Shown in pieces: positions 1 to 64,000 of a DNA stretch of 64,000 nucleotides. Numbering within the stretch: position 1 is the first letter of the stretch; the number at the start of each line of letters is the position of its first letter. The stretch is from Lachnospiraceae bacterium (GTDB lineage Bacteria; Bacillota; Clostridia; Lachnospirales; Lachnospiraceae). The position numbers and the translations under genes are program-made. The stretch covers positions 1 to 64,000 of the forward strand of contig JAFZNO010000100.1 of NCBI GenBank assembly GCA_017552985.1, given 5' to 3'. The notes beneath the pieces are model-generated. The model saw only the letters and a list, made by a program, of their open reading frames with translations, searched no databases and had not been told where the DNA came from.

Positions 1-1913
1 ATGTACTCCGTCATGTCGATGCGCACCAGGTTCTTTTCATCATCGAACAGGGCTTCGGCCAGAGTTTTCGCCAGCTCCGTTTTGCCTACGCCGGTAGGTC
101 CTAAGAACAGGAAGGAACCGATGGGCTTGGAAGGATCCTTGATGCCCGCCTTGGAACGGATGATGGCCTCAGTAACCTTTTCCACGCCCTCATCCTGGCC
201 AACCACTCTCTTATGCAATTCCTCATCCAGATGTAGGGTCTTATTCCTTTCGCTCTCCGTCAGCTTTGACACGGGAATGCCGGTCCAGCGGCTGACGATC
301 TTCGAAATCTCTTCTTCGGAAACCTTTTCATGCACCAAGGACAGCTCGCCGTTGCCAACCTTTTCCTCTTCCTGCTGTAACTGTTTTTTCAGTGCCGGAA
401 GCTTTCCGTAAGTCAGTTCTGCCGTCTTATTCAGGTCACCCTGCCTCTGTGCGATCTCAATCTCCGAGTTCACCTGGTCGATCTCCTCGCGAAGCTTGCT
501 AAGGCGTTCTACGGAAGCCTTTTCATTATCCCACTGCGCCTTTTTCTCTGCGAAGCCGGATTTCAGTTCCGCCAATTCCTTCTGAAGCTCTTCGAGACGC
601 TCCTGGCTCAGGCGGTCATCCTCCTTCTTCAGCGCCGCCTCCTCGATCTCCATCTGCATGATCTTGCGGGAGGTCTCATCCAGTTCCGCCGGCATGCTGT
701 CAAGCTCCGTCTTGATCAGGGCGCAGGCCTCATCCACAAGGTCAATGGCCTTGTCCGGAAGGAATCTGTCAGTAATGTATCTGTGAGACAGCGTTGCCGC
801 GCTAACCAGCGCATTATCCATGATCTTTACGCCGTGATAAACCTCATAGCGCTCCTTGATGCCTCTCAGGATCGAGATGGTGTCCTCCACCGTGGGTTCG
901 TCAACCATGACGGGTTGGAACCTTCTCTCCAGGGCAGCGTCCTTCTCAATATACTGTCTGTATTCGTCAAGCGTCGTGGCACCGATGCAGTGCAACTCGC
1001 CCCTTGCAAGCATGGGCTTTAGCATGTTGCCGGCATCCAAGGCGCCGTCCGTCTTGCCTGCGCCGACGATGGTATGAAGCTCATCAATAAAGAGAATGAT
1101 CTGGCCGTCGCTGTTCTTCACGTCCTCCAAAACGGCCTTCAGTCTTTCCTCAAACTCGCCCCGGTACTTTGCGCCGGCAACAAGCGCACCCATGTCGAGT
1201 GCAAAGATTCTCTTATCCTTTAAGCCCTGCGGCACGTCGCCGCGAACGATTCTCTGCGCCAGCCCTTCCACAACGGCCGTCTTACCGACGCCTGGCTCAC
1301 CGATGAGCACGGGATTATTCTTCGTCTTTCGGGACAAGATGCGGATCACGTTACGGATCTCATTGTCCCTGCCGATCACGGGGTCCAGCTTTTGATTCTT
1401 TGCCTTCTCCACAAGATCCTGGCCATACTTTTCCAAGGTGTCATAGGTTGCCTCAGGATTATCGCTGGTAACCCTTTGGTTTCCGCGCACGGTCGACAGT
1501 GCTTTTAAGAATCTCTCCTGCGTAATTCCGTATTCCTTAAGGATTGCGGCAATCTCCTTATTCGGATTCTTCATCATGGCTATGAAGAGGTGCTCCACGG
1601 AAACATACTCGTCTCCCATGCGCTTTGCCTCGTCCTCCGCCGTGATCAGCGCCTTATTAAGATACTGACCCACGTAAGGATTTCCACCCTGCACCTTGAC
1701 GCGCTTCTCCACTGCCTGCTGCGCTCGATTTACAAAATGCTCCTTTTGGATCTCCATTTTTTCAATGAGCTTCAGGATCAGGCTGTCCTCCAGGCGAAGA
1801 AGACTAAGCAAAAGATGCTCTTGCTCAATCTCCTGGTTGCCGTATTCCACGGCCAGCTTTTCGCATCCGTCCACTGCCTGAAGGGATTTTTGCGTAAACT
1901 TTTGAATGTTCAT
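1..1913 (-). CDS. clpB: ATP-dependent disaggregase ClpB (3' end outside window)
   Basis: Hsp100 AAA+ unfoldase that, with DnaK, rescues aggregated proteins in the cytoplasm. The frame starts [14 protein letters not shown] and runs about 637 codons to the left edge, ending inside the second AAA+ module. Visible in order: Clp N-domain repeats (1-145), NBD1 with Walker [10 protein letters not shown] and Walker [10 protein letters not shown], the charged coiled-coil M-domain (about 400-520), and NBD2 Walker [11 protein letters not shown]. The M-domain separates it from ClpC and ClpA. The start is supported by an AAGGGGG ribosome site. It stands alone behind its own promoter. I saw no CIRCE or CtsR operator, so heat control is not evident here. 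Identity is near certain; only the C-terminal third is missing. Confidence 0.97.
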
Positions 1914-1943
1914 ACGGTTTTACCCCCTTCTCTTTTTCTTTGT

Positions 1944-1972
1944 TCTATAACATATATAACACGAATTGGCAA
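1944..1972 (-). promoter_or_regulatory. clpB promoter
   Basis: On the minus strand TTGCCA and TATAGA are separated by exactly 17 bp, about 30 bp upstream of the clpB start. It resembles a housekeeping sigma-A site. Confidence 0.55.
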
Positions 1973-2004
1973 ATAAAGCAATAAAAATTTTCTAAACAAT
2001 TTCA

Positions 2005-2041
2005 AAAATAATTTAGGGCTGGGTCACCCCAGCCCTAAATG
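2005..2041 (-). terminator. Terminator of the sensor/EAL gene
   Basis: A near-perfect GC-rich stem (ATTTAGGGCTGGG paired with its complement, tiny loop) followed on the minus strand by TTATTTTT. It lies directly after the stop codon at 2059. Confidence 0.85.
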
Positions 2042-2058
2042 TCAATCATACGTACGTG

Positions 2059-5000
2059 CTATGGTAAATATAGGCACAGGATCTCATGTTCCTTCGTGCG
2101 GTCCGCCACGTAGACGTACTCGCCATGCTCCGTCCAGACTACCTGTTCAAAGTGATCCTGATCCTTGACTACCTTATGGAGCTTTTGACCGTATGCATTC
2201 TGGGCATTGATCTCCGTATCGTTCCGGTCGATCACGTTACCTCCGGTAATGATCATGCGGTCCTCCTCATTTCCGAAGGGCTGACCACCGCCGGACAATA
2301 CCTTTACGTCCAAAGCGCCGCCCGTCACCTCCGTCGTCCACTGCCCCATGGAGCTGCCGACGCCCGTTACCACGGAGCCTTCGCCGTAAACGGTGACGTC
2401 GCTGTCCTTAAATACCGTCGTGCCGGAGCCGGAGTAAGAACCAACGGTGGTACCCGTGTCGCAGTGCACCACAGCCGAAACCTTTCCTTTCTCAAACAGC
2501 ATGGAACAATTCGTTCCAAACATGCTGCCAATGCCTACCGACCGCTCGCCGTCTGAAGTAACGTTGATGTAGCCGGAGCAGCTAAGCTTTAATTTCCCCT
2601 TCACGGTTCCAATGCCAACGGCCTGATTGCCGGATTCCTTCACCGCGATCTCCGCATTTCCCACTTCCACGAATGCATCTCCCGAAGCACTTCCGATTCC
2701 AAGGACGGAAATGCCTGAACCCGCCACCTCCAAATGACCGCTGCGGATGCTGATGGGCGCGCTGCTGTAACCGCCTCCCACGCCAACGATCTTGTCTCCG
2801 GAGGAAATCACCTTGATCCTTCCGGTATGCTCCATGATGATCTCTCCATAAGGCTCATCGTACTTTGATCCAATGCCCACGGTATAGTTGTCGTTCGCGT
2901 TGATCAACATGTTGCCGGTCCCCGATATCCGGAGTCTGGCATTCGTCGGTACCCAGATTCCGTTCTTGTTGATGGAATTGTATCCCATCAGCTTAAGCTC
3001 CACGTTACTGCCCTTGCCCAGCTGGATCGCCGGTTCATCTATGGCGGTCAGATTTACGTCGGAAATCGTGATCTTTACGTCGGCATTATCCGCAATCCTT
3101 ACCACGAGATTCAGGGTGCTGTCCTTACGCCCCTGCAGCTTTACCTTTCCGGACACCACGTGAACGCAATTGAACTTATTCAGGGCAAGGTCAACCAGAT
3201 TGATCTCCTCGCCGTCACTTGCGGCATATACCTTCTGCGTTCCCTTATTATATACGGAATGGGACAGATTCTCATTGATGATCTCATCCCGCATGGACTC
3301 ATCCAGATCTGCAAGAGGCAGCTCCTCCGGCCTGCCAAGGTAGAAGCCCTGCACCAGATCCACGCCAAATTCAATGACGGTGCGGAGCTCTGCCGCCGTC
3401 TCCACGCCCTCTGCAAGCACCTTGATCCCGTTCATCGAAGCAAAATCGATGGTATTCTTAACGAACATCTGCTTGTTTTGATCATCTTCGATCCCGCTGA
3501 TCAGATAACGGTCAATCTTGATGATCTGCGGCGTGTAACGCAAAAGATTGACTATGTTGGAATGGCCCGTTCCAAAGTCATCAATGGCAATCTGGACGGT
3601 GCCCGTTCCCTCTCCAAAACGCTTGAGGGCTTCCATTTCCTCATCGGTACTGGAATCCTGCTCCGTCACCTCAAACACCACGTGCTCCAGATAAGTTCCG
3701 TAGTTTTCCCTCAGCTGCGAGCATTCCTCCTCGGACAGGAAATGATTCGGGATCGTATTGATAAATACCTTCCTGCCATGGAATTTTTCATTCTCCTCCG
3801 CATACTGCTTTAGGATGTTGAACATGGTGGCATGCTCGATCTTATCCAGGCACTTGTATTCCCTCGCCGCATCCAGGATTTGCAAGGGCGAAAGGTTGAT
3901 CCCGCCCACCGTCCTCATGAGGGCTTCATAGGCATAGATCTCGCCGTTTTTCGCGTCTATGATGGGCTGATAATGATAACGGAACAGATTGTGCTCCAAC
4001 AACAGATTGAACACGCCGTAATAATCCACGTGAGAATCCTTCACCAGCACGTTCTCCACCAGGTTTCCCCTCATGCGGTTCAGGAACATTTCATTGGACG
4101 CATACTTTACAAAGGCTCCCAGGGATCCCGTCCAGCCAGGGTCCGCGATGGTGCAGCCCATGCCGATCTCCACGTCGTACACGTTGTCGCTGGCGCGATT
4201 GTAAGCCTCCACGGTTGCCTGAAGGGTTGCATTGATCTTTGCATTGGTGGACTTGATCTGACTCTGGTTCTCGAACGCCTGAACCAGCAAGAACTCGCTT
4301 TCCGAGTTTTTCGCCAAGAAGCAATGCCGTCCTCTGGTCTCCTTTAACTTATCCGCGATCATCCCCATGATCTCTTCCACGACATGGATGCCGTAATTCT
4401 CATAGATCAGGGCATATTGGGACAGCGCATAAATGGAGACGGAAAGACTCTTTTGATGATTCTCCTCTCTGGAAGCAAACTCCTGAAACCACTTGGTTGC
4501 CCCTTTCAGATTCGGAAGACCCGTCATGGAATCCCGGTAAATGGCACTCTCCATGCTCCTAAGCGTGTCTCTTTGCTTAAACTGATTGATCAGGGAATTA
4601 CTGATCAGATTCGCAAGATGCGCGATCTTGTTCATCTTATAATTAATGCCGCCCACGTAGGAAGTCTTTACGGCATAATATCCGCAATAAAAATCCTTGG
4701 AATAAACGGACGTGATCAGGTAACAGGAATCATCCTCGATCCATTCCCTGGTTTCCGGAAGCATGTCCCGGTCATTCAAATACCGAATTGCCACGTCCAC
4801 GTCCCGCGCGCAGGGAATCACCACGGTACGTCCCGTCTCCCAGCGTTCCTTGGACGCGATCTGCATAAACTGACTCCCGACGCAGAGATAGGATTGTTGC
4901 AGAATAAATCTGGAAAGTGGCTGCAACAATTCTTCCACGTCTTCCACGTTCAGCATTTTCTCGGCCTCGGAGGTCAGGTAATTCTCGTGAGCCTCCATGG

Positions 5001-5922
5001 ACTCCAGCAGGCCAAAGAGCTCTGCCGCCGCCTCGTCCCTCTCCTTGGGTTTGGGCTGCACGCATCCGCAGCTCTCCGAGATCAGCGTATTGTACGGGAT
5101 CTTGTACTCTTCTTCCACGGATTCTCCGTCAAAGAGCTTACGGAAGATCCTGACGCAGGTCTTCGCCTGCTCCTGCCAGTTCTCACGGCAGGTAGTCAGC
5201 TTTGGATAATAATACTCGATGGCGGGCACGCCGTCGAAGCCCGTCACGATCACGTCCTTCGGAACGGAATATCCCAGCATCTTTAGCTTTCGGCAAACGC
5301 CAAAGGCCATGCTGTCATTGGCACAGATGATCGCCTGTGGAAGCCTTCCGCTGACGGCCAGTTCCTCCGTGATCCTCATGGCCGGCTCATCCCAATAATC
5401 CCCGTAAGCCATTTTGGATTCGTTAAACGGGATCTCGCATTCCGCAAGGACTTCTTTGTAATATTTCAGGCGCTGCTCCGAATTCAGGTCATCCTTCCTG
5501 CCTGCCATGAAGAAGGGATCCGTCACGTGGTGCACCGTCAGTACGTGGCGCACCAGTTCCTTAAAGGATTCCTCGCAATCATTCGTCACCTTGACGCAGC
5601 CGGGCGCATCGCCGTTTAATATCACCACCGGAACGTTCTTTTCCTTTGCGCGGCTGATCACGTCATCCATGATCCTCCGGTCGCAAAAATGCTCCGCACA
5701 TATGATCACGCCGTCAAGGACATCGTAATCCATGCGGTCATAGACCGTCTTTGCACCTTTCTCATAAGCGTCGTTTCTAAAAAAATCTTCCAGGCTGTTA
5801 AAGCAGACCAGCTTAAAACCCGCCTCGACCGCCGCCAGATTGATCTCATCCACCAAGGCACCGCGCACCCTGTCATGTACCCTCGTAACACAAAGCCCTA
5901 ATACCTTTTTATCTCCCAGCAT
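2059..5922 (-). CDS. LacI-type sensor / degenerate GGDEF / EAL phosphodiesterase with C-terminal beta-repeat domain
   Basis: Predicted cytoplasmic c-di-GMP phosphodiesterase of 1287 residues. Residues 1-285 are a LacI/PurR-like periplasmic-binding fold without a DNA-binding head. A helical linker leads to a GGDEF-like domain (about 470-640) with NSESEF at the active loop, so no cyclase activity is expected. The EAL domain (about 660-905) keeps EALMR, EVTEQD, IDDFGTG, IKIDRY and AEGVETA and should be active. The last 330 residues carry seven repeats of about 28 residues marked by G-[IV]-G-[SG], suggesting a beta-solenoid. The start ATG at 5922 has GGAGGTG five bases upstream; an in-frame start further out lacks a site. 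There is no signal peptide or membrane segment. The sensed ligand is unknown. Confidence 0.88.
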   Translation of the reverse strand: MLGDKKVLGLCVTRVHDRVRGALVDEINLAAVEAGFKLVCFNSLEDFFRNDAYEKGAKTVYDRMDYDVLDGVIICAEHFCDRRIMDDVISRAKEKNVPVVILNGDAPGCVKVTNDCEESFKELVRHVLTVHHVTDPFFMAGRKDDLNSEQRLKYYKEVLAECEIPFNESKMAYGDYWDEPAMRITEELAVSGRLPQAIICANDSMAFGVCRKLKMLGYSVPKDVIVTGFDGVPAIEYYYPKLTTCRENWQEQAKTCVRIFRKLFDGESVEEEYKIPYNTLISESCGCVQPKPKERDEAAAELFGLLESMEAHENYLTSEAEKMLNVEDVEELLQPLSRFILQQSYLCVGSQFMQIASKERWETGRTVVIPCARDVDVAIRYLNDRDMLPETREWIEDDSCYLITSVYSKDFYCGYYAVKTSYVGGINYKMNKIAHLANLISNSLINQFKQRDTLRSMESAIYRDSMTGLPNLKGATKWFQEFASREENHQKSLSVSIYALSQYALIYENYGIHVVEEIMGMIADKLKETRGRHCFLAKNSESEFLLVQAFENQSQIKSTNAKINATLQATVEAYNRASDNVYDVEIGMGCTIADPGWTGSLGAFVKYASNEMFLNRMRGNLVENVLVKDSHVDYYGVFNLLLEHNLFRYHYQPIIDAKNGEIYAYEALMRTVGGINLSPLQILDAAREYKCLDKIEHATMFNILKQYAEENEKFHGRKVFINTIPNHFLSEEECSQLRENYGTYLEHVVFEVTEQDSSTDEEMEALKRFGEGTGTVQIAIDDFGTGHSNIVNLLRYTPQIIKIDRYLISGIEDDQNKQMFVKNTIDFASMNGIKVLAEGVETAAELRTVIEFGVDLVQGFYLGRPEELPLADLDESMRDEIINENLSHSVYNKGTQKVYAASDGEEINLVDLALNKFNCVHVVSGKVKLQGRKDSTLNLVVRIADNADVKITISDVNLTAIDEPAIQLGKGSNVELKLMGYNSINKNGIWVPTNARLRISGTGNMLINANDNYTVGIGSKYDEPYGEIIMEHTGRIKVISSGDKIVGVGGGYSSAPISIRSGHLEVAGSGISVLGIGSASGDAFVEVGNAEIAVKESGNQAVGIGTVKGKLKLSCSGYINVTSDGERSVGIGSMFGTNCSMLFEKGKVSAVVHCDTGTTVGSYSGSGTTVFKDSDVTVYGEGSVVTGVGSSMGQWTTEVTGGALDVKVLSGGGQPFGNEEDRMIITGGNVIDRNDTEINAQNAYGQKLHKVVKDQDHFEQVVWTEHGEYVYVADRTKEHEILCLYLP

Positions 5923-5972
5923 ACGCACCTCCGCCAGAGCGTCGTTCGCCCTGAACGCCCACTCAAGTCTAA

Positions 5973-5989
5973 TTGCCAAGCATTGCCAA
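5973..5989. repeat. TTGCCAA direct repeat in leader
   Basis: TTGCCAA occurs twice with a 10-bp period (5973-5979 and 5983-5989) in the untranslated leader of the sensor/EAL gene. One helical turn of spacing fits a protein-binding site, but no regulator is identified. Confidence 0.35.
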
Positions 5990-6012
5990 AAGAGCCTAGT
6001 TCTGATAGTTAC

Positions 6013-6041
6013 ATTTTACTAAAAAATATCCAATTCGGCAA
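6013..6041 (-). promoter_or_regulatory. Promoter of sensor/EAL gene
   Basis: Minus-strand TTGCCG, 17-bp spacer, TAAAAT, about 90 bp before the start codon at 5922. Confidence 0.5.
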
Positions 6042-6079
6042 CCTTTTCAGTGAAAACACACAAAAAACTTGCGAAATTG

Positions 6080-6682
6080 TTACTCTTTATTTTCATGAAA
6101 CCAAAGCAAGGCATCGCCGGCTTTCACCTGCTGATCCTCCACCAGCTTCATTTCCCCATGGTCCTCTCCCCGCGTTACCAGATACGTCGCCGTATCCTCA
6201 CATTCCTTGCTGAGTTTTTCCCTGTCATATTCCAGCAGAAGCCTTCCCCTCCGTATGATCTCGCCGCGGATCACCCTCGGGCGGAAGTACCGGTCCAAAA
6301 GGTCATCCTCGCTCGTGCAGGCCCGGACCTCCACCTCCGCTCCGAAATCCGTCAGGATCAGAAAAGCGTTTCCTCTGGGCGCAATGGACAGAACCCGCCC
6401 CGCGCTCGGTGAAAACAGCTTGGAATCCGTCGTCAGGATCCTTGCCCCCCGCCTTCCCTCGTCGCTCAGTTCCTCCACCGTGCCGCTGGCCGGACTTGCC
6501 AAATATTTTGCCCGCGAAAGGGCCTTTTCGGAAACTCTGGTTCCTTTGTGGCGGTTCTCACCTGTTTCTTCCGTCTCTTTCGCTCCTCCCAAAAGCCCCC
6601 AGTTTCTGCTTCTCCCGAACCAAAATCCGAAATATGCCGCCGCAAGGGCGCAAACCCCTCCATACCAAAGCGGAATTGTCAT
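6080..6682 (-). CDS. Membrane-anchored EIIA(Glc)-like protein lacking the phospho-histidine
   Basis: A 200-residue protein with one N-terminal membrane segment (from MTIPLWYGGVCALAAAYFGF) and a soluble C-terminal domain resembling the PTS glucose-type EIIA/biotinyl-lipoyl-like fold: SPASGTV, then FSPSAGRVLSIAPRGNAF, then KAGDALLWF. In true EIIA a GVEILIHIG-type strand holds the phosphorylated histidine; here it reads GAEVEVRACT, so phosphotransfer is not expected. The start at 6682 is chosen because GGAGG lies six bases upstream; longer in-frame starts have no site. A structural or sensory role at the membrane is possible but not shown. It is monocistronic and divergent from the RNA/csp promoter. 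Confidence 0.7.
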   Translation of the reverse strand: MTIPLWYGGVCALAAAYFGFWFGRSRNWGLLGGAKETEETGENRHKGTRVSEKALSRAKYLASPASGTVEELSDEGRRGARILTTDSKLFSPSAGRVLSIAPRGNAFLILTDFGAEVEVRACTSEDDLLDRYFRPRVIRGEIIRRGRLLLEYDREKLSKECEDTATYLVTRGEDHGEMKLVEDQQVKAGDALLWFHENKE

Positions 6683-6773
6683 TCGCATCCTCCTCCCGTT
6701 TTTACGTCTTTTTCCATGCTTTTTTCCCTTGTCACCCATGGTCATCGTTTCTATTTTGGACGTAATTTGTGAA

Positions 6774-6801
6774 AATATACCAAATAAACGCGAGAAATCA
6801 A
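6774..6801 (-). promoter_or_regulatory. Possible promoter of EIIA-like gene
   Basis: Minus-strand TTGATT, 16-bp spacer, TATATT. It sits back to back with the plus-strand promoter at 6810. Confidence 0.4.
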
Positions 6802-6809
6802 AAAATTGA

Positions 6810-6838
6810 TTGACATTTTCCGTAGAGGATACTATACT
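6810..6838 (+). promoter_or_regulatory. Near-consensus promoter of structured RNA / csp leader
   Basis: TTGACA, exactly 17 bp, TATACT. This is among the strongest promoters in the window. Transcription should begin near 6845, more than 200 bp before the cold-shock start codon. Confidence 0.85.
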
Positions 6839-6844
6839 TTAAAA

Positions 6845-7020
6845 GGATTCTAAAAGCAAGCCATTGAACTCACATATTTTTGTAAGTCATCATTCGCTAC
6901 TGCGAACTTGGGACTACGAAGTGCAGAGTGAAGATGAACCGCGGAAGAAACTCCATGGTGCATTGAAATGATGGTTGACAAAAATATGTGATTTTTTTGT
7001 CCTACGTTTTAGAATTACTA
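6845..7020 (+). ncRNA. Structured RNA, 6S-like candidate or csp leader
   Basis: Downstream of a near-consensus promoter and without an open frame. A perfect 13-bp stem (CACATATTTTTGT near 6871 with its complement ending at 6990) is extended by TCATCATT/AATGATGG. Inside lie two hairpins: CTGC..ACTT/AAGTGCAG near 6900-6926, and ACCGCGGA/TCCATGGT around 6938-6961. Outside, ATTCTAAAA (6847) can pair with TTTTAGAAT (7007), leaving a large internal bubble. Size, long stem and bubble recall 6S (SsrS) RNA. The main stem is also followed by seven T, so it could end transcription near 6998. The alternative is a temperature-sensitive 5' leader of the cold-shock gene. The 6S identity is inferred from shape only. 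Confidence 0.5.
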
Positions 7021-7063
7021 AACCTAAAACGGGCTAAGCCCCAAATAAGAAGGAGGTACCAAA

Positions 7064-7279
7064 ATGAACAACGGTACAGTTAAGTGGTTTAACGCACAGA
7101 AGGGTTATGGTTTCATCACCAACGAAGCTACTGGCGAGGAAGTATTCGTACATTTCTCCGCTATCAACGCAGAAGGCTTCAAGTCCCTTGAGGAAGGTCA
7201 GAAGGTTACTTTTGACACCGAGTGCGATCCTCAGAACAGCAGCAAGATCCGCGCTACCAACGTTACCGTAGTAGCTTAA
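7064..7279 (+). CDS. Cold-shock protein, CspA family
   Basis: A 71-residue single cold-shock domain that binds single-stranded RNA/DNA and melts secondary structure in mRNA. RNP1 (KGYGFI, residues 13-18) and RNP2 (VFVHF, 27-31) are intact, and the start [13 protein letters not shown] is typical. Length matches the family. AAGGAGG stands about eight bases before the ATG. It follows a long structured leader region and is closed by a clear terminator, so it is monocistronic. Expression probably responds to temperature or growth through the leader, by analogy with other csp genes. Which paralogue (CspA, B, C) cannot be told. Confidence 0.97.
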
Positions 7280-7300
7280 TATTGATCTAAATCTGCAAAA

Positions 7301-7333
7301 GAAGTGCCGGGCACAACGTCCGGCACTTTTCTT
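7301..7333 (+). terminator. csp terminator
   Basis: GTGCCGG/CCGGCAC stem with a nine-base loop followed by TTTTCTTT. Confidence 0.9.
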
Positions 7334-7392
7334 TATCCATTCAGTTAAAACAATCTCTACCCTACCATATGCAATAAGGAGTTTTTCATCAC

Positions 7393-7956
7393 ATGAGTTT
7401 ATTGGAATTATTTCTGGTAGCCGTCGGCCTCTCCATGGACGCCTTTGCCGTCTCGATCTGTAAAGGCCTTGCCATGCAAAAGCTAACGTTTAAAAAGGCT
7501 GCCATCGTCGGGCTTTGGTTCGGCGGATTTCAGGCCGGCATGCCCCTCATCGGGTACTTTCTCGGCAAGCAATTTGAAAGCTATATCACTTCCATTGATC
7601 ACTGGATCGCATTTGTTCTTCTCTCCATCATTGGCATCACCATGATCCGAGAGGCAATGTCGAAGGAAGAAGAAAAAGCAGATGATTCCCTCGCCGTAAA
7701 GACAATGTTCTTGCTTGCGGTGGCAACCAGCATTGATGCCTTGGCAATAGGCGTCACCTTTGCCTTCCTGCAGGTGAGCATCGCTCCCGCCGTATCGCTG
7801 ATCGGCATAACCACCTTCCTGCTCTCCGTCGTAGGAGTCAAGGTCGGCAACGTCTTTGGCATGAAATACAAATCCAAGGCTGAACTCACCGGCGGCATCA
7901 TCCTGATCGCAATAGGGCTGAAGATCCTCCTGGAACACTTGGGGTTCCTAGGCTGA
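7393..7956 (+). CDS. mntP: Manganese efflux pump MntP
   Basis: A 187-residue inner-membrane exporter of Mn2+ (DUF204). Six hydrophobic segments lie in two homologous halves, each opening with the family motif of an acidic residue next to a small residue (SMDAFAV at about 14-20 and SIDALAIG at about 113-120). AAGGAG is found 11 bases before ATG. The 60 bp between the csp terminator and this gene are too short for a yybP-ykoY manganese riboswitch, so control of this copy is not apparent. It ends in a terminator that overlaps the stop codon and faces the convergent NatB-like gene. Confidence 0.95.
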
Positions 7957-7973
7957 CCTTCAGCCTTTTTTTC
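7950..7973 (+). terminator. mntP terminator
   Basis: AGGCTGA/TCAGCCT stem with a three-base loop, then seven T. It includes the mntP stop codon. Confidence 0.85.
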
Positions 7974-9164
7974 TTATTTGCTAAACATTACTTTCTCGCT
8001 GCTGAACATCTTCGTCAGCACGCCAACCAATAAGCAGGTGACTGCAAGATTCACGCCAATGGTCATGAACGCCGCCGTAACGTCAGTCTTGAACTCGAAG
8101 ATTCCGCCCATGACCTTTACGGAGTTGAACAGGGGGATCAGGGAGGCAAAAGCTCCGCCAAACTTTACGCCGATCATCGGCAGCAGGCTGGTTATCATGA
8201 CAATGATCATAAACGGTGCCATCATGGTGGTCGCCTCTTTCACGCTGTTTGCCATCGCGGAAATGATGGAGATCACGGAAACCAGTACAAGCACGGTGGA
8301 AATGATCACGAAAAAGAGCAATGCGTAGTTGGAGTATCCATAAGCCGACATGTCAAAGTCCACCTGATCTCCCATCATCTTAGGCATGGATAGAATGGTT
8401 CCCAAGAAGCTCGAAATACCGGACATCAATGCGATAATGCTAAGGCTGATAACCTTTCCAAAGGCAAGTGCGCCTCTCTTGACAGGAGTAACCAGCAACG
8501 TTGCCATGGTTCCGCGTTCCTTTTCACCGGCAATGGATTCAGGGGCTACTCCCTGCACGCCGCTGAAGATGAAGGTCATGATCAGCATCGGCAACAGTCC
8601 TGCCAGCATCTTGCCAACCGCACCGTTCTTCGGTGCCTGATCATAGGTTCCAAGACTTCCGGTTTCCTCACCAACGTTTACGTCATACTTATTCACCATG
8701 GATTCCTCAAAGCGATCCAGGTAATCCCTTAAGCTGTCATAGGATGTATAGGAATTGCTCTTTGCTGAATTGTAATAGATCTCTACCTGGGGTGCCGCGC
8801 CTGAGCCAATCTCGTACGCCGCCGCGTCCGTCATGAAATTCTCCGGGAAGCATACCACAAGGTCGATCTCCCCTTCCTCCAGTTCATGGAACACGCGGTC
8901 AACGTCATCCGGATTGCCGTCCCAGTCTTTCCATTCCACGGGCGACTCTGCCGTTCCTTCGCGGATCTCCTTGGGAAGGTTCACTACGTAAGCCTTCGTC
9001 ACGTAATCCTCTGCCGTGGACATTTCCTGTACCATTCTCTGACCCAAAAGGCTATACATCAAATAGATCATCAGACCCGGCATGAGAACGGTGGTAAACA
9101 CCAGTCTTCTGTCCCCAAAGAAACGGGACAATTCCTTTTTTATGATCGTCATTACGTTATTCAT
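7974..9164 (-). CDS. ABC-2 type permease, NatB-like
   Basis: A 396-residue membrane subunit of an ABC exporter. It has one N-terminal membrane helix (VFTTVLMPGLMIYLMYSL), a large extracellular domain (about 45-190) and five or more C-terminal helices. GEKERGTMATLLVTPVKR is the cytoplasmic motif typical of NatB/ABC-2 permeases. The ATG start at 9164 overlaps the stop of the ATPase gene, so the two are translationally coupled. By family this pair extrudes Na+ or a small toxic compound; the true substrate cannot be told from sequence. Confidence 0.88.
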   Translation of the reverse strand: MNNVMTIIKKELSRFFGDRRLVFTTVLMPGLMIYLMYSLLGQRMVQEMSTAEDYVTKAYVVNLPKEIREGTAESPVEWKDWDGNPDDVDRVFHELEEGEIDLVVCFPENFMTDAAAYEIGSGAAPQVEIYYNSAKSNSYTSYDSLRDYLDRFEESMVNKYDVNVGEETGSLGTYDQAPKNGAVGKMLAGLLPMLIMTFIFSGVQGVAPESIAGEKERGTMATLLVTPVKRGALAFGKVISLSIIALMSGISSFLGTILSMPKMMGDQVDFDMSAYGYSNYALLFFVIISTVLVLVSVISIISAMANSVKEATTMMAPFMIIVMITSLLPMIGVKFGGAFASLIPLFNSVKVMGGIFEFKTDVTAAFMTIGVNLAVTCLLVGVLTKMFSSEKVMFSK

Positions 9165-9936
9165 CAATCTTCCCTACCTTTTCCTCATAGATTTCAAAGA
9201 AACGATCCTCCAGGGGCTTTCCTGCGCAAATGTTCTCCAGCGTGTCACAGGTCACCATCTTTCCTGCGATCACAATGCCAACCCTGTCGCAGATTTTCTC
9301 GATCAGACTAAAAATATGCGTCGATACGATGATGGTCTTGCCCTGGGACTTCAGATCCAACAGGAAATCCGTAACAACCTTGGCAGTGAGGACGTCGAGG
9401 CCGTTCGTCGGCTCGTCAAATATCACGACGTCCGGATCATGTACAAGACTGATCACAAGACTCACCTTCTGCTTCATGCCCGTAGAAAGATTTCCGACTT
9501 TGACCTCCGCAAAGCGATCGATCCCAAAGCGCTCAAATAATACTTTCTTTCTCTTCTCTATGGTGTCGGGATCAACGCCGTACAGTCTCGAAAAGAAATC
9601 AAACTGATAATTCGGCGTAAAGAAATCCTCCAGCTTTAATTCGCTGGTGAGGAATCCGATCTTGCTCCGCACCTGTTCCGGCTGGGATACAATGCTTGCA
9701 CCGTCCAGGATGGCATCCCCCGCGTCAGGCTTGATCAGCGTGGCAAGCATGCGGAGCGTCGTCGTCTTTCCTGCACCATTGGGACCAAGCAGTCCGAATA
9801 CCTCTCCCTTATATGCCGTAAAAGACAGACCGTCCACGGCCACCTTCACCTTTTCCTTTGTCTTCTCCAGTTTCTGCTGTTTTGCGGTAAGCTGGAATGT
9901 TTTTCGTAACCCATTTACTTGTAATAATTCTTCCAT
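9157..9936 (-). CDS. ABC transporter ATPase, NatA-like
   Basis: A 259-residue nucleotide-binding subunit with Walker A GPNGAGKTT, signature LSTGMKQKV, Walker B VVIFDEP, and the switch histidine in VSTHIF. It pairs with the downstream permease to form an exporter. ATG at 9936 is preferred to an upstream in-frame ATG because GGAGG lies four bases before it. A palindrome overlaps its promoter -35, suggesting repression by an unlinked regulator. Substrate specificity is inferred only from similarity to sodium exporters. Confidence 0.92.
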   Translation of the reverse strand: MEELLQVNGLRKTFQLTAKQQKLEKTKEKVKVAVDGLSFTAYKGEVFGLLGPNGAGKTTTLRMLATLIKPDAGDAILDGASIVSQPEQVRSKIGFLTSELKLEDFFTPNYQFDFFSRLYGVDPDTIEKRKKVLFERFGIDRFAEVKVGNLSTGMKQKVSLVISLVHDPDVVIFDEPTNGLDVLTAKVVTDFLLDLKSQGKTIIVSTHIFSLIEKICDRVGIVIAGKMVTCDTLENICAGKPLEDRFFEIYEEKVGKIDE

Positions 9937-9983
9937 AGTTCCTCCATCAAAACTCATATTGGATTTGTCATCCTCTGGAAATC

Positions 9984-10012
9984 ATCATAATATTAAATTG
10001 ACATATTGTCAA
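9984..10012 (-). promoter_or_regulatory. natAB-like promoter with palindromic -35
   Basis: Minus-strand TTGACA, 17 bp, TATGAT. The -35 lies within TTGACATATTGTCAA (9998-10012), a 6-3-6 inverted repeat that could be an operator. Confidence 0.7.
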
Positions 10013-10035
10013 GTATATTTTACTTTTTTATTTCA

Positions 10036-10068
10036 AAAAGAGGCTCCCCGTCATCGGGAAGCCTCTCA
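10036..10068 (-). terminator. Terminator of SPFH gene
   Basis: Minus-strand stem GAGGCTtCCC/GGGgAGCCTC followed by TTTTTG, just after the stop at 10086. Confidence 0.85.
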
Positions 10069-10085
10069 TTTACTCTAGTTTTAGA

Positions 10086-11483
10086 TTACTGAACAATGTC
10101 CTCGTCGCCGAAGGGATCGCCGCACTCAGGGCAGAACTTCGGAGGATTCTTGGGATCCTCAGGCATCCATCCGCACTTGTCGCACTTGTACTGAGGTACG
10201 CCTGCAGGCTTCTTCGCGCCACAGTTCGGGCAGAACTTACCCTGGTTTACTGCACCACAGGAGCAAGTCCATCCAGCGGGCTCCTCGGGCTTCTTGGAAC
10301 CACACTCAGGACAGAAGTTACCGGTTGCGGTTGCGCCGCAGGAGCAAGTCCATGCATTAGCGGGCTTCTGCGCTGCGGGCTGCATCTGAGGCTGCTGAGC
10401 TGCCTGCTGCTGACGCATTGCCTGGCCCTGTGCCATCAAGCTGTTGATGTCAAGTCCGCCGCCTGCGTTCTGCGCTGCGTTCATGCCCATAAATGCCATC
10501 ATGGGACCAGCGGAAGTATTGGAAGCTGCCATCTTCATTGCGTCTGCCTGTGCAACGCCTGCATATGCTGCAAGACGGGTAGGATCCATAAATGCTGCGT
10601 TCTTCTGAAGCTCTTTGATGGTCTTCTCATCTTCTTCGTCAGCTGATACGGACTCAACTGCGAACATGTAAATCTCAAGACCTCTCTTCTCTTTCCACTT
10701 CTCGGTCAGAACTTCGTTCATTGCGTCTGCAATGACTTCCGTCTGTCCAGGAAGCTGAGAATAACGGATTCCCATTGCGGAAACCTTCGCGAAAGCGGGC
10801 TGGATTGCGGAAAGCACTTCTGCCTTCAGCTGTCCGTCGATCTCGCTTCTGCGGAAATCGTTCTTCGTGTTACCTGCAACGTAGGTATAGAACGTAATGG
10901 GATCTGCGATGCGGTAGCTGTACTTACCGAATGCGCCGATGGATACGTCCATGTCGATGCCTGCACGCTCGTCAACCACGCGGAAAGGAACCTTCTTGGG
11001 AGTACCAAAGGTATTGCCGCTGATTTCCTTCGTGTTGATGTAGTAAACTCTCTGCTCCTTGCCGCTGTCGCCGCCAAAGGTGAAACGCTTTCCAATGTTC
11101 TTAAAGGTTTCCTTGATGGAATCGCCAAGGTTACCGGAGAAAATGGAAGGCTCGGAAGACTGATCATATACGTATTCGCCGGGAACCGCGCAAAGATCAA
11201 CCACGCGTCCCTGATCTACGATCAGCATACACTGTCCGTCTGCAACTGCGATAACGGAACCGTTGGTAATGATATTGTCATCACCCTTATTAGCGGATCT
11301 TCCCTCTGCCCTTCTGTGACCGCGAACCATCAGAGTGTCCTTATCGATCGCGTTACAATAAAAGAATTCCTTATACTGATTTGCTATGGTGCCAGCTACT
11401 GCTCCCACGCCTGCGCTAACTACGTTAGAAGCTGCGCCCTTAAGGCCGTCAACTGCGCCGCCAACAAGTGCTTTTAAACCCAT
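10086..11483 (-). CDS. SPFH domain protein with three C-terminal zinc ribbons
   Basis: A 465-residue protein of the YdjI/virion-core-like SPFH group. There is a Gly/Ala/Val-rich N-terminus (1-30), an SPFH domain (about 45-290), a Gln/Ala/Met-rich linker (about 320-375), then three zinc ribbons: CSCG..CPECG, CSCG..CPNCG and CDKCGW..CPECG. Such proteins are thought to form membrane-associated scaffolds; the family's B. subtilis member is linked to envelope stress. AGGAGG lies eight bases before ATG. It is monocistronic with its own promoter and terminator. No phage-shock gene sits beside it here. Confidence 0.85.
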   Translation of the reverse strand: MGLKALVGGAVDGLKGAASNVVSAGVGAVAGTIANQYKEFFYCNAIDKDTLMVRGHRRAEGRSANKGDDNIITNGSVIAVADGQCMLIVDQGRVVDLCAVPGEYVYDQSSEPSIFSGNLGDSIKETFKNIGKRFTFGGDSGKEQRVYYINTKEISGNTFGTPKKVPFRVVDERAGIDMDVSIGAFGKYSYRIADPITFYTYVAGNTKNDFRRSEIDGQLKAEVLSAIQPAFAKVSAMGIRYSQLPGQTEVIADAMNEVLTEKWKEKRGLEIYMFAVESVSADEEDEKTIKELQKNAAFMDPTRLAAYAGVAQADAMKMAASNTSAGPMMAFMGMNAAQNAGGGLDINSLMAQGQAMRQQQAAQQPQMQPAAQKPANAWTCSCGATATGNFCPECGSKKPEEPAGWTCSCGAVNQGKFCPNCGAKKPAGVPQYKCDKCGWMPEDPKNPPKFCPECGDPFGDEDIVQ

Positions 11484-11552
11484 TTCTGCTACCTCCTAAG
11501 TTTATTGTGGAATCATGGTAATCGAGCGTTTCTTTCGAAACCTCACGGACTA

Positions 11553-11581
11553 ATTATATAATTTTTCAGACTTTTCGTCAA
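11553..11581 (-). promoter_or_regulatory. SPFH gene promoter
   Basis: Minus-strand TTGACG, exactly 17 bp, TATAAT, about 70 bp before the start. Confidence 0.75.
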
Positions 11582-11643
11582 TCTTTATTACGTTATTTCA
11601 CAATACTTTTTGGAATTGCCACTTGCCGCGGTGCGCGTAAACC

Positions 11644-12339
11644 TTAGCCAACCATGTATCCCGTACCCCAGATCACCTTCAAATATCTGGGTTTCCTGGG
11701 ATTTAATTCAATCTTTTCGCGGATGTGACGCACGTGAACCGCAACGGTATTGTCCACGTCAACGGCCTGCATTTTCCAGATGTCTTCGTAGATCTGATGA
11801 ATGGAAAGCACCTTGCCCTTCTCTATGACCAGAAGCTTTAGGATTTCATATTCCGTAGGGGTCAGGCGCACTTCCCTGCCGTCCACGGTGACCTTTCTCT
11901 GCTCGTCATCGATTTCGAGCCCGTCCACCTTATAGATCTTGCTCAGATTCTTGCAGATCGCGGTGAGCTGCGTGTATCTTCTGAGCTGGGACTTGATCCT
12001 CGCCAGAATAACCAACGGGTTGTCATCCGCGGGCACGTAATCATCCGCGCCAATGCTCAGCGCCGCCACCTTGATCGTCTCATTGATCTGCTTTGCAACA
12101 ACCATGATTGGAAGCCGGCTCTGCTTGCGAAGATTTGCGATCATCAAAAGTCCCTCGCTCCATCCCTTCACGTCGCCCGCTCCGTCCAACAGCACCATCT
12201 GTACCTCTCGATTGCGGATATCCTCCAAAAGTGCCTTCTCCGAGCGCTCCTTCACAATGGAAATCTGTTCTCCCCTGCACAAAAGCTCCAACTTTTCAGC
12301 CACTCCCGTTTCATTCTGATAAACCGCTATCTTTTGCAT
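11644..12339 (-). CDS. OmpR/PhoB-family regulator with atypical receiver
   Basis: A 231-residue transcription factor. The N-terminal receiver-like domain (1-115) keeps an aspartate in VLLDGAGD but lacks the acidic pair after the first strand (KIAVYQNE instead of a DD/DE motif), so normal Mg2+-dependent phosphorylation is doubtful. The C-terminal winged helix (about 130-231) is typical: LTPTEYEILKLL, VDVDNTVAVHVRHIREKIE and VWGTGY-like IWGTGYMVG. The ATG at 12339 has GAGG eight bases upstream; a GTG nine bases earlier has none. No histidine kinase is adjacent. It may respond to redox or protein contact instead. Confidence 0.85.
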   Translation of the reverse strand: MQKIAVYQNETGVAEKLELLCRGEQISIVKERSEKALLEDIRNREVQMVLLDGAGDVKGWSEGLLMIANLRKQSRLPIMVVAKQINETIKVAALSIGADDYVPADDNPLVILARIKSQLRRYTQLTAICKNLSKIYKVDGLEIDDEQRKVTVDGREVRLTPTEYEILKLLVIEKGKVLSIHQIYEDIWKMQAVDVDNTVAVHVRHIREKIELNPRKPRYLKVIWGTGYMVG

Positions 12340-12387
12340 ACTTTCCACCTCGTCCTCTCTCTTCTAATCGTCTTCTAAAAAATTCCA

Positions 12388-12431
12388 TAAAAAATTGCCT
12401 TCTACAACATAAGACGATTTGTAGAAGGCAT
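12388..12431 (-). terminator. Terminator of the tig-clp operon
   Basis: Minus-strand GCCTTCTACA/TGTAGAAGGC stem, then AATTTTTT. It follows the last gene of the operon (stop at 12466). Confidence 0.8.
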
Positions 12432-12465
12432 CCGTTACCATTTTTTATGAATCTTTAGAAATTCT

Positions 12466-13653
12466 TTAGTTTTTGAGTTTTTCTTCGATGATTTTTTCTT
12501 CCTCTTCTTCCTCTTCCCGGATCTCTTCAAGATCCTCAGGCGTCAGGCGGCGGAAATGATTAATGCCGGAAATCAAAAGCTTTGCCGAATTGATTGTCAC
12601 GTCAAACACGCCTCCCTCATACAGCGAGAACAAGATCAGTCCCACGGGAACGGCGATGATCATGCCGATCACGCCTCCAAACTGGAATCCTATGTATAGG
12701 AGAAACAGCGTGGGCAGCGGAGCAACTCCGATGGAATCGCCCACGATCTTTGGCTGGATGATCTGGCGAAGCAGCTGTCCAAGTCCCCAGATGATCAACA
12801 GACCAATGGCCATTTGGTAGTCGCCGCCAACGATCTTGACGATGGCCCAGGGAACCATGACTGCACCCGCTCCAAAGAACGGCAGGAAATCCAAAAAGGC
12901 AACTCCCAGCGCGATCAAAAGCAGGTACTTCACCTTCAGGATCCAAAAGCCAACCACCAAAACGAGATATACCCAGACCTCAATCTTAAACTGCGCTTTC
13001 ACGTAACCGCCTACGGCCTGGACCAGACTTTTCCTGATCAGCTGGTAGCGGTCCTGCACCACCTTCGGTACGTGACGGCTGCACCATTCATTGATCTTCT
13101 TGCGGTCCGCCACAAACAAGTAGGAAGAAAGCAACGCCATGATCACGCCGATCAGAAGCGTTGGCAGATACTTTGCAAAGTTACCCACCGCAGTAAGCGT
13201 AGGCGAACCCAGCTTTCCAAGGAATTCCGCGGCATAGGCTTTCAGCTGCTCTGCGGAGCCGTCCAGATTCTCACGCACGTTGGATGGAAGGGACAAATAG
13301 ACCTTTTCCAGGCGATCGCCCAATTCATATGCGGCCTTCTTGATCTCTTCCCAGATTTCCGGGAAGGATTGCACAAGACCCGTTCCCTCACGGATCAGGA
13401 TCGATCCCAACCCATAAAAGGCAAAGACGATCAGCGCGATCACGGCCACGATCACGACGGCGGAACCCGCTTTCCTCTTGATCTTCATCTTTTCCTCGAA
13501 GAATTTCACCGGCGGACCGGCCATCCAGGCGATCACCCAACCTATCACAAAGGGGGCAAAGAAAGCCAAAAGCCAGGGAAGCATAAAAACGCAAAGCAGC
13601 ACGACCGCTATGGTGATCATTATATTCACAATGGCCTTGCAATACTTTTTCAT
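12466..13653 (-). CDS. AI-2E/PerM-family membrane permease
   Basis: A 395-residue UPF0118 protein with about eight membrane helices: two near the N-terminus (ITIAVVLLCVFMLPWLLAFF and following), a soluble helical region, then a cluster from about 150 to 350 ending in a highly acidic tail (EEIREEEEEEE). The family contains YtvI/PerM and Na+/H+ antiporter-like members. The AI-2 exporter name comes from one member and should not be read as evidence of signalling here. Its ATG overlaps the engB stop, so it is part of the tig-clpP-clpX-engB operon. Confidence 0.88.
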   Translation of the reverse strand: MKKYCKAIVNIMITIAVVLLCVFMLPWLLAFFAPFVIGWVIAWMAGPPVKFFEEKMKIKRKAGSAVVIVAVIALIVFAFYGLGSILIREGTGLVQSFPEIWEEIKKAAYELGDRLEKVYLSLPSNVRENLDGSAEQLKAYAAEFLGKLGSPTLTAVGNFAKYLPTLLIGVIMALLSSYLFVADRKKINEWCSRHVPKVVQDRYQLIRKSLVQAVGGYVKAQFKIEVWVYLVLVVGFWILKVKYLLLIALGVAFLDFLPFFGAGAVMVPWAIVKIVGGDYQMAIGLLIIWGLGQLLRQIIQPKIVGDSIGVAPLPTLFLLYIGFQFGGVIGMIIAVPVGLILFSLYEGGVFDVTINSAKLLISGINHFRRLTPEDLEEIREEEEEEEKIIEEKLKN

Positions 13654-14246
13654 GCTTCTCCCCCAAAAATCGTCTGATCCAAAAGCGCGTAGATCTCATC
13701 CCTTCCCTGCTTTGTCTCTGCGGAAAAAGGAATGATCAGCGTCTCCTTGGACGCCTTAAGGCCTTCCCGGATCAGCTTCACCTGCTTCTGTGTCTGACTG
13801 CGGTTGATCTTATCTAGCTTCGTCGCGATGACCACGGGCTGGAATCCCATGTTCCGGACCCAGTCAAACATGGTGCGGTCATTCTCCGAAGGCTCGTGCC
13901 GGATGTCCACCAGCAAAAACACAAGTTTAAGCTGTTTGCTCTTCTTCAAGTAATTCTCGATCATCTTGCCCCATTTTGCCTTCAGCTCCTGGCTGACCTT
14001 TGCATAGCCATAGCCCGGAAGATCCACAAAATAAAGGGCATCATTTACGTTGTAAAAATTTATGGTCTGGGTTTTCCCGGGCTGGGAACTGGTCCTCGCA
14101 AGGGATTTCCGGTTCATCAACGCATTGATCAGGGAACTCTTCCCCACGTTGCTCTTCCCGGAAAATGCCACCTCGGGATAAGGATTGTCCGGAATCTTAC
14201 TCGTGATGCCGCAAACCGTCTCCAGACTCACGTTCTTTATCACCAT
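13650..14246 (-). CDS. engB: Ribosome-biogenesis GTPase EngB (YsxC/YihA)
   Basis: A 198-residue essential GTPase that assists assembly of the large ribosomal subunit. G1 SGKSNVGKSS (about 30-39), G3 DLPGYG, G4 ATKLDK and G5 FSAE are all present at the usual positions. Length is normal. AGAGGAA precedes ATG. It lies 14 bp after clpX and overlaps the next gene by four bases. In many Firmicutes lonA sits between clpX and engB; it is absent here. Confidence 0.97.
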   Translation of the reverse strand: MVIKNVSLETVCGITSKIPDNPYPEVAFSGKSNVGKSSLINALMNRKSLARTSSQPGKTQTINFYNVNDALYFVDLPGYGYAKVSQELKAKWGKMIENYLKKSKQLKLVFLLVDIRHEPSENDRTMFDWVRNMGFQPVVIATKLDKINRSQTQKQVKLIREGLKASKETLIIPFSAETKQGRDEIYALLDQTIFGGEA

Positions 14247-14260
14247 ACGTCGTTCCTCTT

Positions 14261-15523
14261 TTATTTCCCTACAACCTTCTTCTCCCTGCGGATGATGGTC
14301 GGCTCAGCGGTACCTTCCACCGCGTCCTTCGTGATCACGCAGCGTCCGATGGTATCGTCTGAAGGGATCTCATACATGGTATCCATCATAACGTTCTCCA
14401 AGATAGAGCGAAGTCCCCTGGCGCCCGTCTTTCTGTCAAATGCCTTCTGGGCGATCACGTCAACCGCATCGTCCTCAAAGGTAAGCTTTACCGCATCCAT
14501 CTCAAAGAGCTTCTGGTACTGCTTGATCAAAGCATTCTTCGGCTCCGTGAGGATCCGGATCAAAGCCTCTTTGTCCAATCCGCGCAGGGAAACGTTGATG
14601 GGCACGCGTCCCACAAACTCAGGGATCAGTCCGAATTTCGTCAGATCCTGCGGCACCACTTCTGCCAACAGGTCGCTGATCTCCTTGTTTGACTTCTGGG
14701 TACCTTCCGTGTTAAAGCCGATGGACTTGCGGTCCAGTCTGGCCTCCACGATCTTCTCAAGGCCGTCAAAGGCGCCGCCGCAGATGAAGAGGATGTTCGT
14801 CGTGTCGATCTGGATCAGCTCCTGATGGGGATGCTTTCTTCCTCCCTGGGGCGGAACGCTGGCTACCGTTCCCTCAATGATCTTAAGAAGCGCCTGCTGC
14901 ACGCCCTCACCCGATACGTCACGCGTGATGGACACGTTCTCACTCTTCTTCGTGATCTTGTCAATCTCGTCAATGTAGACAATGCCGTACTGTGCGCGCT
15001 CCACGTCGTAATCTGCCGCCTGGATAAGCTTAAGGAGAATGTTCTCCACGTCCTCACCCACGTAGCCCGCCTCCGTCAGCGTCGTCGCGTCAGCGATCGC
15101 AAACGGTACGTTGATGATCTTTGCCAGGGTCTGCGCGAGATACGTCTTGCCGGAACCAGTCGGTCCGATCATGATGATGTTACTCTTTTGGAGCTCCACG
15201 TCTCCCACCGTCTTGGGTGCCGTTACTCTCTTGTAGTGATTGTAAACAGCCACGGAGAGCACCTTCTTGGCCTCCTCCTGCCCAATGACGTAATCATCAA
15301 GGAATTGCTTGATCTCCTTGGGTTTCAACAGATTAATGTCAAGAGGACCTTCTTCGGTTACGTCGTCGTCCTCCAATTCCTCTTCCAGGATGTCCGCACA
15401 GATGTCCACGCATTCATCGCAGATGTAAACGCCGGTAGGGCCCGCGATCAGCTTGCGGACCTGTCCCTGGTGCTTTCCGCAAAAGGAACACTTTACGTCG
15501 TCATCAGAAAATTTTCCTGCCAT
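14261..15523 (-). CDS. clpX: ATP-dependent Clp protease ATPase subunit ClpX
   Basis: A 420-residue AAA+ unfoldase that feeds substrates to ClpP. It has an N-terminal C4 zinc-binding domain (CSFCGKH..CDECVD, about 12-40), Walker [11 protein letters not shown], Walker B IVYIDEID, a sensor region and the C-terminal small domain with [12 protein letters not shown] lies seven bases before ATG. It follows clpP by 14 bp in the same operon, giving a complete ClpXP protease. Confidence 0.98.
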
Positions 15524-15537
15524 TCCTAAACTCCTTA

Positions 15538-16128
15538 TTATGCGTTATCGTGGGAGGTGATCACCTTGTCCACAAGGCCATACTCCATAGCCTCCTGCGC
15601 GCTCTTCCAATTGTCTCTGTCCGTGTCAGCGCAGATGGTCTCATAATCCTGGCCAGTCATCTCTGCCAGCATGCGGTTCATCTTTTCTTTCGTCTTCAGG
15701 ATGTGCTTAGCGGCGATCTCGATCTCCGTTGCCTGACCCTGGGTTCCGCCGAGAGGCTGATGGATCATGATCTCAGCATTGGGAAGCGCGAAACGCTTTC
15801 CCTTTGCACCGCTTGCGAGAAGGAACGCGCCCATGCTTGCTGCCATGCCGATGCAGACGGTGGAAACGTCACACTTTACGTACTGCATGGTGTCATAGAT
15901 GGCCATGCCTGCGGAAATGCTGCCTCCGGGGCTGTTGATGTACAGATGAATGTCCTTGTCGGGATCCTCTGCCTCGAGGAAAAGAAGCTGTGCCACAACG
16001 ATGCTCGCGGACACGTCATTTACTTCCTCTCCGAGGAAAACGATTCTATCCTTCAAAAGTCTGGAGTAGATGTCATAAGATCTCTCTCCCTTGCTGGTCT
16101 GTTCAATGACGTAAGGTACTAAACTCAT
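15538..16128 (-). CDS. clpP: ATP-dependent Clp protease proteolytic subunit ClpP
   Basis: A 196-residue serine protease that forms a tetradecameric chamber. Catalytic Ser lies in [11 protein letters not shown] (about 97), His in IMIHQPLGG (about 122), and Asp near DTDRDN (about 171). The N-terminus [20 protein letters not shown] is canonical with the propeptide-like short leader. AGGA lies seven bases upstream. It is second in the operon after tig, with a 176-bp gap that contains the hairpin at 16236. Confidence 0.98.
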
Positions 16129-16235
16129 ATGTTTATCCTGCCTTTCTTTCTAAAATCATACCATTATCTAGCATATCCCATCTTGGCTTTTTTTTCAACG
16201 AAAACCATGGAAATTTATGAAAGTTTAAGTTTTCT

Positions 16236-16273
16236 AAGAAAAGGGCTGCGCCGGAAACTGACGCAGCCCTTTA
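16236..16273 (-). terminator. Hairpin between tig and clpP
   Basis: Minus-strand GGGCTGCG/CGCAGCCC stem with TTTTCTT. It lies between tig and clpP, so it probably ends or attenuates tig transcripts and may make clpP expression partly independent. I saw no clear clpP promoter. Confidence 0.75.
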
Positions 16274-16304
16274 TGCTTTCATGTCTCATGAAAAATCAAG
16301 TATT

Positions 16305-17591
16305 TTATGCCTCCTTGGCATTCTCTACGATAAACTCCTGTGCCTTCTTGATGCAAACGTCCTCCATAACGGACTTCTTGCCCTTCTCGCCAAGGAGCTC
16401 TTTTGCCTTGTCAGCCTCGATGCCATAAGCCTCAGCCATGGTCTTGATCTCAGCTTCGAAGTCTTCCTCGGTGGCAACGATGTTCTCAGCCTTAGCAACT
16501 GCCTCAAGTACCAGACGGCCCTTGATGCGGCTCTCAGCCTGGGGCTTCAGCTGCTCCATCAGCGTGTCTGCGTCAAGACCAGTGTACTGCATGTACTGCT
16601 CAAGATTCAGGCCCTGTGCCTGCATGTTCTGAGCGTACTCGTCAAGGATCTGTCTCTGCATGGTGGTAACCATTGCTTCAGGGATGTCCATGGTGGCATT
16701 ATTCACAACGGCGTCGATCACGGCGTCGATCTTTTCTCTCTTTGCGTTAGAAGCCTTTCTCTCCTCGAGGTTCTTCTTCACGTCAGCCTTGTACTCCTCA
16801 AGGGTATCAAACTCGGAAACCTCTGCTGCGAACTCGTCGTCCAGCTCAGGAAGCTCCTTCTCCTTGATCTCCTTAACGGTGCACTTAAACACTGCAGCCT
16901 TGCCTGCAAGCTCAGATGCCTGATAATCCTCAGGGAAGGTTACGTTAACGTCAATTTCCTCGTTCAGGTTTGCGCCAACCAGTCCCTCTTCAAAACCAGG
17001 GATGAATGCGCCGGAGCCGATGGTCAAAGGATAATTCTCGCCCTTGCCGCCGTCAAATGCTACGCCGTCAACAAATCCCTCGAAGTCAATGATGGTCTCG
17101 TCGCCAGGCTTTACGGGTCTGTCGGTGATCACGATCGCTCTTGCGTTACTCTCGCGCTCCTTGTCGATGGCAGCCATAACCTCATCGTCGGTAACCTCGG
17201 TATCTGCCTTGGCAACTTCAACGCCCTTGTACTCGCCAAGCGTTACTTCAGGCTTGAGTGCAACCTCTGCGGTAAAGGTCATGCCCTTTCCTGCCTCGAT
17301 GGAAGTAACCTCGATCTTGGGAGAGGATACGATATCCTCCTCGCACTCTTCCAAAGCCTTGTCATATGCTTCGGGGATCAGCGCGTTGGCTGCATCTTCA
17401 TAAAACACTGCTTCGCCGTACATCTTCTCGATCAGCTTGCGGGGCACCTTGCCCTTGCGGAATCCGGGAACGCTAATCTTACCCTTATTCTTCTGATAAG
17501 CCTTCTCGATTGCCTTCTCCAGCTCTTCCGCACCAACCTCGATGGTCAGCTTCGCCATGTTGTGCTCTAACTTCTCAACTTGTAAACTCAT
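16305..17591 (-). CDS. tig: Trigger factor
   Basis: A 428-residue ribosome-bound chaperone with peptidyl-prolyl isomerase activity. The ribosome-docking loop GFRKGKVP (about 42-49), a FKBP-type domain (about 150-245, with FEGFVDGVAFDGGKGENYPL-type strand) and the helical C-terminal arms are visible. Length is normal. AAGGAGGA precedes ATG. It heads the tig-clpP-clpX-engB operon behind its own promoter. Confidence 0.97.
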   Translation of the reverse strand: MSLQVEKLEHNMAKLTIEVGAEELEKAIEKAYQKNKGKISVPGFRKGKVPRKLIEKMYGEAVFYEDAANALIPEAYDKALEECEEDIVSSPKIEVTSIEAGKGMTFTAEVALKPEVTLGEYKGVEVAKADTEVTDDEVMAAIDKERESNARAIVITDRPVKPGDETIIDFEGFVDGVAFDGGKGENYPLTIGSGAFIPGFEEGLVGANLNEEIDVNVTFPEDYQASELAGKAAVFKCTVKEIKEKELPELDDEFAAEVSEFDTLEEYKADVKKNLEERKASNAKREKIDAVIDAVVNNATMDIPEAMVTTMQRQILDEYAQNMQAQGLNLEQYMQYTGLDADTLMEQLKPQAESRIKGRLVLEAVAKAENIVATEEDFEAEIKTMAEAYGIEADKAKELLGEKGKKSVMEDVCIKKAQEFIVENAKEA

Positions 17592-17700
17592 GACAATTCT
17601 TCCTCCTTAAAATCCCTTATGTATCTTCATTTCCTTCGCTTTTCCATTGATTTTTTGTCCTTGCGACCTGGAAAACAGACACAATAACAGTCAATTAAGG

Positions 17701-17729
17701 ATTATAACATAAGTGCAAGAAAAAAACAA
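17701..17729 (-). promoter_or_regulatory. tig promoter
   Basis: Minus-strand TTGTTT, 17 bp, TATAAT, about 110 bp upstream of the start codon. Confidence 0.6.
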
Positions 17730-17737
17730 ATATTTTT

Positions 17738-19144
17738 TTATTTTTCCAGCGCTTCAAACGCAGCCCTCGTCTCTTCCTCCGTAGCCGCGTTAACGTAATA
17801 GGTTCTGTCCGCCGTTACGATCTTAATATAGCATTCGCTCTGCAGGGAAAGAAACACCTTGCATTTCCCGCTGGTCTTCTCGGTAAAGTCTCCTTTCAGG
17901 AGGGACGGCATGCCCACGCCGGCAATTCTGGAAAGCTGCAATTCCGAAAGCTTCTCTCCAAACGTACAATCCTGGATTGCATCAACGTCGATGACGTATT
18001 CATCCCAGATCTGATGACACGTCAGCTGCCCATTTTCCACGCGAAGCTGCGTCGGCGTATTCTCCATCATGCCAAGGAATATGACCGCCACGAACGTTGC
18101 AACGATGGACAGTCCTCCAATAGCCAGGAAAACCTTTCCCATCGGATGCGCGTAATTGATCGTCCCGCCCACGCCGGCGCGCTTTTCCACGTTGAGCCTC
18201 TTGTCCTTGGGATTGTAATAAAGCATGCCCAAGATCCATTGATCATCATCGTCCTCTAAAAGCGTCATCTCCTTTTCGTAGCGCTCTTCGATCTTCTTAC
18301 TGCGAACAACGAACAGCAGGATTCCAATCATTATAAGCGCCATGTAAACCGCGAAGGAAATGATTATCAGCAGGTCGGAATACAGGAAGAGAAACGAGCC
18401 GCACCAAAGGATCATGAAAAGAAAATTTACCCAGCAAAACAGCACCATCAGGTCCGTCATGTTTTTCTTCTTCGCGCGGTTATAATTTGCGTTTACGGTA
18501 CTGTCCGCCGAAATAACTTCATTTTTTAGTCCGTCCATGACGTATCCAAGCACTAGCATCAGAAATCCCACTGCCGCAAACGTCATGCCCATGGTCGTCA
18601 TCAGGAACGAGCCAACGTACCAGCCTTCTCCCAGGTGAAGAACCTTCAGATCGGCCAGAAGTGCCACAATGGCAACGGCAAGTCCCAAAAGGCACGGAGT
18701 CCAAATGCTCACGGGATTTAATGAGTGCACGCTTCCGGCGTTGCTCAGGTCGGTTAATGACACACCCTCTTCGCTCTTGATCCCCAGGCTTCTTTTCAAG
18801 GCCTTCATCTCATGGTTTCCAACGGCATAAGGAATCATGATCGCCACGATCGCCACCATGACAAATCCCGTCCAGACCGCCGTCTGCACCGTCAGTCCCT
18901 TCAGGAGCAGAAAAGCGGCGGAAAGCGCGGTGGTCGCAACGCAGATCACAAGCGCCTGGCCGCGATATTTTTTTACGAACTGATCCACGGTTCCTGCCGT
19001 CTCCCCCTCCTGAAACTCCTGACGATTCTTCACGCCAAAGATCAGCTTTTTATTCTTCCACTGCTTCGGATAAATATGCATGAAATAAATCCAAACCGTG
19101 GGCACCAAACAAATAAACATTAGAAGTCCAAAAACCATCGACAT
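17738..19144 (-). CDS. Multi-span membrane protein, DUF5808-like with C-terminal PH-like domain
   Basis: A 468-residue integral membrane protein with about nine to ten hydrophobic segments. Near 285-310 it carries WILGMLYYNPKDKRLNVEKR, the DUF5808 signature (short aromatic-YYNP motif), followed by one more helix. The last 100 residues (from about 370) are soluble with beta strands like a bacterial PH domain. Proteins of this kind usually sit beside YtrA-type GntR regulators, as here. ATG at 19144 is preferred because GGAGGTG lies seven bases upstream; an ATG overlapping the regulator's stop is also possible. Function unknown. Confidence 0.8.
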   Translation of the reverse strand: MSMVFGLLMFICLVPTVWIYFMHIYPKQWKNKKLIFGVKNRQEFQEGETAGTVDQFVKKYRGQALVICVATTALSAAFLLLKGLTVQTAVWTGFVMVAIVAIMIPYAVGNHEMKALKRSLGIKSEEGVSLTDLSNAGSVHSLNPVSIWTPCLLGLAVAIVALLADLKVLHLGEGWYVGSFLMTTMGMTFAAVGFLMLVLGYVMDGLKNEVISADSTVNANYNRAKKKNMTDLMVLFCWVNFLFMILWCGSFLFLYSDLLIIISFAVYMALIMIGILLFVVRSKKIEERYEKEMTLLEDDDDQWILGMLYYNPKDKRLNVEKRAGVGGTINYAHPMGKVFLAIGGLSIVATFVAVIFLGMMENTPTQLRVENGQLTCHQIWDEYVIDVDAIQDCTFGEKLSELQLSRIAGVGMPSLLKGDFTEKTSGKCKVFLSLQSECYIKIVTADRTYYVNAATEEETRAAFEALEK

Positions 19145-19158
19145 CGTCAACACCTCCA

Positions 19159-19524
19159 TTATTTTCCGTAATACTCATCCACCAGCGCCATGATCTCCGA
19201 CTTTGAGACGCCGGAGATCCGGGCCTCCGACACGATCCGCTTCAGCTCCGCCTTGTTGGCATCAGGCACGTTGGCCTGCTTTTGTATCTCCGTGCGGACG
19301 CGGGCTCCGTTCTTCCGGTCCGTCATAACGTAACCTTCCGTCTTTAACAACTGATAGGCCTTACTCACCGTCATGGTATTAATCCCCATCTCCAGAGCCA
19401 GCGCTCTTACCGTCGGGAGCTGTTCCCCCGCCGCCAGCTCGCCGCTGGAGATCCCCATAACGATCTGATTTCTTATTTGCATGTAAATCGGTACGTCCGA
19501 TAATTCATTGATTCTAATAACCAT
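19159..19524 (-). CDS. GntR-family (YtrA-type) transcriptional regulator
   Basis: A 121-residue repressor-type protein: a winged helix-turn-helix (about 1-75, with IYMQIRNQIVMGISSGEL and LPTVRALALEMGIN typical of GntR) and only a short C-terminal dimerisation tail, as in the YtrA subfamily. It lies inside the ABC operon it probably controls. A TGTATT-n9-AATACA operator at the operon promoter is a plausible target. The inducer is unknown; relatives respond to cell-wall antibiotics. Confidence 0.92.
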   Translation of the reverse strand: MVIRINELSDVPIYMQIRNQIVMGISSGELAAGEQLPTVRALALEMGINTMTVSKAYQLLKTEGYVMTDRKNGARVRTEIQKQANVPDANKAELKRIVSEARISGVSKSEIMALVDEYYGK

Positions 19525-19542
19525 ATCCCGTCATCCTTTCCC

Positions 19543-19878
19543 TCAAACCTTGGTTGGATCATAATATTTCTTATAGATTCCGTTATAGACCGCCGGCAGC
19601 ATCGGGATTCCCACGACAAAGCTTGCAATGAGGCAAATCCCGCCGATCTTACCGCCCATAAACGTTCCCAGAAAAGTGTCGATCCACATAAGGACGGAAA
19701 AGGCGATCCACATCTTTCCCAACGCCTTGTTGTACGCCTTCACGTCCTTGATCTCTCCCGGCTTAAACTCCTGTCCCGTCCAAAAATTCCCGGGATCCTT
19801 CTTTCGCATCACGTAAATTCCAAGACCCGTAAATACGGCCGAGCACGGTCCCATAATGATTCCGTAAATAATTCTCAT
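19543..19878 (-). CDS. Small membrane protein (DUF3784-like)
   Basis: A 111-residue protein with three hydrophobic segments (residues 3-22, 55-72, 75-95). A short conserved-looking loop FWTGQEFKPGEIKDVKAYNK lies after helix one, as in DUF3784/SdpI-related small proteins. The ribosome site is weak. It sits between the permease and the GntR gene of the ABC operon. Role unknown; possibly an accessory transporter subunit. Confidence 0.7.
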   Translation of the reverse strand: MRIIYGIIMGPCSAVFTGLGIYVMRKKDPGNFWTGQEFKPGEIKDVKAYNKALGKMWIAFSVLMWIDTFLGTFMGGKIGGICLIASFVVGIPMLPAVYNGIYKKYYDPTKV

Positions 19879-19908
19879 CCTTGTAATTACCCTGTGTTTT
19901 AGCCTCAG

Positions 19909-20670
19909 TTACAATCTTTTCCTGTCAAAAGCTACCATACTTATCATACCACTACCTGCGATCACTACGCCAGCGATAATCATGGCTGCGTAAAAATCTT
20001 TCACTTCCATGGCTCCCACTGCCGTCTGCAATCCGTTCATCAACTGAAGGGGCAAATACTTCTGGAGCTTTGGCACGTAATTCGCAAAGAACAGCACTGC
20101 TGCCACGCCCCCCGTCCCCATCAGGACCTGGCCTCCCGTACTTGCCATTGCGGAAAAAGCCAAAAGCAGCGCCAGCATCACCATGCCAAACAGCCAGTAC
20201 GCAAACACGCCAAACATTAGGTGTGGCACCTCATCCCCGCCCCAAAAATAAGCGGTATAGCCATACGTGATGCCAAAATATATTAGATACAGAGCCGTCC
20301 AGCTGCCATACGTCACGATCATCTTCGATAGCATGATCTTCTTCCGGGACAGTCCCTTCGTTACCACCTGCACCAGCGTTCCCCTTTGATACTCATTCGT
20401 CAGAACGCCGCTGCTCATCAAAACAATGACGATCAATGTCATCGGCGCGTTTTTATAAAACTGCGTCCAGCTTGTCATGGCATTTACCGTAACCTCACCA
20501 ATCTGAAGCCCCGACTGGGCGATGCTGTCTTCAAGCATCTCCATCATCCACGGCGTCAGCTTTGCAATGGCAGGATTCATAATGCCAAAGATCGCAAAGA
20601 TAATGACCAGGAGAAGCAGTCTTCCCGTCCGCGTCATCTCCATCCATTCCTTCTTCAAAAATGCTTTCAT
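19909..20670 (-). CDS. ABC-2 transporter permease
   Basis: A 253-residue membrane subunit with six predicted helices. After the first helix it carries SSGVLTNEYQRGTLVQVVTKGLSRKK, read as the ABC-2 coupling motif (E-x-x-x-G-T). AGAAGGG precedes ATG. It lies 30 bp after its ATPase gene. Together they form an exporter in a GntR-controlled operon; the substrate (peptide, antibiotic or lipid) is not identifiable. Confidence 0.88.
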   Translation of the reverse strand: MKAFLKKEWMEMTRTGRLLLLVIIFAIFGIMNPAIAKLTPWMMEMLEDSIAQSGLQIGEVTVNAMTSWTQFYKNAPMTLIVIVLMSSGVLTNEYQRGTLVQVVTKGLSRKKIMLSKMIVTYGSWTALYLIYFGITYGYTAYFWGGDEVPHLMFGVFAYWLFGMVMLALLLAFSAMASTGGQVLMGTGGVAAVLFFANYVPKLQKYLPLQLMNGLQTAVGAMEVKDFYAAMIIAGVVIAGSGMISMVAFDRKRL

Positions 20671-20700
20671 CGTTTCCCTTCTTTCCCGTTTCGCCGCTTC

Positions 20701-21642
20701 TTACGCTTTTCCTTCCCGCCCTTCAACGTCTGCCGCAAGGCTCCCGCTCTTCAAGACTTCCATGAACACGTCCTCCAGCGTCGCCTCCTGTTTTTCCATC
20801 CGCACAAAAGGCATTTCATGATCCGCCAGGAACCGCAAGACGTCGGATACCTTTGCAGCATCCTTAAGAAGCAGCACCTCCGGCTTCACCACCTGAAAAC
20901 CGCTGAAGGTTCCCGCCAGGGTCTGGGCGTCCTCCGCCCGCTCCATCTGGATCTCCACGGCATTGCTCCGCCTCTTGCTCTTTACTTCCTCTATGCTCCC
21001 CTGCATCACGATCCTTCCGTCATTTAAGAGAGCCATTTCGTCACAGATATGCTCAACGTCGGAAAGTACGTGGGTTGAAAACAATATCGTCGTCTCCTCC
21101 TTCGCCGCAACGAGGACGTCCAGAATCTCCTTGCGCCCCAAGGGATCCAGGGCCGAAGTCGGTTCGTCACAGATGAGGAGCTTCGGTCTCCCAAGAAGCG
21201 CCTGCGCAATGCCCAGCCTTTGCTTCATGCCGCGGGAAAAGCCCTTGATCCTATGCTTTTCATCCGCGAGTCCAACGAGCCTAAGCATCTCCTCACATCT
21301 GCCCTTGATCTCTCCCGAAGGCAATCCCGTGATCTCCCCGCAAAAATTCAAATATTCCATTGCCGTCATAAAGGAATAATACTCCGGCACGTCCGGCAGA
21401 TAACCGATAAAACGATTCGTTTTCGTATTTCCGTAGTGCACGGGCTCCCCGCACACGCGGACCTCTCCCGCATCCGCCGCAAGGAGTCCCAGCGTCACCT
21501 TCATGGTCGTCGTCTTCCCGGCGCCGTTTCTTCCGACAAAGCCAAAAACCTTCTTCTCCGGCACGGTTAATTCAACACCCTGAAGCACCTTCTTTTCCCC
21601 AAAGCTTTTTTTCAGCCCGGATATTTCCAAAACGTTCATCAT
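20701..21642 (-). CDS. ABC transporter ATPase
   Basis: A 313-residue nucleotide-binding subunit of the CcmA/YtrB type. Walker A GRNGAGKTT, signature FSRGMKQRL, Walker B LLICDEPTS, and the switch histidine in FSTHVL. The C-terminal 90 residues hold the usual regulatory extension. ATG at 21642 overlaps the stop of the upstream small gene (TGATG), so it is coupled. It pairs with the permease at 19909. Confidence 0.92.
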   Translation of the reverse strand: MMNVLEISGLKKSFGEKKVLQGVELTVPEKKVFGFVGRNGAGKTTTMKVTLGLLAADAGEVRVCGEPVHYGNTKTNRFIGYLPDVPEYYSFMTAMEYLNFCGEITGLPSGEIKGRCEEMLRLVGLADEKHRIKGFSRGMKQRLGIAQALLGRPKLLICDEPTSALDPLGRKEILDVLVAAKEETTILFSTHVLSDVEHICDEMALLNDGRIVMQGSIEEVKSKRRSNAVEIQMERAEDAQTLAGTFSGFQVVKPEVLLLKDAAKVSDVLRFLADHEMPFVRMEKQEATLEDVFMEVLKSGSLAADVEGREGKA

Positions 21643-21845
21643 CACGCATCTTCCTTTCCAAGAAGAAAATACAAAATCGGTCCAATAAACTCCATTCCCA
21701 CAATGCAGATCACAACCCACAAGACGCGGTTTCCGCGTTTGTAATTCTCATGGGTCAAAACGTGTCTCAGCGTATATGCCAGTAAAACAATCTCTGCAAT
21801 GATAACTGGGATCAAAAACGGTAACATTTCTTTTAAATCAGGCAT
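21642..21845 (-). CDS. PLDc_N-like two-helix membrane protein
   Basis: A 67-residue protein of two transmembrane helices with a basic loop (THENYKRGNRVLWVVICIVG) and the PILYFLLGKE ending typical of the phospholipase-D N-terminal (PLDc_N) family. GGAGAAG lies before ATG. It is the first gene of the GntR-controlled ABC operon. Such small proteins are common next to YtrA-type ABC genes; a role in immunity or transporter assembly is inference. Confidence 0.8.
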   Translation of the reverse strand: MPDLKEMLPFLIPVIIAEIVLLAYTLRHVLTHENYKRGNRVLWVVICIVGMEFIGPILYFLLGKEDA

Positions 21846-21924
21846 AATCTTCTCCTTTCCCGGAGTCAGGCCTGCCAGCCTTCTCCTTTTTAACTTCCGT
21901 CATTTATTTATATGTTGCATTATT

Positions 21925-21945
21925 TGTATTGCTCCTTGTAATACA
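21925..21945. promoter_or_regulatory. Candidate GntR operator
   Basis: TGTATT-n9-AATACA inverted repeat covering the expected transcription start of the ABC operon. Its position fits repression by the GntR protein encoded in the operon. Confidence 0.5.
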
Positions 21946-21946
21946 T

Positions 21947-21975
21947 ATAATACATCCAGCGATTAACTTTGTCAA
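21947..21975 (-). promoter_or_regulatory. GntR/ABC operon promoter
   Basis: Minus-strand TTGACA, exactly 17 bp, TATTAT, about 100 bp before the first start codon. Confidence 0.75.
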
Positions 21976-22013
21976 TAGGCTCCGTCAAAAATTTTTGTCC
22001 TAGGCTTCCAACC

Positions 22014-22049
22014 AAAAAAGGGAGAGGGGCTTAACGCCTCTCTCCCTTC
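22014..22049 (-). terminator. Terminator of HD-GYP gene
   Basis: Minus-strand GGGAGAG/CTCTCCC stem followed by TTTTTT, directly after the stop at 22063. Confidence 0.88.
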
Positions 22050-22062
22050 TAAAACCACTTCC

Positions 22063-25000
22063 CTATTTCTCTTCGGTCTTGCTGTCTTCTGTAGTTTTGT
22101 CTCCCTCAACCGGCTTCCCATCTTCCGCAGCCTTAGCCTCCTCAGCCTTCTTCTCCTCTTCGGCCTGCTTCTCCTGTTTCTTGTGGATGTTGTTGATGTC
22201 CTCCATGCTTCCGCCGCCCTTGTCATCCTCTGCACGGAACTCACCCTTCTCCACCAATCTAAGGAACGCCTCCACCACGTCGCTGGTTAGCTGGGTTCCG
22301 GCCACCTCCCGGATGATCGAAACGGCCTTGTCGAAATTCATCCTCTTACGATAAGGACGGTCGGAATACATCGCATCGAAGGTATCCGCCACGGCGATGA
22401 TCTGTGCCACCCGCGGAATGCCGGTCAGCGTTAGTCCCTGGGGATATCCCTTGCCGTCCGGCCGCTCGTGATGCGATCTCGCGCCAATTGCCAGCTCCGG
22501 CATGATGTTGATCTTCCGAAGCGCTTCATATCCCAGCGCGGAATGGGACTTGATCACGGCAAATTCCTGATCCGTCAGCTTTCCCTGCTTGTTCAGCACC
22601 TCAGGCGGCACGCCGATCTTTCCGATGTCATGCAACAGGGCGATGTTACGGTATTTCTCCACCGTCTCCTCGTCATAACCCAGTTCCCTTGTCAGCATTG
22701 CCGTGTATTCCGCCACTCTCGTGGAATGACCTCGCGTGTAGCGGTCCTTCATGTCGATGGTCATAGCGAAGGCTTCCGTGATCTCGCGGATCAGCTGCTT
22801 GTTCTCCTCTTGTTTCTTAAGGAGGGCCTTCGTCTTTTTGCGCACGTAATGGATCACAACGTTCGCGATCAGGACAAGGATCAAGATGATGCACAGGATC
22901 TGGAACCAGAGCTGCTCAATGAGCGCCTTCTGTTTTACGATGGTCACCACAAGTTCCTTGTTCGAATTGCCTGAAAAATCGCTCAGGCGCATCACAAATT
23001 GATACGTGCCGCCGTTCAGGTTGGTGTAATCCACCTCTCCGAAATCACTTCTGCTGACCGTCGTCACGTTCTTTTCGAATCCCTTTAGATAATACGACAC
23101 CTCAGGATTCATCAAGGTATATGCGTATACGTAACCGTGAATGGTCAGTTTTTTCACCTTGGACGAGATCGTAAAGTGACCGTCCTCGTCCGGATAGATC
23201 ATTTCGCCGTCCGCCTCCACAAAGGGCACTGCCATCTTTACGTTGGTCACGGTTTCAAAGGGCGTTTCAACATTCACCCTGATCACGCCGGAGCTACACG
23301 CAACGTACAGATCTCCGTTTTCCGACACGTCGCTGTAGGAGTTTGAAGTCGGCACGTGCGACATGCCATTGTCACGGCCGTAGAACGTCACGTTGAGCTC
23401 CTCATTCCTGATCAGTTCTTCCGCGGGAACCGCATAGATTCCGTTACTGCTCAGGATCCAGAGTTCTCCCTTGCTGTTTTCGATCACGTCAAAATTGTTG
23501 GGATACGGGAACTTTCGGATGGTCGTCACCTTATAATCTTCCGTCATGTACGCCAAAGAGTTACTGGTCACGATCCAAAACAGCTTTCTCTTTTCATCAC
23601 GTTTGATCCTCATGATAACGCTGGAGCGCAAGCCTTCCTCCGTCCCCACGTGGACGACGTTCTTTCCCTTGACGACATAGATTCCGTCGCCGTCCGTACC
23701 GGCCAGAATGTCCCCGTTTGTACCCTCCGCAACGGTCAAGATCTCCGTATTGCTGATGCCGGATTTCTCGTTATAAACCTCCGTGACCTTGTCTCCTTCG
23801 ATCACGGCAACGCCGCCCGTACATGCCACAAGAAAGCTTCCGTCTTTTCTTTCCGCCACCGTTCTGATGCGGTCCGATGGCATTCCGTCCTCCACGGAAA
23901 AACGTACCACGTTTCCGTGATCGTAACGGGTCAGCGTATTTTCCTTGTAGGTGGAAAACCATAATCTTCCCTTGGAATCACAGATGATGGAGCGGATACG
24001 GAATCCCTTGAAAAGAGAGATCAAATCATCCGCGGGGATCTTGGTCCCTGAAGCCGTCACCGCACTCTTCACCGGAATGCTTTCAATGACCTTGTCCTCT
24101 CCCAGCACCAAGAGTCCGTCGTCCATTCCGACGTAAAGCAGCCCGTCCGCGTAACAGGTGGAGTTCACCACCTCGTCGCCCAGGCCAAAGCGGTCAAGCA
24201 CGTCCATGAATTGGTCCGGAACGATCTTCATCACGCCCTGTCTTGAGGATGCAAACCATAGATTTCCCTGATAGTCCGTGATCACCCTCTCGACGGAATG
24301 AATCATCGGCACGTTCTCCAGCACCTGACACTTTCCGTTTTCCACCATGGCAATGCCGTTATCCGCGCACACCCAGAGCTGGTCCTGGATCAGCTTAACG
24401 TCATTCACGTAATTCAAAGGCGCCACGCTGATCACCTTTGCATCCTTCATTCCGTCGTCCAGTTTTCCGTAATAAAGCTCCGCGTCCTTGGTGCCGATAT
24501 ATACGTATCCCGGCTTCTCCGGATCCGGATAGAGCGCGTGAATGGATGGGATTCCCATCTTCCCGCCCTCATAAAATCCGACCATTTTTTCCTTCTCAAT
24601 GACAAACACGGCGTCATTCATCGTCAGTCCGTAAATGCGGCCATCCTCTCCCACGTACAGTTCCCTGACGTATTCATTCTGGATCTGCGGTTCATCAAAG
24701 ATCCTCAAATTCAGGTTCTGATCGATGATCGCAATGCCGTGGGTCGTCGCGACGAAAATATTACCGTCGCCGTCTTCCGCGACGGCACGGATGGATAAGG
24801 ATTGTAAACCGTCCGACTTGTCAAAGTGCCGCTCCTGGTTGCCATCAAGCATCACCACGCCGCTGTCGTTTGTCCCAACCCATAATCTGTTCTTGCTGTC
24901 TGCATACAGACTCACCACGCTGGCAATGCCCGTGGTGGAATCCATTCTTTCGAAGGTATTGCCGTCATAACGGATCAGGCCGCTGTAGCTTCCGATCCAC

Positions 25001-25245
25001 AAGAAGCCCTCTTCCGTCTCCAAAATGGCGTTCGCCTCCGAAGTGGGCAGTCCATTGGTATTGTCATACAGGATCGCGGCGAATCCTTCGCTCCGCCCCG
25101 TATAATCCACGGTGATCTTCTTTCCCGCTTCACTGTCCGCGGCATGCAGAAAAACCGGCGTGCATCCAGCCACGGCAATCCAGGCTGCCAGCATGCCCGT
25201 GCAGATTCGCGTTACCCATTGCATTCTCCGATTTCTTTTCTTCAT
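22063..25245 (-). CDS. Beta-propeller (Reg_prop) transmembrane receptor with HD-GYP output
   Basis: A 1060-residue membrane sensor. An N-terminal signal/anchor is followed by a large external region with many Reg_prop-type blades (GLPTSEANAILETEEGFLW, SLYADSKNRLWVGT and relatives) to about 670, a Y_Y_Y-like domain, one transmembrane helix near 790, then HD-GYP (about 830-1000) with HDIGKIGVP and HHERPDGKGYP, and a Lys/Glu-rich tail. HD-GYP enzymes hydrolyse c-di-GMP or 3'3'-cGAMP. Most Reg_prop receptors end in histidine kinases or GGDEF, so this output is less common. The start ATG at 25245 has GAGGGA seven bases upstream. The blades probably bind a carbohydrate, which is inference. Confidence 0.9.
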   Translation of the reverse strand: MKKRNRRMQWVTRICTGMLAAWIAVAGCTPVFLHAADSEAGKKITVDYTGRSEGFAAILYDNTNGLPTSEANAILETEEGFLWIGSYSGLIRYDGNTFERMDSTTGIASVVSLYADSKNRLWVGTNDSGVVMLDGNQERHFDKSDGLQSLSIRAVAEDGDGNIFVATTHGIAIIDQNLNLRIFDEPQIQNEYVRELYVGEDGRIYGLTMNDAVFVIEKEKMVGFYEGGKMGIPSIHALYPDPEKPGYVYIGTKDAELYYGKLDDGMKDAKVISVAPLNYVNDVKLIQDQLWVCADNGIAMVENGKCQVLENVPMIHSVERVITDYQGNLWFASSRQGVMKIVPDQFMDVLDRFGLGDEVVNSTCYADGLLYVGMDDGLLVLGEDKVIESIPVKSAVTASGTKIPADDLISLFKGFRIRSIICDSKGRLWFSTYKENTLTRYDHGNVVRFSVEDGMPSDRIRTVAERKDGSFLVACTGGVAVIEGDKVTEVYNEKSGISNTEILTVAEGTNGDILAGTDGDGIYVVKGKNVVHVGTEEGLRSSVIMRIKRDEKRKLFWIVTSNSLAYMTEDYKVTTIRKFPYPNNFDVIENSKGELWILSSNGIYAVPAEELIRNEELNVTFYGRDNGMSHVPTSNSYSDVSENGDLYVACSSGVIRVNVETPFETVTNVKMAVPFVEADGEMIYPDEDGHFTISSKVKKLTIHGYVYAYTLMNPEVSYYLKGFEKNVTTVSRSDFGEVDYTNLNGGTYQFVMRLSDFSGNSNKELVVTIVKQKALIEQLWFQILCIILILVLIANVVIHYVRKKTKALLKKQEENKQLIREITEAFAMTIDMKDRYTRGHSTRVAEYTAMLTRELGYDEETVEKYRNIALLHDIGKIGVPPEVLNKQGKLTDQEFAVIKSHSALGYEALRKINIMPELAIGARSHHERPDGKGYPQGLTLTGIPRVAQIIAVADTFDAMYSDRPYRKRMNFDKAVSIIREVAGTQLTSDVVEAFLRLVEKGEFRAEDDKGGGSMEDINNIHKKQEKQAEEEKKAEEAKAAEDGKPVEGDKTTEDSKTEEK

Positions 25246-25273
25246 TCGCACGTCCCTCGAATCTCTTTCGGTT

Positions 25274-26263
25274 TTATGCGACGTCGTTCGGCGTCCGCTT
25301 TCCTTCCTTTGCGTCCATCAGATTCTGAAGCGTCGTCTCCGCTATGGCTGCAAGTGCCTCCAAGGTATAGAATCCCTGATGCGACGTGATCATCACGTTG
25401 GGGAAGGCAAGGAGTCTTGCCGTAACGGAATGCTCCATGATGTCATCCGAGCGGTCCTCGTAAACGTTTCCCGTCTCCTCCTCATATACGTCAAGTCCCA
25501 CGCCCAGGAACTTATTCAGGCGGATGCCTTCGATCAGTTCCTGCGTATTCACCAGCGCGCCCCTTGACGTATTCACCAGGATCACGCCGTCCTTCATCTT
25601 CTTGATGGATTCGATATTGATCATGTGGTAAGTGCTGTCCATCAGAGGACAGTGGAGCGAGATCAGGTCGCTTTGCGCCAGGAGTTCATCCATGGTAACG
25701 TACTCCACGAAATCCGAAAGCGCGGGATTCTGGCACACGTCATACGCGATCACCCGCATGCCAAAGCCGCGGCAGATCCTGCACATGGCCGCGCCGATCT
25801 TTCCCGTTCCGACGATTCCCGCCGTCTTCCCATAGAAGTTCACGCCACGAAGCCCCTTCAGCGTATAGTCGTTCTCGCGAACCTTATTGTAAGCCTTGTA
25901 AAGTCTTCTGTTCACGGCCAGCGCCAGTGCCATGGCAAGCTCTGCCACGGATTCCGGCGAATATCCTGGAACGCGCTTTACGACGATGCCCAACTCCTTC
26001 GCCTTGTCCACGTCCACGTTGTTAAATCCCGCGCATCTCATCAGCACCGCCATGACACCGCAATCCTTCAAAATGGTCAGCGTCTCCGCTCCCACGTCCG
26101 CGCTCACGAACGCGCAAACCGCATCATAGCCCTTGGCCAGTACTGCCGTTCTCGGCTCCAGCTCCGGATCGATGTAATCAATGGTGATCTCAGGAAACTG
26201 CCCCAAAACGTTTCCAAAAGACTTTTTATCATATACTTTGGCTGCATAAAATAATACCTTCAA
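25274..26263 (-). CDS. ldhA: D-lactate dehydrogenase (2-hydroxyacid dehydrogenase)
   Basis: A 329-residue NADH-linked enzyme reducing pyruvate to D-lactate. NAD-binding GTGKIG (about 151-156); catalytic Arg in SRGALVN (about 233), Glu in DVYEEE (about 262) and His in SHQGF (about 294) are present. The start is TTG at 26263 with GGAGGG six bases upstream; the next upstream frame has no ribosome site and the N-terminus (LKVLFYAAKVYDKKSF) then aligns with the family. An inverted repeat lies between its -10 and -35. It is monocistronic. Confidence 0.93.
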   Translation of the reverse strand: MKVLFYAAKVYDKKSFGNVLGQFPEITIDYIDPELEPRTAVLAKGYDAVCAFVSADVGAETLTILKDCGVMAVLMRCAGFNNVDVDKAKELGIVVKRVPGYSPESVAELAMALALAVNRRLYKAYNKVRENDYTLKGLRGVNFYGKTAGIVGTGKIGAAMCRICRGFGMRVIAYDVCQNPALSDFVEYVTMDELLAQSDLISLHCPLMDSTYHMINIESIKKMKDGVILVNTSRGALVNTQELIEGIRLNKFLGVGLDVYEEETGNVYEDRSDDIMEHSVTARLLAFPNVMITSHQGFYTLEALAAIAETTLQNLMDAKEGKRTPNDVA

Positions 26264-26297
26264 CGCAAACCCTCCTTTACCCAATAAAGATAATCTT

Positions 26298-26326
26298 ATT
26301 TTACCACGATTTCCCCAAAATCGCAA
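26298..26326 (-). promoter_or_regulatory. ldhA promoter with internal inverted repeat
   Basis: Minus-strand TTGCGA, 17 bp, TAAAAT. CGATTTCCCCAAAATCG (26307-26323) is an inverted repeat placed between the hexamers, a good location for a repressor. It does not match a Rex site. Confidence 0.5.
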
Positions 26327-26369
26327 TGTAAGTTCCCACGTGATCCATTTTCTCAGAAACGGAAACGCA

Positions 26370-26413
26370 CAAAAGGCGAATGACTGAACTTCATCAGCCA
26401 CCCGCCTTCTTTT
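26370..26413 (-). terminator. Terminator after small gene
   Basis: Two-tier hairpin on the minus strand: AGGCG/CGCCT outside and TGGCTGA/TCAGTCA inside, followed by TTTTG. Confidence 0.7.
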
Positions 26414-26438
26414 GCGATTCTTACTTTTTCATTTTTCT

Positions 26439-26624
26439 TTATTTCGACAGTCTTTGAAGTTCACGGAAATACCGCTCCGTCACCCTCGCCAACTTTCTCA
26501 TGGTGCGGAGTTCTTTCCTGTCAATCTTTCCATTATCCCTGAGCGCAGCCCTTTTTACCGAACGGATAAAATTCCTGCAATTCAGCATTTGATTGGTGAT
26601 CTCTAACTTCACAAGACTGTTCAT
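26439..26624 (-). CDS. Small basic helical protein, unknown
   Basis: A 61-residue frame beginning MNSLVKLEITNQ with AAAGGG eight bases upstream. It is rich in Arg/Lys and predicted all-helical (RKELRTMRKLARVTERYFRE). It can be extended upstream by 6 residues to another ATG, or further to a GTG at 26678, but the latter overlaps a likely -10 hexamer. A promoter and a terminator bracket it, which supports expression. I do not recognise a family. Confidence 0.5.
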   Translation of the reverse strand: MNSLVKLEITNQMLNCRNFIRSVKRAALRDNGKIDRKELRTMRKLARVTERYFRELQRLSK

Positions 26625-26668
26625 CTGTTTTACCCTTTGCATCAATTCCGGTTTACAGTTACAAGAGC

Positions 26669-26697
26669 ATTGTAACACGTTCGCTTGCTTTGGGCAA
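26669..26697 (-). promoter_or_regulatory. Possible promoter of small gene
   Basis: Minus-strand TTGCCC, 17 bp, TACAAT, about 45 bp before the ATG at 26624. Confidence 0.45.
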
Positions 26698-26709
26698 TCG
26701 CAGATTCCG

Positions 26710-27318
26710 TCAGTTGCCGGACGAAGAGCTGCCGTGGGATCCGCCGGATCCAGAACTCTCTCTGTCGCGGATCATGTGCTGCAAGGTGATCAAAATGGCT
26801 ACGATGATCTCCTCATACTCTCTCTGATAAATGTCGATGCAATATTTATCATGAATGGACAGCATCTTTTGGCCGATCACCGCAACAATGTTGCCAATCT
26901 TGTCATATAATTCAAAATTCAGCGCCAGGATATTGCCGCGCAGCTGCCAGCCAAGGCCTTCGATGTTGGTGACGTCCTTGATCAGGTGAAACAGCTCATT
27001 CGAAAGCTCGAACTCCATCCCCGTGTCCATGGTAACAAAATGTCTCTCATGGAGCGAAATAAGCTTTCTTTGAACGTGAGCCACGTGCTCGCCGGAAGCC
27101 TTATAGATTTCCGTCTTGTCATGCAGCGAAGGGAATTTCGTCCTTGCCACGTAAACCTCTTTGTTATTCTCGTCCGTAACGGAAATGTGATGATGCAGCG
27201 TAAAAATCTTTGTGCTGGTATACAGGGAGTATGCAGGGGTGCCAAAACGATCCACGTTATTTACGTTTGCCCCTTCTCCCGCGCCATGAAATCTGTGAAC
27301 CTTTGAAAAAGCTCCCAT
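26710..27318 (-). CDS. LURP-one/YxjI-like protein
   Basis: A 202-residue protein of the tubby-C2-like LURP-one-related fold: strands such as SLYTSTKIFTLHHHISVTDE and RTKFPSLHDKTEIYKASGEH, then WQLRGNILALNFELYD and a final long helix (KYCIDIYQREYEEIIVAILI), ending in a Ser/Gly tail. The function of bacterial members is unknown, though lipid or membrane binding is suspected. AGGAGG lies eight bases before ATG. It is apparently monocistronic. Confidence 0.8.
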   Translation of the reverse strand: MGAFSKVHRFHGAGEGANVNNVDRFGTPAYSLYTSTKIFTLHHHISVTDENNKEVYVARTKFPSLHDKTEIYKASGEHVAHVQRKLISLHERHFVTMDTGMEFELSNELFHLIKDVTNIEGLGWQLRGNILALNFELYDKIGNIVAVIGQKMLSIHDKYCIDIYQREYEEIIVAILITLQHMIRDRESSGSGGSHGSSSSGN

Positions 27319-27399
27319 GTGCTTACCTCCTTTTCAACGTATTTGCATAGGAAATGCTTACATAACTAATCATAACCCATCCCATCCTTTTCCGAAACG

Positions 27400-27438
27400 T
27401 AAAAAACAGCACGTTAACCGCGTTAACGTGCTGTTTTT
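27400..27438 (-). terminator. Terminator of Ca2+-ATPase gene
   Basis: Perfect stem CAGCACGTTAAC/GTTAACGTGCTG with a three-base loop and T-runs on both strands, so it can act in either direction. Confidence 0.9.
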
Positions 27439-27457
27439 GCACTCAATGCTTCAATTT

Positions 27458-30088
27458 TTACAGGTTTCTCTCTCTCTTGATGTCAAGTCTTTCCTTTGCA
27501 AGCGTGATCGCTGCGTTAACCATAACGCCAACCACTGCGATCAGCAGGATCGTTCCAATGTCGATCAGATCCACCTTCGCAAGCTTTAAGAGCGTCCTAA
27601 GAGGCGCGATGACGAGAACGCCAATCTGCAGGAGAATGCCGATCAGAGTGATCACGTTCAGCGCCTTATTATTCCAGGATTCCTTCGTAGCAAAGGCAAG
27701 GCTGCCCTTGGTCTTGCAGACGTAGGCCATCAGCATCTCGTTGATCGCCAGCGTGCTGAAGCAGTAGGTTCTGCAGAGCTTTAACAGCTCCTCATTGCCG
27801 CTCAGGTGTCCCAAAATGTCTCCCATGCCATACTGGGAAATGACTGGAAGCAGGAAGGCAAGCAACGCAACTGCGCCGCTGATCACGCCCTGAAGAATGA
27901 TGTTCAGGTAGTCACCCTTGTTCAAAATGCCGGACTTTACGTCTCTCGGCTTTTCATTCATCACCGCGTCAGAGCCCACGTCCATGCCCAGTGCCAGGGA
28001 AGGTGCCGTATCGGTCAGCAGGTTCACCCAGAGGATCTGGATGGTGGAAAGGGGTGAGGACAATCCCGCAAAGATGGAGGATGCCATCAGCACCACCTCG
28101 CCAAAGTTCGATCTAAGCAGATATACAACGGATTTCTTGATGTTATTAAACAGGTTACGGCCTTCCATCACGGCATTCTTGATGGTGATGAAATTATCGT
28201 CCACCAGGATCACTTCCGCGGCATCCTTTGCCACTTCCGTTCCGCCGATGCCCATGGCCACGCCGATGTCTGCAGCCTTCAGGGAAGGAGCGTCGTTCAC
28301 GCCGTCACCCGTCATGGAACAGATCTTTCCGTGAGACTGGAACGCCTGCACGATCTGCACCTTATTCTCAGGAGACACGCGCGCAAACACGCGGTAATTC
28401 AAAACGTTCTTCCGGAATTCCTCGGGATCCATCTCATCGATCTCCGCGCCGGAAATGCTCTGGGAAACGTCCGTTGCGATGTCCAGTTCCTTTGCGATCG
28501 CAAATGCCGTGATCTTATGGTCACCCGTGATCATCGCAACCTCAATGCCGGCATGGTGACACTCATCAACGGTCTCCTTAACTCCGGGCTTCGGAGGATC
28601 GATCATGGCGGCAAGACCAACGAAGATCATGTCCTTCTCCTGAGGAGCCGCATCGCCCTCACGGTATGCCAGGGCAAGTACGCGAAGCGCGTCAGAACTC
28701 ATCTTTTCAGCGGATCTCGTAGCGAGAAGCACGTCCTCGTTCGTGATCTCCCTCACGCCATTTTCGTCAAGAATGCGGTCACACCTTACGATGACGGAGT
28801 CGATGGCACCCTTCGTGTAGGAAACGTCCGTGGTGACGCCGTTCCTAACCACGTGGCCCAGGGTCGTCATCATCTTTCTGTCGGAATCAAAAGGAATCTC
28901 GTCAAAACGGGTAATGCCGGACATGATCTGGTCATATCCAAGCTGATTATCCTTTGCGTACTTGATGAACGCGGTCTCCGTGGGATCGCCGATCTCCTCG
29001 CCGGTCTCTGCGGAATACTTTGCGTCATTACATGCAAGGAAGCCTTCCAGCATCTTTGCAAACACGGGATGATCATGCTGAACGTTCTTTGCCTCGATCT
29101 CCTCGCCGAGCACGTACCATTTCACAACGGTCATCTTATTCTGGGTCAGGGTACCCGTCTTATCGGAACAGATGACGTTCACCGCACCCAATGTCTCCAC
29201 TGCGTGGATCTGCTTTACGATGGCATTGCGTTTACTCATCTTCTGGATTCCGGCGGAGAGCACCAAGGTTACCACCGTGGCAAGTCCTTCCGGAATGACT
29301 GCTACCGCAAACGCGATCGAGATCATCAAGGTCTCAATGATCTCAGTCTTATATACAAAGAGCTGGCACACAAACATCAGAACGCAGAGAACCACGCCCG
29401 CGATGCCGAGCACCATGGAAATGCTGTTCAGGTTCTTCTGAAGGGGTGTTTCCTGCTTCGTGATCTTGTGAAGCATGCTGGAGATCTTACCGATCTCAGT
29501 GTTGTCGCCAATCTTCTCAACGATACCGTCGCCGCGGCCATATTCCACGAGCGTGGACATAAATGCCTTATCCTTGCGGTCACCGAGGGGCGTTTTCTCG
29601 TCACTTTTCTCGTTACAATCCTTTTCCACTGCAAGGCTCTCGCCCGTCAGTGCGGACTCATTCAGCTTCAGGGAGCTGGTCTGCACAAGCTGAAGGTCAG
29701 CTGGCACCACGCGTCCTGCCTCCAACACCACGTAATCTCCAACCACCAGGTCTGCCGCAGGGATCTCCTTCTGCTCGCCGTCACGGATGACAACTGCCGT
29801 GGACGCATTGATCTGCTTGAGCGCTTCCACGGACTTCTCCGCGGACACTTCCTGAACGGTGCCAATGATCACGTTCGCAAGCACGACCACGATGATAATG
29901 ATGCCGTCAATGATCTCGCCCGTCGCGATGGAAATGACGCTCGCTGCGATCAAAAGCAGCAAAAGCGGTGATGCAAACTGTCCCAAGATCATGGAAAAGA
30001 GACTTTTCTTCTTTCCCTGGGTGAGGACGTTTCTCCCTTCCTTCGCCCGCTCTGCCACCTCGGCCGACGTTAAACCTTTGTTTTCCAT
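27458..30088 (-). CDS. Calcium-translocating P-type ATPase (PMCA/SERCA type)
   Basis: An 876-residue P2-type ATPase that exports Ca2+. Phosphorylation motif CSDKTGTLT (about 318), TGES in the actuator domain, GDGVNDAPSLKAADIG in the P-domain, and PEGLATVV in helix M4 (Ca2+ site I) followed by the usual ten-helix arrangement. VNLLTDTAPSLALGMD in M6 carries the site residues. GAGGAA precedes ATG. It has its own strong promoter and terminator. Confidence 0.95.
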   Translation of the reverse strand: MENKGLTSAEVAERAKEGRNVLTQGKKKSLFSMILGQFASPLLLLLIAASVISIATGEIIDGIIIIVVVLANVIIGTVQEVSAEKSVEALKQINASTAVVIRDGEQKEIPAADLVVGDYVVLEAGRVVPADLQLVQTSSLKLNESALTGESLAVEKDCNEKSDEKTPLGDRKDKAFMSTLVEYGRGDGIVEKIGDNTEIGKISSMLHKITKQETPLQKNLNSISMVLGIAGVVLCVLMFVCQLFVYKTEIIETLMISIAFAVAVIPEGLATVVTLVLSAGIQKMSKRNAIVKQIHAVETLGAVNVICSDKTGTLTQNKMTVVKWYVLGEEIEAKNVQHDHPVFAKMLEGFLACNDAKYSAETGEEIGDPTETAFIKYAKDNQLGYDQIMSGITRFDEIPFDSDRKMMTTLGHVVRNGVTTDVSYTKGAIDSVIVRCDRILDENGVREITNEDVLLATRSAEKMSSDALRVLALAYREGDAAPQEKDMIFVGLAAMIDPPKPGVKETVDECHHAGIEVAMITGDHKITAFAIAKELDIATDVSQSISGAEIDEMDPEEFRKNVLNYRVFARVSPENKVQIVQAFQSHGKICSMTGDGVNDAPSLKAADIGVAMGIGGTEVAKDAAEVILVDDNFITIKNAVMEGRNLFNNIKKSVVYLLRSNFGEVVLMASSIFAGLSSPLSTIQILWVNLLTDTAPSLALGMDVGSDAVMNEKPRDVKSGILNKGDYLNIILQGVISGAVALLAFLLPVISQYGMGDILGHLSGNEELLKLCRTYCFSTLAINEMLMAYVCKTKGSLAFATKESWNNKALNVITLIGILLQIGVLVIAPLRTLLKLAKVDLIDIGTILLIAVVGVMVNAAITLAKERLDIKRERNL

Positions 30089-30135
30089 TTTGTTTTTCCT
30101 CGCTTACAAAATAATAAAAATGAGACTCAAAGAAC

Positions 30136-30164
30136 AGTATACCAAACCTATCCGTCTTCGTCAA
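30136..30164 (-). promoter_or_regulatory. Ca2+-ATPase promoter
   Basis: Minus-strand TTGACG, exactly 17 bp, TATACT. Confidence 0.8.
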
Positions 30165-30180
30165 TTTCCGTTTTCTCACG

Positions 30181-30213
30181 AAAAAGCATGCAGTAGGCTA
30201 CACTACCGCATGC
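30181..30213 (-). terminator. Terminator of lipoprotein-PqqD-NT-HPrK operon
   Basis: Minus-strand GCATGCGGTAG/CTACtGCATGC stem with TTTTTC. It overlaps the last codons of the HPr-kinase-like gene. Confidence 0.85.
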
Positions 30214-30931
30214 CTTCATATGCGACCTTCGCCGCCTCAATATCCATGTTGCATCCAAGGCGATACAGCTTTACGCGTTCCGTGAGCGCATCCAACAGCG
30301 TCAACACCATTCGCATTCCCGCCTCATCTACGGGGCGGTATGCCTGCTGTAAGAGTATGGCGTATGCCTGTCCCTTCGTGATCCGCTCCACGTGATTCTC
30401 CGTATCCCGCGTCAAAATACAGATTGCCTTCAGCGGTACAGAAATATTCGCTCCCAGGCGGTGCTTGCCATTGTAGGGCGTTCCATAGGCAATGACGTGG
30501 TCATCCTGAATCCCCAAAAGAGGCTTGTCATCATTGACCATGACGGCCCGCTCTCCCAGATATTTTCTCCAAAGCCTTGTATGCGTTGACTTTCCCGTGC
30601 CGCTCTTGGCCGTGAAGAGATACCCTTCCCCGTCCACTGCGATCACGGAGCCATGAAACAAAAGCACGTCATACTCCAGCATCTTTCTCGCGATTTTGCG
30701 GTAAACGGCTAATTCTTCCAGATAATCATCCGGATACTCCACCAACTGACCGCCCTCGAACTCCGTCTCGCTCTTGTTTTTGGCACGTTCATATTCCACG
30801 TCGGCTTGAGTCGTCACTACGGAATAATCCGCAGGATCCTCCGTAACGTAATCCGCGCAGTAATCATGAACCATATTATGCATGGAAGTCACTTCCACAA
30901 CCTTACCTGCGATCTTATACCTTCTTGTCAT
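30203..30931 (-). CDS. HPr-kinase-like protein
   Basis: A 242-residue protein related to HPr Ser kinase, but of the type found in peptide-maturation loci rather than true HprK/P. P-loop KSGTGKSTHTRLW (about 112-124), HGSVIAVDGEG before it, and the HprK-like VNDDKPLL after it. The C-terminal half is helical. In paeninodin-type lasso peptide clusters such kinases phosphorylate a precursor serine. Its start overlaps the nucleotidyltransferase gene by 17 bases. Here the natural substrate is unknown; the Ser-rich lipoprotein of the same operon is one candidate. Confidence 0.85.
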   Translation of the reverse strand: MTRRYKIAGKVVEVTSMHNMVHDYCADYVTEDPADYSVVTTQADVEYERAKNKSETEFEGGQLVEYPDDYLEELAVYRKIARKMLEYDVLLFHGSVIAVDGEGYLFTAKSGTGKSTHTRLWRKYLGERAVMVNDDKPLLGIQDDHVIAYGTPYNGKHRLGANISVPLKAICILTRDTENHVERITKGQAYAILLQQAYRPVDEAGMRMVLTLLDALTERVKLYRLGCNMDIEAAKVAYEGMR

Positions 30932-32027
30932 ATCGTCTCTTAAGTGCCTTCAAAATTGTTGACACGATACCCTTTCTCGTAATCAGAATCCGTCCCCACC
31001 GGAAAACCACGCCTGCCGGATAGAGCCAAGGCCATTTATCTACAAAAGACACGGACCTCTTCATGTAATCCATGTTAGGGAAAAAGCATTCTAACACAAA
31101 CCGGAGCTTTGACTGTTTCTCAAGTTTCTTTTGTACAAACTGTTCCATGTTCCCGTATGTCCCGGACCTGAGATACTCTGCGAGTACGGCCTCTTCTTCC
31201 GCCGTAAGCTCCGGAAGCCTCTCACTGGAAAAGAGTTTCTTCGCCAGTTTGCGGCGCTCGATTTCAAACTCCTTCATCTCCAGCAAGCTCTCTTGCTCTT
31301 CCACGTAGTTCCAGTCAAGGGAATCACCCTTTTCCTTCAAAAGCACGTATCTGTCAAGAAGAGTTCTGATGCCAATCCCGCTTAAGTCATCATGCTTTCG
31401 TTCATGCGCCGTAAAAAAAACGTAAAAATCCTCATCCGACAAATGATACTCATGACATCGGTTTTCGTTCTTGATCATTAAGCGTTTTACGTCGGCGTAA
31501 TACTCCTGGAAAACCTTGGCATGCCTAGGGGCAAACAGGGATCTGTGCATCTCAAAATTCAGCATCGGAGCCTTAAAATACGCGTCATGATGTCCCTTTC
31601 CAAAAGTCTCTACCGTATATCCGCGCGACAGCATAATTTCCTTAACCGCCTCCATCTTGTCGGCGTCACAGAGCACGTCGTTGTCCGACATCTGTCTCAT
31701 GCCGTTTTCAGGATAAAGCTCCTTTAAAATGATCCCCTTCAACGGCAAGTACCAGATACCATGCTCTTCAAAAGCATCAAAAATGGCCTGTCTCTCAAGA
31801 TCAAAGCATATGTTTTTGCGAACGGCTTTGCTTAGCGTCTCATGAAACTCCTTGCGCTTCACGCCTGCACGTTCCAAGGCTATGCACGTTGCCCCCGTCA
31901 CCATGTGGTATTCCGCCAGACCCCAAACGTTATCCAGATCCATTGCCCGGACCCTTGCGGCATCCGGAGTCACCTCATTGACGGCGCATGACAGCAGGTA
32001 GATCAAATCCCTTGATATTTCATTCAT
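30915..32027 (-). CDS. Nucleotidyltransferase-family protein (NTP_transf_5-like)
   Basis: A 370-residue protein with the minimal nucleotidyltransferase signature: LPLKGIILKELYP, then MSDNDVL (DxD metal site, near 117), then NFEMHRSL. Such proteins are regularly found with PqqD and HPr-kinase-like proteins in RiPP-like loci. The C-terminus is helical with a hydrophobic stretch (WPWLYPAGVVFRWGRILI). Its ATG overlaps the PqqD stop (GAATGA), so translation is coupled. What it adds, and to what, is not known. Confidence 0.82.
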   Translation of the reverse strand: MNEISRDLIYLLSCAVNEVTPDAARVRAMDLDNVWGLAEYHMVTGATCIALERAGVKRKEFHETLSKAVRKNICFDLERQAIFDAFEEHGIWYLPLKGIILKELYPENGMRQMSDNDVLCDADKMEAVKEIMLSRGYTVETFGKGHHDAYFKAPMLNFEMHRSLFAPRHAKVFQEYYADVKRLMIKNENRCHEYHLSDEDFYVFFTAHERKHDDLSGIGIRTLLDRYVLLKEKGDSLDWNYVEEQESLLEMKEFEIERRKLAKKLFSSERLPELTAEEEAVLAEYLRSGTYGNMEQFVQKKLEKQSKLRFVLECFFPNMDYMKRSVSFVDKWPWLYPAGVVFRWGRILITRKGIVSTILKALKRRYDKKV

Positions 32028-32287
32028 TCCACGATTGCTCCAATACCCCTAAGCTTTTCAATGACATTCCCCACGTCGCGCCTTACGGTCTCCGGATCTG
32101 CCTCGGAATACTCCTTCATCAACTTCTCGACAATTTCTTCTTCCGTTACATCCTTCTTCAGACATTCAATGATAAAGGCAGCCGTATTATTATTCTTCAC
32201 AATGCCCTTAAATTTCACGTCCCCCATCGCGATCAGATAATGCTCCCCCTTGGTCACGTGGGTAAGAAATCTGGGATCCAGTTTCAT
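32024..32287 (-). CDS. PqqD-family protein (RiPP recognition element-like)
   Basis: An 87-residue winged-helix protein of the PqqD fold: a short beta segment (YLIAMGDVKFKGIVKNNNTA), then helices with KKDVTEEEIVEKLMKEY and a C-terminal helix RRDVGNVIEKLRGIGAIVE. PqqD proteins bind leader peptides and present them to modifying enzymes. GGAGGGGG precedes ATG. It is translationally coupled to the nucleotidyltransferase gene and lies 20 bp after the lipoprotein gene. Confidence 0.88.
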   Translation of the reverse strand: MKLDPRFLTHVTKGEHYLIAMGDVKFKGIVKNNNTAAFIIECLKKDVTEEEIVEKLMKEYSEADPETVRRDVGNVIEKLRGIGAIVE

Positions 32288-32306
32288 TTTTTGCCCCCTC
32301 CTTAGA

Positions 32307-32918
32307 TCAATTTAACGGTATCAACGGCATCTCGATGAACTCACCGGACTCCTCAGACGTTTCCTCCGTGGACTCAGCGGAAGACTCCTCCGTATTCTGG
32401 GAAGACGTTTCTGCCGCGCTTGAAGATTCACTTCCCGACTCCGAAGAAGCTGGCGAAGGAGTCTCCGCGACAGAAGCTGAACTCTCTGCTGAAGACTCCG
32501 GCTGAGAAGCTTCTGACGTTTTCGTCTCCTTAGACTCTGCCTGTGAAGCTTCCGACTTTTTCGTCTCCTTAGATTCCGCCTGTGAAGCTTCCGACTTTTT
32601 CGTCTCCTTAGATTCCGCCTGTGAAGCTTCCGACTTCTTTGTCTCCTTTGATGCCGCCTCCGAGCTTTCAGTAATCGCCTCCGACGTCTCCGTCTGCGCG
32701 CTCTCAGATTCCTGAAGTGCTTGCGAGGATTCCTCCGTAGGCTTTGTCTCTTCTCCAACCGTCTTCTTCTGACCATCATCCGTTCCGTCGAGGCTTCCCA
32801 CTGACGATTCCATAACCGTTGCCATTTCTTCCGTGTCCGCTTCTTTTCCTGATTGATTTTCACAGGCAGCCAGGAGACACAAGCTTGCCATCACGGCAAA
32901 AAACATACGAATTTTCAT
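32307..32918 (-). CDS. Ser/Glu-rich repeat lipoprotein
   Basis: A 203-residue secreted lipoprotein. A signal peptide ends at lipobox LLAAC (Cys19). The rest is low-complexity Ser/Glu/Ala/Thr with a 13-residue tandem repeat ETKKSEASQAESK (three exact copies and one diverged, about 95-146), and a hydrophobic tail EFIEMPLIPLN. It should be extended and disordered on the cell surface. GAGGAG precedes the chosen ATG. It heads the operon of PqqD, nucleotidyltransferase and HPr-kinase-like genes, which makes it a possible modified product, though co-location alone does not prove it. Confidence 0.82.
   Translation of the reverse strand: MKIRMFFAVMASLCLLAACENQSGKEADTEEMATVMESSVGSLDGTDDGQKKTVGEETKPTEESSQALQESESAQTETSEAITESSEAASKETKKSEASQAESKETKKSEASQAESKETKKSEASQAESKETKTSEASQPESSAESSASVAETPSPASSESGSESSSAAETSSQNTEESSAESTEETSEESGEFIEMPLIPLN
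32505..32660 (-). repeat. 39-bp tandem repeat in lipoprotein gene
   Basis: About four copies of a 39-bp unit encoding ETKKSEASQAESK. Two adjacent copies are nearly identical at DNA level, so copy number may vary between strains. Confidence 0.8.
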
Positions 32919-32941
32919 AACTCTCCTCTTTTCTTGAAAAA

Positions 32942-32977
32942 GGCTGCAATCTACCTTATCGGACAAAAACCGCAGCC
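32942..32977 (-). terminator. Hairpin in lipoprotein-operon leader
   Basis: Minus-strand GGCTGC/GCAGCC stem (24-base loop, short inner CGG/CCG) followed by TTTTTC, 24 bases before the ATG. It lies after a TATAAT hexamer (32990-32995), so it may attenuate the operon, or end the CoA-transferase transcript from 33070. Confidence 0.4.
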
Positions 32978-33069
32978 TGCGTAGTAATAATTATATCGGA
33001 ATTAACGGCTACGGATTTGAGTCCTCACTGCGAGTCGAAGCAGTAATCACGTCTTAAAGCCATATTTTA

Positions 33070-34590
33070 TCAATATTCCGCCACTTCCACCTCGAAAGGC
33101 AGGCGCTTTAGAATATCCCTCTCTGCATCAATGCCTGGATAAACCTCGATCAGGCGAAGTCCCTTCTCTCCCAGCTCGAACACGCATCTTTCCGTCACGT
33201 AGATGACCCTCTGGCCATTCTCTCTCGCGCGCTTTGCGGAGAAGCTCACGCTCTTGACGCGGTCCACGAACTTTCCGATCTCGCCCTCCTGGCGGATCGT
33301 GACCTTGCCGTCCTTCTCCTCCACCGCAAGTCCCTTGGTGTTAAAGGTGAGACAGAACACCACCGTCGCCGTCTTTGCCGTGATGTTGGCGAAGCCACCC
33401 ACCCCTGCAAACGCTCCCGGACCCTTGTGGGCATTGACGTTGCCGTAGCGGTCCACCTCGATGCCGCCCATGAAGCACACGTCCAGGCCGCCATTATCAT
33501 ATAAGTCAAACTGATTGGCCATGTCATAGATGGAGTCCGCACCGATCACGGCCCCAAACACCTTGCCGGATGCCGGGAAGCCGCCCACGCCGCCGGATTC
33601 GACGGTCAGCGTGATCTTATCCAGGATGCCGTTCTCCCGCGCATATTTCGTCACGGTCTCCGGAATGCCCACGCCGATGTTCACGATGTCATCCGGTTTC
33701 AGCTCCATCGCCGCCCTCTTTCCAATAATTTCAGCGCTCGCGTTCACGACGCTCTTCGTCATGGTGCGCTTTTCCAGCATTTCCGCCCAATCCTGCCACT
33801 GGGTATAAGGAATCTCAAAGCTACCGGTCAGGGACTCATAGGCCGCGTGCCGGGGCTCCGGAGGAATCTCCACGATGGCGTCCACGAGGCATCCCGGAAT
33901 AATGGTACTGTGGGGTCTCGAGGTCTTCACCACGAGCCGGTCCACCTGCACGATGACCTTTCCGCCATTGGCCTTCACCGCCTGGCTGATGGACAGCGCA
34001 TCCCCCGCCGTAAACATGTCGTCGAAGGAAATGTTTCCCTTCCGGTCGGCACAGGTGCCCTTTATGATGGCAACGGTGATGCGGGGTAGCTTATAATACA
34101 GGAATTCCTCCCCGTCCAGCTCCACATATTTCACCAAAGAATCATCCTTGGAGATCCCATTGATGCCGGGGCCCTCCATTCTGGGGTCCACGAAAATGTC
34201 CAGACCCACCTTCGACAGTGCGCCCGGAAGTCCGCCCGCCTGTGCCCGGATGGCGTGGGAAATGCATCCCAGCGGCAGGTTATATGCTTCAAACCGATCC
34301 TCCAGCACAAGCTTTTTCGTGCTGTACATCGCCCCAAAGTGCCCGCAGATGATCTTGTCCACCGCGCCCTCGCGAACATACCCTTCCGCCGCGCGGTTCT
34401 CGTCCCAGACTCCAAAACCCGCGCTGGAGATGGCGGTCAGGTGCTTCGGGCTTCCCGTCGCGTGATAGCGCTTATACAACGCTTCATGCAATTCCACGGG
34501 ATTATCAATACCCAAAAAGGAATTCAACGCGATCACGTCCCCGTCCTTTATCAGATCCATTGCCTCATCGGCCGTCATAATCTTGTACAT
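33070..34590 (-). CDS. Acyl-CoA:acetate/propionate CoA-transferase
   Basis: A 506-residue fused alpha/beta class I CoA-transferase resembling propionate CoA-transferase (Pct) and acetoacetate CoA-transferases. The first half carries a GCISHAIRAQAGGLPG segment and the second half ends in a Glu-containing TVESGGVGG (about 335), where the covalent glutamyl-CoA forms. It exchanges CoA between short-chain acids, consistent with anaerobic acid formation. ATG at 34590 has AGGAGAG four bases upstream. It is divergent from the LytTR system and monocistronic. Confidence 0.88.
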   Translation of the reverse strand: MYKIMTADEAMDLIKDGDVIALNSFLGIDNPVELHEALYKRYHATGSPKHLTAISSAGFGVWDENRAAEGYVREGAVDKIICGHFGAMYSTKKLVLEDRFEAYNLPLGCISHAIRAQAGGLPGALSKVGLDIFVDPRMEGPGINGISKDDSLVKYVELDGEEFLYYKLPRITVAIIKGTCADRKGNISFDDMFTAGDALSISQAVKANGGKVIVQVDRLVVKTSRPHSTIIPGCLVDAIVEIPPEPRHAAYESLTGSFEIPYTQWQDWAEMLEKRTMTKSVVNASAEIIGKRAAMELKPDDIVNIGVGIPETVTKYARENGILDKITLTVESGGVGGFPASGKVFGAVIGADSIYDMANQFDLYDNGGLDVCFMGGIEVDRYGNVNAHKGPGAFAGVGGFANITAKTATVVFCLTFNTKGLAVEEKDGKVTIRQEGEIGKFVDRVKSVSFSAKRARENGQRVIYVTERCVFELGEKGLRLIEVYPGIDAERDILKRLPFEVEVAEY

Positions 34591-34641
34591 GGCTCTCTCC
34601 TGTTTCTTTCGTAAACAATTGTCTGCACGCATACGTATAGA

Positions 34642-34670
34642 AGTATATCAAAGCTCTTCTTCCCCGTCAA
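34642..34670 (-). promoter_or_regulatory. CoA-transferase promoter
   Basis: Minus-strand TTGACG, exactly 17 bp, TATACT. Confidence 0.8.
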
Positions 34671-34689
34671 TTCCAACTCCCTTTTCCAA

Positions 34690-34718
34690 TTGAAATCTGG
34701 CCTTTGATAGGCTATAAT
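34690..34718 (+). promoter_or_regulatory. LytTR two-component promoter
   Basis: TTGAAA, exactly 17 bp, TATAAT. Transcription should start near 34725, about 28 bp before the regulator's ATG. Confidence 0.8.
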
Positions 34719-34752
34719 GAATCAGAAATCTGAAAGATACGAGGTTGAACGC

Positions 34753-35472
34753 ATGCTCCGCATAGCAATTTGTGATGATGAACAATCCATGATCGATTTC
34801 CATGCCCAGACCGTGAAAGCCTGCCTTTCCGAAACCGGGATCCTGGGCGAGATCCAAACTTACGTCAACGGCAAAAACCTGCTCTGCGACATTTCGGAGG
34901 ATCATTTTCATTATGATCTGATCCTTTTGGACATCGAGATGCCGGAAATCTCCGGCATGGACCTAGCCCGGCAGCTCCGGCCCTTCCTTCCAGGCGTAAA
35001 GATGATCTTTATCACCTCCCACGTGGAATTTGCGATCGATGCCTATGAGCTGTCCATTTTCCGCTACGTGCCAAAGAATGATCACGAAAAGCGCCTTCCC
35101 GGCGCCATCACGGACGCGATCAAGCTTTTGTCCCTCGAGGCCGACAAGGTCTACACCATCCAGACGAACAGCCGCCTGGAGCGAATCCCCTACCGCGACG
35201 TTCTGTACGTTTCCAAGGACGGGAAAAACGCGCTGATTACCACTGGTACCGGCACGTCCCAGGTCCGCAAGCCCCTGCAACAGGTATTCGATGAGCTAAA
35301 CGCCGAGGAATTCCTGTTTATTGACAGAGGCTGCATCGTAAACCTTATTCACGTCATGCAGATCAAGGATGGCTGCGCCATCTTAAAGGACGGCACCGCC
35401 CTTCCCGTCAGCAGGTCTCACCTACAGGACGTGAAGGAAAAGATTAACGCATATTGGGGGGCACGTCTATGA
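34753..35472 (+). CDS. LytTR-family response regulator (AgrA/LytR type)
   Basis: A 239-residue regulator. The receiver domain (1-125) has CDDE, phospho-Asp in LLDIEMPE and Lys near VPKND; the LytTR DNA-binding domain follows (about 145-235, with RIPYRDVLYVSKDGKNALI and FLFIDRGCIVNLIHV). ATG at 34753 has GAGG eight bases upstream. It overlaps the kinase gene by four bases. Its likely target is the 21-bp-spaced direct repeat at 36824-36854, before the small membrane protein and ABC genes. Confidence 0.93.
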   Translation: MLRIAICDDEQSMIDFHAQTVKACLSETGILGEIQTYVNGKNLLCDISEDHFHYDLILLDIEMPEISGMDLARQLRPFLPGVKMIFITSHVEFAIDAYELSIFRYVPKNDHEKRLPGAITDAIKLLSLEADKVYTIQTNSRLERIPYRDVLYVSKDGKNALITTGTGTSQVRKPLQQVFDELNAEEFLFIDRGCIVNLIHVMQIKDGCAILKDGTALPVSRSHLQDVKEKINAYWGARL

Positions 35473-36815
35473 ACAATCTCTTACCCCATCTTCTGATGGC
35501 CCTGGCAAGCGCCATGCGGACGGCCACTTGCCTGCTTTTGTTATCCCGCCTGGTTGGTAACCAGCGCTTAGGCGTCAAGTCTCCGCTCCAAGCCACCGGT
35601 TCCGCTTCATCAGCCGTTCAAAATCAAAAATCCATCATAACAATTCCAGTATTCCTAGGCGCCGGCGCCGCCTTTCTCCTGCGTCTGCTCCTTAGCTTCT
35701 TTCCCCTTTCGGAGCTTGCGCTCTCCGGGGTGGAGGTCGCCTGCGTCGTGCCTTATGCCGTGCTCCTTTGGAAAAAGGATCTGCGCCTTTCTTTATTCAT
35801 TGCGATCTTTGGTGAGATCGCCTTTTGGCTTTGGAACGTCCTTTCGTCCTGCGGTCTTGGCTCCTTTACCGGCGACGGCCGCTTTCTGGAACCGGCTTCC
35901 CTTCAGGGCAGCTTGGCAGCGCTGGCGCCTGCATTCCTCATGCTCTCGGGCACCATCCTGCTTCCGCTCCGGTGGCCGTCCTGCAATAAGCACGTCTACC
36001 GCATCTTCACGATCCTCCTCATGCTCACCATGTTCGGCGTCATAGGTCTGCAAAACCTGGAGCCCTACCGACCTGAGGAGGAACAATACAGCACCTGCAT
36101 CTTCCTCTCCGCCCTGCTTCTTCTCTCCCTCCTCATCTACCAGCTCCGGAACCTCTACGAGACGGAGCACGAGCTTGCGGAGCTTAAGGACCAGCAGGCT
36201 GAGATGATCACCCGCGAATACAACACGCTGCAGAATGCCTATTCCATGAACGCGCGGCTGTTCCATGACTTCCGAAATCACTTGGGAGCCCTGCGCAGCC
36301 TCTTGCAGACGGAGCAATATGAAGAAGCCATGCGTTACGTGGAGGACCTGGCGGGTCCGGACACCCTGTCCAAAACCTCCTGGACCGGCGATGACGTGAT
36401 CGATTACCTGATCAGCAGCAAGGCCGACGTGGCCAAAAGTTTAGAAATCCAATTTACCGCACAGGTGGAATTTCCGAAGAATACTAAGCTTCGGAGTGCG
36501 GACCTCTGCTCCATCCTTGGAAACCTCTTGGACAACGCGATTGAAGCAGCCCAGAAGGTTCCAAACCCTTCCGGACGCTTTATCAGCCTAACCATCCGCA
36601 GGATCAACCACATGATCCTGATCCGCGTGGAAAATAGTTTTGAAAAGGCACCCTTGACCGAAGGCGGAACGCTTCGCACCACCAAGACGGAGGGCGGCCT
36701 TCACGGTTTCGGCGTAAAGAGTGCCCGCGCCGCGGCGGAGAAATATGACGGAACCCTACAGACCTCCTTCGAAGGCAACGTGTTCCGCGCCGTCGCCACC
36801 CTCTCCCTACCTTAA
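35469..36815 (+). CDS. AgrC-like membrane sensor histidine kinase
   Basis: A 448-residue kinase with about six N-terminal membrane helices (to about 225), a coiled-coil, the phospho-His in RLFHDFRNHLG (about 268), and a GHKL ATPase domain with LLDNAIEAA and GFGVKSARAAAE. It is the partner of the preceding LytTR regulator. No agrB- or agrD-like gene is beside it, so the signal may be a peptide from elsewhere or an envelope stress. GGGGGG precedes ATG. Confidence 0.92.
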   Translation: MNNLLPHLLMALASAMRTATCLLLLSRLVGNQRLGVKSPLQATGSASSAVQNQKSIITIPVFLGAGAAFLLRLLLSFFPLSELALSGVEVACVVPYAVLLWKKDLRLSLFIAIFGEIAFWLWNVLSSCGLGSFTGDGRFLEPASLQGSLAALAPAFLMLSGTILLPLRWPSCNKHVYRIFTILLMLTMFGVIGLQNLEPYRPEEEQYSTCIFLSALLLLSLLIYQLRNLYETEHELAELKDQQAEMITREYNTLQNAYSMNARLFHDFRNHLGALRSLLQTEQYEEAMRYVEDLAGPDTLSKTSWTGDDVIDYLISSKADVAKSLEIQFTAQVEFPKNTKLRSADLCSILGNLLDNAIEAAQKVPNPSGRFISLTIRRINHMILIRVENSFEKAPLTEGGTLRTTKTEGGLHGFGVKSARAAAEKYDGTLQTSFEGNVFRAVATLSLP

Positions 36816-36823
36816 AACTTGCA

Positions 36824-36854
36824 ATTCGAGGACAAAAACCTCCCATTGGAGGAC
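36824..36854. promoter_or_regulatory. Candidate LytTR direct-repeat operator
   Basis: ATTCGAGGAC (36824-36833) and ATTGGAGGAC (36845-36854) repeat with a 21-bp period, two helical turns. LytTR proteins bind paired 9-10-bp direct repeats at this spacing. A TATGCT -10-like hexamer lies at 36882-36887. Confidence 0.65.
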
Positions 36855-36937
36855 GTTTCCGCACAACTCCTTTTCAGGTGATATGCTTACCTCATCAACG
36901 AGAACAACAAAGCATTCACCTAGAAAGGAGTTTTTTT

Positions 36938-37114
36938 ATGAGACACGCATATTTTAGAATCGTTATGGGAATCGTTTTCATCGCAGCTTCCGTCATCGCC
37001 TATTTCCAAGGTCAGGACACGGCACTGATGACCACCGCATTCGGCGCACTCTTCCTGCTCTCAGGAATTTCTCAATATAAGAAAGTGACAAAAGAAGGAG
37101 CATCAAAGAAATGA
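36938..37114 (+). CDS. Small two-helix membrane protein
   Basis: A 58-residue protein with two hydrophobic segments (residues 7-22, 28-45) and a basic tail. AAGGAG stands before ATG. Its stop codon overlaps the ATPase start, so it is coupled to the ABC genes. It is the first gene after the LytTR operator. Function unknown; a bacteriocin-like or accessory transporter role is possible but not supported by a leader motif. Confidence 0.75.
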   Translation: MRHAYFRIVMGIVFIAASVIAYFQGQDTALMTTAFGALFLLSGISQYKKVTKEGASKK

Positions 37115-37821
37115 AAGAATTATTGAAGATAGAAGATCTAAACGTTTGGTATCAGCCGGAGAAAAAGGTTCTAAAGAACTTCTCCTTATACCTTCGCGAT
37201 CACGAGGTGGTGGGCCTCATCGGCCTAAACGGCGCTGGAAAGACGACGCTCTTAAAGGTTCTCACCGGGCTTCTTACCACTTATGACGCAAAAAAACTGG
37301 AATACAACGGCGGTGCCCTAAAGCCCCGCGACGCTTCCTTCCAGTACGAACGCTACACCGTATTTGCAGAGGATGATTCCTTCCGCTATTTTACCTTCCG
37401 CGAATATCTCTCCTACGCCTGCAAGTCATACAAAAAGCCCGTTCCTGACGTATCTGAGATGATCGACGGTTTTAACTTTGAAAGCTTTGCAGACGTGATG
37501 CTAAAGGACCTTTCAACGGGCAATCGCAAGAAAGCCTATCTGATCACGGCCTTTGCATTAAAGCTTCCGCTTCTGTTCCTCGACGAGCCCGTGAACGGAT
37601 TGGATTTCACATCGACGGAATTCCTCTACAAGCTGATCGCAGGCTACAAAGAATATGGAACCCTTCTCTTTTCCTCACACGTGCTCGAAAGCATTACCCT
37701 GACTTCAGACCGCGTTTTCGTTCTGGAAAACGGCGCGATCCAAAAGACGTTTGAAGGTGATCAGATCCAGCCTGACACCATTCGGGAGGCACTTAATTAT
37801 GACGACAATGACCCTGTTTAA
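37111..37821 (+). CDS. ABC transporter ATPase
   Basis: A 236-residue nucleotide-binding subunit. Walker A GLNGAGKTT, a slightly altered signature LSTGNRKKAYL, Walker B LLFLDEPVNGLD, switch His in FSSHVL. It pairs with the permease that follows and overlaps it by 23 bases. Confidence 0.9.
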   Translation: MKELLKIEDLNVWYQPEKKVLKNFSLYLRDHEVVGLIGLNGAGKTTLLKVLTGLLTTYDAKKLEYNGGALKPRDASFQYERYTVFAEDDSFRYFTFREYLSYACKSYKKPVPDVSEMIDGFNFESFADVMLKDLSTGNRKKAYLITAFALKLPLLFLDEPVNGLDFTSTEFLYKLIAGYKEYGTLLFSSHVLESITLTSDRVFVLENGAIQKTFEGDQIQPDTIREALNYDDNDPV

Positions 37822-39013
37822 GTATTTCATGCGCAAATATACCGGAGGCAATTTCAAAAAGCTCTATATGACGCCCATGACGTTTGTGATCGCTGCATGC
37901 GGAATCTACTCCGCGGAAGTAAATCTGGCGATCGCACCCTTCGTCCTGTATCTCATGACGTCCTGCTTCATGGTGAGCATCATGTTTCTCTCCCTCTCCT
38001 CCACGGAGAATGCGGCAGACTTAAAGAACCTGTTTATGATGCCCCTTGACCGCAAGGCGTTCCTGATCAGCCACGTAAGCTCCATTGGCATCACCGCGTT
38101 TCTGATGCGCGCCTTTGCCATCATCGCTCTTTGTATCGCCGTTTCACGGCCGGAAGCCTACGTGATCGCGTGCATGCTTCTCTGTGACCTAAACGCGCTT
38201 CTCATCAGCGTCTGCGCATTTGCTTTCCGGAAGCGCCCATACGTTGGCATCCTCTGGTTTGCGGCAGGCATCGCCGCTATGTATTTCCTTCAGGATGCGC
38301 CCTATTTTCTTCCCGTGCTTTTTGGCAATGCAGTTCTTTGCATTCTTGCCTTGAGCTTTGCGGACAAATATGCTTTCTTCGTGGAGGAGGCCAGTTCCGC
38401 ACGCACCATGAAGAGCCATCATCGTCACAGCGTGATCCGTTATCTGGCACGCTACCTGCTCCTTCACAAGAATTATCTTGTAAACAGTGGCATCATGATC
38501 GTCTGCGCATGCATCTTCCCGCCTTACTTCAAGCAGTTTGGCATGGATTTTGCATATCCCCTTGGCTTTGCGGTTGTTCTTGTGAACACCCCCCTTGGCA
38601 TCCTGCTCTCCTGCTCACCTGCCACCGAGCAGACCGTGCATGCACTGCCGGGCCAGAAGCGTACCTTCTGCATGCCCTACTGCACGTTCTTATTCTTTAG
38701 CAACATGATCCCGACCATGCTTTACGCGGCAGTAAGCTGCATCCTTTGCGGTTGCTCACCCGCCATCATGTTCCCCGCAGCCCTGTTCTTTTCCATGCAG
38801 GGCGCCATTCTTTCCGTAATCCTGGAATGGTTTTTCCCCATCCGCGGCTGGAAGCAGGAAACGGATCTCTGGCATCATCCGAGAAAGTACGTAATGCCCG
38901 CATCCATGGCGATCGTTGCTGGTCTTGTTGCAACCTTTCCCATTGCCGTTTACGGACTCCTCCTTTTTCTCGCCGCAGAGATCATTGTGCTCCTTGTGAT
39001 GATCAGGAAGTAG
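37799..39013 (+). CDS. ABC transporter membrane subunit
   Basis: A 404-residue protein with about ten hydrophobic segments, encoded in a frame that overlaps the end of the ATPase gene. GGGAGG lies nine bases before ATG at 37799. It has no clear family motif beyond the ABC-2 general character. Position behind the LytTR-controlled promoter suggests regulated export, perhaps of an antimicrobial or signal. It is convergent with the DGC gene, overlapping it by 11 bp. Confidence 0.8.
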   Translation: MTTMTLFKYFMRKYTGGNFKKLYMTPMTFVIAACGIYSAEVNLAIAPFVLYLMTSCFMVSIMFLSLSSTENAADLKNLFMMPLDRKAFLISHVSSIGITAFLMRAFAIIALCIAVSRPEAYVIACMLLCDLNALLISVCAFAFRKRPYVGILWFAAGIAAMYFLQDAPYFLPVLFGNAVLCILALSFADKYAFFVEEASSARTMKSHHRHSVIRYLARYLLLHKNYLVNSGIMIVCACIFPPYFKQFGMDFAYPLGFAVVLVNTPLGILLSCSPATEQTVHALPGQKRTFCMPYCTFLFFSNMIPTMLYAAVSCILCGCSPAIMFPAALFFSMQGAILSVILEWFFPIRGWKQETDLWHHPRKYVMPASMAIVAGLVATFPIAVYGLLLFLAAEIIVLLVMIRK

Positions 39014-40088
39014 CATCCTCCCAGATCACAATGTTCTTACCGTGTTGCTTGCCGTAATACATTCTCTCGTCGGCAACCTTTATGATCTCTTCCGGCTCTT
39101 TATAATCGTCCTTGTTCTCTTCAACTCCGATGGTCAACGTGATCGAAACGTGTTTGTTAAAGAAGACTGTCGGAGTTGTTTCTATGGTTTTCCGGATGTA
39201 TTCCATCTTCTCCTTCGCCACTGCCAAGTCATAATCCCTCATGAGGATGATAAACTCTTCTCCGCCCCATCTGCACACGTCGCAGCCGTGCATTTCCCTC
39301 TTCAGCAGGCGCGTCACGTTCCTCAGGACCTCATCTCCGCAGTCATGCCCATAGGAATCATTGATCCTCTTAAAATTGTCCAGATCACAAAAGGCGATGC
39401 AAAAATGCTTCGTACGCTCATCGCTCATGTAAGACTTTATGACTGGCAGGAATCCCCTGCGGTTCAGAAGGTTGGTCAGATCATCTTCCGTTGCGTCCAG
39501 TGATAGTTGCTTATTCTTCTGTTCGAGACTGCCTCTCTCGGATTCACTGGAATAAATGTAGATCACGTTGTAAAAGATCACCGCAAATACCATGGCGAAC
39601 GACGAAAAGATCACGAGAAACTTCCTTGCCACGTCAGGCAAAGCCTGCATCGGGGCCGCGTCAGCGAATAGCAGGTACAATCCCACGACGGTTGCAAAAT
39701 TGATCACAAGCATACCAAAGACGATCCACCTCTTCGGACCTTTGAACAGGATGCATCCGAAATAAATAATGATCGGAATGATGGAGAACAGGAAGAAATA
39801 GGAACCGCTCCTCCAGCCGGCAATCCTAGTGGCCACGCTGGAATAGACGGTAACTTCCAGAAAAACGCTGACGTAAACTGGCATGATGTGCCCCAGTTTA
39901 CACAAGATAAAGCAAAACAAATACACGACGACGCTCAGGATGTTAAACTTCATCAACTCCATCACGCCGGAAACCCACATGGTCACCAGCAAAATCGCAT
40001 GCACCAGTCCCATGATCGCAACGGTAAACATAAAACTGTTGTGTACCAGGACGTGCATTGTCTTGTCGAGAATTCCTTTTTTATTCAC
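39003..40088 (-). CDS. Membrane diguanylate cyclase
   Basis: A 361-residue enzyme that makes c-di-GMP. Six predicted membrane helices (to about 190) precede an active GGDEF domain with RWGGEEF at the catalytic loop. The inhibitory I-site reads HGCD instead of RxxD, so feedback inhibition may be lost. The start is GTG at 40088 with AAGGGGG upstream; an ATG ten codons downstream is an alternative. The sensory input is a membrane domain of unknown ligand. Confidence 0.9.
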   Translation of the reverse strand: MNKKGILDKTMHVLVHNSFMFTVAIMGLVHAILLVTMWVSGVMELMKFNILSVVVYLFCFILCKLGHIMPVYVSVFLEVTVYSSVATRIAGWRSGSYFFLFSIIPIIIYFGCILFKGPKRWIVFGMLVINFATVVGLYLLFADAAPMQALPDVARKFLVIFSSFAMVFAVIFYNVIYIYSSESERGSLEQKNKQLSLDATEDDLTNLLNRRGFLPVIKSYMSDERTKHFCIAFCDLDNFKRINDSYGHDCGDEVLRNVTRLLKREMHGCDVCRWGGEEFIILMRDYDLAVAKEKMEYIRKTIETTPTVFFNKHVSITLTIGVEENKDDYKEPEEIIKVADERMYYGKQHGKNIVIWEDATS

Positions 40089-40106
40089 CTAGTCTTTGCC
40101 CCCTTC

Positions 40107-40661
40107 TTACAATCCCCCGTTAATGACGGACTTGATGACGTAGCCATAGAGCACGTCAGCTCCAACCACGACCGCCAGGATGATTGAAAAGATCACCAGC
40201 GGACGCGCTTTTACCTTCCCAAGAAAACGCATAAACCTAGGCACGATGATCGCGCCGTAGAATGCTCCGAAGAATCCAAAGATCAAAACGGACCTCGCGC
40301 ATATATAGCCGTCGACGTTTCCCCAATTCCACTTCTCGACGTTGTAGTCCCATAACCTGACCCCCATCAGGTTATAAAGCACCCATCCCGTCACGTACTC
40401 AATAATTCCAGAGCCGATCACGGAAACGATAAATAAAACCGCCGGCTGGACCTTTCTCTTATACGTGATCAGGACCAGTCCCAGCGCGCCAAAGGCATAG
40501 ATCGGAAGCCACGGTCCAAAACCGTGCCCGCGCTTGATAAAATATCCGAGATCGATCCTGTAAAAGATCATCTCATAGATCCAGCCGATGACCGCTCCCA
40601 TGACCGTCAGAAGGAAAACTCCAATGACTGCCCTCTGCTTTTCCGTCAATTCCTTCCCCAT
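40107..40661 (-). CDS. Membrane protein, ABC_trans_CmpB family (PF06541-like)
   Basis: A 184-residue protein with five membrane segments, starting with FLLTVMGAVIGWIYEMIFY and containing GSGIIEYVTGWVLYNLMGVRLWDY, typical of the putative ABC transporter permease type IV family. Function in this family is not established. GGAGG lies seven bases before ATG. It is 18 bp upstream of the DGC gene and may be co-transcribed with it. Confidence 0.8.
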   Translation of the reverse strand: MGKELTEKQRAVIGVFLLTVMGAVIGWIYEMIFYRIDLGYFIKRGHGFGPWLPIYAFGALGLVLITYKRKVQPAVLFIVSVIGSGIIEYVTGWVLYNLMGVRLWDYNVEKWNWGNVDGYICARSVLIFGFFGAFYGAIIVPRFMRFLGKVKARPLVIFSIILAVVVGADVLYGYVIKSVINGGL

Positions 40662-40718
40662 CCGTCATCCTCCTTCAACAGTCCCGTCACGGGAACCTTC
40701 ACGCCAAGTTTGCTCTCC

Positions 40719-43700
40719 TTACTTGACAAACTCTAAAATCTGATCCGGCAGCTGCGGTTTCGCGTAATAATACCCCTGAAAACTCTCTACGTCATACTCC
40801 CGCAAAATGTCCCGCATGCCTGCAGTCTCAACGCCTTCGGCACATACCTTCGCCTGAAAAACGTTCGCAACGTCTGAAATGCACCGGATCAGCCTTCTGT
40901 CTGTTTCACTCTTCTCGATCATCCGCACGTAACCGCGGTCGATCTTAATCACGTCAAACGCGATCTCTTTCAGGATGCCGAGGGCGGAAAATCCAGTTCC
41001 AAAATCATCCAGCGCAATCAGAATGCCGCGGGACTTTAAACTGGCAGACACGTTTTTCAACAACTCTACGTCAAGCAAACGGCACCTCTCCGTAATCTCC
41101 AGACAGAGATGCTCGGCCGGATAATCCAGATCCTCCAGAATGCGGACAACCATGTCCACAAAGTCCAGTTTTTCCAGCTGGGAATAAGAAAGATTGACGT
41201 TCAGGACGAACTCGGGAACCTGCTTTATGATCTGCTTCGCCGTCCAAATGGATTCCCGAAGGATCCATTCCCCAAGCTCCGGGAACAGCGGATCCGTCTC
41301 CAAAACAGGAATAAACTGATCCGGCGGAACGATGCCATAGCGGTCATTCTTCCAACGCAGGAGTGCCTCTGCCCCGATCATTCTCTCCGACTGCGCATCC
41401 ACGACTGGCTGGAAGAGCAGATAGAAGCCCTCATATCCGCGCATGATGGAGGAACGGATCGCATGCAGTTGCTCCTGCCGCTGATGATTTGGTCCGTTTA
41501 CGTCATTCTGAAACTCTACCAGTTCCCCCTTCCTGCGGAATTTCGATTCCTCAAAGGCATATGTAAGGCAGGCGTAAACCGTCTGGGAATCGACGTCAAA
41601 ATCATCCACCCTAAGTGCGCCGCAATGCAGATCCAGCATGATCTCCTTACCGTCCACCTGGAAATCCCCATGCAGGAAATCGCAAAAACGATCATAACTC
41701 TCCCGAAGCTCCGCAATGGATAACGTATTGCTGATCACAGCAAACTTCGTCCCGTCAATCCTGTAAGTATGTCCCGTATTCCCTACCATCTCGAAAAGCT
41801 TTCTGGCATAAAGCTGTAACACGCGATTTCCAAAACGGTACCCATACATCTCGTTAATTTCCGAATACTTGCTGATTCCAACCAGCACAACGCTAATTTC
41901 CGCGTTCCGCTTAATGCAGCCCTCCAGGTCCTCAAAGAATCCATATTGATTCCTAAGCCCCGTAAGCGTGTCCACGTGCCCCTGTATGGCATGATTCCGA
42001 ATGGTGCCGACAAAGTAGTCGGGCTCTCCGGAAGTATCTCTTAACACGATGCCGCGGCAAGTGCAAACGTCATATTCCCCCGAAACCCTTCTCGCCCGGT
42101 ATTGCATGTCATGGCCTGCGGCCTTGCCGGAAAAGATCTCGTCAATTCCTTTGTGATATGCCGTTCTGTCCTCCGGGTGAATGTGATTCTCCCAGATGTC
42201 TCCCGCGCCGTACATGTATTCTGACGGCAGTCCGTAAGTATCCACGGCATTCTTGGACCAACGGGACAGATCATACTTCATGTCGCAAAGATAGACGTAA
42301 GTGCCCTCCGAAACCACTTCAAAAGCCTTATACAACGCATCCAACAGGATCCGTCGCTCTTTGCTGATCGTGCGTACGTTGGCCTTGTCCTTGAAGGAAT
42401 GGGTCTCCCGAAGGAGCTTCACCTGTTTTAGGCGCGCCTTGTCCTCGTACATCTGATTGTCGGCACGATTAAACACGTCCAGGACGTCGTGATCCACGCC
42501 CGGCAAAAATTCTGCCAGACCGGAAGCCACGTCGGCGCCCTCTCCGAGGCGATTGTTCTCCTCCACCTGCCTTCTGAGGTTGGAAATCAAACTCTCCCGG
42601 TTCTCGTAATCCTGCCCCCTAAGCACCACAACGAATTCATCCCCGCCAATGCGGAACACGGGGCTGTGATGAAATACGTTGCAGACCAATTTGCAGGATG
42701 CGCGGATATAGTCGTCCCCTGCTTTGTGCCCCTCCGTGTCGTTGATCACCTTCAGTCCGTTAATGTCACAGATCACAATGCCAAAAGCAGTATCCTCTTC
42801 CCCCATCTGCCTTTGCAGTTCCGCCTCCATTTCCTGATAGGCGGTCTTGTTCTTCGTGCCCGTCAGTTCATCGCGCCTTGCCATCTCATTTGCCGTCGTG
42901 AGTGCCGCCAAGTGCTCCTTTTCCTTCTGAACGTCCTTCTCACGATTCTCCACGCAGATGATAAAATGACTGTGGTCCGAGGAATACGTCACCGTCATGC
43001 GCGTATACTGCGTTTTCCCGCCGTCCAGATTCATGCGGTAATCTTCTATCAACTGTCGCCTGCTCTCTAGCTGGGAAATCAAATGATCCCTGTCAAGGAA
43101 AAGCTTGATCCTTTCCCTGTCTTCCACGTAAACAAGCCTGTCCGCGTTCTTATTTGCCGCTCCGAAGAAATCATCCCCCTCTTCCTGAACCTTCAATTCT
43201 CCGGAGATCCGCTTTGCGGAGAGTTCGGCATAATGCGAACTCTGGCAATCAATGTAATAAATAAAGTCAAAATGGGAAGCAAGCCTCTCTGCAATCTGCG
43301 TAAAGGTAATGCTCTTCTTTTGATCCGCTTCCATGGCAAGCTTCGCCTTAACCTCCGCATCAATATTCTTGATGCAGACAAGGATGTGACGCCCGTCCCT
43401 AGACATGATCTCCGTATGACGGATCGTTTGAATCTGACCATTTACCACCAAGCGCCAGGACATGGAAAAGGAACTCTTGTCCTTCAGATTGTCCAGCATC
43501 ACGTCCTTATAATGGAGATTCAGCGCCTTTTCCTGATCCTCAGGATGCACGTACTTCCTAATGCTCCTCCTGCTCTCCGCAAAAAAGTCACTGCCGGTCG
43601 CAGGCACGTTCAGCTTCTTATACGCATCCGTCGAAGAAATCTCGACGTAAGTGTTGTCTTCTAAGTCAACGTAGTACAGCGTGTCATATTGTTCTGCAAG

Positions 43701-44216
43701 ACTTGCGGTGATCTGATCATAAGCTTTATTCTGCCGCATGATCTCCCGCTGCGTCTCACGGATCCGCTCCTCCGCCCGGCGTTTTTTCACCACTTCGTCA
43801 ACGTTGGATACGGCTATAACGACAAAGCGTTCATCATCCTCCATGCGCGTGATCTTCATCTGCACGTAAAACGCCGTGCCATTTCCAAGTCCGCGAAAAG
43901 TCAATTCGCGCGCCTTCCCGCACCGCAAGGTGTCCCAAAGCGTCTTACGGTCCATGGTTCTTAAATATTCTTCCCTGTCATCCTCATGCACGTAAACGTA
44001 CGCATCCCGTTTACAGAGTTCAAAGAAATCCGTACCCTTTCTTGACTCTTTTAACGCGCCGCTCACGTCGTCGGTATGATAAGAAGTGTATTCGCCACTC
44101 TCCAGATTGACGTAGTACAGATCCGTGCATTCTCTGGCCAGGGCTTGAACGATATGGTTATAGATGACGGCACTGCTGCCAAGCTGTTCAAAACCATTAT
44201 TCTCCGCAGTTTTCAC
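40719..44216 (-). CDS. Multi-PAS dual GGDEF/EAL protein
   Basis: A 1165-residue cytoplasmic c-di-GMP protein. Three PAS-like repeats, each starting with a LYYVDLE-type strand (about 22, 185, 320), then GGDEF1 with intact IGGDEF and a PAS_3-like domain, then GGDEF2 with IDGTKF (inactive), then EAL with EALLRW, LEITER, DDFGTG, IKIDRG and AEGVET (active). So it may both make and cut c-di-GMP, or one domain may regulate the other. The start is GTG at 44216 with GGAGG seven bases upstream. It has its own promoter. Confidence 0.9.
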   Translation of the reverse strand: MKTAENNGFEQLGSSAVIYNHIVQALARECTDLYYVNLESGEYTSYHTDDVSGALKESRKGTDFFELCKRDAYVYVHEDDREEYLRTMDRKTLWDTLRCGKARELTFRGLGNGTAFYVQMKITRMEDDERFVVIAVSNVDEVVKKRRAEERIRETQREIMRQNKAYDQITASLAEQYDTLYYVDLEDNTYVEISSTDAYKKLNVPATGSDFFAESRRSIRKYVHPEDQEKALNLHYKDVMLDNLKDKSSFSMSWRLVVNGQIQTIRHTEIMSRDGRHILVCIKNIDAEVKAKLAMEADQKKSITFTQIAERLASHFDFIYYIDCQSSHYAELSAKRISGELKVQEEGDDFFGAANKNADRLVYVEDRERIKLFLDRDHLISQLESRRQLIEDYRMNLDGGKTQYTRMTVTYSSDHSHFIICVENREKDVQKEKEHLAALTTANEMARRDELTGTKNKTAYQEMEAELQRQMGEEDTAFGIVICDINGLKVINDTEGHKAGDDYIRASCKLVCNVFHHSPVFRIGGDEFVVVLRGQDYENRESLISNLRRQVEENNRLGEGADVASGLAEFLPGVDHDVLDVFNRADNQMYEDKARLKQVKLLRETHSFKDKANVRTISKERRILLDALYKAFEVVSEGTYVYLCDMKYDLSRWSKNAVDTYGLPSEYMYGAGDIWENHIHPEDRTAYHKGIDEIFSGKAAGHDMQYRARRVSGEYDVCTCRGIVLRDTSGEPDYFVGTIRNHAIQGHVDTLTGLRNQYGFFEDLEGCIKRNAEISVVLVGISKYSEINEMYGYRFGNRVLQLYARKLFEMVGNTGHTYRIDGTKFAVISNTLSIAELRESYDRFCDFLHGDFQVDGKEIMLDLHCGALRVDDFDVDSQTVYACLTYAFEESKFRRKGELVEFQNDVNGPNHQRQEQLHAIRSSIMRGYEGFYLLFQPVVDAQSERMIGAEALLRWKNDRYGIVPPDQFIPVLETDPLFPELGEWILRESIWTAKQIIKQVPEFVLNVNLSYSQLEKLDFVDMVVRILEDLDYPAEHLCLEITERCRLLDVELLKNVSASLKSRGILIALDDFGTGFSALGILKEIAFDVIKIDRGYVRMIEKSETDRRLIRCISDVANVFQAKVCAEGVETAGMRDILREYDVESFQGYYYAKPQLPDQILEFVK

Positions 44217-44271
44217 GTTTCATCCTCCTATCCCATTCCATCCTAAGTTTCGTTTCCAAGATTTATTATTT

Positions 44272-44301
44272 ATTATACCACGTGACAAAGTAGTCTGACA
44301 A
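44272..44301 (-). promoter_or_regulatory. Promoter of multi-PAS GGDEF/EAL gene
   Basis: Minus-strand TTGTCA, 18 bp, TATAAT, about 55 bp before the start. Confidence 0.65.
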
Positions 44302-44336
44302 CTACGACACGAGCGACAATCATCGCGCAAAACAAT

Positions 44337-44367
44337 AAAAAAGAGACTGGAATCACCAGTCTCTTTT
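44337..44367 (-). terminator. Terminator of acyltransferase gene
   Basis: AAAAGAGACTGG/CCAGTCTCTTTT stem with T-run, just after the stop at 44379. Confidence 0.88.
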
Positions 44368-44378
44368 CGGAATTCCTT

Positions 44379-45479
44379 TTAAGTTATTGTTTTCTTAACG
44401 AGCGGGATCATTTTCAAAATGACCGTAATGCCATGCGCCACAAGGAAAACCAACAGGGAAATCAGCGGCACGGATATGATCGATGGGAAACTGTATGCGC
44501 CAAGCTTAAAATAACGATCCACGAATTTTATTATCACAAGATGTGACAAATACACGCCAAACGTATTACCGCTTATAAAAAGGATCCATTTGACGAGACG
44601 CGAATTTACGTCATATACCCTTTCCTTTCCCTTTTCCCCTTTGAAGAATTCAAAAATGCCGACGGAAGCCAGCACTATCAGAGGATTCGTTTCCAACATG
44701 AAAGTATATACGTGGGAATCAGTGATCATGGAAAACAGAATCGTAAGCGCGACTGAAAGAAGCAACGACGGGATTGCCATAAACACAATGAGTTTGCTCC
44801 ATTTTCCCAAACCATGTTCATGAACGTAATACCCTAACAGAAAACATCCAAGATATCCGGGAACAAAGGTCCTGTTAAGGTCATTTAAGTTATTAAGAAT
44901 CACGTTACAAAGCTGATATCCCACCCCCTCTTCGGCAACGTCTTTGAAAAGCTCCACAGTTCCTTTTATCGTGCCAAATATCATTCCAAATAGGATCAGG
45001 ATCCAGATCAGATACAGCGTCACGTTTTTGTTTGCCGTAATGACACGCAATACGGGCAAAGCCAGATAGAGACCCACCAGCATGATAAGATACCAAAAAT
45101 GCTTAGGAAGTACAAACAAATGCTTAATAAAGTATACGAGATCACCGGCACTTTCCATTATGGTATAGAGAATTGCATACACTACAGTCCAGACAACAAG
45201 ACAGATCAATATACGCTTAACGTATCTGCGGTAAACTTCGCCAATCCCAATATTCTTTTGGGGATTTAGCAAAAGAGCACCGGTGATCATACAAAAAACG
45301 CACAGGGAGAAACGCGCCCCAACGTTATAAAACGTCCGTACGGTCCAATCCACGTCACCTATGCTTAGCTTGCTCCAGTTCGTTCCTGATACGTGGATCA
45401 CAATAACCGCAAATGCGCTCAAAACGCGAAGAATCTCCATATATACGTAATCCGTCCGTCTTTTTGTATCCATCGTCAT
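44379..45479 (-). CDS. Acyltransferase family 3 membrane protein
   Basis: A 366-residue integral protein with ten helices of the Acyl_transf_3 (OafA/WecH-like) family. The first helix carries the catalytic-type motif ILRVLSAFAVIVIHVSG, with His in VIHVSG. Such enzymes O-acetylate or succinylate surface polysaccharides, peptidoglycan or glycolipids. GAGAAAGG stands four bases before ATG. It has a strong promoter and a terminator, so it is monocistronic. Substrate not determinable. Confidence 0.88.
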   Translation of the reverse strand: MTMDTKRRTDYVYMEILRVLSAFAVIVIHVSGTNWSKLSIGDVDWTVRTFYNVGARFSLCVFCMITGALLLNPQKNIGIGEVYRRYVKRILICLVVWTVVYAILYTIMESAGDLVYFIKHLFVLPKHFWYLIMLVGLYLALPVLRVITANKNVTLYLIWILILFGMIFGTIKGTVELFKDVAEEGVGYQLCNVILNNLNDLNRTFVPGYLGCFLLGYYVHEHGLGKWSKLIVFMAIPSLLLSVALTILFSMITDSHVYTFMLETNPLIVLASVGIFEFFKGEKGKERVYDVNSRLVKWILFISGNTFGVYLSHLVIIKFVDRYFKLGAYSFPSIISVPLISLLVFLVAHGITVILKMIPLVKKTIT

Positions 45480-45511
45480 AAAACCTTTCTCCCGTTAAAT
45501 GTCCAATCAAA

Positions 45512-45540
45512 AGTATATCAGAATTGGAAACCCTGGTCAA
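45512..45540 (-). promoter_or_regulatory. Acyltransferase promoter
   Basis: Minus-strand TTGACC, exactly 17 bp, TATACT. Confidence 0.75.
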
Positions 45541-45632
45541 TTCAAGTCACGGGAAAGATGAATAAATTTTTGGAGCTTCAATCCCGGAAACCGAATGCAG
45601 ATGGCCACAAAACGCAGAAGGCAAAAAAATCA

Positions 45633-45712
45633 TTGAATATCTCCGTAAAACCATTCATCGAAAACATCCGTTGAAATCATTCTTTGAGAACATTCGTTGA
45701 AATCATCCGTCA
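45633..45712. repeat. Short degenerate repeats
   Basis: Tandem-like units of about 25 bp sharing ACATYCGTTGAAATCAT with variations. They lie between the acyltransferase promoter and the peptidase terminator and belong to no convincing gene. Confidence 0.4.
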
Positions 45713-45749
45713 AAAAAAGTCCCCAGGGATCACACTCCCTGAGGACTTC
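45712..45749 (-). terminator. Terminator of secreted peptidase gene
   Basis: Minus-strand AAGTCCTCAGGGA/TCCCTGGGGACTT stem followed by seven T. Confidence 0.88.
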
Positions 45750-45758
45750 AGCTTTTGA

Positions 45759-47636
45759 TCAATTATTTCCAGGCTGCGATTTATAATATGCCGCAAATTT
45801 CTTAAACACGTCAGATCCGAATCTATTTTTGAGAATTTCCGTCATTTCATCCCTCTGAGCAGCTGATGGATCTCCACGGAACGTAGGATAAGCATATCCA
45901 GCCTTTTCCAGATCCGACAAATAATCCCGCAGGAAGGATTCTCCGTAGTTTGCCATCAAGACCTCACAGAGCATTCTGCCATATATGTAAGGTTCCATCT
46001 CGTCATCGCCAGGACGCCCCTTGTAATCATCACGGAAAAGCTTCTCTGCACTCTTTGTTGTAATTTTATCTTTTAATTGACTTGACATGTTATAATTCAC
46101 GTATTCCTTACTGCCTGCAAAGCTCTTGTAATTCATGTCATTTACGACTAACTTTGCGTAGAAATCAGCGCATCCCTCCTTCATAGTCATAGTCATGTTA
46201 GCATATCTATCGGTGAGTACGTGAGTTAATTCATGGGCAATGACATAGTACAATCTGTCACTTCGTACATATCCCGCCATATGTTCATTCCACGTTTCCT
46301 CACTGACCAGCTCAGATAAGTTGAGTTCAACATATTCAGCACACCCATTTGGACACCAATACTTAAGTTTGCCAGCTACGCTTATAAAAATAGGCAATTT
46401 CTTACCAAAATCAAAGCCATCCCAAGGTTCGTATCCATAAACAAGAGTGCCCCAAGAAAAACTATCGATCTTCCTGCCATTATTAAATCTCAGACCCGTT
46501 TTGCTTTCCAGGTCTTTCATGATCCGCTTAACGTTCTTTTCCAGATCGCCCGGGATGTCGGCACCCTTATCGATCAACAGGAAAAACTTGTCGCTCTCCA
46601 GGTAACAAAAACCATCCGTTATAACGTGATCCTTTTCCTTGCCGCTTAACGTGATCTTTTTGGGAGCAGGCGGAAGGATGGTAAACTGGATCGTGCTCGC
46701 CTTAAAATAACTGCCGTCATACGCATAGCCATAAACATACGCCTTATACGTTCCAGGCTTCAAATTCTCGATGGAGATCTTTCCGGAATAACCCGTGTTC
46801 GTCTGATTGTCTCCATGGGAAATGCCCAATACGCTGCTGACTTCCTCGAGGTCATATCGATTGTACGCACTTAAAACTCCAGACTTTACTTTTTTGTTGT
46901 TCTCATCCCTAACGCGATACTCGTACTTCTTTATTCCACTGTCATTTAAGGCCCAGCCGCTTACCTCAAAGTACTCATCTCTCCCTGCCTCGAATCCTTC
47001 CTGCATCTGAATCTTCGAAACATATTTCTTGTCTGGATTTAAGGACTTCGCTTTAGGAACCTCATTACCGGAAGCGTATTTTCCCGTTTCGCCCTCCACG
47101 TTGATGCAAAACCTGGCGACCTCAAACTCCGTCGAATCGCTTTCAAGCTTTCCCTTCACGATGACCAGCCAAGTTCCGCTCCGCATTCCCGTCGATTCAA
47201 TGTCCGCACGCCATCCGCTGTTGGTTTTTATGAAATCAGTTCCCTCGATGCTCGCATTTTGCTTTGAGGTGAATTTCCAGTCATAGACCTCCGCCTCCAT
47301 GGACTTTACGTACTTTAGCTTTGAAGCATCTGCATTCAGGTCACTACCATACGAAAAATACAACGTGTAGGAGCTGACCTTCAAGTTTGACAACACCCAA
47401 CCTCTTACGCTCAGTTTCTCCGTGCGGGGTGCCTGCATCGTCCCCTCATAAACGTATGCCTTATTTTTCACGGAACTGGTACTACCGTCTGCCGTTTTTA
47501 AATACGAGCGATAGATATGCTTGGTCTTGGCCTCTGCCTGCATTTCCGGCAACAAGCTGCACGCCAGCGCAATCATAAATACAGTGACAATCATTACCCG
47601 GAATCTTCCGAATAACTTTACTCCTCTTTCTTTCAT
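45759..47636 (-). CDS. Secreted HExxH metallopeptidase-like protein
   Basis: A 625-residue protein. A signal peptide (hydrophobic to about residue 27, then AEAKTKHIYRS) is followed by beta-rich Ig-like repeats (about 40-310) and a C-terminal zincin domain with HELTH (about 470) and a downstream EGCADFYA glutamate, the gluzincin pattern. It has no lipobox or sortase motif, so it should be released or cell-wall associated. GAGGAGG lies five bases before ATG at 47636. A perfect cre-like palindrome sits in its leader. Substrates are unknown; the fold is recognisable, but no exact family is named. Confidence 0.78.
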   Translation of the reverse strand: MKERGVKLFGRFRVMIVTVFMIALACSLLPEMQAEAKTKHIYRSYLKTADGSTSSVKNKAYVYEGTMQAPRTEKLSVRGWVLSNLKVSSYTLYFSYGSDLNADASKLKYVKSMEAEVYDWKFTSKQNASIEGTDFIKTNSGWRADIESTGMRSGTWLVIVKGKLESDSTEFEVARFCINVEGETGKYASGNEVPKAKSLNPDKKYVSKIQMQEGFEAGRDEYFEVSGWALNDSGIKKYEYRVRDENNKKVKSGVLSAYNRYDLEEVSSVLGISHGDNQTNTGYSGKISIENLKPGTYKAYVYGYAYDGSYFKASTIQFTILPPAPKKITLSGKEKDHVITDGFCYLESDKFFLLIDKGADIPGDLEKNVKRIMKDLESKTGLRFNNGRKIDSFSWGTLVYGYEPWDGFDFGKKLPIFISVAGKLKYWCPNGCAEYVELNLSELVSEETWNEHMAGYVRSDRLYYVIAHELTHVLTDRYANMTMTMKEGCADFYAKLVVNDMNYKSFAGSKEYVNYNMSSQLKDKITTKSAEKLFRDDYKGRPGDDEMEPYIYGRMLCEVLMANYGESFLRDYLSDLEKAGYAYPTFRGDPSAAQRDEMTEILKNRFGSDVFKKFAAYYKSQPGNN

Positions 47637-47740
47637 TTTTTCCTCCTCGGCATATGCCACGTTACGTTTGCAATTTCACATACGCACTTACGCCCATTCA
47701 AATTCCCGTATCGTATGCATATGTACAAACGTAATTTCGC

Positions 47741-47760
47741 AAATGTAAGCGCTTACATTT
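47741..47760. promoter_or_regulatory. Perfect 20-bp palindrome, cre/LacI-type operator
   Basis: AAATGTAAGCGCTTACATTT contains TGTAAGCGCTTACA, matching the catabolite-repression (cre) consensus with CG at the centre. It lies about 25-45 bp downstream of a TATAAT hexamer (47784-47789) on the minus strand, so it could block transcription of the peptidase gene. Confidence 0.65.
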
Positions 47761-47891
47761 TCTTACAAAAAAATTTCGCGCGCATTATAGGCGCAAAATT
47801 TTAGCTACGATGACAGTTTACCACATCACCGTAGCTAAATCAAGAAAAAACTGTGCACCCCTAAAACGAGTTTCCTATTTTTCCTCCTTCT

Positions 47892-48104
47892 TTACCTCTG
47901 ATACCCATGCCTGTCCATGATCTGATAATAGGTTTCGATTTCATCCGCCAGCATTTCGCGGTTCCTTTCAGCCTGGAGATCAAGCTTAAAACTCGTAATC
48001 TGAAACTCCATCTCCAAGTGAACCCAGTAAATCGTAATTCCGCAGCACACAATGGCCAAGATGGACAAGGCCAACGCTATCTGACACGTCAATCTCTTTT
48101 TCAT
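47892..48104 (-). CDS. Small membrane-anchored protein, unknown
   Basis: A 70-residue protein: MKKRLTCQIALALSILAIVC forms one membrane segment, and the rest is an amphipathic helix (residues 30-65). Its ATG overlaps the stop of the preceding frame (GCATGA), so the two were once a coupled pair. It may now be unexpressed. No family recognised. A weak stem-loop (TTTAGCTACGATG/CATCaCCGTAGCTAAA, 47811-47840) lies downstream. Confidence 0.5.
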   Translation of the reverse strand: MKKRLTCQIALALSILAIVCCGITIYWVHLEMEFQITSFKLDLQAERNREMLADEIETYYQIMDRHGYQR

Positions 48105-48283
48105 GCCTTCTCCTTCCCTGCCTGCCTCTCGCATCTTCCGAGAATCCTGCCTTCCATAAACTCCAGTTCCCTATACAGATTTTTCTCATTTGGCGCCATG
48201 AATGCTTCAATGATCGAACATCCTTGCAGAACTTCCTCTTGATACTGCCTGTCAAACAGACCAGCAACGTCTTCATAACAGAA
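48101..48283 (-). pseudogene. Remnant of a truncated gene
   Basis: A 60-codon open frame without a start, ending ELEFMEGRILGRCERQAGKEKA-like and coupled to the next small gene by an overlapping ATGA. It is preceded by an in-frame TGA at 48284-48286 and lacks any ribosome site, so it looks like the C-terminal remains of a once longer gene. The parent family is not recognisable. Confidence 0.4.
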
Positions 48284-48332
48284 TCAAAAACAGGGAAGGC
48301 ACTTGTCAAATACGCTGCGGAGTATTGCACCA

Positions 48333-48372
48333 TCCGCAAAAAGAAAGGGGAAAGGCTCTCACCCTTCCCCAC
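48333..48372 (-). terminator. Terminator of transglutaminase-like gene
   Basis: Minus-strand GGGGAA..TTTCCCC hairpin, overlapping the last codons, followed by TTTCTTTTT. Confidence 0.75.
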
Positions 48373-49570
48373 CGTAATAGAATTCTTTCCTGTCATCTTC
48401 ATCATATAAGAAATAAATGATCTTCTTATTCTCCCTGTCCATGCCCATGTAATTGCCTTCCCAAAGCTCCTGATACCGGTCATCCGTCGCGTGAAAATCG
48501 AAGAGCTTCCTACTCTCATCTCCGCCTCCGCCAATGTCCATCTTCTCTACCGGAAAGCCATCCCTGGTATCCCTGATCTTGTCCGTCATCATGAAGTAGG
48601 TTAGGGGTGCATATTTGTAGGTCAGTCCCCAAGTGGGATCGATGTGATAGGACTCTCCGTCGATGGTCACAAACACCCAGGCATGACTCTCGATCTCCCT
48701 ATGGTCACCCCCACTCTCCTCGGAATCCACGCCGCACTGCAAGAGAAGGTAGTTGTACATTCCCGCGATCTCACAGCAGATTCCCTTCTTCTCCGTAAAG
48801 CATCGATAGGTCGAGGTATAGTCAAACGGCAGATCGTTCAAATGTTCATATACGTAATAATCATATTTGTAGTTCATGGTGATATACTCGTAAAGGGACA
48901 GGCAGGTCTCAAAATCATCATAATCATCAGAAACGCAATTGTTCAAGATGGAAACAACCATCTCCTCAAATTGTCTTTCCCTCTCAAGAAACTCTTCCTT
49001 GGGGATCAGGTAGTTGATCTTCCCAACGCCATTTTTAAAGGCATCCGTTCCCGTTCCCTGCATGGGCTGGATACAATCGGTTGCGACGGGGAAAAAGAAA
49101 TTGATCAGCCTTCCGCCGGTACACCAGCCATAGGCATTTTCATCCGTGCACTCAAAGGTATCCTCTCCCGCGCGCAGGGCATCCACCATGTTAAAGAAGG
49201 ATTGCATGACACCCTCGCCGTGATACTCCAGGTACTTCTTGGAAAAGACGTGGGGCTGAAATTCATGATGCCCATCCTCATTATTGCGATAGTTTTCAAT
49301 CTTTTTCTTAGGCGCTTCCTCTGTGCTTACCGCGCTTAGCTCTACCGCGCCAGATGCCTTTCCTTCGGCATCTTCAGAAGTGTTTTGTACTTCATTTTCT
49401 GAGCTTTGTACGTCGCTTTCATAGGTGCTTTGCCCTGGTGTCTTTGCCGTCTGGCTCTCCACCTTGTCAGATTCTTTTATGTTCCCTGACGCGCACCCAG
49501 ACAGACTTGACGCCATGAGCATCAAGCTGAGCATAACAACAAGAAATCTTTTCTTAAAACCTTGCTTCAT
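48359..49570 (-). CDS. Transglutaminase-like lipoprotein
   Basis: A 403-residue secreted protein with lipobox LSGC (Cys about 23), a Ser/Glu/Ala-rich linker to about 100, and a transglutaminase-like cysteine-protease fold: Cys in GICCEIAGMYN (about 270), His in SHAWVFV (about 298), Asp in IDPTWG (about 313). It may cross-link or cleave cell-surface peptides. ATG at 49570 has AGGAGAG eight bases upstream. It starts 24 bp after the pectinesterase stop, so it may be read with it. It has no known link to pectin. Confidence 0.82.
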   Translation of the reverse strand: MKQGFKKRFLVVMLSLMLMASSLSGCASGNIKESDKVESQTAKTPGQSTYESDVQSSENEVQNTSEDAEGKASGAVELSAVSTEEAPKKKIENYRNNEDGHHEFQPHVFSKKYLEYHGEGVMQSFFNMVDALRAGEDTFECTDENAYGWCTGGRLINFFFPVATDCIQPMQGTGTDAFKNGVGKINYLIPKEEFLERERQFEEMVVSILNNCVSDDYDDFETCLSLYEYITMNYKYDYYVYEHLNDLPFDYTSTYRCFTEKKGICCEIAGMYNYLLLQCGVDSEESGGDHREIESHAWVFVTIDGESYHIDPTWGLTYKYAPLTYFMMTDKIRDTRDGFPVEKMDIGGGGDESRKLFDFHATDDRYQELWEGNYMGMDRENKKIIYFLYDEDDRKEFYYGGEG

Positions 49571-49594
49571 TCTAATTTCTCTCCTGAAAATCAA

Positions 49595-50641
49595 CTATGT
49601 CTCTTTTTCCGAAAGTCTATTGCTTATGTCCTGAAAGGCATTTCGGATAGTCATTGCTTGGCTCTCAGTGAGCTGTGTGACAAAAGGCGCCCGGCCGGAG
49701 GGATCCGCGCCTTCCCCGAAGCTTTGGTATTCCCCGTAGCAAACTGTTTCGCGCGCCTTCGTCTTATTCCAATCATGAAATCCGCTGGGGTGAATATGCG
49801 CCCCGAGCTCACAATCTAAGAGCACCGTTTTTGCGTGATCGCGCCAGGGTCTCCCCAGATAAACGCTTCCTTTAGGGCACCCCTCGCTAAGGAACCTGCA
49901 ATGATCAAAGACATACCCAACGGAATAGCCCTCTGGCGTGGAAGCGGCCGTCACGTAGCCGAGGATCCCGCTTTCCGGTGCCTGTTCCGCCTGCGCGTTG
50001 CCATTTCTGGAAACTAGGTCGCAATTCCGAAAAAGTGCCATGGCGCTGCCAAAGATAAAATCCACGTCCCCTTTGATGACACAGTCCTCATATATTTGCC
50101 TTCCCATTCTTCGCTCATCGAATTCCTTCGGACCGGTAAATCCGCCGGGGATCATGGCCGTCGGCGGCAAGGGGCCCGTAAACAGCGTATCCTGATAGCT
50201 TTCCAAATGACAGTTTTTCACTAAAATGCCATCCCCGTCCGCGTAGAGCGCGATCGCCTGCGCCACCTTGCTTCGCGGCCATGCCGTATTGCGGATCGTC
50301 AGTCCCTCGAGCGCGTTCCCATCTCCGTCCAGCAATAAAACATAGCTGCGAAAGGTCCCTCTCTTGCTCCCATCCTCCATCAGCATGTTTGCATAATTGC
50401 CATATTGAATGATTGTTTTCTCTGGACCTTCCAAGCCAATGACGCTCACGTTCGGCCGTCTGATTTCCACGACCTCCTCATAAATGCCCGGCTCCACTAG
50501 GATTTCGACGCGCTCCGCGGTAATTTCGTCTGGCTCCGCGGTATTACCTTTTCCGGCGCACGCACTTGCCATCCTCACCGCTTCGGAAATACTGTGACAA
50601 CAATCTTTCGTTATATCCTTTGAAACCCTGAATACCACCAT
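49595..50641 (-). CDS. Pectinesterase (CE8), cytoplasmic
   Basis: A 348-residue right-handed beta-helix enzyme removing methyl esters from galacturonic acid. Conserved QDTLF, IKGDVDFIFGSA (catalytic Asp pair) and LGRPWRDH are present. It lacks a signal peptide, so it should act on imported oligosaccharides. AGGAGG lies five bases before ATG. It is separated from the isomerase gene by a terminator-like hairpin and a 20-bp palindrome, so it may be independently regulated. Confidence 0.92.
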   Translation of the reverse strand: MVVFRVSKDITKDCCHSISEAVRMASACAGKGNTAEPDEITAERVEILVEPGIYEEVVEIRRPNVSVIGLEGPEKTIIQYGNYANMLMEDGSKRGTFRSYVLLLDGDGNALEGLTIRNTAWPRSKVAQAIALYADGDGILVKNCHLESYQDTLFTGPLPPTAMIPGGFTGPKEFDERRMGRQIYEDCVIKGDVDFIFGSAMALFRNCDLVSRNGNAQAEQAPESGILGYVTAASTPEGYSVGYVFDHCRFLSEGCPKGSVYLGRPWRDHAKTVLLDCELGAHIHPSGFHDWNKTKARETVCYGEYQSFGEGADPSGRAPFVTQLTESQAMTIRNAFQDISNRLSEKET

Positions 50642-50754
50642 TTGTGCCTCCTACCCCTATATGCGTTTTTTTCACTAGCCTGGTTACGTAATATTTTATT
50701 TTTCTGCTTTTCCTGCCATAAATCATGTCATGAAGTGCGGGATTTCCGTGTTAC

Positions 50755-50774
50755 GTTTGGTCTGCAGACCAAAC
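50755..50774. promoter_or_regulatory. Perfect 20-bp palindrome upstream of pectinesterase
   Basis: GTTTGGTCTGCAGACCAAAC is fully self-complementary, lies 114 bp upstream of the pectinesterase start, and has no T-tail. It resembles an operator for a dimeric regulator; none is encoded in the window. Confidence 0.55.
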
Positions 50775-50783
50775 CCTCCATGT

Positions 50784-50816
50784 TAAACAACAAGGAGAGG
50801 TCTTAACACCTCTCCC
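50784..50816 (-). terminator. Hairpin after isomerase gene
   Basis: GGAGAGGT/ACCTCTCC stem including the isomerase stop codon, followed on the minus strand by TTGTTGTTT. Probably an intrinsic terminator, imperfect T-run. Confidence 0.6.
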
Positions 50817-51639
50817 AAATCTCTTGTATGAATTTTCTGGATTGTACTGCATTCTCCGGGGTCGTGTTTTCCAGCGTCACGTGCACGAAAGGCTTTCTTG
50901 CCTTGATAAACTTCAGAATGTTCTCGTAGTTCATCATTCCGGTTCCTGCGGCAACGGATTCCATCTTTCCGTCCTTGATGATAAAGTCCTTGAGATGGAT
51001 CATGGCGATGTCGGGACCAAGCACGTCCATCGCCTCGGCAAAGATCTCCTCCCTGTTTTCATAATTGCTCAGATCCAATAGATTCACGGGATCAAAGATG
51101 ATCTGCAGGTTGGAGGAGGATACGGAATCCAGAACGCTTCTTGCGCGAGCCGGATTCCAGACAATATGCTTAAAAACAGGTTCTATGGCGAGGATCACGC
51201 CCATGCTTTCCGCATGCCTCACCACGGGCTCCAGGTTTCTTAAAAACGTATCCAGAGCCTCCTTGGTATGATTCGCATCTTCATAGCGATAGGCCTCATT
51301 GACTGCCCCGGTCTCCGTTCCTACGACACCGGCACCGCACAGGGATGCAAATCGCAAATGTGCATAATATCGGTTTTGGATCTTTTTCAGCGCTTCCTCA
51401 TTGGGATTTGCCAGGTTTAAATAGCATCCAAGCACTGCCATGACCATGTCATTTTTCTGAAAGACCCTCTTTAAGTAACAGGCAAACCCTGGCGTGAGTG
51501 CGCCATCGTCCGTCGCATACTCACTGATGAGCTTTGAAAGCGCCACGTGGGCACAGGCAAAGCCCTGTTCCCTTGCGATGGCGACCCGCTCCTCTATGGG
51601 TGCCTTTTTTACGTCATGAAGACGAATCCCTAACTGCAT
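50803..51639 (-). CDS. Sugar phosphate isomerase/epimerase-like TIM-barrel protein
   Basis: A 278-residue AP-endonuclease-2/xylose isomerase-type barrel. Metal-binding acidic residues and histidines appear at strand ends: VGTETGAVNE, LAIEPVFKH, IIFDPVNLL and IHLKDF, then VTLENTTP. This fold serves epimerases, isomerases and dehydratases. It lies between GH28 and pectinesterase, so a step in uronate or rhamnose metabolism is likely but not specified. AAAGG precedes ATG. Confidence 0.82.
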   Translation of the reverse strand: MQLGIRLHDVKKAPIEERVAIAREQGFACAHVALSKLISEYATDDGALTPGFACYLKRVFQKNDMVMAVLGCYLNLANPNEEALKKIQNRYYAHLRFASLCGAGVVGTETGAVNEAYRYEDANHTKEALDTFLRNLEPVVRHAESMGVILAIEPVFKHIVWNPARARSVLDSVSSSNLQIIFDPVNLLDLSNYENREEIFAEAMDVLGPDIAMIHLKDFIIKDGKMESVAAGTGMMNYENILKFIKARKPFVHVTLENTTPENAVQSRKFIQEIWERC

Positions 51640-51652
51640 GTTTCTTGCCTTT

Positions 51653-53236
51653 CTATTTGATCGCGAGACCCTGCAGGGTCACGTGCTCGGTGTTTTCGAT
51701 CTGAGGTTCCTGATCCGCACTGCCGATGATGGTTACGTTCTTACAGGTAAGCTCCCTTACGTTCTTAACGAATAGACTCTTACCGGACATTTTATCAAAG
51801 TTGTCCATCATGATGGGGCGCGTCGGAACGCGCTCTCCCTCCGGCAAAAAGCTGACGCTTACGTTCTCAAGCGTGATGGATTCAATGGGTGCCTCCGGCA
51901 GTCCGTAAGCGCAAACGAAGCTCGCACTCGCGTCCGTGCAGGTGCAATTGCGCACGGTAAGGCTTCCGATCTTTGGCGTGCGATAATCCACCGGCATGAA
52001 ATACTGGCCCTGCACGTACTCCGTGTGTCCGTCGGGATCACAGAAATAGAACATGTTTGCCGTCACCGGCATCATGACGCGCTCCATCCGAATGTTTTCA
52101 AATACCATGTTCGTAATCACGGCTCTCTCGCCGCGGCCACGCCTGCTCTTAATGCGAACGCCACGATCCGTTCTCCTGAAAATACATTGAGAAACATGAA
52201 CGTCCTCCACGCCGCCGGCGATCTCCGAACCCACGGTAACGGAGCCGTGCCCCTTCTCGAACAGGCAGTTGCGGATTCGGATATTCCTCGTCTGCTTATA
52301 GTGATACGTTGCCATGTAAAGCTTGCCGCTCTTAATGGCGATGCAGTCATCTCCCACGGATATCCTGCTGCCGAGGAACAGCAGATCCTCGCAGCTCTCC
52401 GGATCCATACCGTCCGTATTCGGCGCTTCCTCCGGATTTAGAATGGTCAGTCCTAACAATCTTACGTGATCACAGTAATAAGGATGGATCGTCCAGGATG
52501 GTGAATTCCGAATAGTTAGCGCCTGCATGCGCACGTTCTGACAATTCGAGAAAAACACGGTCCTAGGGCGCCATGCAATGCGCTTTTGACGCACGTTTTC
52601 CCACCAGTCTCCATGATCCGCATTTCCGTCGATCACGCCGCGGCCGATAATATCCACGTCATGAATTCCTATGCCTGTGATCAGGGAGGCAAACGCATCC
52701 AAGGGATTCCCCTCCCAGGAGGCAATGGAAAATTCCTTGTCATTCTCGTATAAATTGCGCACCATGCCGGGGAGCTTTGGATAATGCGCCCTGTCAGGAT
52801 CACCCAAAAGGGTGGCACCCTCGTCGATCCAGAGCGTCAGCTGACTTTTTAAGAACAGCGGCCCGGACAAATAGGTTCCCTTTGGCAGATAAACCGTACC
52901 GTCTTCGGGGCATGCGGCTATGGCTGCCTGGATCGCGGCGGTATCGAGTTTCGATCCGTCCCCGCACGCGCCAAAGTCCCGAACGTTCAAAAGGAAACTC
53001 TCCTGCTTCGTCCGAACGGACTTTGCTCCTTTTTCGGGATCCAGCGAGATCTGATACTCCGTGTTCGGCCTCAGACCGTCAATGGTGATAACGTTCTTTT
53101 GGCTCCGAAGGATCTCCCTCCCGTCAAGCCATACGGCGCATTCCTCTTCATTCTCGTACTGACTATCGTTTTTTCTCTCAATGGTGACGCTCCTGCAAAA
53201 GACGTCCGTCACCTCAAAATCCTTCTCCATCGTCAT
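51653..53236 (-). CDS. Polygalacturonase-type glycoside hydrolase (GH28), cytoplasmic
   Basis: A 527-residue enzyme with a small N-terminal beta domain (to about 75, fibronectin-like) and a beta-helix catalytic domain. GH28 hallmarks: NTDGMDPESC (first catalytic Asp), VGDDCIAIKSG (Asp pair), GHGSVTVGSE (His) and RIKSRRGR. No signal peptide, so it hydrolyses imported galacturonides or rhamnogalacturonides. AAGGA precedes ATG. It is 13 bp from the isomerase gene and 20 bp after GH105, in one operon. Confidence 0.94.
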   Translation of the reverse strand: MTMEKDFEVTDVFCRSVTIERKNDSQYENEEECAVWLDGREILRSQKNVITIDGLRPNTEYQISLDPEKGAKSVRTKQESFLLNVRDFGACGDGSKLDTAAIQAAIAACPEDGTVYLPKGTYLSGPLFLKSQLTLWIDEGATLLGDPDRAHYPKLPGMVRNLYENDKEFSIASWEGNPLDAFASLITGIGIHDVDIIGRGVIDGNADHGDWWENVRQKRIAWRPRTVFFSNCQNVRMQALTIRNSPSWTIHPYYCDHVRLLGLTILNPEEAPNTDGMDPESCEDLLFLGSRISVGDDCIAIKSGKLYMATYHYKQTRNIRIRNCLFEKGHGSVTVGSEIAGGVEDVHVSQCIFRRTDRGVRIKSRRGRGERAVITNMVFENIRMERVMMPVTANMFYFCDPDGHTEYVQGQYFMPVDYRTPKIGSLTVRNCTCTDASASFVCAYGLPEAPIESITLENVSVSFLPEGERVPTRPIMMDNFDKMSGKSLFVKNVRELTCKNVTIIGSADQEPQIENTEHVTLQGLAIK

Positions 53237-53255
53237 GATATTGATTCCTTGTCAT

Positions 53256-54395
53256 TTATTTGAGCCTTAGCATCTCCGTGTATGCCAGAAGGAACGGCGC
53301 CACGCCCTTTGCCTCGTTCTCCACGACGGGTTCGCTGAAATAATAGGCGAGTGACCCGTCCCTGTGCGTTTTTCCGCCGAGACCTGCAACCAGGCAAATG
53401 CCTGAAAGCTTCAGGGTGCCGTCCGGATTTTTCGAAAGGTATTTCTCCACGATTCCTTCAAATGCACGCTCTCCGATCTCGCGGTAACGCGGCATGAGAT
53501 ACCCCAGTCTTACGGCCTTTAGAATCGCATAGGCGATCAACGCCGTGCCGGAGGTTTCGAGGTAATTCCCCTCTGCGTCCTTTTTATCCACCACTTGATA
53601 GAACATGCCGCTCTCATCTTGATAAGGGATCAGCGCATCCACCAAGTTCTCTAACAATTTCTGGAAATAGCGTTTTTCAAAATAGAGCGTCTCGTCCGTT
53701 GCCTGCGCCGTCTCAACGAGGGCGAGGGTAAACCAGCCGATGGACCTGAGCCAGAAATTAGCGCTGCAGCCCGTCTCAGGATTTGCCCAATACATCTCCC
53801 TGCTCTCGTCATAGCCGTGATAATAGAGCCCCGTCTTCGCGTCCTTCATGTGCTTTTCCACGTTCTGGAACTGCAGGAGGACGTCGCTGCTCTTTCCCAT
53901 CTTACGGAATGCCGTCTCGTACCTCATGTAGAAGGGCTGCGCCATGTACAAGCCGTCCAGCCAAACCTGGTTGGGGTATATGTTCTTATGCCAGAAGCTT
54001 CCTTCCTTCGTGCGGGGCATGTCGTCGAGCTGACCGCGCACGAGATCCAGCGCAAGCTTATATTTCTCCTCGCTGGATTTTTGATACAGGAGGAACAGGT
54101 TGCTGGCCGTATTGACGTTGTCCAGATTGTATTCCTTTACGTCGTAGGTGCGGATCGTGCCGTCCTCCTGCACGAAGGCATCGACGAATTTCTTCGCGAA
54201 CTCGTAATACCTCTCCTCTCCCGTGATCTCATAGAGGGAAAGGATCGCAGTGATCATGCAGCCGTCGATGTAGTTCCATTTACTACTTCTGCCGCTGAGT
54301 GCCAATTCCTTATTCCACATGGGGTGCTCAGCGTCCGAGTTTTTAAGCAAATAATCGACGTATTCCTGAATTTGCTGATTTGTCTTCTCATTCAT
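53256..54395 (-). CDS. Unsaturated rhamnogalacturonyl hydrolase (GH105)
   Basis: A 379-residue (alpha/alpha)6-barrel enzyme, YteR/YesR type, which removes the 4,5-unsaturated uronic acid from oligosaccharides made by lyases. Typical features are YPNQVWLDGLYMAQPFYMRYE (with acidic catalytic Asp) and GWFTLALVE. It is cytoplasmic. ATG at 54395 is chosen over a GTG 18 bases upstream; the ribosome site GAGGG is suitable for either. Its presence implies that a polysaccharide lyase, not in the window, makes the substrate. Confidence 0.9.
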   Translation of the reverse strand: MNEKTNQQIQEYVDYLLKNSDAEHPMWNKELALSGRSSKWNYIDGCMITAILSLYEITGEERYYEFAKKFVDAFVQEDGTIRTYDVKEYNLDNVNTASNLFLLYQKSSEEKYKLALDLVRGQLDDMPRTKEGSFWHKNIYPNQVWLDGLYMAQPFYMRYETAFRKMGKSSDVLLQFQNVEKHMKDAKTGLYYHGYDESREMYWANPETGCSANFWLRSIGWFTLALVETAQATDETLYFEKRYFQKLLENLVDALIPYQDESGMFYQVVDKKDAEGNYLETSGTALIAYAILKAVRLGYLMPRYREIGERAFEGIVEKYLSKNPDGTLKLSGICLVAGLGGKTHRDGSLAYYFSEPVVENEAKGVAPFLLAYTEMLRLK

Positions 54396-54465
54396 CACTC
54401 TCACGTCCCTCACTTATTCTTCTCCATCCAAACCTTCCCCTCGAGATGTTACACACCCAAAATGC

Positions 54466-55110
54466 TTAAAGCACTAATAGACCGCTATAAGGCTCGCCTA
54501 ATTTTTTAATTTCTCGGGCGATCATGCCGGCGTAGATGGCTGCGCCGTGGTAAGTCAAATGCGTGTTGTCCTTGGGATAGACGTACATGGGTCTCGAGGC
54601 AAGGTCTCCCACGCATTCCAGGTAGTTTTCACTGATCGCGTTTAGATCGATGCAGGGCACGTTCTCCCGCTCCGCCAGCTCCTTCATGGCCTTGGGGTAT
54701 TCCCCATGGCTTCCGCCTAGGAACTGCCCATCCTTATCAAAATATCTTCTCGCTACCGGCGTGATCAATACTGGCCATGCGCCGACCTTTCGCGCCACGT
54801 CCGCCATGAGCTTCAGGTTTTCCTGAAAGCTTCCGTACGCCTCCGTATACCTTAGCGGGTCATCCATCTTCGCATCATTATGACCAAATTGTATCAGAAA
54901 AACGTCTCCTTCCGCAATAGTCTTCTCGATTTCCTGAAGGCGGCCTTCATCAATGAAGGACTTTGTGCTTCTGCCATTTTCCGCGAAGCTTCGAAGAAAA
55001 ACGTCATCCTTCAGATAGAGTAAAAGTCCTTGGGAAATCCCCGTCTGCGGATAGGAATCAAAACGATTAAACTTTACCGTGCTGTCACCGGCATACAGAA
55101 TTCTTTTCAT
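54466..55110 (-). CDS. Rhamnogalacturonan acetylesterase-like SGNH hydrolase (CE12)
   Basis: A 214-residue SGNH esterase. Blocks are intact: GDST (Ser nucleophile, residue about 9), GRST, FGHND, and DNTHLTYHGA (Asp/His). It removes acetyl groups from pectic rhamnogalacturonan. There is no signal peptide, so it acts in the cytoplasm. GAGG lies eight bases before the chosen ATG at 55110. It lies just behind the MATE gene. Confidence 0.9.
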   Translation of the reverse strand: MKRILYAGDSTVKFNRFDSYPQTGISQGLLLYLKDDVFLRSFAENGRSTKSFIDEGRLQEIEKTIAEGDVFLIQFGHNDAKMDDPLRYTEAYGSFQENLKLMADVARKVGAWPVLITPVARRYFDKDGQFLGGSHGEYPKAMKELAERENVPCIDLNAISENYLECVGDLASRPMYVYPKDNTHLTYHGAAIYAGMIAREIKKLGEPYSGLLVL

Positions 55111-55120
55111 GTCCATTACC

Positions 55121-56530
55121 TCACGTAATACTCGTTTCCTCAAGTGCATCCCGTTTCTTCCCGATGATGATCAAAACGGGGATCATGACTGCGACGCTCA
55201 TCACGCCCGTCGCCACGTTGCTGACCATCATGGTCACGCCCGCCGCCTCCGCGCCCATGGTCGTAAACTTCTGCAGGGCCCACAGTACGGGCACGCGGAA
55301 GACAAAGACCCTCGCGACGTTGATGATCATGACGAGCTTTGCGTAGCCATAGCCCAATAAAAGCGCCGTCACCGCGGCATTGATTCCGAGGAAGACATAG
55401 CCCACCATCTCATACCTATGGATCTCCACGATCATGTCGCAGAATCTCTGATCAAATTGATTTTTGGATTTGGCAAAAATCTCCGCCATCCAGGGCAGGG
55501 TTTTTGCAATGCAGATCCAGCCAATGACGCCGATCAGGACGTTCACCGCCATCAGGCACCAGAAAATCTTCTTTGTGCGTTTGTAGCACCCGGCGCCGCG
55601 GTTTTGACTGATGAGGGACGATGCCCCGTCCTGCATGCCTGCGTGCCAGTTGGTGGTAAACCCGCCAATGTTATTTGAAATTCCCAACGCGCCTACGGTC
55701 AATGCGCCATAAAACCCACACATGGCATTGACCATGACCTTCCCAGCCGCGAAGAGGAGCTTTTCCGCCGCAACGGGGTATGAAATTTTCAGGATGGGCG
55801 CGATCGTCTTATTGTCAAAGCGAATGGCCGAGAAGGAAAATCGAAAAGCTCCCTCATCCTTCGGCATGGTGATCAGCACGTAAGCCGTGAGCGAGGCGTG
55901 CGATATAAGGCTCGCCACCGAGATCATGATGACGCCCCATCCAAACCCATAGACAAAAACGGCGGAGAGGCCAAGCTTTACGATGACCACCGCCAGGTTG
56001 AGATACAGGATCTTTCTGGCATGTCCCCTACTTCGCTCGATCGCGATATAAACCGTGTTAAAGAAGCTCAGGATCAGGCTTAGGATTTCCACCTGAAAAT
56101 AACCGACGCCGGCGGAAATCAGCTCCTCCGGCGTCTGAAATAGCCTTAAAAAGGGGGTGGCAAACGGTATCAGAATCACCGCCACCAGGAAACTCACGAT
56201 CACGGTTCCGGCATAGAGGGTGGAGGTGCGCTTTTGTACCATCTCATAATCTCCCTGGCCGTAGCTCTCAGAAATCCGGATGCAACCGCCGACGGCAAGG
56301 CCGCTTCCGATGGCCGAAACCATGGCGGACACCTGAGTCAGACTGGAGATGGCTGATACGGCGTTGGCACTTACGTGCGCTGCCATCAGCATGTCCATGA
56401 ACTTAAAGATCTGCTGCATCGCCTGATAGACTGCCAGCGGCCCGCAGACCGCCATGAGCACTCGCATGGGCGAGGCCGTGATTACGTATTTGCGAAAGGA
56501 TTCATCCTTCGCTGATGCTATCTTACTCAT
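55121..56530 (-). CDS. MATE-family transporter
   Basis: A 469-residue, twelve-helix multidrug/toxin exporter family protein, with the usual two half-repeats; internal motif GSGLAVGGCIRISESYGQG near helix 2-3. Located inside the pectin operon, it could export a metabolic by-product or a sugar-derived compound. Its ATG overlaps the ATPase stop (TAATG). No other member of the usual pectin loci known to me is a MATE protein, so the context is unusual. Confidence 0.88.
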   Translation of the reverse strand: MSKIASAKDESFRKYVITASPMRVLMAVCGPLAVYQAMQQIFKFMDMLMAAHVSANAVSAISSLTQVSAMVSAIGSGLAVGGCIRISESYGQGDYEMVQKRTSTLYAGTVIVSFLVAVILIPFATPFLRLFQTPEELISAGVGYFQVEILSLILSFFNTVYIAIERSRGHARKILYLNLAVVIVKLGLSAVFVYGFGWGVIMISVASLISHASLTAYVLITMPKDEGAFRFSFSAIRFDNKTIAPILKISYPVAAEKLLFAAGKVMVNAMCGFYGALTVGALGISNNIGGFTTNWHAGMQDGASSLISQNRGAGCYKRTKKIFWCLMAVNVLIGVIGWICIAKTLPWMAEIFAKSKNQFDQRFCDMIVEIHRYEMVGYVFLGINAAVTALLLGYGYAKLVMIINVARVFVFRVPVLWALQKFTTMGAEAAGVTMMVSNVATGVMSVAVMIPVLIIIGKKRDALEETSIT

Positions 56531-57609
56531 TATTTGATCGCCATTTCCGTTTCCCCGTCAAAGAGATACAGGCTCTTGTACGGGATGGAAAATCTAGTGT
56601 CATTTTCAAGCGTGGGCACGTCATGAGGATCGATCTTCAGGATTGCCTGCTCCTCGCCGATCATCACGTAAACGTTGGTGGTATCGCCGAGCATTTCGGT
56701 AAGCTCCACCTCACAGCTTAAATGGAACGCATTCTCCTGCTCGCCCAAAATGATGGCTTCAGGACGAAATCCCACGACGATTTCCTTGCCTTCATACTCC
56801 GCTAATCTGTTACCAAGCTTCTGGGAAAGATCGATCTCCTGATCCCCATAGCTTACCTTTCCATTCTTCACGGTTCCTCTCGCGAAGTTCATGGGAGGCT
56901 CTCCGATGAATCCCGCAACGAACACGTTTGCAGGCTCAAAGTACAGGTCATGGGGCGTGCCGACCTGCTGTACGTAACCGTCCCTCATGACGACAATGCG
57001 GTCCGCCATGGTCATGGCCTCCGTCTGGTCATGGGTTACGTAAATGGTGGTCGCGCCGATCTCCTTGTGGATCTGCGTGATCTCGGAACGCATTGTCACG
57101 CGCTGCTTTGCATCCAGGTTGGAAAGGGGCTCGTCCATGAGGAAAATGCCCACCTTTCGGATGATGGCACGGCCCACGGCAACTCTCTGTCTCTGGCCGC
57201 CGGAAAGAGCTCTCGGAAGTCTGTCGAGGTACTCGGTGAGTCCAAGGATCTTCGCCGTCTTCTCCACTCTCTTCTCGATGACGTCCTCATCCACGCCCTG
57301 AAGGGTCAGGCTGAATGCCAGGTTATCATACACCGTCATCTGAGGGTACAACGCATAGCTCTGGAATACCATGGCCACCTCTCTCTGACGGGGTCCTAAT
57401 TCATTCGCGCGCTTTCCATTGATCAGAAACTCGCCGCTGCTGATCTCCTCAAGTCCGGCGATCATGCGAAGCGTCGTGGATTTTCCGCATCCGGAGGATC
57501 CTACGAAGACGATGAATTCACCCTTCTCGATCTCCAGGTTAAAGTTATGTACGGCATGAAAGCCGTTCGGATAAATCTTATTGAGATTTTTCAGTGTCAG
57601 ATAAGCCAT
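56530..57609 (-). CDS. Sugar ABC transporter ATPase (UgpC/MalK/MsmK type), copy 2
   Basis: A 359-residue nucleotide-binding subunit: Walker A GSSGCGKST, signature LSGGQRQRV, Walker B FLMDEPLSNLD, then a TOBE/MalK regulatory domain (about 240-359). This type energises carbohydrate importers and can be shared by several. GGAGGA precedes ATG. It is followed directly by the MATE gene. Confidence 0.93.
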   Translation of the reverse strand: MAYLTLKNLNKIYPNGFHAVHNFNLEIEKGEFIVFVGSSGCGKSTTLRMIAGLEEISSGEFLINGKRANELGPRQREVAMVFQSYALYPQMTVYDNLAFSLTLQGVDEDVIEKRVEKTAKILGLTEYLDRLPRALSGGQRQRVAVGRAIIRKVGIFLMDEPLSNLDAKQRVTMRSEITQIHKEIGATTIYVTHDQTEAMTMADRIVVMRDGYVQQVGTPHDLYFEPANVFVAGFIGEPPMNFARGTVKNGKVSYGDQEIDLSQKLGNRLAEYEGKEIVVGFRPEAIILGEQENAFHLSCEVELTEMLGDTTNVYVMIGEEQAILKIDPHDVPTLENDTRFSIPYKSLYLFDGETEMAIK

Positions 57610-57636
57610 GTGCTTCCTCCGAAAAAATGAACTTGC

Positions 57637-58296
57637 TTACTTGCCTTGCGCCGTCTTTTTCGCGTCCTCCAGGATTCGGAAAAACAGCTTCTTCATGCCG
57701 ATGAACATGAGGTCCACGCCCAGACAAAACAGCCCGAACAAAATGGGTTCCACGCTGACAAACAGGTGGTCCCGATCTCCCGTGAGCTGCATTGCCGCAA
57801 GGTTCACGGCGTTATAAATCGTATAGACCAAAAACGTGATCACAAAGCCATACGTAATATTTAGCAGGAAACTTAGATAACTCTTTTTTGCGAAGAGCAT
57901 CCATCCGTCATTTTCCCCTTTTTTGACTGCCATAAAGCGCAGAGCGTTATTCACAAGAATGTCCGTGATCAGTCCCATGGCAATTCCAACGACAAAGAGC
58001 TGATCCAGAAGGTTTTGGAGGTACCCGCCCAATCCCCAGATGAAGAAAAAGCAGATGGCCGCTGAAAACCAGAACTTTATGAAACAAATCTTGAGCCAAG
58101 AGGGAATTCGAAATCTCTTCGCGGAGCGTCCGGAATACTTTGCGATCTCCTCCTTACTTACCTTGGGGGAATTGCTTACGTCGGCATTCACCAGATCATC
58201 CACGGCCTTGACGTCCAGCTTATAATAATCCAGGGTACTCTTTTCCCGCATGGATTTTTGGGGCTGCTGATCATCCTTTTTGTTATTCTTTGCCAT
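57637..58296 (-). CDS. Membrane protein, accessory to ABC operon (MP4)
   Basis: A 219-residue protein: a basic, charged N-terminus (to about 70, with STLDYYKLDVKAVDDLV), then four hydrophobic segments. It is located between the two ATPase genes, 27 bp from the second. It does not look like an ABC permease (no EAA loop) and I recognise no family. GTGAGGG precedes ATG. Confidence 0.75.
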   Translation of the reverse strand: MAKNNKKDDQQPQKSMREKSTLDYYKLDVKAVDDLVNADVSNSPKVSKEEIAKYSGRSAKRFRIPSWLKICFIKFWFSAAICFFFIWGLGGYLQNLLDQLFVVGIAMGLITDILVNNALRFMAVKKGENDGWMLFAKKSYLSFLLNITYGFVITFLVYTIYNAVNLAAMQLTGDRDHLFVSVEPILFGLFCLGVDLMFIGMKKLFFRILEDAKKTAQGK

Positions 58297-58307
58297 AGGC
58301 CCTCACC

Positions 58308-58859
58308 TTAATTTTCGCCTGCGATCTCGATCTCTCCCATGTCCTCATTGCCTTCCACTTCGATGGAGGTATTGATCTTCTTAAGGAGTTTGGAATACAC
58401 GGGCAATAATGCGACAAGACCAACAGTCACGCCTACAAAAATCGTATGGGTATTTAACATCTTATACGCCTTGTAAACGTAAGCATTTTTTGCAAGCCAT
58501 GCCACGATGTCGTTTCCTGCGGCGATCTCGTTTGCAATTCTCCAGTTGATCTTTGAGAGATAATACTGATCACAGAAAATGATGATCCCCTGCATGAGAA
58601 AGAACAGCACAAGCATCGGCACGTTCACGTTCTTTCTGTGAGGAAAGGAATTCAAAAACGTCAAAATGGAAAGCATGGAAAACAGCATGGTCGCAAAGCC
58701 GGTCAGGCCCATTCCCGTCGTATTGATCTGTGCCGTGGTATCCGATATGTTCCTAAGGTTCAGGGAATAGATCAGGAAGGACACGATCAAAACGACAAAT
58801 GCGATGGTCTGCGGTTTTCTCTTTAGGGCCACCATTTTTTTACGGAAAAATTCTTTCAT
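58308..58859 (-). CDS. Membrane protein, accessory to ABC operon (MP3)
   Basis: A 183-residue protein with four hydrophobic segments, a basic start (KEFFRKKMVALKRKPQ) and an acidic tail (EVEGNEDMGEIEIAGEN). It follows the first ATPase gene by 10 bp and precedes MP4 by 11 bp. No EAA motif. Function unknown. Confidence 0.75.
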   Translation of the reverse strand: MKEFFRKKMVALKRKPQTIAFVVLIVSFLIYSLNLRNISDTTAQINTTGMGLTGFATMLFSMLSILTFLNSFPHRKNVNVPMLVLFFLMQGIIIFCDQYYLSKINWRIANEIAAGNDIVAWLAKNAYVYKAYKMLNTHTIFVGVTVGLVALLPVYSKLLKKINTSIEVEGNEDMGEIEIAGEN

Positions 58860-58869
58860 AAGATCCCCC

Positions 58870-59943
58870 TTATGCCTTTACGATCCGGTTACCCGTCTGC
58901 TGATCGAAGAAATGCATTTTGTTAAAGGTCACCTGAACGGTATCCCCCTTCTTATAATCGCACCAGCCCTTGAACTTACAGGTAATGCGGCTGTCGGCGC
59001 CCTCGCCCACGTGGCCGTGCACCAGGGTATTCATGCCAAGGTTTTCATTACTGCTTACCAATACGGGAACCGTACCGTTTTCAAGGACGTTCTCAGGACG
59101 CACGCCCATGGTCACGTGCTTTCCCTGATAGTTCTCGAGGAGCTGCTTTTGCTCCGGGGTCATGGTGATCGTAAAGTACCGACCATAGAGATGATCTCCG
59201 CCCACCTCCATCTGGAAGAAATTCATGGGCGGAAGTCCGATGAAGCTTGCAACGAAAAGGTTTGCCGGGGTATCGTAGAGCTCGAGCGGCGTACCGATCT
59301 GCTGAACGCGTCCCATGGACATGCAGACGATCCTGTCCGCAAGGGTCAGGGCCTCCGTCTGGTCATGCGTTACGTAGAGCATCGTGGCGCCAAGGCGCTT
59401 ATGAAGTAAAAGAATCTCTCTTCTCGTGGAGCTCCTCAGCTTTGCGTCCAGGTTGGAAAGCGGCTCGTCAAAGAGGAACAGCTTCGGGCTTCTTACGATG
59501 GATCTTCCCATGGCCACACGCTGGCGCTGTCCGCCGGAGAGCTGGGAAGGTTTCTTGTTCAGCTGAGAGGTTAGGTCAAGGATCTTCGCTGCTGCCAAGA
59601 CCTTTTTGTGAATGACGTTGGGATCCTCCTTGCGGAGCGTTAAGGAAAATGCCATGTTCTCATATACCGTCATGTGACCATACAAAGCATAGTTCTGGAA
59701 TACCATGGCCATGTCCCTGTCCTTTGGAGGCGCCGCGGTAATGTCTTTTCCGTCCAGAAGAAGCTTGCCGTTCGTGATGTCCTCAAGTCCGGCGATCATG
59801 CGGAGCGTCGTGGACTTTCCGCAACCTGAGGGACCTACCAGAACGATGAACTCCCCGTCCTTTACGTCTATGTTAAAATCATAGACTGCCTGAACCTTAT
59901 TGTCATAAATCTTATCGATATGTTGTAAGGATAACTGAGCCAT
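58870..59943 (-). CDS. Sugar ABC transporter ATPase (UgpC/MalK type), copy 1
   Basis: A 357-residue nucleotide-binding subunit with Walker A GPSGCGKST, signature LSGGQRQRV, Walker B LFLFDEPLSNLD and a C-terminal TOBE-like regulatory domain. It energises carbohydrate uptake with the permease and binding protein upstream. GGAG stands before ATG. A second ATPase of the same type is found in the same operon. Confidence 0.93.
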   Translation of the reverse strand: MAQLSLQHIDKIYDNKVQAVYDFNIDVKDGEFIVLVGPSGCGKSTTLRMIAGLEDITNGKLLLDGKDITAAPPKDRDMAMVFQNYALYGHMTVYENMAFSLTLRKEDPNVIHKKVLAAAKILDLTSQLNKKPSQLSGGQRQRVAMGRSIVRSPKLFLFDEPLSNLDAKLRSSTRREILLLHKRLGATMLYVTHDQTEALTLADRIVCMSMGRVQQIGTPLELYDTPANLFVASFIGLPPMNFFQMEVGGDHLYGRYFTITMTPEQKQLLENYQGKHVTMGVRPENVLENGTVPVLVSSNENLGMNTLVHGHVGEGADSRITCKFKGWCDYKKGDTVQVTFNKMHFFDQQTGNRIVKA

Positions 59944-59978
59944 GTAACGATTTCTCCTTTATCTGTCGGATAAAGTAC

Positions 59979-60494
59979 TTAGCTTTGCTCCGAGAGGGAT
60001 TCCAGGTGTTTCTTTAAGTCCGTACATTTCTTGATGCCGATGGCTGCGGAAAGAATGAGGCAGCTTCCGGACAGGATCAGGTAAAGGATCACCCTGGTAT
60101 GCTGCGCGCCCTTCATTACCTGCTCCACCTTACCGGTGGTCTGGGTGGTTGCGGCACTTGCCAGTCTGGGATAGATGAAGATCCTGACAAACTGCAGGCA
60201 TCCCATGACGATGGCTACGTAGGAATAGTTGATCTTATAGTTTTTGCTGCCCTCTGAAATGAGAAAAGCGATCATCATAAAGAGCAGGTTATAGACGATG
60301 GATGCTCCGACCAAGATGGAATAATACCAGGTTCCCACGTCGGATTTGTAAATGCTGACAAAGAAGAAGGCGTTGAACAGAATGGCGAGAACTGCCAGAT
60401 TGGATGAAGTCTTATTCTTCTCATATCGCATTCTGTCGACCTTGACGTAATTCTCGTCCGCCGCCTCCAAATGGCCTAAGTTGTTTTCGCTCAT
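59979..60494 (-). CDS. Membrane protein, accessory to ABC operon (MP2)
   Basis: A 171-residue protein with four hydrophobic segments; a loop with SAATTQTTGKVEQVMKGAQH lies on one face. Overlaps MP1 by four bases (ATGA). Function unknown; no permease motif. Confidence 0.75.
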   Translation of the reverse strand: MSENNLGHLEAADENYVKVDRMRYEKNKTSSNLAVLAILFNAFFFVSIYKSDVGTWYYSILVGASIVYNLLFMMIAFLISEGSKNYKINYSYVAIVMGCLQFVRIFIYPRLASAATTQTTGKVEQVMKGAQHTRVILYLILSGSCLILSAAIGIKKCTDLKKHLESLSEQS

Positions 60495-61078
60495 GCCGTC
60501 ATCTCCTTTCCCTTGCCGATGAGGCTTGCCTCTTCCTTCATAAGGCTTCTCTTCCAGAAGAGATTAAATACGAGGAGTGCCTCCATCAAAAGGACGATCC
60601 CAAACAAGGCATAATGCAGGTCAAACCAGAAGGTGGACTCCGTGTAGAGCGTATCCCAGGTTTCTGCATGTTCCTTTAAGGCAACGAAATCAATCTGTAA
60701 AAACTTTGCTTTATAAAATTCAATTTGCACGTGCGCCCATACGGTAAATCCGATGCCGTAAATTGCATTCAGCGCGATGGCAAAATAATTTCCGACGTAA
60801 TATTTTCTGCGGACGTTCGTATTGGTCAAAAACAGAACAACCGCCACCAGGATCAGACCGATCGCAAGCTTCACGAACGTCTGATTAAAACCCTGCATCT
60901 CATAATAAACATAAGAACCGGGCACGGTCGTCTGCGTCAGGTCCTTCTTTCTCATGGTGGAGTACAAGCTGTCAAACAAGTCCGTCATAATTCCAAGCGA
61001 GTAGAAAAAAACTAATCCCCCCGAGATTAGGTGTAAAAGGCATAATACTTTCTGAAATACCATCTGCTTTTTGTACAT
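60491..61078 (-). CDS. Membrane protein, accessory to ABC operon (MP1)
   Basis: A 195-residue protein with four hydrophobic segments and a charged C-terminus. CTGGAG lies before ATG. It follows the binding-protein gene by 65 bp, a gap holding a GC-rich hairpin, and starts the block MP1-MP2-ATPase-MP3-MP4-ATPase. Not recognised as any known family. Confidence 0.75.
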   Translation of the reverse strand: MYKKQMVFQKVLCLLHLISGGLVFFYSLGIMTDLFDSLYSTMRKKDLTQTTVPGSYVYYEMQGFNQTFVKLAIGLILVAVVLFLTNTNVRRKYYVGNYFAIALNAIYGIGFTVWAHVQIEFYKAKFLQIDFVALKEHAETWDTLYTESTFWFDLHYALFGIVLLMEALLVFNLFWKRSLMKEEASLIGKGKEMTA

Positions 61079-61102
61079 ACTTTTTCTCCAGTTTAGAGAT
61101 TT

Positions 61103-61132
61103 CCCCGAGGGGGACGTTCGTCCCCCCCGAGG
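61103..61132 (-). other. Intercistronic GC hairpin after binding-protein gene
   Basis: GGGGGACG/CGTCCCCC stem, loop of two, flanked by CCTC/GAGG, no T-run. Such hairpins often protect the binding-protein mRNA and lower downstream expression, which would fit a binding protein needed in excess. Confidence 0.55.
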
Positions 61133-61143
61133 CCTTCAGTCAC

Positions 61144-63351
61144 TTATTTGAAATTTGCTGCTGCGTAGTCCTTAAGGCTCTCCCACGCCTGCTGCTTGAT
61201 CGCAAGGTACTGCTTGCCATGCCAATCATTCATGATGGTGCTTGCTGCCTGGCTTGCTGCGATGCCGGTAGCGGTGTTGTTCTCAGCTGTAGTACCACGG
61301 ATGATCACGTTCAGGAGAATGTTGTTCTCCAGCTTGTTGGTGCTAAAGCTTCCGCTCAGCTCAGTGTAACCCTTCAGGGTATCGTTATCGGTCTCAGAGG
61401 TAGGAAGCACGGTGGGAACGATGGTGTACCACATGTTGGATTCAAGGCTCAGCTCAGGATGCTTGATCAGGCCATAGGAAATGGCGGTAGTAACGTTCTT
61501 TAAGCCTTCCTTACCAACGGCCGTGGTGCACTCCATCTCGAATGCCTGGGTCTTGTTGAAGGAAAGGGTGGAGCCAAGGTACTGACGAGCGTAGTTGGTG
61601 TAGTTACCCTTTGCCAGTTTCCACAGATCTTCATAGTTCTTAGCGGAAATGTGAGGCATCTGCTCGCCATAGAAATCAAAGGTGTTTGCGTCATCGCGGA
61701 ATGCTGCGGGACCATAGCTCATAAGGATGTGGCCTTCCTCGCTGTATGCATAGTCGATGAGCTTTAATGCTGCGTGGAGCTTATCCTCATCGTCGCCAAC
61801 GCCGGGTTTGGAAATTGCCCATCCGCCGGGCTTAGCGGATCTCCAGGACTCGGTAAATCTCATGAACTTCTCTCCGGTGCCATCATTCCATCTTGCAACG
61901 GGGATCATCACTGCCATGTACTTCTCGCCATCCTGCAGGGTACCATTCTCGTTGAAGATGGTCTGGGTCTGGTTGTAGTCATAGCTCATAAAACCGAAGT
62001 CATCCTTCAGGTAGTTGTCACTCTTCGTGTTAACGTCAGTGGAAGATGCAACGAAGTCTGCAGAGATGAGACCTTCCTTTACCATGTCGTTCATGCGAAG
62101 GAGTGCTGCGTAAGTAGCTTCCTCAGTTCTTGCGTCATGAAGCTTGCCATCCTTGTCGAAATACAGGAAATCCTGACGGGACTCAAGACCTCTTACGCCA
62201 AAGAGGATACCTGCGATTCTGTAAATGTCAGCACGACGGGAGTTATTAGCCTCCTCACGGGAGAACAGGCCCTGCACCTTGGTGCCGTTTGCATTCAGGG
62301 TTGCGGAGTTGGAAACCACGCAACGAAGAAGGGCAACCATCTCATCTGCATCCCATGCAGCGTTCTGTCCGATGAACAGATTAGATCTGGTCGTTCCATA
62401 GTATCCGTTGTACGCCTGGTCAATGTAGGTACGAAGCATGTTTACTGCTTCCACGCCGCTCATGGAACCCTTGGCGTTCATGTTTGCAACGATGTTGCCG
62501 GCTGCGTCATAGTTCTTGGTAACCTTCTCAACGCCGGAACCGTCTGCCTTAACAACCTCGATTTCTACCTTTCCGCTGGTAGGCATGTAAGGCTGATATA
62601 CGGGCTTTGCGGTCTTGTCGCTGGAAGCTGCGGTGAACTCGCCGTCTCCGTCCAGGAGGGTTACTACCCAGTCTGCACGCATCAGGGGCATCTTCTCGAT
62701 GTCATCCAGTCCATCAAAATAAGGGGAAGCATAAATTGCACCTGCGTCGTCTCCCTCTACGGAACCGGTCAGTGCCATGCGAACGATGGGCTTGTCAGCA
62801 AGGAATGCCTTCAGGTTCGGCATCATGTCGAGGTACTCTGCAATGTTGACAACCTGTCCTGCCGCACCGCCCTGCTGAAGCTGGGATGCGCTGCCGGAGA
62901 ACATGTCTACGGATGCCAGGGTACCTGCGTCTGCAGTCCACTTCGTAAAGTTATCTACGTCCTTGTCTCCCTCGTACTTATCCTCGATGGTAAATCCAAG
63001 GGTCTTCTGTACTTCCACCCAGGTAGGCTTGAAGTCGCCGGTGTGGTAGGTAATGCCATCTGCCAGGGTCACGCCTTCCTTTGCCACGTCAGCGTCAAAG
63101 CGAAGACCGGTCTTAGCATTGTTGTAACCGCATGCCATTCTCAGCACGGTGCCCTCCTTGAAGGCCAGGGGATCAACGACAACCTGCTCGCCGCCCTGCT
63201 CAGTGGACTCGATTACGGAACTTTCAGTGGAATTGTTAACGCTCTCAGCACTCTTGATCGCGTCGTCGATGGCACTGTCACCGCAGGCGCTTAAAGTGAC
63301 AAGTGCAGCTGCGCAAACGGCCATCAGTCTTTTCAGTACTCGTTTTTTCAT
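61144..63351 (-). CDS. Extracellular solute-binding lipoprotein of sugar ABC importer
   Basis: A 735-residue lipoprotein: signal peptide MKKRVLKRLMAVCAAALVTL, lipobox LSAC, then a bilobal fold as in family 1 carbohydrate-binding proteins (SRYEGDKDVDNFTKW-type start and TWGLAKG-like segments). It is larger than the usual 400-550 residues. It should bind the pectic oligosaccharide. AAAGGAGG precedes ATG at 63351. It is between the permease gene and the accessory membrane proteins. Confidence 0.88.
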   Translation of the reverse strand: MKKRVLKRLMAVCAAALVTLSACGDSAIDDAIKSAESVNNSTESSVIESTEQGGEQVVVDPLAFKEGTVLRMACGYNNAKTGLRFDADVAKEGVTLADGITYHTGDFKPTWVEVQKTLGFTIEDKYEGDKDVDNFTKWTADAGTLASVDMFSGSASQLQQGGAAGQVVNIAEYLDMMPNLKAFLADKPIVRMALTGSVEGDDAGAIYASPYFDGLDDIEKMPLMRADWVVTLLDGDGEFTAASSDKTAKPVYQPYMPTSGKVEIEVVKADGSGVEKVTKNYDAAGNIVANMNAKGSMSGVEAVNMLRTYIDQAYNGYYGTTRSNLFIGQNAAWDADEMVALLRCVVSNSATLNANGTKVQGLFSREEANNSRRADIYRIAGILFGVRGLESRQDFLYFDKDGKLHDARTEEATYAALLRMNDMVKEGLISADFVASSTDVNTKSDNYLKDDFGFMSYDYNQTQTIFNENGTLQDGEKYMAVMIPVARWNDGTGEKFMRFTESWRSAKPGGWAISKPGVGDDEDKLHAALKLIDYAYSEEGHILMSYGPAAFRDDANTFDFYGEQMPHISAKNYEDLWKLAKGNYTNYARQYLGSTLSFNKTQAFEMECTTAVGKEGLKNVTTAISYGLIKHPELSLESNMWYTIVPTVLPTSETDNDTLKGYTELSGSFSTNKLENNILLNVIIRGTTAENNTATGIAASQAASTIMNDWHGKQYLAIKQQAWESLKDYAAANFK

Positions 63352-63473
63352 AACATCCTCCTTTAATAATTTTTGTTTCCCATAAATTACGTTGTTATAT
63401 TTATTGTTATCCGTTTTCGGCCCTTGGCCCTTTCCGGCGAACAATCATGTTTTCGTGGCGTTTTGAGGATTAT

Positions 63474-64000
63474 TTATTCCTTCACGCCGCCCGCGTTGGT
63501 TCCCTTTGCGAAATACTTCTGGATGAAGGGGTAAATGATCAGGATGGGAATGACGGAGCATACGATAAGCGCATAGATCACGGAGTCGGATGCATAGGCT
63601 TCTCTCCAACCTGCCATCTGCTCGGGATCCTGAAACTCCTCCAGCTTTAATCTGATGAATACCTGCAGGGGATGCTCATTGGAGTCCCTGATCATCTGTC
63701 TTGCCCAGTAATATCCGTTCCATCGGGAGATGGCGAAGAACAGCGCCACCGTTGCGATTGTGGACTTCGTCATGGGGATATACACCTTACCCAGAACCTG
63801 CAGCTCCGTTGCACCGTCCACGATGGCTGCCTCTTCGATCTCGGAAGGAACGCCCTCGAAAGCGTTTCTAAGAAGGATCACGTTCATGGCCGCCATACCC
63901 ATGGCGATGACCACCAGCCATTTATCATCATTAATGCCGACCTTGGAGAAAACTCTCTGGGTTGCCAGGTAGTTCAGATACTGGGGAACCAGGCCCGCGG
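63474..64000 (-). CDS. Sugar ABC transporter permease, LplC/AraQ type (5' end outside window)
   Basis: About 175 residues of the C-terminal part of a multi-span permease; the frame continues past the right edge. The EAA coupling loop is EEAAIVDGATELQVLGKVYI, and the ending NGYYWARQMIRDSNEHPLQ is typical of LplC-like components used for large oligosaccharides. A partner permease probably lies just outside the window. Confidence 0.92.
   Translation of the reverse strand, partial: AGLVPQYLNYLATQRVFSKVGINDDKWLVVIAMGMAAMNVILLRNAFEGVPSEIEEAAIVDGATELQVLGKVYIPMTKSTIATVALFFAISRWNGYYWARQMIRDSNEHPLQVFIRLKLEEFQDPEQMAGWREAYASDSVIYALIVCSVIPILIIYPFIQKYFAKGTNAGGVKE

Follow-up and report, generated by a model that had tools for sequence, protein, structure and literature searches.

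A PqqD, nucleotidyltransferase and HprK-like gene set beside a lipoprotein gene in a Lachnospiraceae genome: a possible peptide-modifying machine acting in trans

What do lasso-like tailoring enzymes act on when neither lasso enzymes nor a precursor lie beside them? This question is raised by four genes in a Lachnospiraceae bacterium (assembly GCA_017552985.1), found within a 64,000-nt stretch of contig JAFZNO010000100.1 that we call the window. All four are on the minus strand, with confirmed positions: a lipoprotein (32307..32918), a PqqD-family protein (32024..32287), an NTP_transf_5 protein (30915..32027) and an HprK-like kinase (30203..30931). A first-pass annotation described them as tightly spaced and mostly overlapping, which is true of the enzyme trio (PqqD/NTP_transf_5 overlap by 4 nt and NTP_transf_5/HprK-like by 17 nt) but not of the lipoprotein gene, which is separated from PqqD by 19 nt. 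The single terminator it placed at the end of the set is borne out by a strong hairpin and T run 3′ of the kinase gene (30185..30214, minus strand; folding z −5.4, matched by 0/200 shuffles). A simple terminator scan did not list this hairpin, and Rfam at its gathering threshold found no RNA element around the operon (29900-34900).

The nearest genes on either side encode a P-type ATPase, a CoA-transferase and a two-component pair, with no macrolactam cyclase among them, and Transglut_core3 (PF13471, the lasso B2 protease family) has 0 matches across the whole genome. The trio was rightly described as lasso-like tailoring enzymes without the lasso enzymes, linked to a Ser-rich lipoprotein. No short precursor adjoins the four genes; upstream of the lipoprotein gene, a possible trace reading DVITAS (33012..33053, minus strand) matches the precursor profile described below at chance level (E 2.67) and is immediately preceded by an in-frame stop.

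The 87-aa PqqD-family protein is a discrete RRE (PF05402, E 3e-14) whose N33 and D71 are invariant in 25 aligned sequences. In LppB, the RRE of the linear polyphosphorylated peptides (LPP) of Bacilli, N33 and D70 contact the leader Pro and Tyr (relevant passages of PMC13381572), and these contact residues, matched by position, are kept in the window protein. The 370-aa NTP_transf_5 protein (PF14907, E 4e-40) likewise has two aspartates, D115 and D117, that are invariant in 25 aligned sequences. The 242-aa kinase gives weaker matches: Hpr_kinase_C at E 0.036 (14 bits, below the curated cut-off of 33.3) and, as its best NCBIfam match, ScmC at E 8e-7, far under the curated cut-off. The score against HPr kinase/phosphorylase is also too low (TIGR00679, 15.5 bits, cut-off 240), and the two HPr-rel-A models stay under their cut-offs as well (TIGR04352, 15.4 of 200 bits; TIGR04353, 22.6 of 35 bits). 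H93, K114 and D135 are present in 36/36 aligned kinases and D134 in 32/36; judged by position, these residues appear to form a His-Lys-Asp-Asp set. Sequence searches of solved structures gave nothing convincing for PqqD (best E 0.31), the kinase (best E 0.37) or the NTP_transf_5 protein (best E 0.0068, a 43-residue match to a respiratory subunit).

Short precursors are found near related kinases, in 26 of the 80 stretches fetched (the best 80 of 373 relatives). Ruminococcus flavefaciens, which has been cultured, is among the hosts of related loci. Their leaders have the consensus Y..P..E.I.F..EDVITTS, and the Ser of the TTS motif is strongly kept. A profile built from 19 of these precursors finds five matches in the window genome (E 3e-13 to 5e-9), with contigs C80 and C137 among their locations, and five in the sister genome G011. 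The earlier statement that there is no short precursor therefore holds beside the trio but not for the genome as a whole. Three of the window genome's five have F in place of Y, and four lack the Pro. Our literature search found no paper on DVITTS/DVITAS strings and none joining Ruminococcus short peptides, surface proteins and PqqD.

Precursors and kinase occur together. Among 61 genomes (the window's own and 60 relatives), only G000, G011 and G046 have precursors, and these are the three in which a close kinase (E ≤ 1e-40) has PqqD adjoining; the other genomes with kinase matches have precursors in 0/14 cases. In a class-wide set of 391 genomes, precursors occur in 42 and the kinase in 65; both occur together in 39, against an expectation of 7 (P about 1e-32 by a hypergeometric test that makes no correction for genome kinship). 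Two of the three precursor genomes without a listed kinase have one by a more sensitive profile search, G300 being the genome in which none was found even by profile, and the precursor search found none in 26 of the 65 kinase genomes. Of the 117 precursor matches, only 11, picked by eye, have a listed kinase no more than 6 kb away, although fragmented assemblies inflate the apparent distances.

Within 6 kb of the 80 related kinases, PqqD occurs 60 times, an SpI-like peptidase 61, an MsbA-like exporter 53 and the NTP transferase 31. Neither peptidase nor exporter lies at the window trio: an SpI homologue is on contig C122 of the same genome (63% identical to a Ruminococcus one), and the genome's best match to the Ruminococcus exporter is 29% identical. 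The genome also carries a second, diverged LPP-like set on contig C34 and a PqqD on C122. Around the precursors, the neighbours are mostly genes for secreted proteins. We took 40 further precursor loci from the 117 class-wide matches (near the top of the list, some skipped) and nine more from G000, G011 and G046. At these 49 loci, 41 of 54 precursors adjoin a gene for a secreted protein of at least 200 aa, secretion being called by a home-made hydropathy rule that the other 13 fail; the 54 come from 57 profile matches, those at kinase loci (L187, L188 and L204) having been dropped. Adjacent genes are secreted in 45/58 cases vs 59/266 among other genes (P 3e-15), and the median gap from precursor to upstream gene is 15 bp.

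We favour, with a probability of roughly 0.6, a reading in which the trio, as an LPP-like RiPP machine, modifies dispersed precursors in trans. PqqD would bind the leaders of short precursors encoded elsewhere in the genome, the kinase would (poly)phosphorylate the conserved TTS serine, and the NTP_transf_5 protein would attach a further group to the phosphate. The signal-peptidase-like protease encoded on C122 could then cut off the leader, and after export the short cores may act at the cell surface with the secreted proteins encoded alongside. The lipoprotein could be an anchored stalk that probably amounts to a core without a leader, fixed in place (an extra substrate or a display protein), a role of which we are less certain. 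Against this reading, the C34 set and the C122 PqqD could serve the same precursors.

Dispersed precursors offer a reason for a trio without an adjoining precursor, and their typical place, some 15 bp downstream of a gene for a secreted surface protein or enzyme, suggests that the peptides are part of those proteins' biology, a link that is directly testable. The leader motif can also be used to find precursors in gut and rumen genomes. A broader and distinctly tentative idea is that gut and rumen Clostridia hold a trans-acting phosphopeptide network in which a single kinase-transferase machine would modify as many as about 20 tiny peptides. Many of these are encoded alongside a secreted protein, for which the modified core would serve as partner or tag, and anchored stalks would display a core of the same kind on the membrane as a fixed end.

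The lipoprotein itself could instead be the main substrate, a narrowed form of the first-pass proposal of a phosphorylated or nucleotidylated surface protein. It has 203 aa (44 Ser, 19 Thr and 41 Glu), a LAAC lipobox read from the sequence, and a 39-bp tandem repeat coding ETKKSEASQAESK (32493..32659, minus strand; 4.3 copies, 91% matches), so its description as a Ser-rich repeat lipoprotein was accurate. We rejected an ordinary family membership, as it has 0 Pfam matches and its NCBIfam matches are weak and low-complexity-like. PqqD would hand this protein to the kinase and transferase, the tail or Ser-rich stalk would be modified before Sec export to give a decorated surface lipoprotein, and the scattered precursors would be served by other sets. 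Being in the same operon as the trio fits this, as does the C-terminal FIEMPLIPLN (codons at 32310..32339, minus strand): the sister genome has the same lipoprotein gene with these last ten residues identical, and IELPxxPx-type tails recur on other anchored stalks, at 13 of 100 other HprK loci (one match, at L086, was dropped as spurious, being a 76-aa ORF without an anchor). In the relative at L045, the lipoprotein stalk is in frame with a complete precursor leader and core. When compared with 49 of 57 precursor cores (the remainder did not fit the pattern), the window tail best fits two cores, from its own genome and the sister (shuffle P 0.04); the IEMPLIPLN tail resembles a few cores, and weakly. 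We also considered reading IEMPLI as a degenerate YxxPx[LVI] RRE site but make no such claim. In a locus permutation over ten hand-picked loci, near-duplicates L052 and L115 excluded, tail and cis core also match (P 0.004), a result driven by L050 and L094. Against this, the L111 core fits other loci's tails better than its own, the window lipoprotein has no leader motif, its tail contains no Ser or Thr, and the precursor-kinase co-occurrence points to the peptides as substrates. Nor does a lipoprotein always accompany this gene order, a check that the first-pass annotation had proposed: of 11 loci with this trio order and upstream sequence, six have it (sister included) and five lack it, and one of similar kind, by the criteria used, is found at 13/100 fetched HprK loci (20 neighbourhoods from the class-wide kinase search were fetched from 70 matches), so it is not a constant partner. 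We consider the lipoprotein unlikely to be the main substrate, but a narrower idea of lipoprotein modification stays alive because of the core-like tail and the one relative fused to a whole precursor.

Other explanations have less in their favour. The trio might be a relic without present function, left by an LPP cluster stripped of its local precursor, protease and exporter. The missing SpI and exporter, the chance-level DVITAS trace and the presence of the trio in 2 of the 37 genomes that the kinase search covered in the genus would agree with decay, but all four reading frames are intact in both the window genome and its sister, active-site residues are kept, both genomes have their five precursor matches and the SpI homologue persists on another contig, so we think this improbable. 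It is more doubtful still that the short ORFs are unmodified companions of secreted proteins, with PqqD binding them for another purpose (e.g., secretion timing). That would suit their tight coupling to secreted-protein genes, but not the strong conservation of both the kinase residues and the TTS Ser, and in the homologous LPP system it is a Ser immediately following the leader that becomes phosphorylated (PMC13381572). Least probable of all are ordinary paeninodin-type lasso tailoring genes with cyclase and protease elsewhere: the RRE, kinase and NTP transferase are of the same kinds (as passages of PMC7533575 and PMC9266682 have them), but the genome lacks Transglut_core3, relatives pair the kinase with an SpI-like peptidase (61/80 within 6 kb) and the cores have, by eye, no evident ring-forming pattern.

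The proposed dispersed-precursor machine can be set against several known systems. Paeninodin and pseudomycoidin lasso peptides share the RRE, a HprK-like kinase with the His-Lys-Asp-Asp set and the NTP transferase, of which PsmN has been linked to the transfer of a hexose onto phospho-Ser (PMC9266682, in the passages concerned). They differ in having the B2-type protease and in the kinase target, which is a C-terminal Ser in lasso peptides and here, by analogy with LPP, would be the Ser just after the leader. SynChlorMet (ScmC) and HPr-rel-A also use an HprK-superfamily kinase, which in HPr-rel-A has, to judge from the model names, a PqqD-family partner, but all matches of these models to the window genes are far below curated cut-offs. 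Prochlorosins and synechococsins similarly combine one enzyme with many precursors that may be scattered through the genome; they differ in their ProcM lanthionine chemistry, Nif11 leaders and cyanobacterial hosts, and the prochlorosin passages of PMC10783134 do not mention pairing with secreted-protein genes.

LPP is the closest comparison. The first-pass annotation saw an undescribed use of the machinery, but a cyclase-free RRE, HprK and NTP transferase have been published as LPP (Popov et al. 2026, PMC13381572), and with a matching enzyme set here the machinery cannot in itself be called undescribed. LPP clusters have a discrete RRE, HprK-like kinase and NTP transferase, as in our trio, the SpI-like peptidase and MsbA-like exporter seen in the trio's relatives, and leaders that, like those here, have Tyr and Pro followed by conserved Phe and Ser; what LPP and paeninodin peptides do is given in that paper as unknown. 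The LPP leader YxxPxVLxHQxIxFETxxS, by contrast, was not found in the cluster: the spacing here is P-x6-F with EDVITTS, compared to P-x9-F with ETxxS, and the precursors lie outside the locus, scattered and in many cases paired with a secreted protein, rather than at one to three per cluster. For the window trio, SpI and exporter are either encoded elsewhere or lacking, a core-like tail is carried in some loci by a lipoprotein or membrane-anchored stalk, and the hosts fall outside the Bacilli; a word search of the main text of PMC13381572 finds none of lipoprotein, Clostrid, Ruminococc and Lachnospir. What is new here is therefore not the machinery, which is already described, but the leader motif, the dispersed precursors, their co-occurrence with the kinase and their adjacency to secreted proteins.

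The four genes that the first-pass annotation placed in one row are all present on the minus strand: a lipoprotein (32918-32307), a PqqD protein (32287-32024), an NTP_transf_5 nucleotidyltransferase (32027-30915) and an HprK-like kinase (30931-30203), followed by a strong hairpin and a run of T. The tandem repeat in the lipoprotein gene was found as a 39-bp unit, and the 203-aa lipoprotein includes 44 Ser and 41 Glu. SD-like sequences can be read upstream of the lipoprotein and PqqD, and genes for a P-type ATPase and a CoA-transferase flank the operon. The window forms part of contig C134 in a 3.86-Mb genome. Upstream of the lipoprotein, after the CoA-transferase stop (33012-33053, minus strand), lies a fragment reading DVITAS, a chance-level match preceded by an in-frame stop, with a near-identical copy in the sister genome.

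A contig scan with the window kinase gave 373 relatives, of which we read the best 80 (57-90% identity; 52 titled Ruminococcus, counted by eye). The closest named relative locus is L044, from an Acetatifactor MAG, with a kinase 90% identical to ours. Same-strand neighbours within 6 kb of the kinase were PqqD in 60/80, NTP transferase in 31/80, a signal-peptidase-like (SpI-like) protease in 61/80 and an MsbA-like exporter in 53/80, counts made less complete by the many stretches that end at contig edges; with 5 kb on either side, they were 29, 16, 27 and 27 of 38, respectively. The class search contributed 20 more distant kinase loci, with PqqD in 16, SpI in 12, NTP transferase in three, exporter in two and a short precursor in three. 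The order PqqD-NTP-HprK recurs in 12 of the 80, and upstream sequence is present for 11 of these. A lipoprotein does not always accompany this order: a Ser/Thr-rich one precedes the trio in 6/11 (the window's sister L044, plus L045, L046, L050, L052 and L072). Of the five without it, L054 and L085 carry a short precursor; by the calls used here, neither is present in L060, L075 and L107.

Nineteen such short ORFs from relatives' loci align on a leader, Y..P..E.I.F..EDVITTS (Y, F, E, D, I and S invariant), whose final Ser is the proposed phosphorylation site; five scanned against Pfam and NCBIfam matched no model except, weakly, StsA (E 0.27). They occur in 26/80 kinase stretches (in a few, several kb away or on the opposite strand), and in 15 of the 43 having 4 kb on either side. 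The reported lack of a short precursor holds beside the window trio but not for the genome, which has five matches elsewhere (E 3e-13 to 5e-9; contigs C137, C127, C41 and, twice, C80); two further matches are at chance level. The profile gave 57 hits, counting those in kinase loci. Of these, 56 reach a score of 20 or more, and the residue closing the motif is Ser in 49 and Asp in one by a single pattern, and also Ser, by eye, in the six off-pattern hits. A loose rule finds an SD-like sequence ahead of a candidate start in 54/56, and the core after the leader spans 8-42 aa in the 50 that fit the pattern.

Precursors tend to occur where the kinase does. Among 61 genomes (our own and 60 relatives), they were found only in the window genome, its sister and G046, all with a kinase (E <= 1e-40) next to PqqD. 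None were found in 13 further genomes in which every kinase match was distant (mostly ~400-aa frames), nor in G018, which has a kinase at E <= 1e-40 and no PqqD within the 15 kb read. That G018 kinase (L035, contig C65) is 51% identical to the window kinase, and the same 15 kb holds no NTP transferase. Of 391 genomes drawn from across the class, 65 had the kinase (E <= 1e-30), 42 had precursors (E <= 1e-3) and 39 had both (7 expected), counts that ignore kinship and include many fragmented assemblies; 26 of the 65 kinase genomes yielded no precursor. A kinase-profile search of the three precursor genomes lacking a listed kinase matched in G099 (E 1e-62) and, in two pieces, in G242 (E 9e-43 and 8e-32), and found none in G300. 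A listed kinase is present within 6 kb of only 11/117 precursor matches, and G260 and G076 have 20 and 15 matches, respectively, spread over many contigs.

Precursors are often paired with predicted secreted proteins. We examined 54 precursors in 49 fetched loci, calling secretion by a home-made hydropathy rule with naive gene starts: for 41/54, a gene within 150 bp on the same strand encodes a protein that is 200 aa or longer and begins with a signal-peptide-like stretch, and 45/58 genes adjacent to precursors are secreted versus 59/266 other genes in the same loci. The gap that separates a precursor from the gene upstream of it has a median of 15 bp. In the window genome, BspA-type LRR, beta-helix and DUF4838 proteins are among the partners (2/7 neighbours scanned against Pfam had no match); one precursor is flanked by genes for a response regulator and a 7TM histidine-kinase-like protein. 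Elsewhere, partners include LRR_5, bacterial Ig-like, GLUG, transglutaminase-core and pectinesterase plus GDSL lipase proteins (no match for 4/10 in one set). By eye, some secreted partners (L165, L177, L144, L052 and L059) share a YGDSAxxY-like end stretch, perhaps a common C-terminal domain.

We read the lipoprotein as a stalk displaying a core-like tail at the surface, where it may serve as substrate, decoy or docking site. Its end, IEMPLIPLN, recurs as C-terminal IELPxxPx or VELPFVPFD in 13/100 other kinase loci, either on lipoproteins, nearly all Ser/Thr-rich (L044, L045, L046, L059, L072, L090, L111 and L188), or on Ser/Thr-rich proteins with an N-terminal TM anchor, on the opposite strand ~2-3 kb from the kinase (L084, L099, L113, L114 and L115). 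Other lipoproteins (L050/L052, L094, L105 and L204) end differently. Against 49 cores, the window tail's top two matches are ITMPYQPID(P), from its own genome and the sister (shuffle P 0.04); [IV]x[LM]P is present in 8/49 cores. The tail reproduces the core of the same-locus precursor in L094 (DENEWA) and L050 (PPEGEE). In a hand-picked set of ten loci that have both, tail and core of one locus are more alike than under permutation (P 0.004), owing to L050 and L094; the L111 core better fits three other loci's tails than its own, and the remaining seven score 9-20 versus a cross-pair mean of 13. In L045 (6083-6625), a Ser/Thr-rich lipoprotein shares one reading frame with a full leader, TTS motif and tail; because this is a single frame with an inner ATG preceded by GAGGGGG, either a lipoprotein-precursor fusion or a nested start is possible.

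In the window genome, the nearest SpI (63% to the Ruminococcus type) is encoded on C122, next to a further PqqD, and the nearest exporter (29% identical) is on C34 beside a diverged second set; both may cooperate with the window trio. The C34 set (L011:5088-13518) comprises an SpI-like peptidase, a PqqD-HprK fusion, an MsbA-like exporter, another PqqD and an NTP_transf_5 domain inside a long frame whose start is glycosyltransferase-like by eye. The 415-aa fusion, its kinase half known by 29% similarity to the window kinase rather than by Pfam, supports joint function of the two domains. The C122 row (L014:23-12070) holds a 1181-aa protein with a solute-binding-protein match, PqqD, SpI-like peptidase, an NTP_transf_5 protein and, by eye, glycosyltransferase-like genes.

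Putative functional positions are well conserved. Kinase H93, K114 and D135 occur in 36/36 aligned sequences and D134 in 32/36, and we equate them, by position and with lasso kinases outside the alignment, with the His-Lys-Asp-Asp set reported for those enzymes (PMC9266682). NTP transferase D115 and D117 are invariant in 25 sequences, as are PqqD N33 and D71, the latter probably corresponding by position to N33 and D70 of LppB (itself outside the alignment), which contact leader Pro and Tyr (PMC13381572).

Hexose addition to phospho-Ser has been linked to a nucleotidyltransferase gene in the lasso peptide pseudomycoidin (PMC9266682). Linear polyphosphorylated peptides (LPP) are made by a precursor (lppA), kinase (lppK), leader-binding RRE (lppB), SpI-like peptidase (lppS), exporter (lppD) and NTP transferase (lppN); the kinase puts several phosphates on the third residue past the leader, clusters have one to three precursors each, and the authors call the biological role unknown (PMC13381572). 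What the first-pass annotation observed, the gene row and repeat, stands, and its interpretation stands in part; the enzyme set matches the published LPP one. The available text of the LPP paper and our literature searches gave no description of this leader type, dispersed precursors, secreted-protein pairing or an anchored core-like stalk. In its mode of working the machinery probably groups with LPP peptides (PMC13381572), though the precursors here lack the family-defining leader.
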